Shown here one piece after another: positions 1-64,000 of a stretch of 64,000 bases of DNA (position 1 is the first letter of the stretch; the number at the start of each line of letters is the position of its first letter). The stretch comes from Gamsiella multidivaricata (taxonomy: Eukaryota > Mortierellomycota > Mortierellomycetes > Mortierellales > Mortierellaceae), in contig NW_026251719.1 in NCBI RefSeq assembly GCF_025024155.1, positions 516,666-580,665 on the forward strand, given 5' to 3'. A model generated the notes under the pieces. It was not told the origin of the DNA, did no database searches, and worked only from the letters and a program-made list of their open reading frames with translations. The position numbers were made by a program, and so were the translations under genes.

Positions 1-1399
1 TGAAGCAGAACTTTAGGATCCCACCTACCGTCGAGCAACCATACGATCGTGAGTACAACAACAACAACAACGGCAATAACAGCAACAACAACAGCGGTAG
101 CAGCAACAGCAACCACAGCAATGTATTGGGTGTGTCAATGTGATGACTGGCATATGTGTGGCGGTAGTTTAGGCATGGACCACTGGAGTTGGCTTGTAGT
201 GGAATTGGACTGAAAAGGCTTTTAGTCTAGGCGGACCGATGATGATCACCGGTGAATCTGAAAGACGATTTGAACAAGCAAGAGAGATTGACACGACTTC
301 TTGTTCACCGGGTTGTTGGGTTTCTGGGCTGCTGGGTTGTTTGCGCTATGTATCTTCTTCTGCATACTCTTATGCGCAGAACAGGTGCCATAAGAAGGGG
401 AGCGGGCGGGCGGGCGCGGGAGAGTGGGTAGAAAGAGTGTTTATCTGTCTTCATTCGGCTGAGCAGATGACACGATACGCTCTTTGCAGAGTTGCACAAA
501 GAAATCATTTTACATTTACACTCATGGCGTAAGGGAAATTTCTTTTTCTAAACCGGTTTCCTCTCCTTCTGACAATGATAGTGAGCGACCACATGCAGTC
601 CCCCGTCTCCAACAACCACAGCCCGCGCACTCCCAGCGGCCCCTTCCACACCATGGGCGCCAATGGAGCCGATTTCACGCCTGCTGGCTTTGGGAACCAT
701 GTCCGACCCAAGACAGAGCCCGACCTCGTAGGGTCTTCGCCCCTGGATGTCTTCAACAAGCCCTACCACCACCAGCAGAGCCATCACCACATGCACTCAC
801 CGCAGCAAGGATACCATGGGATGGCCCACTTTGGCGGACCCCAGCATCATCATAACTCTCCTCATGCCTATAGCCCACAGCACGCCACCTTCCCCCCCAA
901 CTTTTCATATGGCCCCGTCTCCAACGGCAATGGCACTTCGGTCCCTGCTCAAGATCAGACATCGACCACTCCACCACCTATTCGATATATGCCCTCCCGC
1001 AACCAGCAGCAGTCCTTCGTACCCTATCCAGCGACGACCCAGGGCCAGTCTCCACAGTCCTCTCAGGGTTCACAGCAGCGCCACAGCCTTTCTCCTGGGC
1101 AGTACGGAGGAGGATCGCCTGCGATGATGATGCCGAGCTCAAGCAGCAATGGTCACATCTCTGCACACGACTTTAACCTGCAGATGGGTTACCACTCGCC
1201 CGTGACAACAAGTCCCAGCACATTTGGCGGCATCTCCGGCGGCTCACCTCAGTCCAGCCATCCTCAGTCATCACATCATCACCATGCTTCGCTTCCACCA
1301 ACGACACAAGGCTGGAGCGACTTTAGCTATCAGTCCTATTCTGCAGGGCCCATCTCGGATCATCATGACCAGCATGACCATGACAGCTCATCTCCTTAA
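1..1399 (+). CDS. C-terminal part of a His/Gln/Ser-rich, possibly regulatory protein (5' truncated by window edge)
   Basis: Two exons are visible. The first runs from the window edge to base 48 and encodes KQNFRIPPTVEQPYD. A GTGAGT donor follows, and the acceptor (GATAG) ends at 581. Exon 2 runs 582-1399 and keeps the frame (YDLSDHMQSP). The visible protein is disordered and rich in His, Gln, Ser and Pro, with histidine clusters and a VRPKTEPD segment that resembles a sumoylation consensus. This composition is common in activation regions of fungal transcription factors, but no DNA-binding domain lies in the window, so the regulatory role is inference. The family is unrecognised. The 533-base intron is long for this window. 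Confidence 0.6.
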
Positions 1400-1838
1400 G
1401 TTGGGGCTCGTTTCCGGCCGAACCGCTGACCAGGATGCAAATATCCACCCATGCCAACGCCAATGCTCTTTATAGACGGACATGGAAAAGGAAAAGATCC
1501 TAGAGTGGAGGTCATTTGGGAGGTTTTTTTCTTCGTTATTTATCTTTTTATTATAGATTCTTTTTATTTTTTTTTATCGCAGTGAGCGAGAGAAAAAAAA
1601 AAAAAGCAAGTGCTATTTCTACTCTACTGTTCTGCTCTGTCTTCTGCTCGTTTTCATTTTCGTTCTTTTAGTTCTCATTTTTCCGTTTCCGCGTTGCTGC
1701 TTGTTTCTTTCATTCCTTTTCTTTTTTCGCACCGTTTCGCACTACCTGCTTTTGTTTGATTCTTATACTCTCATAGTCTAGTTTACCAAAAGTGGGGGCC
1801 GTTAGAGTAAGATCAACGGTCCTCTTGTAAAAAGACAG

Positions 1839-1906
<68 letters not shown>

Positions 1907-2542
1907 GTATTCATATATACAATATAATCCTCAATTGTACCATTAACCTTGCATTTGCGTATGGTTTGATGTGGTGTTTTGTATTGAAAAGACACGAATG
2001 GTTGCAATACAAATAGAGTTCGTTTTGTAACACACTTAACCTAATGTTCTTGCCGCGCAGTCTCCATCTACCTTTCCCACGCGACAGATGGTTTCTTTTT
2101 TTTTTTTTTTTTACGCCGCCCCTGGCAAAATAGCACGATGATCGACTCTATTTCTTTTTTTATCTTCCAGGAGAAGCGATTGTACACCTATTGAGCGGCG
2201 TAGCCGCTGAACACTAAGAAAGACGTCAGAGAGGAAAAAAAAACCAGCAACATGGGCGGAACCCTATTACCCTATTAAACTTTTTTGTATATTCGCGTAG
2301 TTAGTAGTCCTCTTGATTTGCAGGGTAAGGTTTTTTTTTCTGCGGCAGGGTCGATCTGGCTGCGGATTTTCTTTACATGGATTAGATAAAAGGAGGAGGG
2401 AAGGGTGAGGGGGGGGATTGCAAAATCAAAAAAAGATATCGTTCCCAACCTTTCTTTTTCACGCCCTCTATACCTACCCCGCTACATCAGAACATATATT
2501 CGTAATCACGTTCATATTCGCAAGGAGACAAGCATACAAGGA
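1400..2542. other. Intergenic region with CT microsatellite and T-rich tracts
   Basis: No convincing gene is seen. The first part is T-rich and probably holds the 3' end of the upstream transcript. A long CT microsatellite lies at about 1839-1907 and a poly-T run at about 2095-2112. The last 80 bases form the leader of the eIF6 gene. Confidence 0.6.
1839..1907. repeat. (CT)n dinucleotide microsatellite
   Basis: About 27 CT units, then a single G interruption and four more units. An open frame read through it on the minus strand gives only an Arg/Glu alternation and is not a gene. Confidence 0.95.
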
Positions 2543-3763
2543 ATGGCTGTCCGTACGTAAAAAACAACGATTGTGGATATGATCTCGGGAACACCCACTC
2601 TCTGCCACTTTACAGGGCGGGCGCGGACCCTTCAGGCGATCAAAGGGAATAGTGATATAGCAGCAGCAACAGCAGCAGCAGCAACAGCAGCAGCAGTACG
2701 CGGAAGGGGGGGGGGATTAAAAAAAGTATTGACGACTCTGTTCTTTCTTCTTGACGACTCGCAGGCACACAATTCGAGAACAACAACGAGATCGGCGTCT
2801 TTGCCATGCTCACCAACAGTTACTGCCTTGTCGCCCTCGGTGGTTCAGAAAATTTTTATAGGTAAACCTGTCCTCCTTAAAAAAAAAAGAAAAGAACCGA
2901 GCGCCATATTGTTTGGGCCCACCCTACTCTTAGAACCCTTCCTCACCTTTTCTCTCTTTCTCTTTCTTTTTTATATATACAAAACCTTGCCATATTAGTG
3001 TATTCGAGCAAGAACTAAAGGACATCATCCCAATAGTCCACACCTCCATTGCCTCAACCCGGATCATCGGCCGCCTCTGCGTCGGGAACCGCCACGGCCT
3101 CCTCGTGCCCTCGACCACCACGGACCAAGAACTCCTCCACCTCCGAAACTCCCTCCCCGCGACCGTCCGCATCCAACGCGTCGAGGAACGTCTGTCCGCG
3201 CTCGGGAATGTTATCGCCTGCAATGATTATCTGGCCCTCGTCCATCCAGACCTCGATCGCGAGACCGAGGAAATCGTTGCCGATGTCTTGAACGTCGAGG
3301 TCTTCCGACAGACCATCGCTCAGAATTCGCTGGTGGGTTCCTACTGTAGGCTGACGAACCAGGGCGGACTGGTTCATCCGCGCACATCTATTCAGGATCA
3401 GGATGAGCTGTCTTCCTTGCTTCAAGTACCACGTAAGTCTTCGTTTTTTTATCACTCGGATGTCCTTGAAAATAACATGTCCTGTTGTCCTGTTGTCCTG
3501 TTGTCCTGCTGTCATGTCCGTCAAATAACACTCGTAACCTTTTCCTCCATTCTTCTCTCGTAACAGTTGTCGCTGGCACCGTAAATCGCGGTTCAGACGT
3601 GATCGGCGCAGGCCTGCTCGTCAACGATTGGTGTGCCTTCGCAGGCCGCGACACCACCTCCACAGAACTCTCCCTTATCGAAAACGTCTTTAAGCTGCAA
3701 GATCAGGGTCCCACTGCCGTAATCGAGGATATGCGTGATTCTTTGGTCGATTCCATGCTCTAA
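2543..3763 (+). CDS. TIF6: Eukaryotic translation initiation factor 6 (eIF6/Tif6)
   Basis: eIF6 binds the 60S subunit, is needed for its biogenesis in the nucleolus, and prevents early joining with 40S. Four exons: 2543-2552, 2765-2861, 2999-3432 and 3567-3763. They give 245 residues, the family's standard length. The start reads [16 protein letters not shown], followed by [21 protein letters not shown], and later motifs include [16 protein letters not shown] and [20 protein letters not shown], all typical of the pentein-fold protein. The first exon is only 10 bases (ATGGCTGTCC) with a GTACGT donor; this junction is the one that restores the conserved N-terminus. The gene converges with the NAMPT gene, whose stop is 250 bases away. 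Identification is secure. Confidence 0.97.
3480..3515. repeat. Tandem TGTCCTGT(TG) repeats inside eIF6 intron 3
   Basis: Three to four imperfect copies of a 10-base unit (TGTCCTGTTG) lie in the intron between exons 3 and 4. No function is evident. Confidence 0.75.
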
Positions 3764-4013
3764 AACTCCCATCCTCCTCCTCTTCCTTCTCCTACCTGTA
3801 CTTGCATTATTTCTCCTTCATCCACGTCAACTGTAGCATATCCATCTCGAAAGTAAAAAAAAAAAAAACTACATCCGAGAGCAAAAACTGCCTTCTGCCT
3901 GATGTCTTTTATTTCAATGATTCAACTTGTGAAAATGCCCACGTATCAATCCCTTCTCTCTTCCTCCTGATATGACCTCTATTCCCACAGATACCGTTGT
4001 CTTGCTCTCGCAC

Positions 4014-4910
4014 TCAGGGTTCGCCAGCTGCCAACACAACCTTGATTTTCTCGCGCAACTCCTTGCTGATCGGGTCAAACACCTTCGGCAAATTCTCCCA
4101 CTCCTTTTGAACACGACCCTTGAGCTCGCTAAACACTGGCCACGCATGCAATGAACCTGCGGACGACAGAATACGATCCTCTTCGGTGGCCATAGATGGA
4201 GTCACAGATGGTGCAAACAGCGAAGACGTTGTTCCCGTCGCAGCCAGAGGCACTTTGCCGTGATCATAAACCACCTGCAACAGGTTATCCTTGTGCGGTA
4301 TTCCATCCTCAGCGCGAGGGTAGACCATCGGGATCTATTACAATGGCGATTAAAAAAATGATATTGCATGTTAGCGGGTCCCAACACAAGGCCATTCTTC
4401 GCTTCATGAAGAGGGACAAAACAAAAGAACGTACACCCTGGTCGTTTCGGATGACATCGAAGATACCCGGCAAACTGGTCTTTTCAGAATCCGTCTTTGG
4501 ATGCTTCATGATATCCCTGTTATCGCATCCATGACCCCCAAAAAATAAAAATAAAAAACCAACAGTGGAAAGATTAGTAAAACTCAAGTAATGAACTAGA
4601 CGTCAACAAAATCACTCATTTCGCAACGATTTCTATCTCATACCTCCTGGTACCGTCCGCGTAGACGATATGACTCAACTTAGTCGCGAACGACAACGTA
4701 TCGCGGTTCAACTTCTGAAGCAACCCACCGCCCATGCCAAAGGCACAGTTCTGGGCCGCAAAACCCTCCGCCAGCACTGCATCCAGGATCTGACTCAGTG
4801 ACTTGAAAGTCACTCCATCGCCCTGGATCACACCGCATCCGCGGATTACCTTGTAGCCCTTCTGGTTCACGTCAACCCCAAATACCTTCTCAGCAGCGCT
4901 AAAAGAAAGG

Positions 4911-4941
<31 letters not shown>

Positions 4942-6552
4942 AGCAGAAAGCAACCAACAAAGGTATCAGTAACCGACGTTTTGCACCTACATCCACCATT
5001 TCAGACCCATTGCAACAGATATTCGATCGTACTCTTACCGCAACCCCTGCAGTACGGACTCGATAATATCTCCACTGTCCGGTCGAAGCACCAAAAATCC
5101 GCCCTTCTCCAGCTTGAAACTCGCAACCGCCGGCAGGACAGAATCCAGGGCCCTTTGGTAATCATACGAATCCATCACACACGCAAACACGCCCTCGCCA
5201 AAGTGCTCGATCATCGCCTCCATTGCTTCTTTCTCCGTGCGGAAGGCCATCATCACCGAATGCTCACTCGCCGGAATCGAGCTCGCGACGGGCTCGCCCT
5301 TGTTCAGCTGGAACTGTGCATAATAAGCGGCGCTCAACGTGTCCGTTCCCGTGAAATTGAGCTAATATAGATCGGTCACGAATGGCGGCATAATTAACTC
5401 CTGGTGATTGAAGACACGAGCAAGTGAGAATCCATTCTTGCAAGCAAAGACGGTAAAAAAATCGAACCCGAACTGACTTACAAGGTGGGCAGTACCCCCG
5501 ATGACAGACTGTTCAACATTCGTGCACGCACGGAACCCAAAGTCATGCAATCGGCTCTCCAATGACCAGAAGCTATCCGCATCCACACTCTTGTCATAAG
5601 CGGCCTGAATCAAGTCCCTGGAGCGTCTCGACAGTGTCGCCACCGTGGTTGGGTACTACTTAAAAGTGGAAGAACGCAGCAAAACGCGTGCTGTGTTAGA
5701 TCAATACGGAACAGCCAAGGACGACAGATCGTTTCTTGAACTGAAAATCTGTTCCATCAACAACCAAGTCGCGATCTATCAAGGATCAACGCAATTAATG
5801 ATAAGCACACGAACGGGGACAACCATACCCAGATCATGGTCAACAACGTCTCCAGAAAAGTAACTAGTCGGCTCATATCCCCCTCGGCTGTGATCTGGTA
5901 CGTAGGCACATGTGTATGGCATGCGGTCCCATCGGGGAGCGCCTCGATCTTCACAGGGAAGTATCCATCGTGCTCCTTCACAATCTATGTCAAGGAAAAG
6001 AAAAAAAAAAAAAGGCCAGGGGGTTGAATGTGTTAAGGTTTCTGTTCCTGAAATACGGTTGCTCTTGCATTTTTTTTTGGTGGCGATGCAGCCAGTCAGT
6101 CAGACTAACGCAGATAAAAATAAGTACCTTGACAAACAAGTCCTTTGGGAATGGGAAGGGCATGAACCCAGCGTTGTGGGTCGCAAAAAACACCTCCGCC
6201 TGCTCAATATCCTGCATCGTCCATTTCTTGGACACATAGTTTTCAATGCTATCATTTACATTTCCCAGAAAAAAAAAATATAAGCAATGGTCGCCTCGTC
6301 ATTATATGTCCCTCCAAAGACAAGATTGCCGGTGAGTCCTGTGTACCAACATGCTACAATGGCATTGTCCTTTAGGATAGCTTACATAAAACGGATGCCA
6401 TAAAAGACGATACGGTTGTCATGAGGGTCTTTGTCATAGGCCTGACGCATCTCTGCGTACGCGACCATCTTCTGTGCCTTTGGGTAGATGAATGGGTGAG
6501 TCGTCTTGTACGAATCCGTCAGGACCGCCATCGGGATGTTGAACGCCATCAT
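4014..6552 (-). CDS. Nicotinamide phosphoribosyltransferase-type enzyme (NAMPT family)
   Basis: Transfers phosphoribose from PRPP to nicotinamide to give NMN, a direct salvage step to NAD. Eight exons, in transcript order 6552-6386, 6248-6128, 5984-5829, 5655-5482, 5361-5039, 4898-4644, 4516-4435 and 4334-4014, join in frame to 532 residues. NAMPT (about 491 in human) is a little shorter. Visible motifs: LTDSYKTTHP near the N-terminus, LHDFGFRA, NFTGTDT (the Asp that contacts the nicotinamide amide in NAMPT), VIQGDGV, FGMGGGLLQKLNRD and DPEKTSLPG-like TDSEKTSLPG near the C-terminus. Two adjacent ATGs (6552, 6549) follow an apparent acceptor at 6560, so a 5'UTR intron or a short upstream exon is possible. 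Nicotinate specificity cannot be fully excluded. Confidence 0.9.
4911..4939. repeat. Poly-A tract in a NAMPT intron
   Basis: About 28 uninterrupted A on the plus strand. It reads as poly-T upstream of the acceptor of exon 6 on the coding strand and extends that intron's pyrimidine tract. Confidence 0.9.
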
Positions 6553-6894
6553 GATCTCGCTGTAAACAGTTCAGGGGAAGAAATGTGTCTCGGGGTAGGG
6601 ATATATCGAAGAGTGGTATTGAACTGAGTAGCAGTATTTTGACAAGCAGAGGGAGGGAGGACGATGGATACGAAGAGTGCAAAAACGCGTAGCAACTTGA
6701 GCCTCGTCAAACGAAAATGAGCAGGTCTACGGCAGTCACCCAGAACCCAGCACGGTGCGTTGGAGAAAAGTCCTTTAAGAATTTGTGCTGCACCATTACC
6801 ACAAGTGCCCTTTCTGCAGTGCATCTGTACAATTCACTTTATTTTGCTCACAAAGGGACCCTTTTTTTTTATCGACAGAAGTGAGCTCCCTAGT

Positions 6895-9800
6895 TTAACG
6901 GAACCTGACCACGACATATGGCACTTCAACATCCTCGCCATCGCGGTCATAGCACACCACTTCGACCGTAAAGGCCTTGACGTGAGGAGGCGTACTCTTC
7001 CTCGAGACCGTCTCCACCAGCTTCGAGAACTTCATTGGCAAACGCTCCTTCTTCTTGTCCTTCTGCATGAATGAAGTGTACAACATGCTAACGCCCGCGG
7101 AAATCATCGCAATCTCGAGCTCGTGCTCGTTCTTGAAGTAGTCGATAAATTCCTGCAGTGTCACATCCTGATTGATCTCAAAGCGGTCCCACAGCGTGAA
7201 CTCCGTCTCGTGGTACTTGAACTTGGGTGCAGCAATTGGCTCAGAGAATCCAAAGAACGGCAGCGCCAAGTTCACGAATCCGTTCTTGTAGTCGTCAATC
7301 TTAGTGCGGTTATCGATGATCTTGTACAGCTCCAAGCAGACCAATCCAGTCACCATGGCTGTTGTTGTCGCAATGGCAGGAATGATACGACCTGCAATGA
7401 ACTTGGTACGATATTTGTCCGCAGGGTTGATGCCGTAGTTAGATGCACGCAAGTTTGATGTTGCCGTGATGAAATCGATGTGGAAGTTGGTGTCATCATC
7501 CTTCTCAAACTCGACAGGGTGGAGGCGGTACCCAGCAAGGGTCGAGGGCGCTGGGAGGGTATCGATCAACTTCTGCAACTCGGCTTGATCGCTATCTTCT
7601 GTGGGCAAGGTCTCGCTCTCGGTCACCTGGATCTTGACACCAGACTTGGGCTTGAACTCGGGAACGATGACGTTTGACAGCACCTGGCGGAAGATCTCTG
7701 GGTTTGTCTCTCCCTTCAATCCATAGTTGAACGCGTGGAGGTTGGCTGCCGCGATAATGAACTCCAGGTGGGCGGGGTCATCAACGTTAAACACGAGAGG
7801 GGTTGGGGGACGCTTGGGAGCACTCCAGAACAACGTTCCTGAGGAGGTGACAGAGTCCTTGGGGAAGTTGAACAAAAGCTGCTGGATGTTGTTGTTGAAC
7901 TGCTCCTCAAACTGAAGGCGGGCCCAGGTAATGCACTCCTCGAAGCTCAAGGGCTTGTTTGAAACCAGGTACTTCTCGATCGTCTTCAAGGTCTCAGTGC
8001 TGTTACCTCTGTCCTTCAAAAGACCCTCAATGTAATTGGGCTGGCTGAGATAAAGGTTGGCATTCTCGGCTGGCTGCTTGAAGAATCCCTCAAAGGCATC
8101 ACGGGCCCATTGGATCGTGTGCTCAATGGCGTTGGGGAAGTTCTTGAGGGTGCAGAGAGGAATAGATGTTTCTGGGGGATCCTGGGACGAGGAGTAGGAC
8201 TCTGTTACGAATGGAACAACGACCTGGACGTTACCCTTAGTACCGAGCGTTCCTGACTCCAGTAACGATTTGCGGAAGTAGACGCAGCGTCTATCCATGT
8301 ACTTGCGGGCATCGAGGTTGTCGAGTGCGTTGGTGACACCGTCCAGGTTGGCAAAGAAGTCGTCGTCGTAAACCTTCTCGCTTTCAACGCCAACACGCTC
8401 CTCGTATGCGACGACATGGCCGACCGTGGCAGGGTTCATCTTGGCGATCGCATCCGCAGCCGAACGCGACTTTAGCTTTCCAACGTCTGATGGACGGAAC
8501 AAGAACTGACGGTTCAAGTTACTCTTCTCAATCGTGTCCATATCCGTGATGTGGATCTTTCCCTTGGGTCCAGTTCCAAGACCCATCATCGCCCAGTTCT
8601 TAAGCATCTCGCATCCGATGGCTCCTGCACCGACAAGGAACTCTCTGAAGTTCTCAATCTTCTCCTGGAATTCTCTGCCAAAGACAGCGATCTGGTTGTC
8701 GTGGCGAGAGCCGATGGGCTGACATGCCTCCTCCGTCAAGTTGACTGTTGTAGGCAAAGATTCCAGGGAATCAAAGTACATCCACTGATGAATAGGACTG
8801 AACTTTCCTGTGCATGCCTTAAGAACTTCCTGAGCGACAGTGCCACCAATAACAGCGACCATGGGCGACAAATCTCCAATAGCCTGATAAGAGAGTTCAC
8901 GAATCAGCTTTTCATCCAACTCCGCCTAATAAATGCAAAGAATTATTAATGAAGGCCAATAAAAGTGGATTAGTAGCTGATATGAGTTGGATACTTCCTG
9001 AAAATTAAACAAGGGAGCAGATAGCCTTACCTTCTCGGTAGCCTTGTTGTTAATCTCGTTTGCAAGAGCGAGCACTTCTGTGGCATCCTCCTCATTTCTT
9101 GGGCGAGGTTGACGACCGTGCTTAGCAGCAAAAGCGTGCAAAGCTTGGAATCCAACATGGAGCTGGGCAGGGCGATCAAACTTGCCGAAATCTGTAATCA
9201 AGAACTCGGGCTTCTGAAGAGATTCCTTAAGGTTCAACTATAATGATGACCAGTAAGAAAGCATAAAAATGCAGTTGTTAATAAAGGGTTCAAGTATAGC
9301 TGCATAGCTTGAGTAATGAAACGGGCAATGTTTGATGAATAGCTTACAAAGTCCAGCTGCTTAGGCATCTTGACTTGCTGGAAAAGTCCCCCACGGATAT
9401 ATGTTCCCAACCCAGAGGTGTCTCCAATCGAGAAGGTGTAGGGTCCAAGCACCTTGACCTTTCTTGGTGTGCAACCGTTCAATGCCTCCATGCCGACGAC
9501 CTCCACAAAGGTGACATAGTCACCATCCTCTAGACCATGGCGAGTTTCGTCCAAGCAGGTAACAATGCCCTCATTGTCTGCTGAAACCTCAGCAACCATT
9601 CCGGAAAGTGCTTCCTCGCCAGTAACATCGACAATGTTGAACCCCTTGCCAAAGTCGTTGAAGGTCTGAGCAAAGAGGCCGTGGAGCTCGGCAGAAATAT
9701 AGTAGATTCCGTGGGCATGTGCATATTCGTTGAGCTCCAACTGCTTTTCTAGTGAGGTCTCGGTCACGACGATAACCTAAGGATGGGTGTGAAAGTAATA

Positions 9801-10652
9801 ATCCAAAATAAGGTCAAACATTTAGCATCCCAAAATGATGATCCGATGCTCTGAAGGGTATCCAGCCCGCCTGGAATGTTTATCATACCTTGAACTGTGA
9901 AAGCTTGTCAGTGGTCAACTCCCCCTCCAAGACGCTGATGGGCACATATGCGTTCAGCTCTGCAAGACGTGGCCGGGAGACGACATCGCGGGGTTTGCCA
10001 ATATCTTCCTTAGTCAAGAAGAACTGTTCACAAAAAACATCATAACGAAGAGGCTTCAGCATCCACGATCAAATCGATGTATGGGTCAGAAACGGCGATT
10101 AGATCTATCCAGACTGTTCCTCATACCTGAGTCGACAAGTCTGTAAGCTGGACAGGGGCAGGGTCATAAAGCGTAACACTCTTGACACCAGCGAGGACCA
10201 CGTTCTTGGCTGTAAGAGTAGCGTGAGAAAGCAGCTGCGTTAGTCATCTGCGATAATAGAAGACCAAAGTGCGTCTAGTCAGAATGAAGCTACGACACTT
10301 ACCAATTTCAATCCCCAAACCCTTGAGACCAACAATCAAAATGTTGGAAGTACCCATCTTCTTCATGGCCTCATGACCAAGAACGTATCTATGGGGGTTG
10401 GTGGCAATAGAGAGAAAAAGAGGATTAGCTTCTACACCCTACAGCCGTTTCCACAAGCTCAAGAAGGCTGGTTTGCACCCTGTCGACTGCACCAAGCTGG
10501 AAGCACAGGGTCCGCCATGGGCGATCCGCAGTCAGATGTGGCGCCGTTCCTTCCATTGGGTTCGATGGTGGCAGGCATGAGTATGAGGCGAGTACTTACA
10601 GCTGACGGGAGTAAAGACCCTCGTCGATAACATTTTCTTTTTCAACATCCAT
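6895..10652 (-). CDS. UBA1: Ubiquitin-activating enzyme E1
   Basis: Activates ubiquitin with ATP and hands it to E2 enzymes from a catalytic cysteine. Seven exons, 10652-10600, 10388-10303, 10209-10127, 10023-9889, 9776-9348, 9237-9031 and 8925-6895, join in frame to 1007 residues, the usual E1 length. Motifs in order: [13 protein letters not shown] at the N-terminus, [12 protein letters not shown] (first, inactive adenylation half), [13 protein letters not shown] and [17 protein letters not shown] (active ATP site), [12 protein letters not shown] (catalytic Cys), and a C-terminal ubiquitin-fold domain ending YVVVRFR. The chosen ATG gives [12 protein letters not shown]; a start further upstream cannot be excluded. 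All introns are GT-AG and about 80-210 bases. It lies in tandem behind NAMPT on the same strand with a 342-base gap, which contains T-rich sequence only. Confidence 0.96.
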
Positions 10653-10979
10653 GCTGAGTACTCGTTGGTTGTATCAATAATAGAGATGTGTGTATGCGTA
10701 AGTGTGTGAAATGACAAATGAAAGAACAGAAATGAAGAAAGGAAAGCGCGAGTACCCTTTTTGCCCCTGCAGCACACTCCTTGTAGGCGCGGTTTGGCTG
10801 GACTGGGGGCGCTGTGACTGGATCACGTACGTCACTACCACGATTATATTTGTGTGTACGGGAAACCATAGGACTCGTAAGACATCCTATGCTGGGTTTG
10901 CACGGTTCCCCGTCCAGTATTTAGTTGTGTATTTGATTTGAAGTATGGCTATGGTCTCATGGTCTATGAACTCTGGTCT

Positions 10980-11372
10980 CTATTTCAGATACATTATGTT
11001 GCCTTGTTGCTTCAACCACTCCTCCGTTTCCTTTCGTCGAATATCCCATATAATCTTTTCGTTTACAGTTATGCCCGTACACCTACTCCCAGACACCTTG
11101 TCGAGCAGATATACAATGAACGTGTTTTCAGCACCAAAGAGTAGTGGCCAGTCCTCAATGCGGCCGATCGCTTGTAATCGAAAGAGATATTGCAGGACGC
11201 CCATCTCGATCGGTGGATCCATTGATAAATCGATTTCTGCACACAGTTCCACTGCTGCCGCATCCTGCTTCGCGCTCGAAAACAGGTACTGGAGGGCTCC
11301 TTCGTAGTTGAGTTCTTCCCCTGGCGGATCGAGACTCAGGTCGTATGTGTCGTTAGAGCTGCTGTTGTTCAT
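10980..11372 (-). CDS. Small acidic protein with duplicated DLS-DPP...LQYLF motif, unknown function
   Basis: A single-exon frame of 130 residues from ATG to stop. It contains two related segments, DLSLDPPGEELNYEGALQYLF (split here as DLSLDPP and EGALQYLF) and DLSMDPP followed by MGVLQYLF, about 37 residues apart. They look like an internal duplication under selection and argue that the frame is real. The C-terminal half (IEDWPLLFGAENTF, WDIRRKETEEWLKQQ) looks like a folded, partly helical segment. No signal peptide or membrane span is seen. I do not recognise a family. Its stop lies 328 bases upstream of the UBA1 start on the same strand. Confidence 0.55.
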   Translation of the reverse strand: MNNSSSNDTYDLSLDPPGEELNYEGALQYLFSSAKQDAAAVELCAEIDLSMDPPIEMGVLQYLFRLQAIGRIEDWPLLFGAENTFIVYLLDKVSGSRCTGITVNEKIIWDIRRKETEEWLKQQGNIMYLK

Positions 11373-13510
11373 GTTTTGAAAAATGAACTGGAAAGGTCCA
11401 GATAGTGGAAGGTCAATGGAAGAGGAAAAGAACTGGACAAGTCCGCATCGTTGAAGCGCTCGACATTTGTTTATGAAGGGGATGGAAAAATATCCACGCT
11501 ATAATGTTCTCTACATCTGGGCGTATGGCCCCAGTTGACTGGAAACAGATGGACCGAATGGATGAAAGAAAACAGGGGTGAAGGAGCGAGGTCTATGTAA
11601 GCAAGTAGCAGAGACCACACAGCTAATACAAATGGTGTTGGTGAGCCTGCTCGCCTAATCGCTGTCCATTATCAATTTGCATACCTGGGGATCGGACTCT
11701 GGATACAGTATGCCGTTCTTGACGCGTCAGTCGTAGGAACGAGTACTTGTTCTTGTTTTTCGCGTGTGTTGGACCCCACTCCACGCAAGAGTTCTGGCTC
11801 ACCCCGGGATTGAGGGTTGCTTGTCCCATTTAACGGTCCGTCTTCATCCTGGGGTGTTTGCTGGTCTACTCGTCTGTTCAGCAATCATCCTTGTTCCGTA
11901 TGAGTTCCACATTTCAGTTCACGCTTGTTCTCGTCCACATCCGCCCATGTTTGGACCATAATACTGTTTACATGAAGAGTGCATAGTAGATGGTCTGTTG
12001 GCAGCTAATTCTCCCTTATTCTCCCCTTTCTTGTCCCTATCCCTCTTTTCAGTTCCCCCTGCAGTCCATCCATCCAACTCTCGTCCATACACACTTCCCG
12101 GTCCACTGTAAGGTACACGGGATAGAGTGCTTCATGGGGTACATTCTTCATTGCCCTTGGCATCTAGATCCAGGCAGCATTCTCCTCGCTTCTGAGCTTG
12201 TGCATGCACTCCTTCCCTAGCATGCTTTGTGCCATGTTGTTGCTGCTGAGGACCTTCTGATCTTCATTATGATGCTGCCCGTGCGCGTAGGATCGCTTCG
12301 ACCTTTCCCCTTTGCTGTTTAGTGTGCAATTGCGACACATTGATTTTGTTACAGTCAGCCCATGTTCCATCTGTAGCCTCCCTTTCTGCGTATCCCTTTC
12401 TCAAACTAGTCCTTGATCGGGCATCCAGATATTCAAAAGGACTTTAGGGTTTACTGAGTCTACTGAGTATGATGGACGATGAGAAGCCAGATTGTTATGG
12501 AAGCATTTGATCAGGAGCAGTTTAAGAGCAAATGGCTCATGGGCAGGAGTAGGAGGAGTGAGAGTAGGAGGAGGAGTGTGAGCAGGAGTGCAATTGAGGA
12601 TGCTACTGATGAGGATGACGAGGATACATGTTCTAATCCTTTTGAAGAGCGCACAGCAGCAACAGTGATACAGTGACAGCACCAGCAGCAACAGCAACAG
12701 CAGCAACAGCAGCAACAGCAGCAACAGCAATAACAGGAAGGACCTCATGGTGGTGGTGAGGGTCGCCATTTGCTCCTAATGGATGAATGTTATCTGTGGA
12801 TGTTACATGTGGCTTCACGTACAAATGCAATTTACATCCACGTCAAACAAACGACGTGCGCGGGAAAAGAGAGGGCATGGGCCATCTCCGTCAGAGAGCC
12901 CTTCTTTTTGGGTGCGATGTCCGGTCGAAGGGGAAAGGAGTCCTTTTCGTGGCACGAAACGGCTCCGGACGATGACGCGCAACAGAGGACTTTTTCCTTC
13001 GTTCTTACTCTTACTCTCTCTCTCTCTCTCTCTCTCTCTTTCCGCCATTCCTTCTCTCTCCTCTTCCTCCTCTTCCTCTCCTCCACAGCCTCCGCTGCCG
13101 TCCCTGCGTCTCCGCGCTCCCCTCCCCACTCCCCCGCCTTCCCACTTTCCCGCCCTCTCAGGCACCGCGACAGAATAACGACCCCACGCTCAGATCTACA
13201 TTCAGCGCCCATTCAGCACCCATCCAGCACCAGCACCCGCGCCGGCAGCATCGCCATCTTCCGCCCTCTCTCACGCACACGCACACTCTCTCTTTCTCTC
13301 ATCTACAGCTGCAGCTACGGCTTGGGATCCGATATCCACAAAGATTTACCACTCAGCCCCGACTCTTTGCTTCCTTCCGCCTTCTCCTCCAGCTAACCAG
13401 ACCAAGACCCATTCCCCAACCGTCTTCCCCTATTTTTTTTTCTTTTCATTCAACCCATCCACTTGCGCCCTAGTTCCGGTGACCCTCTCATTCATATCCC
13501 ACAATCCAAA
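11373..13510. other. Long intergenic region with CAG/CAA repeats and a pyrimidine-rich leader
   Basis: No supported gene. The notable parts are a CAG/CAA repeat block (about 12655-12732) and, from about 13000 to 13460, a strongly CT-rich stretch that probably forms the promoter and 5' leader of the 13.5 kb gene. Open frames here are low-complexity artefacts (poly-Leu or Ser/Pro). Confidence 0.6.
12655..12732. repeat. CAG/CAA trinucleotide repeat block
   Basis: Runs of CAG and CAA units with a few interruptions, including four copies of a CAGCAGCAA unit. The minus strand reads as poly-Leu or poly-Ala/Val; no conserved protein sequence flanks it. Confidence 0.85.
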
Positions 13511-14359
13511 ATGGCCATGGCGGAACAACATTCAACCAACTCCTATTTCCAAACCACACACTCCCGAGTCGACTCGAAGCTCCATTCGGATTCCTCCTCT
13601 GAAAAGGTCGACGATTGTGCATTCGCCCCGCTGTCACGCCCCATCTCCGGTGGTGGACTACGCCGATGTGCTGCCACCAGAGACCTGACCAGGTATGCTA
13701 TGTTGTCATCACCACCGCTGCCGTCGTGGCTCTTGAATCCATCCCCAAGCATCTTTAACTAACCTAGGTTCTTTTCATACTCTGATACTGAATTCTTATG
13801 ATTTAAGCATTGGATCAAACGTCAACTATTGCGCTAAGGTTTCTGTCGAATACATGCTCGGTGATGCCTCCACGCCGTTCCACGCTCCATCATGGAAATC
13901 CCTGTCGGCACCTGAGGGATCAGCCAGTCGAGTTGTTGTCGATAATGTACGCGCAATGCCCTACCGTCGTTTCTTTTATTTTTTTTTGTGCATTGTTTAG
14001 TCAGCGACTGTGAATGGTTGTTCAATCCGCTGAGTTGTCGAATGCGTTCTTATTCCCATTAGCTTGAGACTGTCCGCCGTTTCAAGAAGACTTTGTACAC
14101 TCAACTATGTCTCGTCGCCGAGGATGGATCAGAAGACACATGGCCCGAGCTGAGCCTTTTCCGGAGAATAGATAGTAATGGGTTTGAACCAATTGATGGC
14201 GATCAGGAGGCGCTGTACATGTTTGCACTCAAGGATGGTGATCGAGTAGTGCTGCTTGTACACGAGAGTAGCAGCCGGTCAGGATCTGCGGCCGACCCTG
14301 TAGCACAATGGGTCGAGGCTATCAGGACACAGACAGAATTCGAGGCCATTGATGGCTGA
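13511..14359 (+). CDS. Conserved-looking protein of unknown function (205 aa)
   Basis: Three exons, 13511-13692, 13808-13946 and 14063-14359, all with GT-AG borders, join in frame to 205 residues. The N-terminal third is polar and Ser-rich (MAMAEQHSTNSYF). The remainder looks folded: SVEYMLGDASTPFHAPSWKS, then LETVRRFKKTLYTQLCLVAED and a C-terminal part containing ALYMFALKDGDRVVLLVHES. There is no signal peptide or membrane span. I do not recognise a domain. The start follows a CT-rich leader and is the first ATG in frame after it; a second Met two codons later could also serve. The next gene starts 452 bases downstream. Confidence 0.7.
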
Positions 14360-14811
14360 GCCGTCAAAGCACGCCCCTGGCTCCTTTTCAGCAGCAACAC
14401 TTCTCAACATTTACCATTGTGCCTTTAAAACATGCACCAGTCCAACATGGATCACTCTCGTTCAACACCTTGTATATATAAAGCATTCTTTCTTGTAATA
14501 TACGCTGCTTCGGATTCTCAAGGAGACTTATTGTGAGAACATAGGCACATTGTGTATGTAGTAAAATATCTATCTGAGAGCGTCGCTTAGCATCTCCCAT
14601 ATGCGATCTGTAATTTTTGCGGGGAAGATTCCTCGGTCGCATACATAAGGGGAGGATAAGGGGATTTGGGGGAGAGAGAAGAGCTACTTGCTTTCGCTCT
14701 ACAAAGTCGAAAATCAAAAACTCTCCTTTTTAGTTTTCTTTTGTCCCCCTCAACTCATCCCGGTCGACTAATTCACTCCAGCATCAACAACCAGGACAGG
14801 ACAGGACTAGT
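14360..14811. other. Intergenic region between the unknown 205-aa gene and the sorting receptor
   Basis: Nothing gene-like is seen. A TATATATAAAG stretch near 14473 is AT-rich, but it lies about 340 bases before the next ATG, so a promoter role is uncertain. Confidence 0.5.
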
Positions 14812-16356
14812 CATGCTGACATCAAAGAACCAGGTCGCCGCCATGGCCATCGCCTTTCTGGCCTTGGCTTTCACAGCCGCAGCAGCAGAGGAGCCCGACT
14901 GCACCGTGACTCATCCCTCAACCGGAAAGTTTTATGATCTTCGTCCATTGATCAGAAAGGACAATGAGTAGGTTTCATTCTCTGCCAGAAGACACTGTTG
15001 CTTCTCAATGTTTGAAGAAAACATCAATGGGTTATCAGGAAACTAGAAGAGTCCGTATTTTTTTGCGGTGAAAATATCTAACGCGCATTTTGTTCATTCG
15101 TTGGTAAACTCCATTAGCCAGGACTGGACGCCAGATACCGGAGCGGACAAGTCAATGGATTTCAAGCTGAATGTCTGCCACACAGTGCTGCAGGAGGAAC
15201 TTGATGTCAAAAATCCCGAGAATATCGCATCATGGGGCAAGAAGAACAAGGGTACTTCATTAGGGTAAGATTTGACAGCATTGGTTTCTCCCATCTCCAT
15301 TTCCTTATTCAAAGCTGATTTTGAGACGCCGTTCATTTGCATCGCGAATAGCAAGCTGAGCAAAAATCCATTCTTCAGAGGTACAGCGCTCCTTCCGATA
15401 TACGATTGCCGCCTACTTGTCCTATGTAGAGTCATTTATTTGCCATGATGTTAACCAATTAGAAATTCTTTTTTATACGGTAATAGGCGACAACTTGCTA
15501 TTGGAATACACGAACGGCGACGATTGCCCAAACACCAACGGAAACTACAAAAAGTCGACCTTGATCCGATTCTTGTGCGATACGTCTGTCAGCGGTCAGG
15601 TATGAATGGGCTAAACCCCATACTATGCCGTGTGGGTACAACGGCCTGTGCAATTGCCAGGACTGGTCTTGGCAAAATGGATTTTGTGTGCTGTTTCTCA
15701 AACGTGGCAGTTTGCTGTAACAGCATTCAAGTTAATTTTTTTTTATGTCTTGGCATATGTATATACATAGGGTAACCCATATTTGCTGTCGAATAATAAC
15801 GATTGCAATTACTGGTTCGAATGGCGTACTCCTGCTGCCTGTTCTACGGATCGTCCTAGCGGCAGTAATGGCGGTGGTGTCTTTGGCACGATGTAAGAAA
15901 TGGTTTTTCGTCTTGCTTTGAGGTAATCGTTGACCTTGAAGACTGCATTAGACAACTCTAACGTTTTGTGTACGTTTGTGCATATAGCATTGGCGTGGTC
16001 GTTTTTGTCTACTTTGTCGGAGGCATTGCATACAACCGCATTGTGCATCATGCCAGAGGATTCAAGCAGATTCCCAACTATCAGTGGTGGATTGAGGCAT
16101 TCGATTTTGTCAAGGTACGCTTGGTGATCTGTGCCGTTTTTCATGGCAAGGGGTTTATGGCATGTCGTTAATTGTGAGATGGCTGTGGTTGTTGATTCTA
16201 ACACTCATCTGTGTTGATATGGACAAAACAGGACATGGTGGTCATCTTATTTGCCAAGTGCTACAGGCCCAAACGCTCGCAGACATATCACAACCTGCCC
16301 GTGGACTCTGAGATCAATACGTTGATCGATGACGATTACGAGGACGACGAGGTCTA
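14812..16356 (+). CDS. Cation-dependent mannose-6-phosphate-receptor-like sorting receptor (MRH domain, single-pass membrane protein)
   Basis: Probably a Golgi/endosome cargo receptor of the M6PR/Mrl1 type. Seven exons, 14812-14967, 15118-15264, 15352-15380, 15487-15599, 15771-15892, 15988-16114 and 16232-16356, join in frame to 272 residues. Residues 1-25 are a signal peptide (AAMAIAFLALAFTAAAA). The lumenal region carries spaced cysteines (CTVTHPSTGKFYDL, NVCHTVL, GDDCPNTNGNY, FLCDTSV, DCNYWFEW) as in MRH domains. A membrane span follows (IIGVVVFVYFVGGIAY). The cytoplasmic tail has GFKQIPNYQWW, comparable to the start of the M6PR tail, then an acidic end DDDYEDDEV that could bind sorting adaptors. 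ATG27-like proteins share this layout, so the exact subfamily is open. Confidence 0.82.
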
Positions 16357-17544
16357 GACAGGGAAGCACGGACACAGAACAATGCTCTTTTTGCAAGAAA
16401 GGGAATGAATTCAACTCATGTGGACATAAGCAGATGTCTTTGTTTGTTGTTTGTAGATGGATAGTTTTCCTTGTAGGCGATCTTGAGAATAAAAAAGGAC
16501 GATGATCTTTCAGTTTATTTGGATTTGGGTTTCGTGATCTAAGACATGAGACATGTGCTATAGCCAAACGAGATATTGTGGGTTGGAATGATGGTGCCTG
16601 AAATTCCCCTGGACTGATGCACAGACAGCAGTAGCAAAAAGACTAAAAAAACTTCTTATCGGATTCGGAAAGAGCGAAAGAGCACTTGACCTGTTTGGTT
16701 GTCCTCTGCAGCGCGCACATGCATGTCCCTCTTTCTTTCTCCTGTCCCCTGCCCTGTAGGAAATGTAGCGTGTCAAAGGGGGCAGAGCAAGGGACCACTC
16801 TCGTACCCCGTTTACTCCCTATGCTCTGCGCTTTACACTCTGCACTGATTCGCCTGTGCCTGACCTTGAAAAAGAGTTAGGCATTTTGCTTTCCCTGCTG
16901 CTTCCTTTTCCCGCCATTACTTTATTCTCATCTCTACCGGTTCAGTTCACTATTGCTATCACAAGCTCACTTCTACCTCACTCATCTCCTCGCTGTCCTC
17001 GAAACAACTCCTCGGCCCTCGTTTTTTTTTGATCCAATCCCAGTTGACTGTAGCCTGTAGCACACACATTCACATCTATCTACACACGCTAAGGGCCACG
17101 TGCGAACCATTCTCTCTTTTCTCCTTTTTCTTTGCAGCTCCACCCTCTTCCTTCTTCTTTACCCTCTCCTTTCCTTCTGGCAGACAGACAGATTCCGTTT
17201 TTACATCTCATTTCACCACTGAGCAAGACCAATCAAGCGAAAAAAATAATATAATCAAGAGCCCACCTTTTGCCATTCATCTCCCTTCTTCATCTTTCAT
17301 CACTTTAATCATTCATCATTTCCTCATTCCACACCCCACATCCCTTCTCCATCCTCTTCTTCCTCTTCCTTCTCCTCCCCTGGGACACTCTTTTATTAAT
17401 CAGTTGAAGCCCCTTCTTTTATTTAGTATTTATATCTCACACTACTTTGGCACACTTACTCCCCTCCCTATTTATCATACATAAGCTCGACGTCAATCCT
17501 TCCCCACTCTCTCCCATTCTTTTTACGCTATAACGACCCCCCCA
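16357..17544. other. Intergenic region and CT-rich leader of the PPP4R1 gene
   Basis: No supported gene. From about 17080 to 17540 the plus strand is strongly pyrimidine-rich, like the leaders of other genes in this window, and ends in the start codon at 17545. Confidence 0.55.
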
Positions 17545-19818
17545 ATGGCTGGTAAGTGTCCATGGGATTTTGCCTCGAGCTCGAACACGGGCTCGGGCGG
17601 GCTTGAGCTTGAGCTTGGGCTTGGGCTTAGATATGGGCTGCATGACACCCCCCTCACACCCTCTAAGAATAATATCATATGCAAGGGAGTGTGACCCATG
17701 TTGAGCAAAAACCAGCCAATGCAAGCAACAGCAAAAAGAGAGAGAAAAAAAAAACGGCAAATGCAGCAAAAACGTAGTGGACATTCAACACAGCACAGCA
17801 CAGCACAGGACCAAAAAAAAAAAAAAAAAAAAAAAGCATCGTGGCGCGCTCGGGGGTTTTTTTATTTGCTCCTTCGCGGAATCATATGATGGGAGAGGCT
17901 AGTAAGCGAAAGAACGAAAACGAAAACAACAATAATATCTGAAACTGCGATTTTTTTTTGGGCCTGGTGTCTGTGTAGGTGTGTATGCCGTAATATGGTT
18001 TTCAGAAAGATGGAGTTTAGAGGGGGGGAAAAGGACACTAAAAAAATGTCACGATGGGCCATGTGGCGGAACGCATATTGTGATCAAAGGGAAAAAATAG
18101 AGAGATTAAAGGAGGAAGGAAGGAAGGAAGGAAGGTAGAGGAAAAAACGAGAAGAGGCAGGGTTGAATCAATTGTTGTGGTGGTCTGACATCTCTTTCTT
18201 GTGCCTGAATTGTGTATGTCCTGTTCAAATAGATCTCGGCTTGTACTTTGGAGAGGAGGATGACGAACAGCTCGTTCAGGAGGACAAGGCACTCTCATAC
18301 CTTGTTCTCACCGGTGAACAGGACGACTCTTTTGATCCAGTCGATACCGAGAACCTCTTGGCCCAAATGAGTGCCGGTAAAAATATATAACGGAAATCAT
18401 TAAGGCATAGCTGTAATCTGTCAATGAATGAATGGCATAGTTAATCATGTATCACTGACAGTTTCTTTTCTTAACGAATAACTCGATAGGTTCACTCATT
18501 TCGCATGGGATGGAACTCGACGAGGACACGGATGTGGTTCAGCTTCTTGCAGAACCGAACCTGTCCCCTGTAGAAAAAGCCCAGCTGTTGTCACAAAGCC
18601 AGTTCGACTTTCATCGGTAAGTTTCAAAACATACGGAAGTCTTAGCCTGGCTCTGACTTGGCTTGAACGAGGGGAAAAAACTACTTTGAACAAACAGGAC
18701 ATTGTTTTTCATTTGTCATCTGTCTGCATCGTCTTCATTGTCTGCATTGCAATTATCCATTTCCACCATTTGCTGCTCGTAATCACTTTATGTCTATTCG
18801 CTAAGAGAGAGATACATGGACGACAAAAGTGCTCCTCCAAAGGTGCTCCTCCAAAGGATAAAGTAGAATGCAGAGGCATGCGTTTTGTTGACGGTGACAC
18901 GAGTGCTGCAAAATGTCTAATCTCGTGTGGTTGAGCGCCTTTTTTTTTTGTTCCTTCACTCTCATGGTTGGTTCTTTGTTTTACGCTGTACGACTCGGTG
19001 CTAACCTGTGGCTCTCAAATATAATTTCCTGTCTCTCGTGCTATATGTTGTACCTGTGGTTGTGCTCCATACCAGATCGTTCCTTGCAAGAGAAATGCCC
19101 ATACTATTGCAGCAGATGAAGACAAGCCGAGCCATCGCCCATCTCATACCCATCATACGCGACTTTTCCTTGGACCCCATTGACTCTGTCAGGGAGTCCC
19201 TGGCCTCACAATTGGACAAGATTATTTTGTATTTCTTTCGAGTAAGTCCCATAAGAATGTTGTGTTTTTATAATTTTTTTGCATGAGTGAGAGCAATTGA
19301 CCCAAGCCAAGCAGAAAGGCCTTAACGGTATTACATATCACTCACTGACTTGAACTTTTTTTTTTTGGGTTAATTATCTCCTTAGAACTCTATTATCACA
19401 CACAAGACTAAGGAGATGCTGGCCGCGGAGGACTTTGGGGATGAATATGATGACAATGGCCCTACACAAAATGATCAAGACCCCGGTCCACCACCACCAT
19501 TGCTGCACGACACGTTTACACCGGTGTTTATGAACTTACTCTTGGACCAGAACGCTGGAATCGCACACCAGACCAGATTGGCTATCGATGCCGTAGCACA
19601 GAACGTTCCGGATGAGATCATGGACAGTGAGATTCTGCAGGGTGTGATCGCAGGATTGGAAAGATTGTATACTCCAGAGTCACCCGATGAAGAGAACGTA
19701 GAGGAGGGTACAAACGGAGATGATCTGTACTCACCCAACAAGGATGAGCAGGATGGGGAGGCAGAGCTGGGAAAGATGCTTGTGGTTGTGGTAAGTTCGT
19801 GGTTCGTTTGACTTGATT

Positions 19819-19852
<34 letters not shown>

Positions 19853-22800
19853 AACTGGTATGGCATTTCGGATTTTATTGCTATAGCTGTTGACGGCCTT
19901 GGCACCTTTGCTTGGACCAGAGAGGTGTGCTCAGATCGTTGTCCCGAAACTTGAAAAGTTTACCAATAATTCTCAATTTTATGTCCGCAAGGTGAGTAAA
20001 GCATGCAACGCACACAACAACCACAAGTTTGTCCGAACAGCACAACATAAATAATTAATCACTGCTTTTTTTTTTTCCTATCACAGGAAATCGTTATGGC
20101 ATTAGGAGCACTCTGCAAGGTTGTGAGTCAGGATATGGTTGTTGACAGACTGCTACCTTTGTACGATATCTTTGTCCAAGACGACACCTGGCATATCAGA
20201 CGCGCCTGCTGTACAATCCTCGCCTCATTTATTGCCTCCTTACCCGTGGAGATGAAGGCGACCAAGGTGGAGGAGATCTACGGGATCTTCTCGGTCGACG
20301 TTAGTCGCAGTGTTCGAAACTCTATCATGGAAGTATTGGGCGAGGTGATCGCTGGGTTTGAGAAGGAAAATGTCCCGGACTCGCTATTGAACCATTTCCT
20401 GGATATGGGACAACAGCCCATGAACGAGCATGAACGTGCCGTCATGTGTGCCTTCAGCTTCCCAGGTAAGTTACCGTTTTCATGACATCCAGACCTTTCA
20501 GAGATATGAAATGGTGAAAGAATGAGCACAGCTTAATAACTCGCCCAATCCATATCTCGCTTATTTTATAGCTGTTATTCTGACCGCTGGTCGGTCAAAG
20601 TGGGAGATCATGAAACCAGTTTATATGCGGCTTGCAAGTACCTTCCGCTCACCTATTAGGAGGTCCCTCGCCTGCTCCTTACACGAGGTTGCGCGTATCC
20701 TTGGACCCGAGCTGGCCGATCGGGACTTGGCTATGGCATTCGCGGACTGTCTCTTGGCCGAGGATGAGGTCAAGGAGGGCGTGCTCGGACATGTGGTCGA
20801 GTTCATCTCATGCCTCTCACCCAAGTGTCGATCAGAGGCCATGAAGGACCTGTACCGAGCATGGGTCGATTTAGAGAGATCCAGCAACTGGAGGATGCGT
20901 GATTCGTTGGCAGGACAATTACCGGCTTTGTGTGAGCTCGCTGAGGGTAGGGATCTGTTGCAGGTATTACTGCCCCTTAGTGTTAAATCTTGCACGGATG
21001 GTGTCTCTACAATTCGAGAGTCCGGTGTCATGTCCTTCCCGGCGCTTTGGGAAGCCAGTAACCGTGTTGGAGCCGTTCCCGAACCCAAGACCCCTGTGCC
21101 CAACTCTGCTGGACTTGACTTCCCAACGTTGGACGATATCGATGCAGATGAGAAGATCAAGAAACATTCACGTTCTCCGTTCGATGGCGGACAAGATCAC
21201 GATCCAGAGGATGTGGAGATGGAGGACATGACCGGCGACTTCAAGGAACTGTCTAGGGAAGCCGATGATTTTTCAGCTCAGAAGGAGGATCAAAGCACAG
21301 AGCCAGCAACACCTTCCATCCAACCCTTGACTACTGTGAAGGAGCAGATTATCCGCCAAACCACGGATTTTGCTGTCAATGGAGGATTCCGCTCTCGAGT
21401 GGTTGCGGTCCAAATTATCCAGTCTCTTCTCGACTATGGTATCTCCGTGGCCGAATTCGAAGAGCATTTCTTGCTTCTGTTGGCCGAACGTCTCGCGAAC
21501 GACTCGGTCGTCAACATCCGTATCTGGGTCGCTCGTGTGGTGACTTGGATTGTCGAGAGTGGATACTACGGAGATCAGGCTATGTCGCCACGACTGCGGG
21601 AACTCCTCCTGGCACTGCAACAGGACCCTGATCGTGATGTTCGGATGTATTCTGGAGGACCAGCAGAACTACCGAAGCCCAAGAAGACGAAGAAGGATGG
21701 TACGCTGTGCAAGGGCAAGAAGAAGGTGAACAGCAGGTCGTTGTCGGTCTTTCATCAAAATCCTAAGAGCGGACGACTTGAGGCATTGGAGGACGACGTT
21801 ACCGAGGTCCATTTGATGTTTGATGGAGATGAACACGATGATAGCGATGAGGATGACGATGACGACGATGAGGACAACAACGAGGACAGCAATGAGGACA
21901 GCAACGAGGACAGCAACGAGGACAGCAACGAGGACAGTAATGATGATGATGAAGAGGATGAGGAAGACCAGAGCGAGGCAAACCGCAGCAGCGACGAGGG
22001 CTCTGAAGGGTCGATGGAACCCGTTGCGAATGACAGCGGTGTTTGTGTGACAGTCGAGGAGGACGATAAAGATACCCTCAAGGAATCGGAAACGGTCTTT
22101 ACAGATCTTTCGCACGATATCATGCCCAACATTGCCAGCAACCAAGACGAACGTGGTGCCGGACTGGTTCACGAACTGACCAGCCAAGGTGCCGGGAACG
22201 AATACGCTGATGAGTACGATGATGACCAGGACGATGATGACGATGAAGAGCGGGTCGCCGATCGTGTAGTTCCTTATACCACATTCAATGCGAACGGTGC
22301 CAGCCCCTTGGATGTTGAAATGGAGGACACCTTTGAGGAAGAGCACAACTCTGACGCGGAAGAGGAGTCTGCGAAGCCAATTGCGACCTCGGATGCAGAT
22401 GCTGCCGAGTCAATCGATCCAATGACGGTCGCGTTCCCACCGCTTTCACCTGCGACCAACCATCCCATCTCTACTCTACCCCCAGTCGCGTCACTCAGCT
22501 ACGCGGCCTCTGTCAAGTACGGCGACGACAAGGCAAAAGCCCCTGTCTCCAATGTCAGCTCGATGACCTCGTTCACTCAGGTCAACATCCCGGAACCCCC
22601 ACACCCTTCGTCTGTCCGCGCTGCCGAGGAGCAGGTGATGAAGGCCCTGAGCGTCAAGCTCGGAGTCCACATTAAGCCTCTACAGAACTCGGCCAAACCT
22701 ACCAAGAAGCACAACGTCATTGTAGAGCCATTGTCCCCATCCTTCCCGTCCCTATCAGCCTCATCGCTGTCGTCCTCAGTATCGTCGTCCGTGTCTTCTG

Positions 22801-22925
22801 TACCTTCGTCTCCACTGCCGTTCTCGTACGCCTCAGTCGTTGCCTCCGGAGCTGCTGTCGCCTCACGCGCGTTCTCGCCACCTTTGACACCACCCATCAC
22901 AACCTCAACCGCATTGATGTACTAA
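17545..22925 (+). CDS. Serine/threonine-protein phosphatase 4 regulatory subunit 1-like HEAT-repeat protein
   Basis: A HEAT-repeat scaffold that would direct PP4 (or a related PP2A-like catalytic subunit) to substrates. Eight exons, 17545-17551, 18233-18376, 18490-18616, 19076-19241, 19386-19790, 19887-19991, 20087-20465 and 20572-22925, join in frame to 1228 residues. Exon 1 is only 7 bases (ATGGCTG). HEAT-type segments include LGPERCAQIVVPKLEKF..SQFYVRK, VVDRLLPLYDIFVQDDTWHIRRAC, VRNSIMEVLGEVIAGF and a downstream run around SPIRRSLACSLHEVARILG. The last third is disordered: a KKTKKDG basic patch, an Asp/Glu/Asn/Ser tandem block (about 21815-21990) and a Ser/Pro-rich tail. PPP4R1 is usually about 950 residues, so the acidic tail is an extension. 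Confidence 0.85.
19818..19849. repeat. Poly-T tract in PPP4R1 intron 5
   Basis: A near-perfect run of about 30 T just upstream of the acceptor at 19886. It forms an extreme pyrimidine tract and is a likely site of length variation. Confidence 0.9.
21815..21960 (+). repeat. In-frame acidic tandem repeat (DSNE units) in PPP4R1
   Basis: Repeated GAGGACAGCAAC units encode five successive EDSN tetrapeptides flanked by poly-Asp/Glu. The array is in frame, so unit gain or loss would keep the protein intact. Confidence 0.9.
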
Positions 22926-23210
22926 TATTGGGACAACACAAAAATGTTGTTCGTACATGCAACTCGCGTATCATCAGATCCTTCGCACATACTTCTTTCT
23001 TTGTTTTTCTGTCTTCATTGTCTGCATATCCTTCATAGCACACGCATTCTTTGTGTAAAATATTTTCTCAGTCGCTTCTGTATCAATAAAAGTCTATGCT
23101 CCATGGTTTTAAGTCCATCGTATATCAGCTTTCTTCCTCCAAAGGAAAAAATAAATAAAAAAATAAAAACTTCTCAAGTTTATTCCAAAAAATAGTAATA
23201 TTTAGAATGT

Positions 23211-24857
23211 TTAGATGACGACGGACCAGCCCTTGGGACCCTCAACATCGCCATACTGGATATCCATAATGGCATCGTTGATGCGCTTGGTCAACTTTCC
23301 GGCCTGGCTGGTCTTGTCTGAGGCATCCAGGGGCACATGAATGTCGTGTCCATCATAATGGATCCTCTTGATAGGGCACACAATGCAGGCAGTTCCAGCG
23401 CCTATATGTTTTTTTTTTTTTTTTTTTTGAGAGAGAGAGAGAGAGAGAAAAAGAGAGATGTTCATTCAAAGTAGAAAAATGATTAGCATCAGGCACCATA
23501 TCAAGTGTCAAAGAGATAACATCGGGATCCATCTATGCTTGCTGCGCAAGAGAAGCAAAGATTGCAAGCAAAGGGATGATTCCTTTCAGCAATAAAAAAA
23601 AAAACGTCCGTCCAAGCATTGCGGATAAGATTTTTTTTTTTTTTTTTTTGTGACCCAAATGAGTAATAAGAGCCACGCGCAGTAAAGCATTGCGCACCCT
23701 TATCCTTCTTATCCAAGTTTGCAAAAAAAAACTTACCGAACATCTCGATGATACGACCCTCCTTATCGGCCCTGACCAGATCCTTCATTGTGAACTTGCG
23801 CTCCGAGACCTTGAATTCTCCCCACTGACGAGCAAGGGACAAGATACTGTCACGGGTGACACCGGGCAAGATCGATCCATCCAACTCAGGGGTGACCAGC
23901 TCCCTTTCACCCTGCTCGTTCTTCCAGAAGACAAAGCAGTTCATGGTGCCGACCTCGGTGACCTGGTGATCGGGTCCAAACAACCACAGGTTCTGCTGGT
24001 ACCCTTCCTTGTTGGCATCCAGCTGAGGCTTGATGCAAGGGGCATAGTTGCCTCCGACCTTGGCGTCACCCGTTCCGCCGGGCCAGGCGCGAACCTTGTC
24101 CGAGGTCGCCAACAGGTTGACGGCATTGAATCCCGAGGGGAAGTAGGGGCCGACGGGCGAGGCAATGACGAAGATCATGGCCTTGTTGGAGGCGCCAACA
24201 CCCAGAGACTCTTGTGTACCGATCATGGTTGGACGGAGGTACAGAGAGTAGCCGCGGCCCTTGGGAATCCAGCGATCGTCCACCTTGAGGAAGTCGCCAA
24301 TCAACTTTGTGAGCTCGTCGCCGTCGAATGACTATTTGGATAAAAACGGGTGATTGTTTAGCAAAGGCTTCTATCAGAAAGTGCACAACATTCGTTAAGC
24401 AACTGAAGAGATATGGGCTTACGGGAAGAGCAATGCGCTGAGCACTCTTGTTGAAGCGCTTCATGTTCATATCCGGACGGAACAAACGGGTTTTTCCATC
24501 CTTATCCTTGTAGGCCTTCATACCCTCGAAGCACTCAAAGGCATAATGGAAGACCACAGCCGAGGGATCCAATTGGAGCTTGCCGTATTCCTTGATCTGA
24601 GGGACACCCCAGCCCTTGCCAGCCTCCCACTCGACCGTCAACATGTTATCGGAGAAGGTCTTGCCAAAGACCAGTTGCGAATTCTCCTGAAGGGACTTCT
24701 GGTTCTTCGAGGGATTCGACTGGAGCTTTGAAGCATCCAGAGGAGCCAATTGGGTGCTGTAGAAGCGGGAGGAGAGGACCTTGGCGCTGAAGCGGGATGC
24801 AGACGCGGCGGTCGTGTGGGCCTTGAGGGCCTGGCGCATGGTTCTTTGGACAAACAT
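23211..24857 (-). CDS. BAT1: Branched-chain amino acid aminotransferase, mitochondrial
   Basis: A PLP enzyme that interconverts Leu/Ile/Val with their 2-oxo acids. Three exons, 24857-24423, 24331-23737 and 23401-23211, join in frame to 406 residues. The N-terminus ([16 protein letters not shown], then [15 protein letters not shown]) is rich in Arg/Ser and lacks acids, as in mitochondrial presequences. Family motifs: [49 protein letters not shown] (Lys that binds PLP), [19 protein letters not shown] and [12 protein letters not shown]. In the second intron the plus strand shows poly-T and a GA microsatellite. A promoter-side region of about 1.1 kb lies upstream with no other gene. The symbol is used for the yeast mitochondrial counterpart. 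Confidence 0.95.
23412..23458. repeat. Poly-T run followed by (GA)n microsatellite in a BCAT intron
   Basis: About 18 T followed by GA units up to about 23450. On the coding strand this is a CT/poly-A tract near the intron's 3' end. Confidence 0.85.
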
Positions 24858-25952
24858 GGTAGTGTGTAACGTGTGGCGTGTAGTGTGCTGTGTATGAGAG
24901 AGAGAAAAGGGATGGGATCCGATGAGGAGTAGAGGAGTCGATTAGGATCGATGAGGGATGAGAAGAGGGGAGAGATGGCTGATTCAGGAATCAGATGAGG
25001 AGGAAGGGAGGAAGGAGTGTGAGGAAGGAAGAAGGAAAGAGAGAAAGAAAAAAGAGGAGAGAGATAATCTCTCCAGACGCCAAAGGGAGAATGACTGGTC
25101 TGACTTGATTTGACAGAAGTGAGTGGATTCAAACCACGCTGAGTCAAAGAGTGGGGGACCCGTGGGAAGAAAGGGGGGACAGAAAGGGGAAAGAATCACC
25201 CGCACTATCCAGCAATATCGCACTTTACTGAACAAGACCCTTTCACAATTCTCCCACGGGTCAACAGAGCAGCGCCTAAGTGCAATTGCTGTCTTACCAA
25301 CCCGAACTGTCCTTCAAGAATTTGATCCGCGCTCTTGTTCAACGAACGCAAGCGCTGCGACAATAGGGCGTCTACCTCTGTGGATGTATTGCTGATGGAA
25401 ACGACACAGAGGGCTGCTGAAACCCCCGATTTACCAGATCATTATAGGATTCAATTGGCACACCGGCTACGATCCTTCGTTCAGCTCTTCAGAGCGGATA
25501 CACTTTGAAAGGTTCTACCCGGTATACTGGTGTTCTTGTCTGTGGTATATTACAGGATGCATGCTAGCCATCACAATAACACAGCAAGATCTTGTACGTC
25601 CACCAAGCTGAGTACGTATATGTTTTTTTCAGGCACTTTAATAGATGCACGTGGCATCCATGTGCCTAAGAACTGCAACAAATCTGGGGCCTCCAGTTTG
25701 GTGCTACAAACCCAAACCCTGCAGACACATTGGTACACGCAACTCTGTTGAGGCAATGTGGAGCTTGTCCAGCGCTGAAAATACTCAAATGAGGGACCGC
25801 ATCTGATTGGGCTGGGTAGTCGTACAAGGTATGGCGAAGCACGAGGCGTGAGCAAGGAGGTTGCATCCCACTTCACTTGTCTCTTTCATTCTCCTTCTCC
25901 CTCTCCTTCCCGAACCGTCTTATTTTTTTTTTACTCAGAGGCAGCTGCACCA
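24858..25952. other. Upstream region of BCAT; no gene seen
   Basis: The first 200 bases are purine-rich on the plus strand (a CT-rich leader for the minus-strand BCAT gene). The remainder shows no coding frame I would support. Confidence 0.5.
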
Positions 25953-27261
25953 TGACAAATCCTTCCCAGACCGAAAAGCACATCCAGCACTTACGAGCAC
26001 AATCGTCGCCCAAGACAGTCAAGATCCCTTCAAAATTGGACAATGCGACTGATGAACGCTACATCCCGTGGAGGCACATCCAGAGGTGCTTCAAGAATGT
26101 CCAGTACGTCACGAATGACGAGGAATCCGTGGGGTTCATGACTGACTATAAGAATGAAGAGTAAGGTCAAGAATGTACTTTTGTTTAAATTACACGTTGA
26201 ATAATCACGAAGAGCTGGATCCTAACGGTCCCTCGTTGTCGCCTTAGTGCCCCACAGGATTGTGCCTTGGAGAATCAGCTACCATCCAGGGATCGTGCTC
26301 GAGGCGGCAATAGAGGACGTCCACCAAGGAATCAGTGCTATACCAGAGACTGCCTCTCGCCACACTACTGTCGCTGAAGCCATGCTGTAATACAAAAACC
26401 ATCCAGTTCAGAACACTGCAACAGCAGTTGCAACACAGCAGTCATTCCAGGAGTACATCTAGATCTATCAGTCGTATCTCGAGGCCAGCGTCTCCGGCCA
26501 GCCAACCCAAGCAGCGAGGACACAGTGGCCAAGCGCCTCGGTCCTTTGGAGACTCACGACGCCTTCCAGGTCTACACTCTGCAAATCCATATGCAGATCC
26601 TCGACGAGCTGGCGCTCCTTCAGAACCAAGTCCACGCTGTTCGCACCCTGACATACGAGCTGCATCAGTACCCGATCCCTCGCATGTTCATTGTCCCCCG
26701 AAAGCGCTACGACGTAAAGGACAAGGTCAGCAAGCTGTTCGCAAAGCAGTTCCGCTTGTTCTCCCTGTGCGATTGCGGCGAGCATACTATGACCGAGGGC
26801 ACCACGATCCTGCATGAGATCCATCTGGTCAAGCACGAAGGATACGGCGTCGAGCAGCTAAAGGGGTGGATACGGATCCCATGCCCTGACGATCATGAAG
26901 CTGCTCAAGTATGGCTGTACTGTTGCTGGCGTGGTTGTGCCACTCCTGGCTTATCTGAACCTTGCTCAAAGCATCGAGACCATCGGGGAGAGCGTCGAAG
27001 TCGGCGCAGATGGCATTGCACCTCTGCGACGATGCGATCAGGTATCTTGAAGAACTGCAGGGCATCAATGGAGGACCAGACACAACGCCTGGGAAGATGG
27101 ATCTGAATGCGACAGAGGCGCTGGAGGGGGCGGGTCTTCGACAGTTAGAGCCGTTTCTGCGCGTCAAAGATCAGAATCGCATCTTCAGTGACCTCTACCA
27201 GACTATCACATCCCAGAGGCATGTTAAATGGGTTTGCTTGTACCATTACCGCGACAACTAG
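25953..27261 (+). pseudogene. Decayed member of the coiled-coil / GHVKWVC-core fungal protein family
   Basis: Pieces of one protein lie in order but in different frames. The start reads MTNPSQTEKHIQHLRAQ and continues to YIPWRHIQRCFKNVQYVT. After a possible intron (donor near 26162, acceptor near 26247) comes RISYHPGIVLEAAIEDV, then two in-frame stops. Frame 2 resumes with QILDELALLQNQVHAV, YELHQYPIPRMFIVPRK, LFSLCDCGEHT and HEIHLVKHEGYGVEQ. A shift near 26870 moves the frame (TIMKLLKYGCTVAGVVVPLL), and another near 27030 leads to LRQLEPFLRVKDQN and RHVKWVCLYHYRDN. I recall this architecture from large paralogous families of unknown function in Mortierella-like fungi; the recollection needs a search. 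At least two stops and two frameshifts mark a relic. Confidence 0.7.
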
Positions 27262-29513
27262 AGAAGACCATGGCGCGACTCATATTCGTGCACGTTCTCG
27301 ATACCATTGGTCATGCAGGAAGAGTAAATCCCTACTGTAACCCTATGTTGGCAATTTCTTGTCAAGCGGGCGATGTAGCCATTGGCCCTTCTTTGTGCAT
27401 TGTCAGTTGCAGACGATACAAATATGAGCGGCAGAAGACGCGTCGCCGGACAGGACAGGTGTAGCTCTGCGTCCGAGTCAGCAGCCAATCACTGGCTTCT
27501 ATCTGCTGGACGCCGTCGGCATTTAGGGTTATTTAGAGTCCATGGTCTGTGCTCCTGGTGATATTCTACGCGCAAGTCGCATTGAGGTTGAGGGTTGAGG
27601 GTGCAGCAAGCAGTGCAGCCAGGCCCCAGTTGCCCTTAGTGCAGTCCGTTAGCTTCTGCTTCGTAGCGTGTTTGCTGGCAACAAAGCTACATCTTCGGCT
27701 TCTCTTTTTTACTTTCGCATGTCCACTGACACAGTCAGTTGGATGGATATAACGACAAGCGAATCCGTGTGGATTCGACTACAACGATTGCATGTTGTGC
27801 TCATCATTTGCCACGGCTAGGTGTCCAGGTGTGGTATTCATGGTTGCAATACCACACTTATATCACCCATCTAATCGTGCTTATTGGCGATTGCTAAAGT
27901 ATAAAGAGAATAGCCTTCCAGCACCCTAACATGTCTTCATACTCTCTTTCTTTATCCTTTGCACATTCGACTTTTCTCCTTATAGTTCTCACCTTGTCCT
28001 CACTTTCAGCACTGCGTGTCACTCAGTTCTGTAAGTTAAAGACCGTTCCTGCCCTCTTGTCTGTCCCATTTCTCCATCCACAACCAGTTCATCCCCAAAA
28101 TCGACCTCCCACTTGCTCACCTCCTGTAAGCCAGGCCTGCCGATGTACTTTCCGCTTCCATAACCAACAGCACATACAGCCGAGCCCTGCACCTGATGCA
28201 CCGTCAGCTAAATCGGCGCCCTAGTACTTATCCTTCCACATACATTATCCGCACACCCCATCACATAGTACCACTGCCGAACGGCGCTCTTTCTTGCCGC
28301 TATTCCACTTGTTCGGTCCTCCTACCCTTGCACCTATGACGGACAGCCTTGACCGCAACTTTACATGCATTCCTTACGCACCTCAGCACCAGAGAATGGA
28401 TCTTCTATCCCTGGGACGCGTTGTTCTATTACAAAACACCACACAAAAAGCAGCCCTGGACTTTCCTCTACACATCTGTCGTCTGTGGAAGTACACTCCC
28501 AGCCCTTCAGAGTCCCCTCTAATCCTCTAACCTATCATTGAGTATTACTAAACTGTCGACGTCCTTTTCAGCGTTAGGCTCTATGACACTGCATCGATGA
28601 CTCCGATTACCCTGGCCTAGGAGGAATGGGGGTCAATGCTGGCACTAGATCCACTGTAAATGGGTCTCCTAGAAAAGCTGGGACCGATGTTACAGTGTCC
28701 GCAGAGGTAGGGGCTGGAAAGTAGATTGTTTAGGTGGATAAAGAGAGCAGCTACTGAACGAACGCGCCTGCAACCCAGGAAGTAAAGATATGATGCTCTT
28801 CAAGGAAAGAGTGCTTAGGAGCAGTGAACATGCTTAGAAGCAGTGAACAAATACCATGAAAATTAGGAAAGAATGCTGTGCGATTCTTCTATTTCTATAT
28901 CTTACTTCGCTGGCGAAAGAGTCATTAGAAAAGAAAGGAGCCTTGCAAGGGCTGAACCAACAACAATAAGGAATGCACGCTCCGATTAGTCCTCGAAAGG
29001 GGTGCATTTCCCTGCCAAAACTACCCATTCTAATTCTTCATTCGATGCCAAAGACAGCACGTTTCTCAAGGAGCGGCAGCAGCATAGGGATACGACATCC
29101 CTGTGCTCCCTTCCATACACCAAGTTTCGCACAGAGACCCAGGAAGAGCTGATGAAATGCGTCGAGTCTCTCACCTATTTCTACGAAACTAAACTCTGGT
29201 TGCACGATAGATCGTCAATCCACTCCGAATACAGCCCTTGTCTGCATAGTGATCAATATCACAAGGTCATCACTAAACGCGATCGGCTATATCTATCGTC
29301 AATGTACAAAAGAACAGCAGGAAAACGTCTTATCTTTACGAGCCTGCTACTTCACATTCCTCACTTGTTCAAAAAAAAAAAAAAAAAACGCCTCGAATGC
29401 CTTTCCATTCCTTCTTGCGCCAACACCCTTCCTCTCCCATAGTACGCCACCACAAACCACTACCACCGCCACTCCCTCCTCCACCAGCAGCAGCAGCACC
29501 ACACACCCCAGCT
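27262..29513. other. Gene-poor region with one weak candidate secreted frame
   Basis: No well-supported gene. A 97-residue frame at 27931-28224 is listed separately. A poly-A tract (about 29371-29388) and a CAG-rich leader precede the 29.5 kb gene. Frames around 29002-29442 look like ordinary open sequence without recognisable motifs. Confidence 0.5.
27931..28224 (+). CDS. Weak candidate: small secreted protein
   Basis: The frame starts MSSYSLSLSFAHSTFLLIVL, a plausible signal peptide, with a TATA-like GTATAAAGAG about 30 bases before the ATG. After residue 35 it is Pro/Ser-rich with four cysteines and no recognised domain. Codon usage is undistinguished, and splicing could alter the C-terminus. 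Only the signal-like N-terminus supports it. Confidence 0.25.
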   Translation: MSSYSLSLSFAHSTFLLIVLTLSSLSALRVTQFCKLKTVPALLSVPFLHPQPVHPQNRPPTCSPPVSQACRCTFRFHNQQHIQPSPAPDAPSAKSAP

Positions 29514-30049
29514 ATGTCGACCTCCTCCGCCGTCGAAATGATCTTCGAGGGTGCGTCTGCCAAGGTCTCTGAGGGCACCCAAATCGCCTTGTCGACTATC
29601 ACTCACTCGGGCATCGCCGAGAACTATCTCACCCCGCTGATCCGGTACATTCACAGGAAATACCTGGAATCATCTTTGCCAGTACGTGTCGGTATGTGGG
29701 GGTGTCTTGCGGTGGTCACCGTGCCGGTGACTTGTTCTCTTGGCGCGTTGTTGATGGTCAACATCGGATGCATTATCGTTACCGCAAGTGCGCTTTTCGC
29801 GATGCAGGTATGTTGAATGCGCACATACTTTCTGATCTATTCGCTGATCGACAGACATCATTAATAACTAACATGGTGCTGTCGCCTTGATATATTTAGG
29901 TGTCCATTATGACGTTTTCCGTCTTTGTGCTCATCCCATTGCTGGTTTCGGTGCTTGTTGTCGTTGGAGGACCGACATCTTTGCTGATTTTCACACTGTA
30001 CATCTGTAGATCGGTTTGGTGCCTAGCCTGCTCTGTCGCAATGGGTTGA
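29514..30049 (+). CDS. Small protein with a long hydrophobic region, possibly promethin/LDAF1-like
   Basis: Two exons, 29514-29807 and 29900-30049, join in frame to 147 residues. The first 60 residues are soluble (MSTSSAVEMIFEGASAKVSE, then NYLTPLIRYIHRKYLESS). Residues from about 62 to 140 are almost continuously hydrophobic (GCLAVVTVPVTCSLGALLM, NIGCIIVTASALFAM, FSVFVLIPLLVSVLVVVGG, LLIFTLYICRSVW). A soluble head plus several tightly packed hydrophobic segments resembles promethin/LDAF1 (seipin partners that work in lipid droplet assembly at the ER), and the length fits. No conserved residue proves it, so the assignment is tentative. The gene itself is well supported by the splice junction and the pattern. 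Confidence 0.6.
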
Positions 30050-30240
30050 TCAACAAAATAAATGTAGCAAGAGTATGATGTTTTATTTTGCAAGCCGTGT
30101 TTAAGAAAAGCTGCAAGAGTGTCATGAAGCGTCCTTTGCAGGTGGTGCTTTCCTTCGTCTCTTCTGTCGAGGACCGTCTGATTCACAACTTGATTCCTGG
30201 AGCTCCTGTTTCTTTTGAGCTAATTCCATCGCGGCAGGTA

Positions 30241-30987
30241 CTAAAAAGAAAGTAGAGGATCGCTAGTGTAAGAGAACGCCCTATCGCGATATAATGCTGC
30301 AGCCAAGGCTTCGTGAATGGGAACCATGGGCGACATACCTTGGATCACGCTCATGCTCTGTTGTGCCGCGGCTGTTGCCATGGTTACCAAGGCAATCAAG
30401 TCCTGCTCCTGGAGATTTGCTTGATCAAGGCGCCCTCCGTCGTGCTGCAGCTCTTGCTGCTGTACATCCTGATGTTGTGTCTCTTGAAGGTCCACTCCTG
30501 GCCGTGACGCTTCTTGTTGCTGACCTTCCTGCTGCTCTCCTTCTTGTTCTCCTTGTTCTTCCCGCTGATCAATACCTCCATTTTCGTGTTCCTTCTGCTG
30601 TGACTCTTGTGGTTGTCCCTGTGGTTGAACAGGACACCTTGGAGTAAATCTGTGGTGCTTTTCATAATGCTTCCGCAGAGCAGCCCTGTTCAAAAACTTT
30701 GCGAAGCACGTCGGTTCGGAGCACTCCACGGGCTCCATTCGACCTTTGTCCCCATCGTGCATGTTCTGCTCATGCTCCTTCAGGAACTTGAATTCCCTGA
30801 AGCAAAAACGGCAGAATCCAGGAGCAGCCTGGGGCGGCATCGTTCGACAACTGGAAGCCCCGATGAGTTTGCAAAGGTGAGAGAGGGTAGTCGAGGTCGG
30901 CGATGGGTGTGGTTCAGTGTGCTGTGCCTGGATCGTGAGTGCGGTCGAGAAGGAAAATCGTATAGGCAATCCATACAAGATTTTCAC
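30241..30987 (-). CDS. Two-finger C2H2 zinc-finger protein with Gln/Glu-rich tail
   Basis: A single-exon frame of 248 residues. A better start may be the Met at residue 50 (30840, MPPQAAPGFCRFCFREF), because the 49 residues before it look like leader sequence. Two fingers follow: CRFCFREFKFLKEHEQNMH (C-x2-C, H-x4-H) and CSEPTCFAKFLNRAALRKH (C-x4-C with a second His pair KHYEKHH). The next 85 residues are rich in Gln and Glu (QREEQGEQEGEQQEGQQQ). A C-terminal segment, LIALVTMATAAAQQSM..IQGMSP, may be helical. Two fingers can bind nucleic acid or protein; there is no evidence here for which. Family unknown. Confidence 0.6.
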   Translation of the reverse strand: MKILYGLPIRFSFSTALTIQAQHTEPHPSPTSTTLSHLCKLIGASSCRTMPPQAAPGFCRFCFREFKFLKEHEQNMHDGDKGRMEPVECSEPTCFAKFLNRAALRKHYEKHHRFTPRCPVQPQGQPQESQQKEHENGGIDQREEQGEQEGEQQEGQQQEASRPGVDLQETQHQDVQQQELQHDGGRLDQANLQEQDLIALVTMATAAAQQSMSVIQGMSPMVPIHEALAAALYRDRAFSYTSDPLLSF

Positions 30988-31208
30988 GCAGGAAATCCGC
31001 AGAGAAGAGGGCTGTGCTCAAAGTTACTTTTTTTATCATCTTTATAGTCTACGGATTGTTGCTGTCGGTGCATTCTTGAAAGGCATTAGAGCTATTGGGA
31101 TGGCACTCATAAGGCGAAAGAAGCCAGGTCGTAAAGTGGGCGCTTCTGTACATTCGCCACGCGCATCATCTCTGTCTCCGAGCCATTGGCTGCACTCTCC
31201 GGAGTCAA

Positions 31209-31649
31209 CTAGTGCCCCTTATCCTTCACAACCGTGAGCCAGCCGGTGAAGGTCTCGACATTCGAAACATTAATAGTCGAGAGATTGGACGTACCAGCCT
31301 CCTCGGGCGTGAAGATATACTTGCTGTTGTCAAAGTCGATGTCCTCGTACGCAACATCATCGCTAGTCTCAAGGTTTACTGCCTGACCAAATCTCAATTT
31401 GATGTCTCCGTGGCCAGTGCAGCCTAAGAATTCTACGGTGTAGTCTTGGTCGATTTGGAGGGTTTCTTGGGCAGCCGCGATTACACAGCTGATAATCTGC
31501 GCGGAAACCGAAAGGGGCCTCACGATGGCAAAAGCAGAGACGAACAGGAGCGTAGCGGAAGCACGGATCATGTTGGACGCAATATAAGAAAGTTGCATAG
31601 TGTTTTTTTGGAAATAAAAGGGCAGAGAGTGATGGGTTGTTCCCGCCAA
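31209..31649 (-). CDS. Small secreted protein, unknown function
   Basis: The frame encodes up to 146 residues, but the likely start is the Met at 31598 (MQLSYIASNMIRASATLLFV) or at 31571. A clear signal peptide (ASATLLFVSAFAIVRPLSVSA) precedes a mature domain of about 100 residues: QIISCVIAAAQETLQIDQDYTV, then FTPEEAGTSNLSTINVSN and FTGWLTVVKDKGH. There are two cysteines and N-glycosylation sites (NLS, NVS). The alternating hydrophobic pattern suggests a beta-sandwich. No family is recognised. It lies just beyond the C2H2 gene on the same strand. Confidence 0.6.
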   Translation of the reverse strand: MAGTTHHSLPFYFQKNTMQLSYIASNMIRASATLLFVSAFAIVRPLSVSAQIISCVIAAAQETLQIDQDYTVEFLGCTGHGDIKLRFGQAVNLETSDDVAYEDIDFDNSKYIFTPEEAGTSNLSTINVSNVETFTGWLTVVKDKGH

Positions 31650-32403
31650 CTTGCTGGCTTTTGGGGTCGTTTGACGCGCTAAAGGAATAACGCTTCCTGG
31701 CTGACCTTGTCCCTTGTAATTTCTAACTTACCACGCTTTGGCTCGATGAGCGCCATAGGCCGTTGTCTGTTGTTTTATTGCGGAGAAGGATTGCGCATTT
31801 GTATTGTGCCCACTCCATTATTTAGGCGGTTAGTATCTCCTGGCAATGAAGTTCTTGCCATTGGATTGCATACAGGACCTCCTCGAGATCGAACCCATGA
31901 GTATCTCGGGATATGTGCCGAGGCTCAGATTCCATGAAATCGCGAGCACCACTCCCTGATCGTTAGGTTTATCGACTAACGGACAGGCACCAGGACGTGT
32001 AGACCCATATATTAGCGCCGTGGTCATCAGTTTGTAGTGAGGTCCCAGACCAAGCGCGCTCAAAGACACCGTTGATCAGCAACTTGACACTGAGCCTCTG
32101 TGGCTATTTGTTTGGATGTGCCATTCAACAATAGTACTAGTAATTCACGAACAACAGATCAAAGATGAAGGCCGAGTTGACTTTACAGGCATTTATTTCT
32201 GATGCAAGCTGGAGTAACAAGACAACAACGAGGTTTTTGTTTTTTAAATCGTATTAAAGCACAGAGGGAATGTGAGGAAACAACAGATGAGATTGAACAA
32301 TGTGGGTGAGAGATATATTTGAGCAAGATAAAAGAGAGAAGAAGTGTAAAGTTGATGCCGTTGCCGTGAAGTGTGGTGTGTGGATGTAATAGGCTTGATT
32401 GTG
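31650..32403. other. Region between the secreted-protein gene and PP6; no gene seen
   Basis: Contains the promoter side of the secreted protein gene and the 3' flank of PP6. Short frames here have no recognisable features. Confidence 0.5.
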
Positions 32404-34119
32404 TTACAAAAAGTATTGGTTTCCGCCGGCGCCGGATGATGACTGGGTATGTTGAACTTCCACCGCTGAAAAAATCTTAAAGTTGGATTCATCCACGGTT
32501 GGGCCGTCTAGTTTGAGAATCGCTGCAACGTTGCCGCATCTGTAACAGTAATTTGGTGCCGACCAAACTAGCAACAACAAAATGGAAACCGATTCCAACG
32601 CCATGGTTAGTCTGTAATTCTTTTCTCTCCCCGATCCTCAGAAATATGCTATCAAGGGTTGATTATACATACCTGTAACAAGGTTATCATCCGGGAACAT
32701 GTATTTGAATCCCTCCTGAACAAGTTGATGAGCACGAGCGATGAGGTTGAGACCGTTGACATGATTGAATTCGCTCGTGACCTTGGCGCCAAAGAGCCAT
32801 CCTGCTCCTCTTGGACTCACTCCCCAGCCGTCAATATCATCTGGGTCTGACCACATCAAGTCTATATCGAAGATAAAAGATTGTTGGCACATCAATTAGG
32901 AATTCCTGTCCGTCGTGAACCGTAAAGGTGCTGGAAAAAGCATCGGATCCTTCATACCACAGAAGGCTCCTTCATGTGGGATTTCCTGGCATCTTTGAAT
33001 GGTACGAATCTGATCCAATGTCCTGACATCGGGTGAGAGACCTCCATGTACGCACAGCACACGGCCATCGACAATCTATCCAAAGAGGATAGGGCAATAC
33101 AGATTAGATGACATAGTTTTTCGTTCAAACGACGTAGATGAGGCATGCGAAATACCAAAGGTCTGTCTTAATATCGTTCCTGCTCATGTCCTCATGCAAC
33201 TTACAGCAGCCAGCGTTAAATAATCGAACACTTGGCAGCAGTACTTCCAGACGTTTGCGTTTCCGTACTTGGTCTGGCATTCGTCTAAGAAATAACATTA
33301 TACCGAGACGTCCATGTTAGTTACTAGAAGCGAACCATGGAAATTATAGCCAACAATGACCAGTTCAGAGAGATTCAGACGCACCATAGAAGCCATATAC
33401 TTGAGTGATCTGTCTACTCTCATGGTTTCCACGAAGAAGTGTAATCTTATCGGGCCATCTATCGATATTAACCAGAACAAAGAAAGATGACTTGGTTAGT
33501 ATCACTTTCGGCCGAGCACAACGAAATTACGCGAATCTATGTGAGATACACAGTTACTAGCATCAGCGCTAGTCCGTTGTCTATCTATACCTTGCTTTCA
33601 ACACCATTAACAATGTAAATGTTTCCAAGCTGTTAAATCCTCGGTCCACAAAGTCGCCCTACAACATCAGTAAGATAAAGGGCGTCCATTAACAACATGA
33701 AGTCCTAGCCCTTCCTGCTTGACAACTTGCAGAAAACCGTATATGTCTAAAGCACGCTTCCACTGCGCAATCCATGACCATGGCGATGGCCTGTATCCGT
33801 ACCATAAAGATATAATTCGTTTCTGGAATCTCTCCTCCGACCCTGAAAAGCTCCATCAGGTCAAAGAACTGTCCATGGATATCTCCGCAGACGGTGACAG
33901 GTGAGCGTACCGGCTGGATGTTGGATTCCTCCATCAAGAGCTCTTTAACCTAAACGCGGCAGAGAAAACATTTGATGAGCGAGTACGTTCGCCTCAATCA
34001 AAAGATGCAGGCCAATGTGTTATTTGTTACAGTACCATTTCGCACAGCTTCTTGATCTCGAGCTCTGGCAGGGGTTGACATTGTCGGACTGTCTCGAGCC
34101 ATTCGTCAGGTCCAGGCAT
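32404..34119 (-). CDS. PPP6C: PP6/Sit4-type serine/threonine phosphatase catalytic subunit
   Basis: A PP2A-like metal-dependent phosphatase; the family controls cell-cycle start, ER-Golgi traffic and TOR signalling. Eight exons, 34119-34036, 33949-33803, 33658-33591, 33458-33385, 33284-33205, 33075-32958, 32861-32673 and 32567-32404, join in frame to 307 residues, the family length. Metal and phosphate motifs are intact: GDIHGQ, GDFVDRG and [19 protein letters not shown]. Features that favour PP6 over PP4 are [26 protein letters not shown] and [15 protein letters not shown]. The C-terminus ends QYFL, the carboxymethylated tail of this group. Introns are short (67-145 bases). It is downstream of, and on the same strand as, the PIN-Fanzor relic, which is probably chance. 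Confidence 0.93.
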
Positions 34120-34483
34120 GGTTGAATACGTGCTTTTTTTTTAGTGGTTATTGCGTGGTGAATTGAGTTGGTATGAAGGGTATGTGCTGGTGCTGTGTGA
34201 AATCAGGATGAAATTGACAAAGGCAATAAGAAAGTGAGTTGCAGTGCCTCCTTCTTTGATGGGATAATGGGCAACAGGTGAAAAAGAGTTGAGGTCCAAC
34301 AAGCCTGGCTGATGCAGCAGAATGACGCCGAGGCCAATGAGGGAAGCGAGAGTCTCACTCGTACGAAATCCGCACATCTGCGCACCTATTACGTCACCGA
34401 AGTGGCTTCTAAGCGTCGCATACGACATGGGAAATCATCAGGGGGAGTGTGGGGGCGGCACACAAAAAAAACTAGTCTGACTA

Positions 34484-37400
34484 CTATTCCTCGCGGGGTC
34501 GGCGCGTCCTCTGGAGAATCGCCATGATCTGTTCCTCCTCCTCCGAAGCCTTTCTCTTGGATGCCTTTTGGGTGCTGTCTTGGACGCTATCGAGAGTGCA
34601 GTTGTCGATGCTGCTACTGCTACTGCTGGTTCCCTCAAAAGCTTGGTGGTCCTTTTCCTCAGCGCCCCCGGTGGTCTCCGTCTTCATCCACGGATAATTT
34701 CCCTCCTCGTCTACCGGCTGCAGGTACAAAGGCCGCTGTTGGTGGAGCAGATGTCCTTGGACGGCATTCACCATGCTGTGGGCCGCCATCTCATCCCTGT
34801 GGAATGGAGTTCCGCAGTCCTCGCAGAAGAGCCTTCGGATAGACACCTGGGAAACAAATGTGTGACAACGGAGGCATTTCTTGGAGCTGTAATATTCATT
34901 AACACCAAGAACGATGTAACTAAGCGACCTGGCCTAAAGAGCGATGGCGGTGAAATGTGTGAAAGTCAATAAATGGACTATCTGTCGTAGGGACAAGAAA
35001 TCGCCAGAGGAGTGAAACACTTACCAGGGGCACAAAGAATGCCAGAAAGGAGTCGTGGAGTGATGTGAGGCGCGAGCAACTGCTGAATTGACCAAGTCCA
35101 ATGCCAATCACCACCATGTTCTTTTCGTCTCTTTTGGCGCCTATCGATCCCCCCACCGACCTCAGCAAACTGTTTGCGATTACCAGGTACTCCTCCTCCC
35201 GTGCACGTTGGGCATCCCATTTGTGGCTCTGGTAAAGCCTGTTCGAGCCATTGTAAAAACTGCTCAAGCGCTGCTCGACCATCTCGAGCTGCTGAATGTA
35301 CTGCCCAACGCTTGCATCTGGCCCGCGGAGCGGTGGGAGGTCTGACTCAATCTCTTGGATCGATTGAGTTGCACCTTCCGGTACCACCCGTTTTTGCTCC
35401 TCTGTCCATCTTCGGAACTTGAATGTGGGTTGGTACACGGCCTTCTGGTTAACAGATATGTTGTAGTATGTCTCTGGATAGGGCGGATCAATCAAAGAGG
35501 CAGCAGAGTTCGTCCCAGAGGCGGCTGTGGAGATCAAAGAGGCAGGAGTGACCCTGTGGGTAGTAGCGGTTGGGAAAGCAGAGATCGTCACGACACGCCC
35601 CTTTCCTTTTTTGTCGTTGATCGGACGGTCTGTATCTGGTAGGAAGGCGCTTCCAGCTACAACATAGGCTTGACCAATATCCAGACACAAAATCTTGATC
35701 TTTTCTGGAGGGCAATGCGGCCAGAGTCGAGTGACATCGTCCTTGGTCTTTACGACATTCCGGATCTCCTGCAAGTAATAGTCGGTACCTCCAACCGTTG
35801 ACGTCAGGCGAGGGGGCAAAATGGCATCTGCCAGCCTCCGATATCGAACTGCTTGCAACTCCCTTAACTTGTAGGCAGACAGCTGAAGCCTGAAGCCATT
35901 GGTGCGGAAAGATCCTGTCAGAACATATCCCTTGAGGCTGTAATTTCGAGGGTCAAAGTTGGGATCACGGATGGCAGACAAATGGTTCCTCGCATCCAAA
36001 AGGGACATGTTGGTGATTGCGCCTCGGTATCCCAACTTCCCTCGTTGCCGAACAGTGAGACCAGTAGGAGCGACGTCTGCAATAAGGCTCTTGATTAGGA
36101 GCCCTGGCTCTTGATCTGGTAACCATATGGTTATCACGTCTTTCTCCGAGGAGCAGCTCGGAAATGTGACCCTTGCCAACTCCAGAATCCGAGTTTAGGA
36201 GCGGTCGTTTCCAGCATAAAGTGACGAGCTCTCGCTCCGAGAACGAGACAAAACCATCCTTTGCCGAAGATAGTGGGGCAATCTTCCGCCTGTTGCCGCT
36301 CATCATGTTGAATGTCAGAAAGTCCTCCACGGCTGTCAACTCGTTATGGATCTCCAAGTCGTATCCAACTACTTCCGGTCTGCCTTTTTTTTGCCAACCT
36401 TGAGCTATTGTTGATAAAGCGACCATCTTGTAGTAGAAAAATTCCTAATGTCATGCTACAGAATTCATTCAAGAAATACACTTGTTACCTGCTCTTGTAG
36501 TTCAATCGCTCCATTGCGATAAATACGTTTGAACTCAGCGCCCAGCTGAGTAGACACACTCCGTACTAGCTCCGAAGGTGAGAAAGGTGTGCTCTAGCGT
36601 ATAGCACTTGTTAGCCTTGGGGGAGTGTACAAGTTCAGCTCCTGTAATCGCCCAATGAAGCCAGTAACAAGTTTGCCAACGCCTCGATTCGTGGGAGGAT
36701 TGCCCGAATAAAGATGTCGTAGAAAGGCATAAAGGAACTGACTACTGGAACTGTCAGGTTCGCCATCGATGTCGTCGTCAGTGTGATTCTCACTACTGTC
36801 CTGGCCGCCATCTGCATCCTTGAGTTCTACCCTTGGGCATAATCCATCGAGATAGTCTCGGTCCTTTGGTTGCATATAACCAGCCGCCATGCTTTCCACG
36901 TACAGAGCAATGAGTCTCTGAGCACGTCGTTTGGTCCTGTTGGCCTCTCCAACGGCCTCCCGCAAGCAGTCAATCATTTCGTCAGCGACGTCCGCCCTGG
37001 TTTTCAATGCCGCCCTGATGTTTGCTTGTATAGTGCCGATACGAAGAGTCGCCTTTGGGTGCTCCCATTTCAGCCCATTCCAGAGCTGTCGCTTGTCCAT
37101 GGATTCAATAGGTGTTGGTGGCTTCGATGGCTTCTTGACTGGCTTCTTAGCTGGCTTCTTAGCTGGCTTCTTAGCTGGCTTCTTTGGGGTCAACTTGTTC
37201 TCAACTTTCTCCAAAGGACTCTCAGGCAGCTCGGTCCATGGCTTCCATTTGTAGCGCTTCATTGCCTGTGGAGGTTCGTGCGTTACTGTTTTCGTCCTGG
37301 TTTTAAAGGAGTAGCGAGGGCGAGGAGGAGGTGTGGTAGTCGAATCCTTGCTGTCCTTCGGAGGCGGGCGGTCGATGGTGCGGTACCTGTTGAACTTTTG

Positions 37401-38684
37401 AGAGGATCAATGTCGAGGTGGAGAACCGGGGGACAACGCACTACGTACAAAAATGGAGAAAGAAGAAAGGAATTAATAAAACACTGCAAATGCAATTGTC
37501 ATCACAGACAAACTGAAATGTATTGGTGAGGCATACCTCTTTGTTGCCTGTCTGGAAGCTAACTGCGCCTGTTTCCGCTCGGTAAACTTGCTGCGAGCAT
37601 ACTGGTACCTTTCCTTGATGCCCTCCAATCTCGCCTCAAGTGCGGTAGTATCTGGTTTGTCATGTTGGCCATGCGCGATCGGGGTTTGGTGAAGATGGAC
37701 GAAAACATTGATGCTCGTGTCGAAAGTAATGCCGCTTTTGTTCTTGATAACAACACGTTCATCAGCAAGGTATTCTTTCATTAGTGCCGGTACGTCTTTG
37801 GCTAAGAGATGAAAGATGAATGTATTAGAACAAGACATTTTTTCAATGTGAAAAAGCCAATGCATAGTACGCACCCTGATCGTCTGATCCTTTGGCTTTC
37901 ATATCCTTAACGATCTCATAGTTGGTCTCGCATCCCAAGACGTACAGACTGCGATTGTAATCATTGGTCGACACAACACCCAAGACCGTAAGCTGTTCTG
38001 CCGTCTCGAGTCCCAGCGCAGACAACATGTCTTTTTTCCGATACTCCAAGAAACCGCCACCACATACTGGTCGCCAAACAACAGGGATGCTGTGGTAAAT
38101 GAGAAGGTCCGAGTCCCCGCTGATGACAATGTCTCCTTCCATGGTATCTGTGGCGATTTTGACATCCGCCTCTGTATCACATTGCACGACCCTCCATCCG
38201 TGGTTCTCGAGAAAGCGGACAAGTCCGTTCCGAGCTTCCACATCCCAGCGAAAGGCGTTTGTGAGTTGCTTATCAACATTGGTAAAATGGCGCTTCCTGA
38301 TATGTGCGCCTTCGGATACACGATCCATGAAAGTCGTGACATGATCGTCGGCGGCGTTGATGGCCGTTTTTCGAGCATTCTGGCGCTTTTCATGGGTTGC
38401 AAGCTTTCCCTCGCATTGAGCGCCATCGAAGTATAGAATGACTGTCGTTGAATCCATGATGCGTTTTACGAGATTCTTCATGACCAGAGCATGGGCAGCC
38501 TCAAGGCCACTGCAATGAGTATAGGCGTATCGAATCGTACAATAAAAGCTTCCTTGCATGTCGACGCGGAATTTGTTGTGTGGTTCACCAAGAGCTTGGC
38601 GTTGATTTCGCGGTTTTCGTAAAGCTGGGTCGTATCGCTTTTTTTTTTCGCCGTCAGGAAGCGCCAAAAGGAAAGACACCCCAT
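34484..38684 (-). pseudogene. Fusion of a FEN1/XPG-like PIN nuclease with a Fanzor/TnpB-like RuvC nuclease (copy 1, nearly intact)
   Basis: Transcript order. PIN part (38684-37875): MGCLSFWRFL start, RVDMQGSFY (catalytic Asp), CDTEADVKIA, ISGDSDLLIY, and VVSTNDYNRSLYVLG like the FEN1 helix-2-turn-helix. GT-AG introns join it in frame to 37801-37537 and 37386 onward, with a KKPA repeat, WNGLKWEHPKATLRIG and a helical DCLREAVGEANRTKRRAQRL segment as in Fanzor. Then come VRYRRLADAILPPRLTSTVG, ILCLDIGQAYVVAGSA (RuvC-I), VVIGIGLGQF, VNEYYSSKKCLRC, LFCEDCG and HRDEMAAH (second zinc-ribbon pair plus RuvC-III Asp). The last intron, 35024-34934, is canonical. Lesions: a 10-A run at 38639-38648 that is one base short for the frame from the ATG, an in-frame TAG at 36594-36596, and a frame change near 36180-36230. 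Long stretches remain open. Confidence 0.7.
37128..37190 (-). repeat. In-frame 12-base (KKPA) tandem repeat in the PIN-Fanzor linker
   Basis: Five copies of a 12-base unit encode repeated KKPA/KKPV tetrapeptides. The array is strongly basic and lies between the PIN part and the helical part of the Fanzor-like part. It could serve as a nuclear localisation signal or nucleic-acid-binding linker (inference). Confidence 0.9.
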
Positions 38685-39399
38685 GACGCGGACTGGATAC
38701 CAATGGTGAAATGGAGAGTCGAGGCAACGTTGATTAGATATGAGATTTATACCAAACAAGGGCTGTACAAGGAAGGAGTGGAATGAGAAAAACGACAAGT
38801 GAAGAAATCCGATAGGTGGACTCGACCAATTGCAACCAAGGGTGATAAGTGGCAACGAAATGAGATGCAGAGGATGCGGAGCAATAAAAAAGAATATTTG
38901 TTCCAATAAGAATGGCACGTACCTGTGAAGGCAATGGTTCAAAGGACAAACAGCCAATATTGGTTATGGTAATGGGCAGAAGGAGCGGATAAGGGAAAGT
39001 GAGCGCGGAGGAGGAAACAAAAACGACACGCGTCCTTCTGGCTGGAGCGGGGTGAGAACTCAAAACGCAATTATGCAGCATTTGCGATTACAAGAAGGCA
39101 TACTTCCTCTAGCATCACCCTTCCCGATATGGTAATCCACTCCACTCGTACAGATGACGTTTCCGTACGGTTATGTATCCAGAGCAGCGATTGGCCGAGC
39201 ATTTGTTTGGAAATAACGAAGCGTATCTTAGTACGAGACTATTAGCGCTTACTACACTCTTCTTCCTTCTAACACAACTCTTCATAGATAGTTTTTTTTA
39301 TCTCACACTGTCCATGGTCAATCCCCTCTCGTACCCTTATTCTTCCTTCACTGTCATTCTTTGAAATAAAGTACCATATTTCTCGTCGTGTAGACTACT
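38685..39399. other. Divergent spacer between the two PIN-Fanzor copies
   Basis: A 715-base spacer between the two start codons, which point away from each other. AT-rich stretches near 39280-39300 and 39361-39375 are seen. No terminal inverted repeat is obvious by eye, and short frames show no motif. Confidence 0.5.
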
Positions 39400-42300
39400 A
39401 TGGGCATTGAAGGCCTGTGGCCCTATCTAAAAAAGAAAGAGTATGAACCCGTTCTTCGCTATCAGTCCTCCATTTATCCAACCTCCCTAGTTCCATTGAT
39501 CATAATTCCGCGATTTGAGTCGATATCCTTGGGTCTCTTTATGCCACCGTTCGCTACTCTTATTCCTCGCACCCTATGGACGATGCTCACCCCATTGTCG
39601 AGCGAGAAATACTGAAGCTTGGGACCCAGACGAACTTGGTTCTTTACCTGGAAGGCCTTCCTTTGAAAGAAAAAGAGCTCATTCAAGAGCATCGAGAGAG
39701 GCTTCGCAAGAAAGCTGTTGAACGCGCCCGACAAATGTCTGCGTGAGCTCGAGGTTCGCATGGATAAAACCTTCGCGTGCGGAAACACCAGTTCATTGAT
39801 ATCAGAAAACACTTGAGCTCGGCCTTCTATCAGTCCCTAGACGCTCGACGCGCTTTCGCCGTATATATGCGCAAGAAACTGTAGATAATCGTCGAGTGCT
39901 CGACCGAAATAGATCTCACGATGGGCCCTGAATGCAAGCCTGGCGACATCGTTGTATCAAGTGATAGCGACATGCTCATATACAAGAACGTCGAGACCAT
40001 TTGGCGACCCATCTCAAAAGGAAAATCTCTTTGTGTACGACGTTCCAAGCGCCTATGTGACTTTAGATCTCAGCTGGTCCAGTTTTTAGTGCTCAGAATA
40101 GCGTCTAAAAACAACTATAACCACAACATCCCCTCTCTCGGAAGTGCAACCAACTACAGAATCATCAAACTGGATGGAGAAGGAAAACGGATCAATCAGA
40201 TCATCGTGTATATCACTGATGCAGAAAACGTGCATTTTTTGGCTTGCAGACGTTGCGACGATGACGAAGCATTATTTGGCACACAATCAAGAATACTGCG
40301 CAGGAAACGTTTGTTATTTTGCAAAGGGTTTTTGTGAATCTTTTACAGACTCTTGTACAAATTAGCCCACTCCAGCTCAAGCTGCCATGACCTATGGCAG
40401 TCTTCGGAAGCAGTCCGATTGCCTTTCTCAGCGGCAATCCCAAATGCAGAAAAAGATGCGAGAGGCACGCGAGGCGGAGGAGGTATACAACGTCAAACAC
40501 TGCCTTGCTTTGTAAGAATCCTCACTTGCATGAAGGCGTGCATAAAATTAACTCTAAATTATGGTAATCGCTACCAACTTTGTTAACTTAATAGTGAGTC
40601 AACTGGTACTAAGACTCGGCGGCACAAATCTTCGCAGACCTTCGCGCGATCGATCACCCTGCTCCACATCAGGCAGAGGCTGCAAGTGAGGTGAACCCTG
40701 CCCAGTCTTGTACCAACCCCCCACAATACCGACCGCAATATCTGTCAAATAGCGCATTCGACTTAAGGAACATGAGCCGCCTGAAACAATGAAGCAGTAC
40801 ACATGGAAGGCATGGAAGAAAACACCCGAGAATCCCTTGGATCCCGACGCTGGATCTTTCAAGAAGAAGAAGGACGTGAAGGAGAAAAGAGCGAAGAATA
40901 AAAAAAGAAGAAAAAGTAGACTACGCCAAAGCCAATAAGTGCCCCGACAGGAAAGGCTGCCTTGGTTCGAGCTATGAATTGGGAACATCCGCAATCTGAA
41001 GCGAACTTTGGGAGAGTCGGAATTGGTATCCGAAATCGAAAGGTGTCTTCGGGATGCTGTTCGGGTTGTGTCTGATACTAAGCGACAGGGGCAGCGACTC
41101 GTCAGGCAGTTCATTGAGAGTCTCTTTGTTTCACGCAACGGACAGAGATATATTGTGCAACGTTTGTCCATGTGTCTCGTCCAAGATCAAAGTTGAGGAA
41201 GAGGAGGAGGGAGAAGAATAGGGGGAGGGAGATAAGGATGATGATGATCCAGGGCGCAAGGACTCAGACCACCTACGCTTCCATACTGTGCTGTCCCAGC
41301 ACCTCTACACAGGCGACCCCATCATCGCGCCAAATGTAGTTGTTAAGCGCATCCAACAGTTTGTCGATCGAGCAGCGAGTCTTGGGCTGCTGCAGAGAAG
41401 GAACAATAGAACTGCAATTTTGGTCAGGAAGCCATATCCTGCTGCGGTTTTACTCCGCTCTGTTGCCTCGCAGCTGTCCAGTGAAATAAAAAAAAAAATA
41501 CAGAAACGACAGCATTGAGCTCGAGAAAAAGGTAGAGAACAAAATCCGTGTTCTATCGCTACATGCATGCCAGTAGCGGTCAGCTGTAAGAACGACAGCA
41601 CTAGCATTGACGATCTGTTGAAGACGAAGGGTCTCATATCTGATGGGTCACGTATAGAGATCGACCAAGGCATCTCAGCCATCGAGAACTTCGTGCTTTT
41701 GAACCAGTCCAGCAGGAGTTACCGCCAGACGGCTCCACTAACAGGCACGGAGCAGCCTTTCATGTTATTCTCTGAGCGTGAGCTCGGTATCTTGCTTTTG
41801 GAAAATGCTGCGCTGAAAAAAAAGCTCCAGGAGCTAGTACTGGTGGACTATGGGAACAGGGACATCATTCCTTCTCAGCAGAACTTGATCGATTGGCTTG
41901 GGCAGAAGGCTTCTGGGTTCCTTATCACAGAGATGCTTTTGAACGTCGGCAGGCGTGAGCCACGCGAAGGGCCGAGAGATTACAAGGATTCGACGTCCGT
42001 GATGGGGTTGAGCATGATGAAAGAACACGTTCAATCCATTCGGCTGACCAACTTCGACCTTATGACTTACGAGGGACGCCGCTATGTTCACTGAGGCTCC
42101 ATTTGGACAGATGGTTTCCGCCTTCATCTGTCGGCTCTCAAGTTAAAAAGCTGCAATCAGTCAGATACAGGCGACTACTGCAGGATGTCTTGCCCCTTCG
42201 AATCACATCCACAGTTGGGGAAGTGGATTATTACTTGACGGAATTTATAAGCATTGCGAAGCCCCAGCAGGATGTCACCGACCTTTAGGGATATGCGCCG

Positions 42301-43211
42301 GATCAAATCAGGGCCCTAGGTCTCGACCTCGGCCAAGCCTGTGTACCTGTTTACTCGGAGCAAATGCGTTGCTACCAAAGAGCGATGATTCCGGCAGTAC
42401 GACAACGGGTCCTGGAAGAATGGGAGATAATGTCGACATGTGCAGCTCTTCCGAGATTACAACCCCTACTCCCGGTCCTCTCACTAATTACAATCTCGCA
42501 GTGAAGCAAAAGGCTGTGTACCAGCCCACGTTCAAGCACAGAAGATGGATGGAAGAGCAAAAAGAATCGTCCCAGGTAACGGAATGGAGTCCATTGGCAA
42601 CATTGAGACTAAGTTGCCGTCGCTGCGTGGCAAGGGAGCTAGTTTTGCGAGCTATGTTACGGAGCTGGAGAGAGTAGAGGCACAACTGAATGAGTTTTAC
42701 AACGGCAGCAATCGGTTCAAGAGGCATAAGTGGGACGCGAGAAGGGCCAAGGATGCGGAGTACAGACTCATAACGGATCGCCTACTTAAGTTGGTCGAAG
42801 GACAGATCGGCAGAAAGAGAGAGGAAACCAACAAGGTTGTGATTGGGGTTGGTCTGGGCAAGCCTTCAACCAAGACGAGAATCTCCTCTTTGCACGAGTC
42901 CTTTCAGTCGTACTTTGTTCAGAAGGTAGGAGCACTATCGCCTGAGAACCGATGTTATGTAAAATCGTTTTATGTTTTTATTGACTTTGTCTTGATGCCC
43001 TTTAGGCCAGATCTCTGGGCTACATCGTAGTTGGAGTGAATGAGTACGACAGGTCGGAATCCACAGGCTATACTGCTCAACCTGCGACACTTTCATACAC
43101 CGCGATATCATGGTAGGGCACAACATTTGCAACGTAGCTCGCAGCCGTTTACTCCATCAACAGCGACCGCTCTTTCTTCAGGCAGTAGATAAGGACGGGC
43201 ACTACCCTTGA
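39400..43211 (+). pseudogene. PIN-Fanzor fusion, copy 2 (heavily decayed)
   Basis: The same domain order as copy 1, on the opposite strand and in many broken frames. It starts MGIEGLWPYLKKKEYEPVL, closer to the XPG/FEN1 N-terminus than copy 1. It continues with DILGSFYATVRYSYSS in another frame, an in-frame stop after ARQMSA, VVSSDSDMLIYKNVETIWRP, a FEN1-like SKNNYNHNIPSLGSATNYRI, WKAWKKTPENPLDP, CLRDAVRVVSDTKRQGQRLV, LFSERELGILLLENAALKKK, VRYRRLLQDVLPLRITSTVG, IRALGLDLGQACVPVYS, VVIGVGLGKP, LGYIVVGVNEYDRS and CSTCDTFIHRDIMVGHN. The zinc ribbon keeps only one CxxC pair; about 15 residues between NEY and the last CxxC are missing. Divergence from copy 1 is large, so the duplication is old. Confidence 0.75.
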
Positions 43212-44624
43212 ATGCAAGATACAAGGCTGCACACAGAAGTCGGGGCCAGCAGCAGCACCAGCAGTAGCGCAGTAGAGCAAGGGCAAGGGCAAGGACGGGC
43301 TGGAGGACGCAAGCGAGCAGCCTGATCCTTGGAAGGGATAGAAGCTCCTGACGCCAAGCGACTATAGACTATGTAGATAGTATGTGAGTCAGCAAACACA
43401 CTCTAAGTTCAGATGCAGTACTTTCTGAAATCTACTCTACGGTTATATTAGTTCGATTCCAGTACATGCAGCAATAGCAGGCAAGCATCTCAATTGACCC
43501 AAGCACGCCTTGCGCAGGTGCTCGGGCACTTTGGGGAGTATATCTAACAAACAGAGCCATCGTTGGATAAAGTCAAGCAATACACGCTTATTATACACAT
43601 GCTAAAAAGTAATCACATTTTTTCATATCGTTACAAGATTAAGAATGGAAACGGCATAGAGGAAATATATGATGAAAAGGTTCGACAACACCAAAGACGA
43701 CGACAAGGACACATTGAGCGAACTTTCTAAAGGTACGTTCACATGTGGTCGAAGTTATATCATTGAAAGACGTTATCGCGATTCATGACAACAAAGAGGC
43801 AGGACCTATTGTCACTGTCCGGCTCAGACTTCACTCTAGGAAAGATGTAGTTCTCCTAGTCTTTCTAGCTATGCCCTTGAATTCACTAGTGGTAGACTGT
43901 ATTGCGGCATCAAGCTATCCTGTTGCTAACGCAGCTTCAGCGACTGCGATACGAGCTCAAATATATTACGATTCCGAATAACGGCATCGAAAATGATGAT
44001 TAGGTGTGCGGACGAATTTGAAGAGCGTCTAGATACTGTTGTACGAAACATAGTCGCGAGAACATCGGTTCGAATACGCTTACTGTTTCCTCAGTGCCAT
44101 TCAAAAATCCGTAAAAGCATGCGATGAACATTCATTTAATTCATGCGATATCGCAGTTAATATACAACGGCGTATCAACCATATCAATCTACAGTAGCCG
44201 CTCAACATCCTGCGTTTTACTTGTAGGCGGCCTTTTCGCTGTTGCTCCATACCTGCTGACTTGCCTTCGAACATTTGCTCGCCTCGGTATGGTTCATTCT
44301 CTCCACCATATTTAACAGCGTCGTTTGAAACGTAGAGGGAACGCGGCCCCCAGGGCTGATCGGCCAGATATTGCTGTCGAAGTGTTATGCTAGGAGGTGC
44401 TATAGAAGAAGCTATGGATCCATTTCAGGACAATAGCACCAGAAAAAACAAATGAAACCTACAGTGTCCCACGAAGTTTGATATCATTATCGTAGACAAG
44501 GAGAGTACTCTTGCTTCAATACTCCAAGTTAATATAGATATTACATGTAGAAACTCCTTCGAACCTTTATTGCGATGCCATATTACCAGGTGTATTATCG
44601 TAAAATTGAATAAAGCGTGAATAA
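43212..44624. other. Intergenic region after the decayed copy; no gene seen
   Basis: A 78-residue frame at 43745-43981 has no recognisable feature. A GTTCGATTCC string near 43450 resembles a tRNA B box but no cloverleaf pairs around it. The rest is unremarkable. Confidence 0.5.
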
Positions 44625-45327
44625 TCAGCGGCCTCCGGGCACCTTAGGGAAGGATAGTCCATCAAGTGTCTCTGTTGCCGACTTTTTCGCATTCTTCTTC
44701 TTGGCCTCATTCTGTCTCAAATAAAATATGTCTCGATGCAACATCCAGTATGCTGGCCTCTTCCTAGCCTCAGCCTGTTGTCGCTCCAATTCCGCTGCCT
44801 GTATCCTCGCCTTCGTTGCCTCTTCGTCATTGATGAATGCTGACACCGACGTTGCTGCCTTCGTGGCTACGGACCCCAATCCTGAGAGAACAGCCGATCC
44901 AAACTTGGCAGCGTGTGATTTAGTCTCTTCCTCACTTTTTGTCGCTGGCGCCGCTGCTTCCCCCTGCTTCTTCTTCTCGGCCTCGGCTCTCTTTTTCTTG
45001 ATAGCGGCCACAGCAGCTATGGCATCGGGCGTGGGTACAGGGGGATAGCCTTCGCCCTTGGCAAATCCTGGGTCCTGGAGATGGGATGTGCATACGTAGA
45101 AAAAGTCGCCGCCGTCCTTGGCTGTCAGGACCTTGGTTGTCATTTTCATACAGATGTAGCTAGGCGGACATAAAATCATTTATTAGAGACAATTCTTGTG
45201 CCTGAGGATTCCTTGCTTATTAGTGCCAAGAATATAAAGCCATTGGGTCCAGTTAGTGCTCTCACCACGGTCGCTCTGTCGTTGCAGTCTTTTCCAAATA
45301 GGCATTGCGAAGAGCCGTGGTGCTCAT
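44625..45327 (-). CDS. VFA1: VPS4-associated protein 1 (Vfa1 family)
   Basis: Vfa1 binds the AAA ATPase Vps4 at endosomes and regulates ESCRT-III disassembly. Two exons, 45327-45266 and 45159-44625, join in frame to 198 residues (yeast Vfa1 is about 200). The N-terminal zinc-binding module is split by the intron: ATTERPCYICMKMTTKVLTA, then DFFYVCTSHLQDPGFA, with the Cys-x2-Cys and Cys-x2-His spacing of the family. A charged Ala/Lys/Glu-rich helical centre follows (AAIKKKRAEAEKKKQGE), then a conserved C-terminal motif PAYWMLHRDIFYLRQNEAKKK that in the family contacts Vps4. Start codons of this gene and the UBE2T-like gene are 239 bases apart and divergent. Confidence 0.88.
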
Positions 45328-45566
45328 GTTGATTCCGGTGCCAGTTGTTATTGTTGTTTGGTTTGTCGCTTGTGGAGAAGAAATGGGATAGAGAAGAGCG
45401 GAATGAAATGAGTGTGAGGAAGTGCATCAAAAAGTAGGCTGAAATAAATAAGCTAGTTCTGTGCCCTGAAAGATGACCTCGTTTCGCTTTTTCTTTGTTG
45501 CCACCATTTTTTGTATTTCTCATTTCATCCTCCAGCGCGATCGACCGCACCAGTACCCGATCCACC

Positions 45567-48012
45567 ATGGCTGCAGTCGAAAAGCGGATTCTGATTCGAA
45601 TGCGAAAGGAGCTCAAGGATCTGGAAACCTCGCCACCACTCGGAGTTATTTGTTACCCTCAAAATGACAATATTGTGCATCTCCAAGCTGGTACGAGCAG
45701 CTCAACCCCTCCACTTCACACACGCGGCAAAGCAGAGGAATTAATATTTTACTAATATATCGACTGGGCTGGGTTCCCCATGGCACGAATTGTATCCACA
45801 CAGAGCTCACCGGACCAGCGGATACACCTTACGAAGGAGGCGTTTTCAAGATCGACATTCATATCCCAGAAAAGTGCGTACTTTTGGACAGGAATATGGC
45901 TCGCATTTGGCTACGCGTTTTCAAACTTAAGAGCTGACCCAACGATGCGATAAAACGTTAGGTACCCGTTTGAGCCTCCAAGGTGCCAGTTCCTCACCAG
46001 GGTCTATCATCCCAACATTGACGATCAAGGCCGTATCTGTCTGGACATCTTGAAAGGCCCTCCCAAAGGCACATGGGGACCGGCCATCAGTATCACAACC
46101 ATGCTGTTGTCCTTGAGAATCCTGCTTGCGAATCCTAATCCTGATGACCCACTGCTGGTCGAAATTGTAAGTGTTGGCCAGTCTGATCGCAGACGACGAG
46201 CCCAAATACACAGCATGAGCACTAACACCGGCTGCACACATTCTGTAGGCAAATGAGTTTAAGGAAAACAGGGCCCTTTTCACCCAAAGGGCTCGAATGT
46301 ACACGAAACAATATGCTATGGGAGATGCAGATACCATCGGAATAGAAAAAAGTTCGGAGGTAGGCGTTTTTATCACAGCTTTCCACGACTACTGCATTGA
46401 CGACTTGCCAGCAAAGGACTCCTTCATGACACGTTAACCTATACGTCCTTAGATACTTCAACCAAGCGACCAACCGAACTCATTCAACATTTCAGCCCTG
46501 CAGGAACTGGTGTTGCGACCTACATTCCCATCAACCCCTTCAGAGTCAACATCGTCCTCATCCTCGACTACAAGTTCTACGACACAACAACCCAGCGCTC
46601 AGAAATCTCCTGCCTCCGACTCATTCTCAACTCCATCTACAATCAGTACCACCATATCACTCGATGCTGCGGAAAAGAAGACTTTGTCGCGACCAACGCT
46701 GAAGAAACCGAGTCTCAAATCCAAAAGAGCCAGCGCGACAGCAGATCCCATCGCCCCCAGCTTTCCGGATCCAGAAATAAATTCAGCAGCAAGCAGTCAG
46801 TCTCCTGCTCAGCCATCTGCAGTTTCAGAGGTATCGCAATCGCTGGGGCTTAGTTCTGACGTGCAAATTGTCGAAAAAGAGGAGGAGGAGGCTGTGCGTC
46901 TAGTAGGATCCAGGAGGGCTGTATCGCCAGTGCATGTTGTGATCAGGGCGCCAGATACTTTGCGGAGTCCATTTTATCCATCGCCGGAGGACACAATTGC
47001 AGATAAAACTATTGACATGTCTAAGCCCACGAGAGAACTGGATACTGTTACGGACGAAAAAATTAACGTCTCGAAACGAGAACCGGAAACAGAAACCTCT
47101 GCGGACAAAATTATTTTCAGCTTAGACGCGAGGCAGGAATTGAATACGGCTGTGGAGGAAAAGATTGCTATTTCAAAACGGAAGCTTGAGTCGGGTACCC
47201 ATACGGACAAAACTATTTCCATCTCGGGACGAGCGCGGGATTCGGATACGACTATGAGCATGAGCGAGTTATTTAGCAACACTGCCGCCGTCAGACCCGT
47301 AAAGACTAAGAGGGCAAAGTCCGAGAAGGCAGAGTCGACGCGGCCCAAACCCAAACCCAAGCTCAAGTCCAGACCCAAATCCTCACCTCTCGAGAAAGCG
47401 TCTCTAGAATCGAGAGCAGAACTGCAAGACAGTTTACAGGACCACTCGCAACCGCTCTCGCAGCCCTCGCGGACGAATTTGGAGGAGACATATAGAAGCG
47501 CCTCCCAGCAGAAGAATGATGCGCCCACGATGGATACGAATACGCATATCCTCACACCAACAGCGATCCTACAGAAGAATCGGTCATCCGAGCAGTCGCC
47601 ATCCAAGGAATCAGCGGGCCGTATTACGAACGCGAAGCGCAATCAGGGACCACTTCAACCAGTTCAACCACAACTTGTGCAAAGCCGGTCGTTTTCTGCC
47701 GAGAATATTGGTAATTCCGAGGAGTCGGTACTGCAAGGGGTCGCTCGAGAAAATGACAAGGGCAAGGGAAGAGCGGTAATGGATGATGTTCCGGGCAGGA
47801 ATCAAGGAAGGACTCTTGAGACGGATGAGAACGCGCGTGTTGTATCATTACCTCTGTTGTCCAAGGCGGGGAGTTTTGAAAAGGGTATCACTGTACCATC
47901 GTCGTCGGCGCTTTCGGCTAGTGAATTCCGATCGGACAAAGGCACTGAGGCAACTCCTCTACTGACAGTCGCACGCAAACGGAGCCTTCTGAAGAAGCAG
48001 CGACCAACTTAG
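45567..48012 (+). CDS. UBE2T: UBE2T-like ubiquitin-conjugating enzyme with a long C-terminal extension
   Basis: UBE2T is the E2 that, with FANCL, monoubiquitinates FANCD2/FANCI in crosslink repair. Five exons, 45567-45690, 45804-45873, 45962-46166, 46249-46359 and 46453-48012, join in frame to 689 residues; human UBE2T has 197. The UBC fold is complete: [74 protein letters not shown] (catalytic Cys) and [20 protein letters not shown]. Similarity to UBE2T is strongest around PPKG-W and the NPDDPL segment. The extension of about 500 residues is Ser/Thr/Pro/Lys-rich and carries degenerate 16-18 residue repeats (about 46990-47255). The tail has no recognised domain. Identification as an E2 is secure; the UBE2T subfamily is likely. 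Confidence 0.88.
46990..47255 (+). repeat. Degenerate 16-18 residue tandem repeats in the UBE2T-like tail
   Basis: Five consecutive units follow a D/E-K-x-I-x-(I/V/M)-S-x-x-R-x-L-(D/E)-(T/S) pattern: [60 protein letters not shown] and [15 protein letters not shown]. Seen directly in the translation. Confidence 0.85.
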
Positions 48013-48171
48013 ATCGTGTTTTTTCCATACAACAAAATGCAAGCAAAAGCCAATAGAACCTAATGATTGTACTATTTTTTATTTACTGCAGTTCTCCTTG
48101 TACTTGTACTTCCACTCGACCTTCATGTTTTGCAAAAATAAAATAAAAATAAGAAAAGCAAAGGGTGTTCT

Positions 48172-51100
48172 CTATTTCTTCTCCTCGCCCTTGGCGGCCT
48201 CCTTGGCCTCATCCTCAAACTCGACCAAAAGTTCATCTCCCGCAACAGAGTCACCAGGCTTAACCATGACACTCTTGACAACACCGGCACGGACAGATCG
48301 AAGGACGTTCGCCATCTTCATGGCTTCGATGGTCGCGACAGCGGTGCCCTCAGCAACGACATCTCCAACCTTGACATCAACAGAGACGACGGAGCCAGGC
48401 ATGGGCGACAAGATCATGTTGGTCGTCGAAGCCTTTTCCTTGATGGGCATGTATTTTGAGAGGGCGTGCTGGGCAGGATTGTTGACCGTGATATCGAATT
48501 TCGTACCCAAGTGCTGGACGCGGAAGCCCAGGGGGAGCGTATCGAGGTATTGGAGGGTGACTTCCTCGCCATTATCGAACTTTTGGGAGATCAAGGGAGA
48601 CTCCAGAGGCCAGTGAGTCGAGGTCTTGAAAGGAGCCATACCGGGAGTATGGATCTATACCATCGCAATAAAAAAAATAAAAAAATAAAAAAATAATAAA
48701 AAAAAAAAAAAAAAAGAGACGAAAGTAAGCATCAAAGCCCAATCTGAAGTTTTCTTCATATCAGTTAAAGGTCAAAACGGACTCACCTCAAACTCATCCT
48801 CGTTGTTGGCGCCCTTGCCGACCTTCTCGACCTTGACAGGGACCTTCTCATCAACTCCCTGGACACCGATAAAAAGCTCCCAGCTGTGGGGCGCCTTTCC
48901 TTGGAGATCCTCCTTCAACAAGGCCTCACGACCACGGCCCCAGGCCCAGTTGCGGAGCTCACGCTTGACATGCATCAAACCGGCCATGGAAGCCAACTGG
49001 GCGAGCGAGCTTGGGTTAGGCGCATGGCCCTTGAATCCGGTGGGGTATTCCTCCGCCAAGAACTTTGTCGAGTACTTGCCCGAGGCAAAGCGATCGTGCG
49101 AGACGACCTCACGCAAGAGAGGGATATTGTGCGTGACACCCTTGATGACATACGAGTCCAGAGCATGCTTCATGTTCTCAATGGCCTCCTCACGAGTCGC
49201 ACCGTGGGTGCAGAGCTTGCAGATCATGGGGTCGTAGTAGATACTGATCTCAGATCCCTCGACAATTCCAGAGTCGCAGCGGACCTCGTTCTGGCCCTTG
49301 GTTGACTTGGGCTCGATGTACTTGGAGAGACGACCGATCGAAGGGAGGTACTTCTCGGGGTCCTCGGCATAGACACGGGACTCGATAGCCCAGCCATTGA
49401 TCTTGATGTCCTCCTGCTTAGGGATCAGCTTCTGGTTGGCAGCAACACGGATCATTTGCTCGACCAAGTCCATGCCGGTGATGTACTCGGTGATGGGGTG
49501 CTCGACCTGGAGACGGGTGTTCATCTCCAAGAAGTAGAAGTTGCGGGCAGAGTCGACCAAGAACTCGACTGTTCCTGCGGACGAGTACTTGACATGCTTG
49601 GCCAGCATCACGGCTTGCTCTCCCATGGCCTTGCGCGTCTTCTCATCAATGTGGGTCGATGGGGCTTCCTCAATGACTTTTTGGTTTCTGCGCTGGATCG
49701 AGCACTCACGCTCAGGCAGGTAGAGCTACGAGAATAGTAATAATAATAAAAATAAAATCATCGTTAGCAGATAGTCTTTCATGGTCGAACATAAAATGCG
49801 CGGGATAATTTGATCCGCATAGAGCTTACAGTGTTGCCGTGCTTGTCCGAGATGATCTGGATCTCAATATGGCGAGGGTTATCGATGAACTTCTCGATCA
49901 AGAGACGGTCATCACCGAACGAGGCCATGGACTCGGTCTTGGCCATCTTGTAACCCTCCAGAACCTCCTCGTCGTTCCAGGCAATACGCATTCCCTTTCC
50001 TCCACCTCCAGCAGAGGCCTTGAGCATGACTGGGTATCCGATTTCGTTGGCTAAAACGGACCACCATAGTTGTATTGTATTTAGTATCCGAGATCGACTT
50101 GGACTGCAGCAGTACGGTGACATGATGAAGTGGTAGCGACATTGAGCACCGCCTTTTCTTGTATTGACTTACAAATCTCGAGGGCGTGGTCGACATCGCG
50201 GACGACACCGTTGAATCCGGGAATGATGTTGACCTTGGACTCCTTGGCAATGATCTTACTCTGGATCTTGTCTCCCATGGCAGCCATGGCGTCCTCAGAG
50301 GGCCCAATAAAGGTCACTCCGACTTCATCCAAAGCCTTGACGAATGTAGCATTCTCAGACAAGAAGCCGTAACCTGGACATTAAAAGACTGGAAGTTAGA
50401 TCTCTGAAGGAACAGCGCAAATTGGACTGATCTGTGGCAATTGTAATATCGCACCTGGGTGAACAGCCTGGGCGCCAGTGTCCTTGATGGCCTTGATGAT
50501 GTTGGGGATGTTCAGGTAACTCTGGGAGGTTGGCGCGGGACCCTAAGAAGCATTTGGTAGCCATTCAAGAAAAAAAAAGAAAAAAAAAGATCAGTGGCCG
50601 AGTCCATGGATCAAAGGGTGTTTTCTCAGTGTAGATTGCTGACACTTTAGCGAGAAAAAGTCTTCTGTTGTGCCCTCTTTCTCCTGTTCGCGTTTCTTGC
50701 GCAAAAAGAAGGTATATGGCTCATTCTTGGTATCCGTGTCTGTCCGACAACACCAGCGACTCGCAAACAAAGGCTCGTCAATTGCATTTTTTTTTTAGGA
50801 CATTGTGTCTAACATACCACGTTCACAGCCTCGTCGGCCAACTGGACGTGCAAGCTGTTGACATCGGCATCCGAGTGAATAGCGACGGTCTTGATGCCCA
50901 TCTTCTTGGCAGTCCTGATGACACGGCATGCAATCTCTCCTCTGTTGGCAATCAGGATCTTGTCAAAGGTCTACGGTGATGCCATTGTCATTGGTGAAAA
51001 TAAAAAGGGAGTAGGTGTTTGTGTTAGGACATTCGGGTCAGTGGAATGAAAGGGTCGAGGTACCGTGGGACAGATCAGTGTTCAAGGTTCACGACCGAGG

Positions 51101-51360
51101 CAGGTGTCGAAATAAATCATCTCAATCATCTCACACCTGAATCTGAGGGTGAATCTGAATCTGAATCTAGGATCCGAGGTTCGGTTGTTTACCTTGCCAT
51201 ACTGCGAATAGTCATTGTGCCCCTGGAGCTGCTGCGAGGGCGAGGCAGCGGCAGCCCTGGAGATGGCGGAGGAGTGGAAGAGACGCTGGCGAGTCGCAGT
51301 CAGGGAGCAGACCCAGCGACCGGTTGTGCGCGGGATGGCTGCAGCGAGCGAAAGGGACAT
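48172..51360 (-). CDS. PCCA: Propionyl-CoA carboxylase alpha subunit, mitochondrial (biotin carboxylase + biotin carrier)
   Basis: Carboxylates biotin with ATP and bicarbonate; with the beta subunit it turns propionyl-CoA into methylmalonyl-CoA. Exons 51360-51193, 50970-50818, 50542-50455, 50373-50173, 50050-49830, 49725-48787 and 48654-48172 join in frame to 750 residues (human PCCA 728). A mitochondrial presequence is seen ([16 protein letters not shown].., RQRLFHSSA). Motifs: [50 protein letters not shown] (ATP), [44 protein letters not shown], and the C-terminal biotin site [12 protein letters not shown]. The presence of a true PCC beta gene beside it favours PCCA over methylcrotonyl-CoA carboxylase. 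It converges with the UBE2T-like gene at a 159-base gap. Confidence 0.93.
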
Positions 51361-52990
51361 TATGTGGACCGAGAGAGTGCGAGGAGTAACAAAGAAGAAG
51401 AAGAGGAAGAGAGGAGAGGAGAGGAGAGGCCGAGAAGAAAGAGGAGGAGGCAGAGGAACGAGTGGCACGCAACGAGAGAGTGGGGAGGAGTGAAGAAAAG
51501 AAAGGAAAAGAGGAAAGGAGCGGGGAGGGGCGACGGGAAATACGGTAGACTATGTTTTTTCACTTTGAAGCAACACATTTTTTTTTATATTACATGTCTT
51601 CTTGGAGGCCACCGATACGCACGCTCTTCCTTCAATCCGGAGGCTGCTTATTATCTATCACTGGCTCGTCAATGAAAGTATTGCTACGAACAACGCAGTT
51701 GGCAATTGATGACTATGAAGATAACAGGAAGGAGCTCACGTTCGCTCGTCCGACACAAGTCTGGGAAAACAAAACCCGCGGCGACTACGGATCGGCCATA
51801 TTTTTGTTATTTTGTTTATATTCTTCTCTCGGCTGCGAATGCGGATGTCCTCTTTGACAAAGCAATCGACCCCGCAAAGCATATTTGAACAACTACAGCA
51901 AGTGCATCCAATGCCTCGTAATATGGATGATTCGTACGCGCTGATCAAGCCGTCTGTCCTTCTCGTTCACTGACTGAAACGCCGCGCGTATTTCAATTGA
52001 ACTCTCTGATTTGCGTTTCCATCCCCAACTCCGGTCTGTCCTGGTTCCTGATCCCTTCAAGACGACGATGATGGTGATGATACAGCCTTATGATTGAGCT
52101 GCTCCGGAGAGTGTGGAGAATGAGAGATTATCAGCCTATTCATTTTAGTCAGTGGATCTCGCAAGATGAGTGTGGGGTTACCCTGGAAAGAAGCCCCTGA
52201 GGGGTTGAAACCCAGCGTCGAGGGTGACGACCGTGGGAAAAAAAATTGCAAGCGAAATTTGATTGCTCCGTGGGGAGGAATAAGAAACGACAGCATTTGT
52301 CGGATGTGCCAGTTGTAGATGCAGATAGTTCCCTCGGTCGTATCCCTCCGCAATGAACAAAAGATAATCTTTTCGGCAAAGGAGGCTTTGTTGAGATGAC
52401 AAACGTCAGGGGTGCTGATGAGGCCGTGTGGGGTCCCGAGCCGGCCCAGGATAGAACAGCGGAGACTTATTGGTTCATCAAATTCGAGCTACAGACCTGC
52501 TGCTTGATCCGGGAGGGAAAGCAATTGAAAGCCCCAGAATCGACCGTTTCCAAGAGGGGAACGTACTACCACCAGGAGTGTCGCTGCTGAGGACTGAGCG
52601 AGGAAGGAAGCAGAATGTAGAGAAGAAGGAGGGGGAGGGAGGGGGAGAAGAAGACAAAGAGGGAGGATGGCGAAGGAAAGAGTAGGAAGAAAAAAGTCGT
52701 GTACATCCACCCGTTGAAAGTGAACACTTTCTCTTTCCCGTCTTTACACCTTAAAGAACACTTTGGCTGCAAAGGGGCCCTTTTTTTTTCCTTCCTTCCT
52801 TCTGCTTCTTTCCTCTCCCCACCCTCCTTCTCCTCCTCTTCCACCCATCGCCATCGCCATTGCCTTCCCGCAATCCCCTCCCCTCTCTTTCTCTCTTTCT
52901 CTCTTTTCTGTCCTCTGCATCTCCATCCCATCCCATCCCCATCCCATCGCCTTGACCCCTCCCCTGATCCCTCTCATCCGATCCACAGCT
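51361..52990. promoter_or_regulatory. Divergent intergenic region between PCCA and PCCB
   Basis: 1,630 bases separate the start codons. Each side ends in a long pyrimidine-rich leader on its coding strand (51365-51530 for PCCA; about 52785-52990 for PCCB). Because both products form one enzyme, this segment is a good candidate for a shared regulatory region. No specific binding site was identified. Apparent frames here are low-complexity. Confidence 0.5.
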
Positions 52991-55443
52991 ATGTTCCGTC
53001 TCTCGACCGTGGTTGCATCCAGGGCCGCCCTGGCCTCGGCCACCCGTCGCTCCCTGCCAGCGTTTGCCACCGCTGCCCGCCACTATGCCGTTGGCAAGAC
53101 AGCCATCTCTGCGGAGAATGTACGGCCGATTACCCTTTTTTATCTTGGGGTGTTGTGGATCTCATATAATTCACACGCTCAATTGAGTAAAAGACACAAC
53201 TTACTGACTAGACCTGCACACTTGCCACCAAAACAACGACTCGGGTGTTTCCCATGTTCTGATTCCTTATAGGACGTCGTCGGAAAGATCAATGCCAAGC
53301 GTCAGGAATCGCTCTTGGGTGGTGGTCTGAAGAGAATCGAGACTCAGCACAAGAAGGCAAGCTCCTGATCCTCATTCTACTTTAACAGCGATTGCGAATC
53401 TGCTGCTCACTCTGACTGTTTGCGATCCGCTTTTTGGTTGATCAGACACATCTTGTTTTCTAACCTGCATATGAAAACGACTTTTTTTTTTTCTTTCTTT
53501 CTTTCTTTCTTTCTTTTAAACAGGGCAAACTGACTGCTCGCGAGCGCATTGAGCTCCTCGTGGATCCTGGTTCATTCCGCGAGTACGATGCCTTTGTGGA
53601 GCACAACTGTGTTGATTTTGGCATGGAGAAGCAAAAGGTACGACATGTCTTTGCAGCTAGTGTCCGGGGAAAATAATGCTGGTGAAACGCGTATTTGTGA
53701 ATAATAATGCTGATCCGCATTGTCAATTGCTTCTCCTCTGAACAGATTACGGGAGATGGTGTTGTTACTGGTCACGGAACCGTCAACGGCCGCCGTATCT
53801 TCCTGTTCTCGCAGGACTTTACTGCCTTTGGTGGATCCCTCTCCAACACTCATGCGCAAAAGATCTGCAAGATCATGGACAAGGCCTTGCTTGTCGGTGC
53901 CCCCGTCATTGGTCTGAACGACTCTGGCGGAGCCCGTATTCAGGAGGGAGTCGAGTCCTTGGCTGGTTATGCTGATATTTTCTTGGTGAGCGCTTGTCTA
54001 TCTTGCATTTGTTCAAACTGGTGGTCAATGGGATCTTGACTACGCGCGGAAATGGACATGTACTAATAGCTGATCTTTTGCCTTGTAGAAAAATGTCATG
54101 TCCTCGGGAGTGGTTCCCCAGATCTCGCTGATCATGGGTCCTTGTGCTGGAGGCGCTGTGTACTCGCCCGCGTTGACGGATTTCACGTTCATGGTCCGCG
54201 ACACGTCGTACCTGTTTGTTACTGGACCTGAAGTTGTCAAGACTGTGACGAAGGAGGAGGTTACCCAGGAGGAGCTCGGCGGTGCCAAGGCCCACACTGT
54301 CAAGTCCGGAGTCGCCCACGCTGCCTTTGAGAACGATGTCGAGGCTTTGCAGCGCCTTCGTGACTTTATCGACTTTTTGCCGTTGTCGAACCGGGAGCCG
54401 GCTCCTGTGCGCTACACGGACGATCCCTCGGACCGCGAGGACGCGTCGTTGAACCACATTGTGCCCGTGGACTCAACCAAGGCCTACGATATCAAGGACG
54501 TGATCACGCGTCTGGCGGACGACTCCCAGTTCTTTGAGATCATGCCCGACTATGCCAAGAACATTGTGATTGGTTTCGCCAGAATGGGTGGCAAGACCGT
54601 GTCGATTATTGCGAACCAGCCTTTGGTGTCGTCCGGAGTGCTCGATATCAACTCGTCGGTCAAGGCGGCGCGCTTTGTGCGGTTTGCAGATGCGTTCAAC
54701 ATTCCTATTTTGACGCTTGTGGACGTGCCTGGATTCTTGCCCGGAACGGCTCAGGAACACAATGGAATTATTCGTCACGGAGCCAAGTTGTTGTACGCGT
54801 ATGCGGAGGCGACAGTGCCGAAGGTGACGGTGATTACGCGCAAGGCATACGGAGGTGCCTATGATGTGATGAGCTCGAAACACCTTCGCGGCGATCTTAA
54901 CTATGCCTGGCCCACCGCTGAGATTGCTGTCATGGGGTAAGCCTTGAAACTTGCTATGCTTTATCATCGTCTTTGACAATAGGGTTTGGTGCACACTTTG
55001 TTTGTTTCAAGGACAGTGGAGGATATGACATGATCTTTCCTTTTTGTTTTTTTCTTTTCATTTGTTTGCTTCGCTGCATGGTTTTGGGGTCTCCATGATA
55101 TTTTCTTGTGTTCCATTACGTGCCAATTGCGTTCTGTGTTGTTGTTTTTGTACCTGGATCGTGGTCATGTCTCTAACTGTTTTTTTTTTTTGTTGCTGTT
55201 GTTGTAATAAATAGTGCGAAGGGAGCCGTTGAGATTATTTTCCGATCGAGCGCAGACCGAGCATCGGCGGAGAAGGACTATATCAGCAAGTTTGCGAACC
55301 CATTGCCGGCAGCGCAGCGCGGATATATCGATGATGTGATTGAGCCGTCGTCGACCCGTCGTAGGATCATTGAGGACCTTGAGATGTTGCGTCACAAGAA
55401 GCTCAAGAACCCCAAGCGCAAGCATGGCAACATTCCTTTGTAA
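52991..55443 (+). CDS. PCCB: Propionyl-CoA carboxylase beta subunit, mitochondrial (carboxyltransferase)
   Basis: Transfers the carboxyl group from carboxybiotin to propionyl-CoA. Six exons, 52991-53119, 53273-53356, 53524-53637, 53746-53985, 54089-54936 and 55215-55443, join in frame to 547 residues (human 539). A presequence is seen ([20 protein letters not shown]). Motifs: [117 protein letters not shown] and the C-terminal [18 protein letters not shown], all typical of PCCB rather than methylcrotonyl-CoA carboxylase beta. The intron after exon 2 has a GC donor (AAG|GCAAGC). Partner of the divergent PCCA gene. Confidence 0.96.
53357..53523 (+). other. GC-AG intron in PCCB
   Basis: Exon 2 ends CACAAGAAG and the intron begins GCAAGC; no GT occurs at a position that would preserve the conserved [11 protein letters not shown] frame. 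The intron ends in a (TTTC)n tract (about 53482-53516) and CAG. Confidence 0.88.
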
Positions 55444-56036
55444 AGACATGAAAAAAAAGGGTAGAGACAGTGTTTGGAGGAGGAGACAAACAAACAAAGG
55501 AATTCTTCGTTATACAGTTTATTTTGCTTTAGAAAGACCGGTTGAAGTTGACTTTTTTCTTTATTTCAAAACAAGAGAGATCTACAAATAAACAATGGGT
55601 TATGCAACACATCATCGTGCAGCTTTGCGAGGACGACGTTCATTCCTAGACGTTGGATGGAAAATGAAAGGAGGTGAGCAGCGCAGGTTATGGAGAGAAA
55701 AAAGCTGCTGCACCCTGCATCCTGCATCATCACGTCTTGTTTTGGCCTTTGTTCGATGGTCTGTTGTCAGCCATGGCTGCTGGGGCTGTCGCAGGGATGT
55801 ACTACTGGTCGAGTGGTGTTCATAATGGAATAAGGCCGAACTACCCTTGAAATGACGCGTTGCGCGGTTTATCTTTTTTTCTGATGAAGGGGAAGGGGAG
55901 GGCGGAGGAAAGGCTGAAGATTGTCCGTTGGAAGGATAGGTCCAAATGACCTTTTTTTTCGATTGAGGGATGTATAATGATGTGATACGGATAGGGGGGA
56001 GGGGAGAATAGGAGACCATCGATTGAATTGGGCGCA

Positions 56037-56110
56037 GACAGTAGACAGTAGACAGCAGGCAGCAGGCGGCAGACAGACAGACAGATAGACAGACAGACAA
56101 ATGTAGACAG
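56037..56110. repeat. CAGA/GTAGACA imperfect tandem array
   Basis: Repeated AGACAGTAGACAGCAGGCAG-like units run into CAGACAGACAGA tetranucleotides. Confidence 0.85.
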
Positions 56111-56697
56111 GCGGATGAAAGTGCGGTTGTCCATTAGCTATTAATGATGGGTGCCTATGATCCTGCTTGTTTGCAGAGCAAGGCGAGTGGACGAGTCATG
56201 TCAACTGCATGAGATAACATCGTGTAGTATGGGACAATGTAGCATGGCATGGCATAGGGTGCATTTGCATGTAGAAACACACGGGTCAGTTCTTTCTCTG
56301 GCGCCCAGCCCGCTCAGTACGTAGTCCTCTAGTGATCTGTACGTTGTTGAATTCAGGGACGGTGCAGTGGAGTGCAAGGCCCAAATGAATGTGACCGACA
56401 AAAGCAGCCGGTGCGAATGGGCTTGTTTCGGTGCCCTCCACCAACCCCCCTTTTTTTTTATGTTATGCGTGAAACTCTTAGGTAGCCAGCTAGTCTAGTC
56501 CAGTCTAAGTCTGGTCCAGCTACAGATGCATGTGCGCAATGCAAGGCCATGCAAGTCTTATGAGCGAAAGGGTCATCATCATACCCGATGTTGTATGTAT
56601 CCCTGTGTATATAGCCCTTTCTGTCGAATGCGTAGCTGCTGCGTTGCTGCGTATGTAATCACTTTGTTTTGTAGGTACATAGGAGCATAAGGACAAA

Positions 56698-56722
56698 AGG
56701 ACATAAGGACATAAGGACATAA
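56698..56722. repeat. (ACATAAGG)n short tandem array
   Basis: About three perfect units, with related ACATAGGAGCATAAGG sequence just before them. Confidence 0.85.
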
Positions 56723-56826
56723 GATAAGAGCAAAGAGCAAAAGGACGTCCCTGTCGATCGGCTAGTCCATAGAATCCCCTTTTTTTTCTCCGCAAATGCA
56801 GATGCATACGCGATGCATAGTGCATT

Positions 56827-56842
56827 GGGGGGGGGGGGGGGG
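56827..56842. repeat. Poly-G run
   Basis: Sixteen or so consecutive G, a possible quadruplex-prone or sequencing-difficult site. Confidence 0.85.
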
Positions 56843-58165
56843 CGTCAATGCGGGTCAGCTTCAGCTTCAGCTTCATAGTGAGTTAGATTTAACCGTACGA
56901 TGGCATATGCTAGGGGGTAGACTAAGTACTAGGGTGAATGGCGGTGGAGTAAAAGAGAGGGTTATGGGTAAACGGTTTCTGCTTAATTGGCGGATGCGGT
57001 TTGCTGTGTTTGAGGGGTGTGCAGACAATGTGTGGATGGGTGGGAAAGGGCGACCTGGGTAGGTTTAACATCTGATGCAATTGTGTGCAATTGTGTGCTG
57101 CTGCTGCTGCTGTTACTATTGTTGTTGTTGTTGTTGTTGTAAGCAGATCGGGGTGCTGTTTCTCCTCTGTTGCAGTCATAATGCCTGACTGGTTCATAGC
57201 CAGTCCGATGGAGCGGTATATATACACCAGAGCTGTTTCTTGCATACGGCCATGGTCGCATACCCGCGGAGAATTTTGTTCTTCCAGGCAAGTCGAACCA
57301 AGTCGGACCGAACCAAGGCGAACCAAGTGGTTTTGGTGAAGCGAGATGAGGATGTTCATGGCATTGCAGAATGAGAGTCATATGGGATCAGACGCGGAGT
57401 GACTGGAAGGGAAAGAGACGAACGAACGAAAGAAAGGGGGGAGGGTTACGAACTATGTTTGTTCAATTGAATAAAGTATTGTGTACAGGTGAGTGTGTGC
57501 CTGAACACTACAGCACCCCTGATCTGGTCACCCACTCACCCACTCACTCACTCACTCGCCCACTCACTCGCTCGCTCGGGTGTGAGTGGGGGGAGGAAGA
57601 GAACAGGTCATGCCGCGGTCATTCCTTCCTTCATTCCTCTCTTCCTCGCTCCACGTCAACAAACCCAAGAACACTTCCTCCTTCCTTCCCTTCTTTCCCT
57701 TCCTTCCTTCCTTCCTTCCTCTCTCTTTCTCTCTTTCCGTCATTGCATCCGCCATCCCTCCTGTCGGGCTGCCTCCTCCCTCCATTGATTTGATTCCAAG
57801 CCCGTTCCTGGAAATACACTCATCGCACACAGAGCACACAAATACGCAGCACCCCTCTCCCTCCTCCCTCCACACACATACACTCACCCGCTCACTCTCG
57901 CTCTCTCACTCTCGCTCTCGCACTCTCACTCTCTCACTCGCTCTTCAAACCTCCAACTGCATAGTCTATGCTTCCTGATTCATCGTCCTCGATATCTCAC
58001 TCCGCATTGCCTTCTCCTCCTCGCTTACTCGTCTCCTCCTTCGCTGCCGCTCTCGCTATCACCGCCACCACCGACGCCTGTTCACCGCCCCTCTCCTCTT
58101 CTCACAGTCATATCACCCAGTAACGCAGAACAGAATCCACACTCCACCTCCAGGCACCATCCCAA

Positions 58166-58167
<2 letters not shown>

Positions 58168-58215
<48 letters not shown>
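58168..58215. repeat. (CAG)n trinucleotide array
   Basis: About 16 uninterrupted CAG/AGC units in a pyrimidine-rich leader-like region. No flanking coding sequence supports a poly-Gln or poly-Ser tract. Confidence 0.9.
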
Positions 58216-58217
<2 letters not shown>

Positions 58218-58554
58218 CGCAACACTCGCTCGCCCACCTGTCCTGTCCTATTATTTTTTTAGCACCATATCCACTCCCTCTCTCCCCTCTTTGCTACCCT
58301 CTCGGTCTTTCCCCACGTTTTTTTTTTCCTCCTCCCTTTCTTATACAACTGAACAAAAAGTACTACATCACGGCAGCGTGGTATTGTTTTTTTACTTTAT
58401 TTTTTCAATCCCCGCCTCTCGTAAAAGTACGTCAGTCAGTTGTGTGCCTGATCAAAATTCTCCTATTGTCCTATTGCAAGAACAAGTCAAGTCCAGCCTG
58501 GACTCTGGAGAACTGAAACCGTTAAAGTTTTCTGACGGGATTACTAATTGACCA

Positions 58555-58581
58555 ATGCCCTCGTCTGGCGCCATCAGCTCG
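58555..58581 (+). CDS. Candidate first coding exon (MPSSGAISS) after a long leader
   Basis: An ATG follows the long CT-rich leader, encodes nine residues and is closed by a GTAAGT donor, the same style as the tiny first exons of eIF6 and PPP4R1 here. It might start the 60-63.7 kb gene, but I found no acceptor that joins it in phase by eye. It remains a suggestion. Confidence 0.25.
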
Positions 58582-60242
58582 GTAAGTTCTCCTGATACGA
58601 TGTGTTTCTGAAGAATATAGCAATATATTCGTCTCCTACCAATTTTTTTTTTTTGTTTTTTCACTCTTGATGCATTGGCAATGGGAAATGGCACAATGAC
58701 ACAATGTGTGGAATGGGCGACAAACACGAACGTGGCGGAGGACACGCATACGACACGCGCGGTGGACTGAAAGGGGACGATGTGTGGATATTATTATGCA
58801 CGCGGCTTCGTCGTGCCTTCAGTCCCCTTTCCTTCTCCGTCTCCTGCTGCGTGGTCCTTTCATGCAGCAGCAGCGGCGTCGGCAGTGTGTTCATACCCGC
58901 CACTCGGCATGGTTTAGCGGCATTTTATACATTAGGCAACACTCGACGCTATATTCCTCTTCCCTCCTCTCCATCCTTCCGATTTTCCCTTTTTTTCTTC
59001 TTGCTTGTCCGTATCTGCTGTTTGCGGGTAATCCTTCATTACATCCATGGGGACGGATGAATGGATGGGACGAGTCATTGAGTGTCTAATGTGTCCCTTC
59101 CCACACTGTTTCCCTTTCCGTCTCTTCCTGCTGATTGTTCGTGTGTCCTCCTCTATCTCTTTCTCTTCCCTCGTCTCCCTAGTATTTTTTTTTTTTTTTT
59201 TTTTTTGTGCCCTTGTGGGTAATATCCAGTCCATGTCTACGGTTCCCCTCTGGTTCCCCCATTTCTCGCTCTCAGCTTTGTCGTTGTCCGAGTAATTGTA
59301 AGGACATTTCCTTGTTCCTTTACTCAAGCATTGGAAGGGGCCAGAGCTGTAAAGGATTTTTGGAACCCTCGAGGAGTTCTCTTCTGTCCCAATCAAATGA
59401 CTAGGCAGGCAGATAGCGGATGAGTTTTTATTCGAGAGGTGGTTGAGAGGGATAGTGCCACATGGTAAAGCGGTGGGGCGTGCACTTCCCTAGGAGGAAG
59501 AATACAAAAAAGAAGAGTGTTCTAGTCCGCCCTTATTCGCAGTATATCACTCATTATTACTGCAGAAAATGAAGAAAGAGAAAAGGGAACACTGGCCTTT
59601 TCGTTGGTTTCGTGCATTCCCTTTTTTCTTCTTCTGCATTCATCCCCTCACCTCAGTCCATTCACGCTTTTCTTCGTTGCATGACCTTGTTTTGTTCATT
59701 TCGAATCCTCTTTGCCACTGATCAGTTCTCCGCTTCAAAAGTCAAAGGCACCCCCCTGTTTGTAGCACACCCGTACACCTTGCCTCCACTGGATATTGCA
59801 CTCTTTGGGGTCTCCCCTGGTCACATTTTCCTACACAGTCTCTGCTCTCAGCAAATCAGGGTGTCTCTATTTTCTGTGCTCCACCAAAGAAAAAAGGAAA
59901 AAGAGAAAAGAAAAAAACGCGTTCAAACCTGTAGCACACACGTTCCTGTCCTGTCCCTATCAGTGGACTCTGCCCGCCCTGCTTTGCCCTGCTTTGCACA
60001 CTTTGCACACGTTGCATTCCCTCACTCGCCCTCACTCGCGAGAATAACGGTCGAGAACGAGTTGGGTCTAGAAACCGTCTTTACGCTTGCGACTCCTCCT
60101 TGTGGCCCTCCCTCCCTTGGTGCTCTTCTTTGTTTCTGCTTTCTCCGCAACGCCATTTTCTTTTCTCTTTTGGACTTGCCGCGCCCACGATCCGTGTGCT
60201 TGATATGTCTCTGCAGCTCTACCCTGTCCAGAGCCCGACTCA
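58582..60242. other. T/C-rich region upstream of the 60 kb gene; no gene seen
   Basis: Possible long intron or leader. It contains a poly-T tract (about 59186-59207). Frames read Ser/Phe/Leu-rich low-complexity sequence. Confidence 0.5.
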
Positions 60243-63200
60243 ATGATGTGCAGAACACTCGTTACCTGGGTCCTCTTCCTTTCCTCTGACCCTGCACGAA
60301 CTCCTACATCTTCTCCTCCGTCCTTATCCCGTACCCCCGCCTTGTCGCCGCCTCCACCCGCACCTCCATTCTCATCTCCACCTTCGTTTTCTTCTGCGTC
60401 CCTAACCATTTCAACCTCATTCTCTCCTGTCTCTTATTCTTCCTCACCTGCGCTTCGACCTCGGCTATGCCTGCGTCCGCTACCGTCTCCTATCCGTCGC
60501 CCGTTGCCCCAACATTGGATCCACTCATCTGGAACATCAACAACATCAACAACATCAATATTACTGAATCCTCTAACGGCCCCTGACTCAACTCCTATCT
60601 CGCTTTCGATCAACCATGACCTGGATCTGCGATTGTTACATGTTCTGGCCAATCACTTGAACGGCGGCTACCGTCCACTGTCTCGTCCACGCCAACGTGT
60701 CCCCTTCTCGATCTCGGCCCCATGCTCTCCATTTTCTCGCCCTCTGACGCAACAAAAGCTGGTCTTTGCGTCAGGAGCCGTGGGAACGGCTTCGGCGTTG
60801 GGCCATGTGTTCGGACGACCGCTCCAAGCAAGAGAGACGGTCGCATGTGCGCCCGAGAACTGTACGCAGCTCCCGACTGAATTGCAGCATTCGTTGGCCC
60901 AAAAGGCGCAGTCACCCTCACATACCTTCCAGCAGCAGTGTTCTGTCCATAAGCGGTTCCGCTTATTTCGTCAGCGCCCACGGAAGTGTCCGGTGCATTC
61001 GATGACTGCAGGAGGACCCAACTTTATTATGCCGCCGACTACGGTCCATCCGTTGGTGGTTCGGCCGGAAAAGATTCTCTTGGACAAGTATGAAGATCCT
61101 GCGGTACAGGTACATGTACAGACACAGACACAGAGTGCAAGTTGGAAAAGGACAATGACCCCGTCCGCGTCTACGTCATCAAAGCTTTCATCCTATTCGA
61201 GTGTCTCGCTTTCGTTGTCATCGACCTTTGGACAGGGATCGGATGGCGAGAGCCATGGTAGTGGAAGTTTCCAGATGTCGCGGAAAAAGAAGTTTTCGTA
61301 CAAGGAACAACAACAGCCCCAACTTCGGTGCCTGTGCTACCTGGATGTGACGCTAGATCAGCAACAGCAGCAGGAGCAGCGCCAGTACCAGCACCAGCAC
61401 CAGCACCAGCACCAGCGTCAGCATGAGGCTCCGCAACAGACAAAGACGCGTCTGTTATCGACGCCATCGTGGTATCCAAAGAAACATCAGAAAGAGGCGA
61501 GTCGGCTGAGGAGGATATGGAACGATTCAACGATCTTTCATTGGTCCAAGCCCTCAGGGACGAGTCGACGCGGTCAGCTATCACAGGAAGAGCAGTCGAT
61601 GCAGGGTTCACAGCAACAACACACTGTCGGAGCTGCGGAATCACTGTTCGTACAGAACTCGGGATTGGAGGGCGCGCCGATGAGGAATAGTCTGAGCGGG
61701 ACAGATATCTCGGACGAGGGTAACCATACGCTGACGGATGTCGAGGACGATTGCGATGATGAGGACGAGTCAACGTCCTCGACGAACAGCGGCAGCAGAC
61801 CTCAGCGGGTTCCGCTTCAGGAGCATTTTGGGACCAAGCCGACGACAAGGACCGCACGACCAGGGGATGATCTGAAGGCGATCTCGAGACATCAGGCGGA
61901 ACTCAATCAAGAACCCGGACGGTTGGATTACAATGATTATTTGATGGAGGATCAACCACCACAACAGGAAGGTCGTCCGTTGGCAACAAGTTTCGCAGCA
62001 GGCGAGGTGTTGGATGAAGACGATGATGACGATGAGGATTGGGATATTCAGTCAGATTCCGGAGCGCCGTCTTCGAGCCCGATGTATTCTGCCGAGGCCA
62101 GGGAACCAACCTCGTACTCGACCGTGACACTGCCGTTGTCACAACAGACGACGACAACGCCGATGGCCAAGGGAGGATACATGAAGAAGCCATCGAACGC
62201 GAATCTGAACAGCTTGAGGAGTCGACAGAGGTGTTTGAGTCTGCCGGCGGATGCGGGCCACAGGGGGTTCTATAAGATGTCCTCGAGACCAAGTGAGAAC
62301 TGGGATGAGGACTTTGATATCGAGGAAGCCGATATTAACGTACCGACGAATGTGGTCGAAAGCCAGATCTCGTTGCAGATGGATATTTACAACATCAAGG
62401 ACTTTGCGCTCCAGATCGAAGGTACGTATCAACAACATAGCCTTGTCCATGTTCGTGTTCGTGTTCGTTATTCGTGCGTGTCACCAACGAACGTATGTTG
62501 TTTCCTAAACCGTGCGCGTATGTGTATCTCTTGATAGACCTGAAGACCCTTCGAACCTCACTAAGGATGGCGTCGAATTCGTTGAAGGCGACAAACCCAA
62601 AGAAGCACCAGGATCTGTCGATGTTGTTCCAGAGAGACTGGGAGCAGGCGGAGGTGATCATCGACCTTGGTGAGATTGCCCAAACGTCAACTTCTCCCTC
62701 CCCTCTCCCTTCTCTGTCTTCGACTTCAGGAACCACCGGACCGGCGATGGCGGCTGGACCGCTGTCGGCCAAGAAATCTTCACAGCATCTGCAGCAGCTA
62801 CAGAGCGCCTCGAGTATCGGCAAGGCGACGAGCCAGGGGCTACGACGACCTGCACTTTCGACAACCACAGGTCCAACGATTGCGTCGTCAATGCCCTCGC
62901 ATATGGCGCTGGCCACTGCTTTGACAACGACCGCAGAGACACGGTCGATCTCACAGTCGTCGACGTTGGTGGATAGCGAGGAGATGCGCTCGGTAACCTC
63001 CTCGCGTTCTTCTTCGGGATTGACGACCATCGGTGTTGAGCCTGCAACCGAGGGGTGGGCGATCGGTGGTGAGCGACGACGACCCAATCTGGGAGCTGCG
63101 GTTGCGCCGTTGAAGAAGCAAGGGTCAAAGATGGTGATGACCGAGAGCTTTAGTAACTCCTCCTCAGTTTTGGGTGTCGAGTGCACCACGCCCGCAACAC

Positions 63201-63730
63201 CGCTCCCAGGGTATTTGGAAAACCAGAACCAGGACCAGAGTCAAGACGAGGCCGGTGAGAAGTGGAAGGTTATGTCGAGCGGTAATGGAGTGGCCGCAGA
63301 GATCGAGGCATCCTTCCGACGGTACCAGAAATATAGCGGTCGACATTCGCACCCTAAAGGCCGTTCGTCCTCTTCAGGCAATCGCAGCCGAATCCCTAGC
63401 TACGACGATGAATATGAAGAAGATGATGACGACGATGATGGATACGAGAGCTACGGATACGGCGGTAATTCCGCCTCCTCGCAGTCGTCGTCGTCTGTGG
63501 GGGTGATCACACCGATCCCATCGGACCGACATATGCAGGTGCTGAAGGATATTCTGATGGAGGGATTGGGCAGGGATGTGGCGAGACAGTATATGTTCAA
63601 GCACGGAGAGCAGGATCATGTGAGGTTCTCGGTCGAGGTGATTCCGGGGCTGCTGGGACACTTGAAGGGACTCCAGCAGCGACTGGGGGATCAGTTGATG
63701 GAGTTGCAGGCCTTGACGATCGTTGCATAG
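60243..63730 (+). CDS. Long low-complexity protein with conserved WDEDFDIE segment, tentatively Bfa1/Byr4-like
   Basis: Two exons are clear: an open frame up to 62421 and 62538-63730, joined by a GTACGT...AG intron that keeps ALQIEDLKTLR intact. The start is uncertain; the Ser/Pro-rich beginning after 60243 may be leader. The middle holds Gln/His-rich and acidic tracts. The conserved core spans the intron: SENWDEDFDIEEADINVP, SQISLQMDIYNIKDFALQIE, DLKTLRTSLRMASNSLKA and LFQRDWEQAEVIIDLGEIAQ. The C-terminus, LMEGLGRDVARQYMFKHGEQ then VIPGLLGHLKGLQQRLG, also looks conserved. A WD(E/D)DF motif followed by a helical segment recalls Bfa1/Byr4 (a two-component GAP of the septation/mitotic-exit pathway), or the tail of a Cdc7/SepH-type kinase. 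Neither is proven. Confidence 0.6.
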
Positions 63731-64000
63731 ACAACACCCACACACCCACACACCCACACACATACATACGCACTCCTCGAGGGATGTGACTCTTGTTCTT
63801 TTTTTCGTTTTTTTATGAATGTTTTTACCATGCGTTGTGTTTTCCTTTTTTTTTACAGTCTATTAATTGTACATAGTTTCTTGCTTCTTTGCGTCTTGAT
63901 TATTCATCTTCCTGTTATGTATGCTTCTTGGTTTCTTTCTTTTCTTTCTTTCTTTTTTTTTTATGTTTATCAAAGTGGTAGAAGCGCCGAGTTGATCTCG
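63731..64000. other. 3' flank of the 60-63.7 kb gene
   Basis: CACA repeats just after the stop, then T-rich sequence as in other 3' ends of the window. The gene-free stretch continues to the window edge. Confidence 0.6.

Follow-up and report, generated by a model that had tools for sequence, protein, structure and literature searches.

The window, that is, the whole analyzed stretch of 64,000 nucleotides of Gamsiella multidivaricata, carries on the minus strand a gene that runs from 38684 to 34484 and can be read in five exons, in which an XPG/FEN1-type PIN nuclease is followed by a basic linker and by a RuvC nuclease of the Fanzor type (Table 1). Fanzors are eukaryotic guided nucleases related to the CRISPR nucleases, and the FEN1/XPG family comprises repair enzymes that cut DNA flaps. 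In a preliminary description of the locus, an exon series with GT-AG junctions at 37875/37801 and 37537/37386 was reported, and the junctions were found at these coordinates; the motifs VDMQGSFY, ISGDSDLLIY, CLDIGQAYVV, C-x2-C...C-x2-C, and HRDEMAAH are likewise present as listed there. The continuous reading that it drew from the MG....W..L start, however, holds for the motifs and junctions and not for the frame. In particular, the ATG at 38684 (MGCLSFWRFL) is out of frame with VDMQGSFY, the switch falling at the A10 run of exon 1, an in-frame TAG interrupts exon 3, and in exon 4 one open frame gives way to another between about 36150 and 36194. Since two copies that are 95–96% identical to it (L002 and L003) possess a 522-aa open frame across this last point, the three lesions identify the window copy as decayed; it is a broken gene, with intact versions predicted in related fungi.

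Table 1. Features of the PIN-Fanzor element in the window.
Feature	Position	Strand	Remarks
MULE-type transposon copy with PIN-Fanzor gene	34365..39142	-	boundaries common to L009, L010, and L011; flanking direct repeat
Target site duplication CACTCGTAC, left copy	39143..39151	.	9 bp
Exon 1	37875..38684	-	XPG/FEN1-type PIN nuclease; frame broken at A10 run 38639-38648
Exon 2	37537..37801	-	end of PIN domain and start of linker; preceded by phase-1 intron
Exon 3	36489..37386	-	basic linker and Fanzor N-terminal helical part; in-frame TAG 36594-36596; conserved linker columns
Exon 4	~36426-35025	-	Fanzor middle part and RuvC-I, Asp codon 35679-35681; acceptor position approximate
Exon 5	34484..34933	-	alternative RuvC-II Glu (NEYYSSKKC), C4 zinc ribbon, RuvC-III Asp (HRD), tail; PF07282 6.5e-9
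3' untranslated stretch and element right end	34365..34483	-	right end common to 6 places including the window
Target site duplication CACTCGTAC, right copy	34356..34364	.	9 bp

The gene ends about 120 bases short of the right end of the transposon copy. A larger element, at locus L009, has GCTCAGCTT (9 bp) at both ends and GAGTGGCGCGAATCTGAGCACCTATTACC as its left end; its PIN half is deleted, and between its ends lies a transposase that is divergent from the Fanzor part. When the transposase exons were searched apart, L009 gave a SWIM finger above the cut-off (1.5e-4) and a MULE domain match below the Pfam cut-off (0.012), L014 gave SWIM at 9.5e-6, above the cut-off, and MULE at 6.8e-4, below it, and L026 gave SWIM at 0.017, below the cut-off. 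Six query pieces derived from L009 match 12 of 26 distinct loci (L009–L028 and L033–L038), namely L009, L010, L013, L014, L021, L022, L023, L025, L026, L027, L028, and L038, each time upstream of the fusion gene and divergent from it; the match is to the SWIM piece only in L013, L022, L025, and L027 and to the first piece only in L038, and L021 shows one extra SWIM match beside a second partial copy. The pieces were not found in the other 14 loci, which are L011, L012, and L024, all with long flanks, L015–L020, which are cut by contig ends, and L033–L037; the same six queries gave no match to a transposase in the window.

The target duplications are of 9 bp in the window and L009 and of 10 bp in L011, to be compared with the 9–11 bp or so that were taken as the MULE criterion; an automatic search in 16 copies yielded no other convincing duplication. 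The ends of L009 show an imperfect inverted similarity (94% over 17 bp as detected by the search, about 38 bp on visual inspection), and no strong terminal inverted repeat was found at the mapped ends of 22 segments; the strong inverted repeats of L021 and L025 are located away from the mapped ends, and strong ones also occur in L027 and L036. The copies share a sharply common right end, at 3', against a variable 5' end, a pattern for which retroposition was considered and rejected, due to the left end, the 9-bp duplication, and the transposase of L009. The right ends of the L012, L014, L024, and window families, although diverged, contain a TGACGTA-like motif about 32–38 bases from the end; the transposase may act on this motif, or it may belong to a guide RNA. 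Downstream of the element, ORFs with GDIHGQF at 33689-34119 (minus strand) read like the start of a Ser/Thr protein phosphatase, the right end of the element being about 240 bases before the likely ATG. A second PIN-Fanzor copy, at 39394-43273 on the plus strand, is head to head with the first and is diverged and more decayed (PIN at 39519-40169 with 32% identity, zinc ribbon at 43044-43217 with 53%); a clear target duplication was looked for around it and not found.

The N-terminal half had been described as FEN1/XPG-like, and family-level comparisons agree with this. The PIN exon of the window alone matches Pfam XPG_I_2 below the cut-off (E 0.052), and the cut-off of XPG_I or XPG_I_2 is passed by two of 11 relatives, P0006 and P0021. 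The N-terminal part of a 13-sequence family profile matched Rad2 (5.9e-11), XPG, FEN1, and EXO1, as did a 30-sequence profile, and six of seven proteins matched the NCBIfam archaeal FEN1 model, with a best value of 3.6e-7 that lies under its cut-off. Structure prediction followed by fold comparison assigns the FEN1/EXO1 fold to this part, with DNA flap or 5' nucleases as best-ranked folds; in VIA-align, the full-length model retrieved FEN1-type chains among the 50 matches listed, all rows of which were filled by one domain. In an alignment of 30 rows, counted over rows with letters at each position, the XPG metal-binding acids are Asp in 13/14, Asp in 21/21, Glu in 23/23, Asp in 23/23, Asp in 20/24, Asp in 24/24, and Asp in 25/25. 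These columns are matched to the FEN1 sites, the fourth of which, with Asp in 23/23 rows, holds the second Glu (E160) in FEN1. Taken together, profiles and predicted structure support an XPG/FEN1-family nuclease whose metal-binding acids are largely kept and which, in contrast to XPG/Rad2, FEN1, and EXO1, is fused to a RuvC nuclease, has one Glu changed to Asp, and is borne by a transposon.

The Fanzor/TnpB nature claimed for the C-terminal half is borne out by two features of the window itself. The Cas12f1-like TNB domain (PF07282) is matched in exon 5 with 36.3 bits, above the gathering score of 26.3, and the joined exons 4 and 5 contain, with a spacing of 233, the long motif D-X(125,275)-[TS]-[TS]-X-X-[C4]-X(5,50)-RD as defined in PMC3627910. 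This motif is present in 16 of 38 database proteins, and the C4-RD tail is missing from 21 of the 38. In the 30-row alignment, again over rows with letters, the RuvC-I Asp is found in 28/28 and the RuvC-III Asp in 20/20, and no conserved Glu was found at the canonical RuvC-II position. According to PMC10711439, Fanzors use as RuvC-II Glu an alternative site six residues before the zinc ribbon; here the residue at that site (NEYYSSKKC in the window) is Glu in 14 and Lys in three of the 17 proteins with a C4-RD tail, and the aligned column holds 16 Glu, three Lys, and one Gly in 20 rows.

The C-terminal part of the 13-sequence profile matched TranC (0.0016), and a RuvC-only profile of five sequences matched the TnpB-like protein L79 (1.3e-4), TranC, Cas-phi, and IS605 OrfB proteins. 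The guided_TnpB model (NF040570) is matched by all seven proteins in their C-terminal part only, at 9.6e-11 to 5.8e-8, with scores of 32–42 bits that are under the curated cut-off of 100; therefore, the RuvC half is not classed as TnpB proper. The half is termed Fanzor1-like in view of its size and of the MULE-type transposon that carries it, and the helical part of exon 3 can be called REC-like by analogy. The family shares with Fanzor1 proteins such as SpuFz1 the long motif, the alternative RuvC-II Glu, PF07282, and carriage by eukaryotic transposons; it differs in the additional N-terminal XPG/FEN1-type nuclease and linker, reaching about 1,100–1,300 aa. Its main group has RuvC-I mostly as DLG, DAG, or DGG (DIG in the window), whereas related TnpBs are described with DPG.

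By analogy, a guide (omega) RNA would be expected between the gene and the right end (34365..34483), where the 120-nt sequence folds no better than its shuffles (z -0.88). The short distance from the gene end to the right end would also suit a PIN half acting as a ribonuclease, which would process the 3' end of its own message into the guide RNA or attack the RNA of an R-loop, and RNases are indeed among PIN-fold enzymes; this role is nevertheless improbable, since the best-ranked folds are those of DNA flap or 5' nucleases with metal-binding acids largely kept, and no structured RNA was detected at the right end.

That both halves belong to one protein, as the preliminary description had it, is indicated by gene models of related fungi. 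A search with the joined reading of the window, in which 7999 candidates were scored, gave 31 proteins, many of them single proteins of more than 1,000 aa and all from Dissophora, Mortierella, Linnemannia, Benniella, Haplosporangium, or Entomortierella by source names. Further searches gave six and two proteins, all named as Mortierella-group genera, and, as totals derive from the 7997–7999 candidates scored per search, they are lower bounds on the spread. In viral contigs, 27 pattern matches were obtained and none was confirmed. The clearest case is P0006 of Benniella sp., in which XPG_I (1.1e-5), XPG_I_2 (1.7e-6), and TNB (8.3e-12) all exceed the cut-off in one protein; among the six other proteins scanned with Pfam, the XPG cut-off is passed by one (P0021) and that of TNB by five. 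In 14 of the 16 proteins with the complete motif, the PIN half is aligned as well, over more than 150 columns, and the remaining two (P0005 and P0013) are both records marked partial. Separate genes throughout, or a C-terminal half with no Fanzor/TnpB match, had been named as outcomes contrary to the fusion; what was found is one-protein models with that match.

A merging of two adjacent transposon genes by gene predictors could be suspected from the variable linker between PIN core and RuvC and from P0032, a PIN model of 494 aa without a RuvC part, but it is very unlikely: one-protein models recur in several genera and the PIN half is present in 14 of the 16 motif-complete proteins, some linker columns are conserved whereas a start Met inside the protein is not (16/25 in the best column), and a pattern search finds the phase-1 GT-AG intron at the end of PIN at the same place in nine of 14 genomic copies, including the window, and not in the other five. 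The case for a single protein rests on the gene models, on conservation in the linker, and on the phase of the intron as found in those 9/14.

The two halves also diverge together, with a correlation of their pairwise distances of r 0.78 over 298 pairs that was reached in none of 2000 permutations; 25 proteins were used, five of 30 having been dropped because one half was missing. The full-length model has a pTM of 0.42 and so gives no placing of PIN and RuvC relative to each other. Ratios of dN/dS were computed for pairs with a synonymous difference below 0.68 in at least one half, with codons placed by tblastn to P0004 and stops excluded. Among deep subfamilies of the window genome, they are 0.09–0.11 in those PIN comparisons that yield a finite value (dS at least 2.5, near saturation; elsewhere infinite) and 0.15–0.21 for the RuvC half, so both halves are under purifying selection in deep comparisons. 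The window copy against L021 gives 0.58 in a 77-codon PIN comparison, and recent copies range from 0.24 to 0.97, with a single value of 1.33, which is what decay of inserted copies would produce.

In the same 37.5-Mb genome, the RuvC exon occurs in at least 126 places (106 of 215 candidates scored) and the PIN exon in 123, forming 89 and 98 clusters, respectively; 46 pairs have the same orientation with PIN first and are at most 6 kb apart, and 43 RuvC and 52 PIN clusters lack a partner. The broken state of the window copy would allow two unrelated pseudogenes that are neighbors by chance, an explanation refuted by the 46 of 89 RuvC clusters with a same-strand PIN half upstream and by full-length relatives in other fungi. 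The copies L014–L020 form a young subfamily, 97–99% identical to L014, that runs into contig ends, and copy numbers are therefore probably underestimates. Seven stretches (L015–L020 and L023) stop at contig ends, that of L017 falling within the PIN part; these stops are read as assembly breaks at repeats, and a telomeric location was rejected, as TTAGGG/CCCTAA, the one repeat type checked, occurs only 0–2 times per stretch with no array at the tails.

Four unpaired PIN places were read: L033 and L034 have downstream another Fanzor-like RuvC-I, with DPG, L035 ends too early to show a partner, and L036 is interrupted. A separate family of PIN places was rejected on account of L033 and L034. By reading, P0033, P0036, and P0037 are likewise single proteins in which PIN motifs are combined with RuvC-I of the DPG type; Pfam gives at best a weak XPG_I match (0.0035, below the cut-off) and no TNB; on these five cases, the fusion probably comprises at least two deeply split groups. 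In some PIN halves of the second group (L034 reverse complement 780-1955, L035, P0033, and P0036), CPFQAD, CAGQFD, and CPYQAD replace the TEAD of the others, which suggests altered or lost PIN activity there.

What has been observed is the arrangement of the domains, the conservation of both active sites, purifying selection on the two halves in deep comparisons, their correlated divergence, and the transposon context. The best explanation of the locus, with a probability of about 0.9, is a decayed copy of a gene fusing an XPG/FEN1-family PIN and a Fanzor1-like RuvC nuclease, carried by a Mortierellaceae MULE-type DNA transposon of which other copies keep a putative, divergent MULE-type transposase. 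The explanation as a whole is probable, and RNA guidance with joint action, considered as the mechanism, is a tentative proposal at less than even odds. The Fanzor half would bind a right-end RNA and open an R-loop wherever the target sequence matches, in nature probably at the site vacated by cut-and-paste excision or at an allelic one, and RuvC would cut there; the tethered flap/bubble nuclease would then cut the junction between single and double strand of the R-loop or trim 5' ends, and repair would be steered towards copying the transposon back from sister or homologue. PMC7286691 reports that XPG cuts an R-loop flank, and it is therefore plausible that the fused nuclease would act on the R-loop of a Fanzor. 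Alternatively, the PIN half could serve the MULE transposase by trimming 5' flaps and gaps from excision and strand transfer, with Fanzor working alone. The MULE or SWIM pieces that 12 of 26 loci carry upstream of the fusion gene, in divergent orientation, and a FEN1-type fold and active site suited to 5' flaps fit such a division of labor, which is judged rather unlikely because it leaves unexplained why PIN is fused to Fanzor and not to the transposase and why PIN and RuvC diverge in correlation.

The excerpt of PMC3627910 describes MuDr-type Fanzor1 elements ROr-4, PBl-3, and MCi-4 in Rhizopus, Phycomyces, and Mucor, with 9-bp target duplications and no MuDR transposase. The elements described here are similar as Fanzor1 carriers of fungal MuDr-like type with 9-bp duplications; they differ in that a putative MULE-type transposase is encoded by the larger copies and that Fanzor is fused to PIN, of which that excerpt makes no mention. 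In the openly accessible literature, no description of a fusion of Fanzor with XPG or PIN was found, in agreement with the preliminary description, and word searches in the available parts of PMC3627910, PMC10711439, PMC10432273, and PMC11423790 gave none; for TnpB with XPG or a flap endonuclease, no such fusion was found in the openly accessible literature, the accessible text joining TnpB and XPG only in a Cas12a paper. Mortierella, TnpB, Fanzor, XPG, and FEN1 are all absent, by word search, from the MULE survey PMC6446971. The PIN-Fanzor fusion is real, conserved, and transposon-borne, and no description of it was found within the openly accessible literature.

The fusion and its linked transposase make the role of Fanzor in transposition testable, as PIN can be removed or mutated separately. 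If the proposed working is true, a natural guided nuclease joined to an end-processing enzyme would be of direct interest for genome editing. For the fungi themselves, it is possible, at less than even odds, that this is a natural guided two-nuclease enzyme whose XPG-type part would act on the junction of the R-loop by cutting it or on the break by resection, and that a MULE lineage across Mortierellaceae keeps the fusion, which would turn excision into copying.
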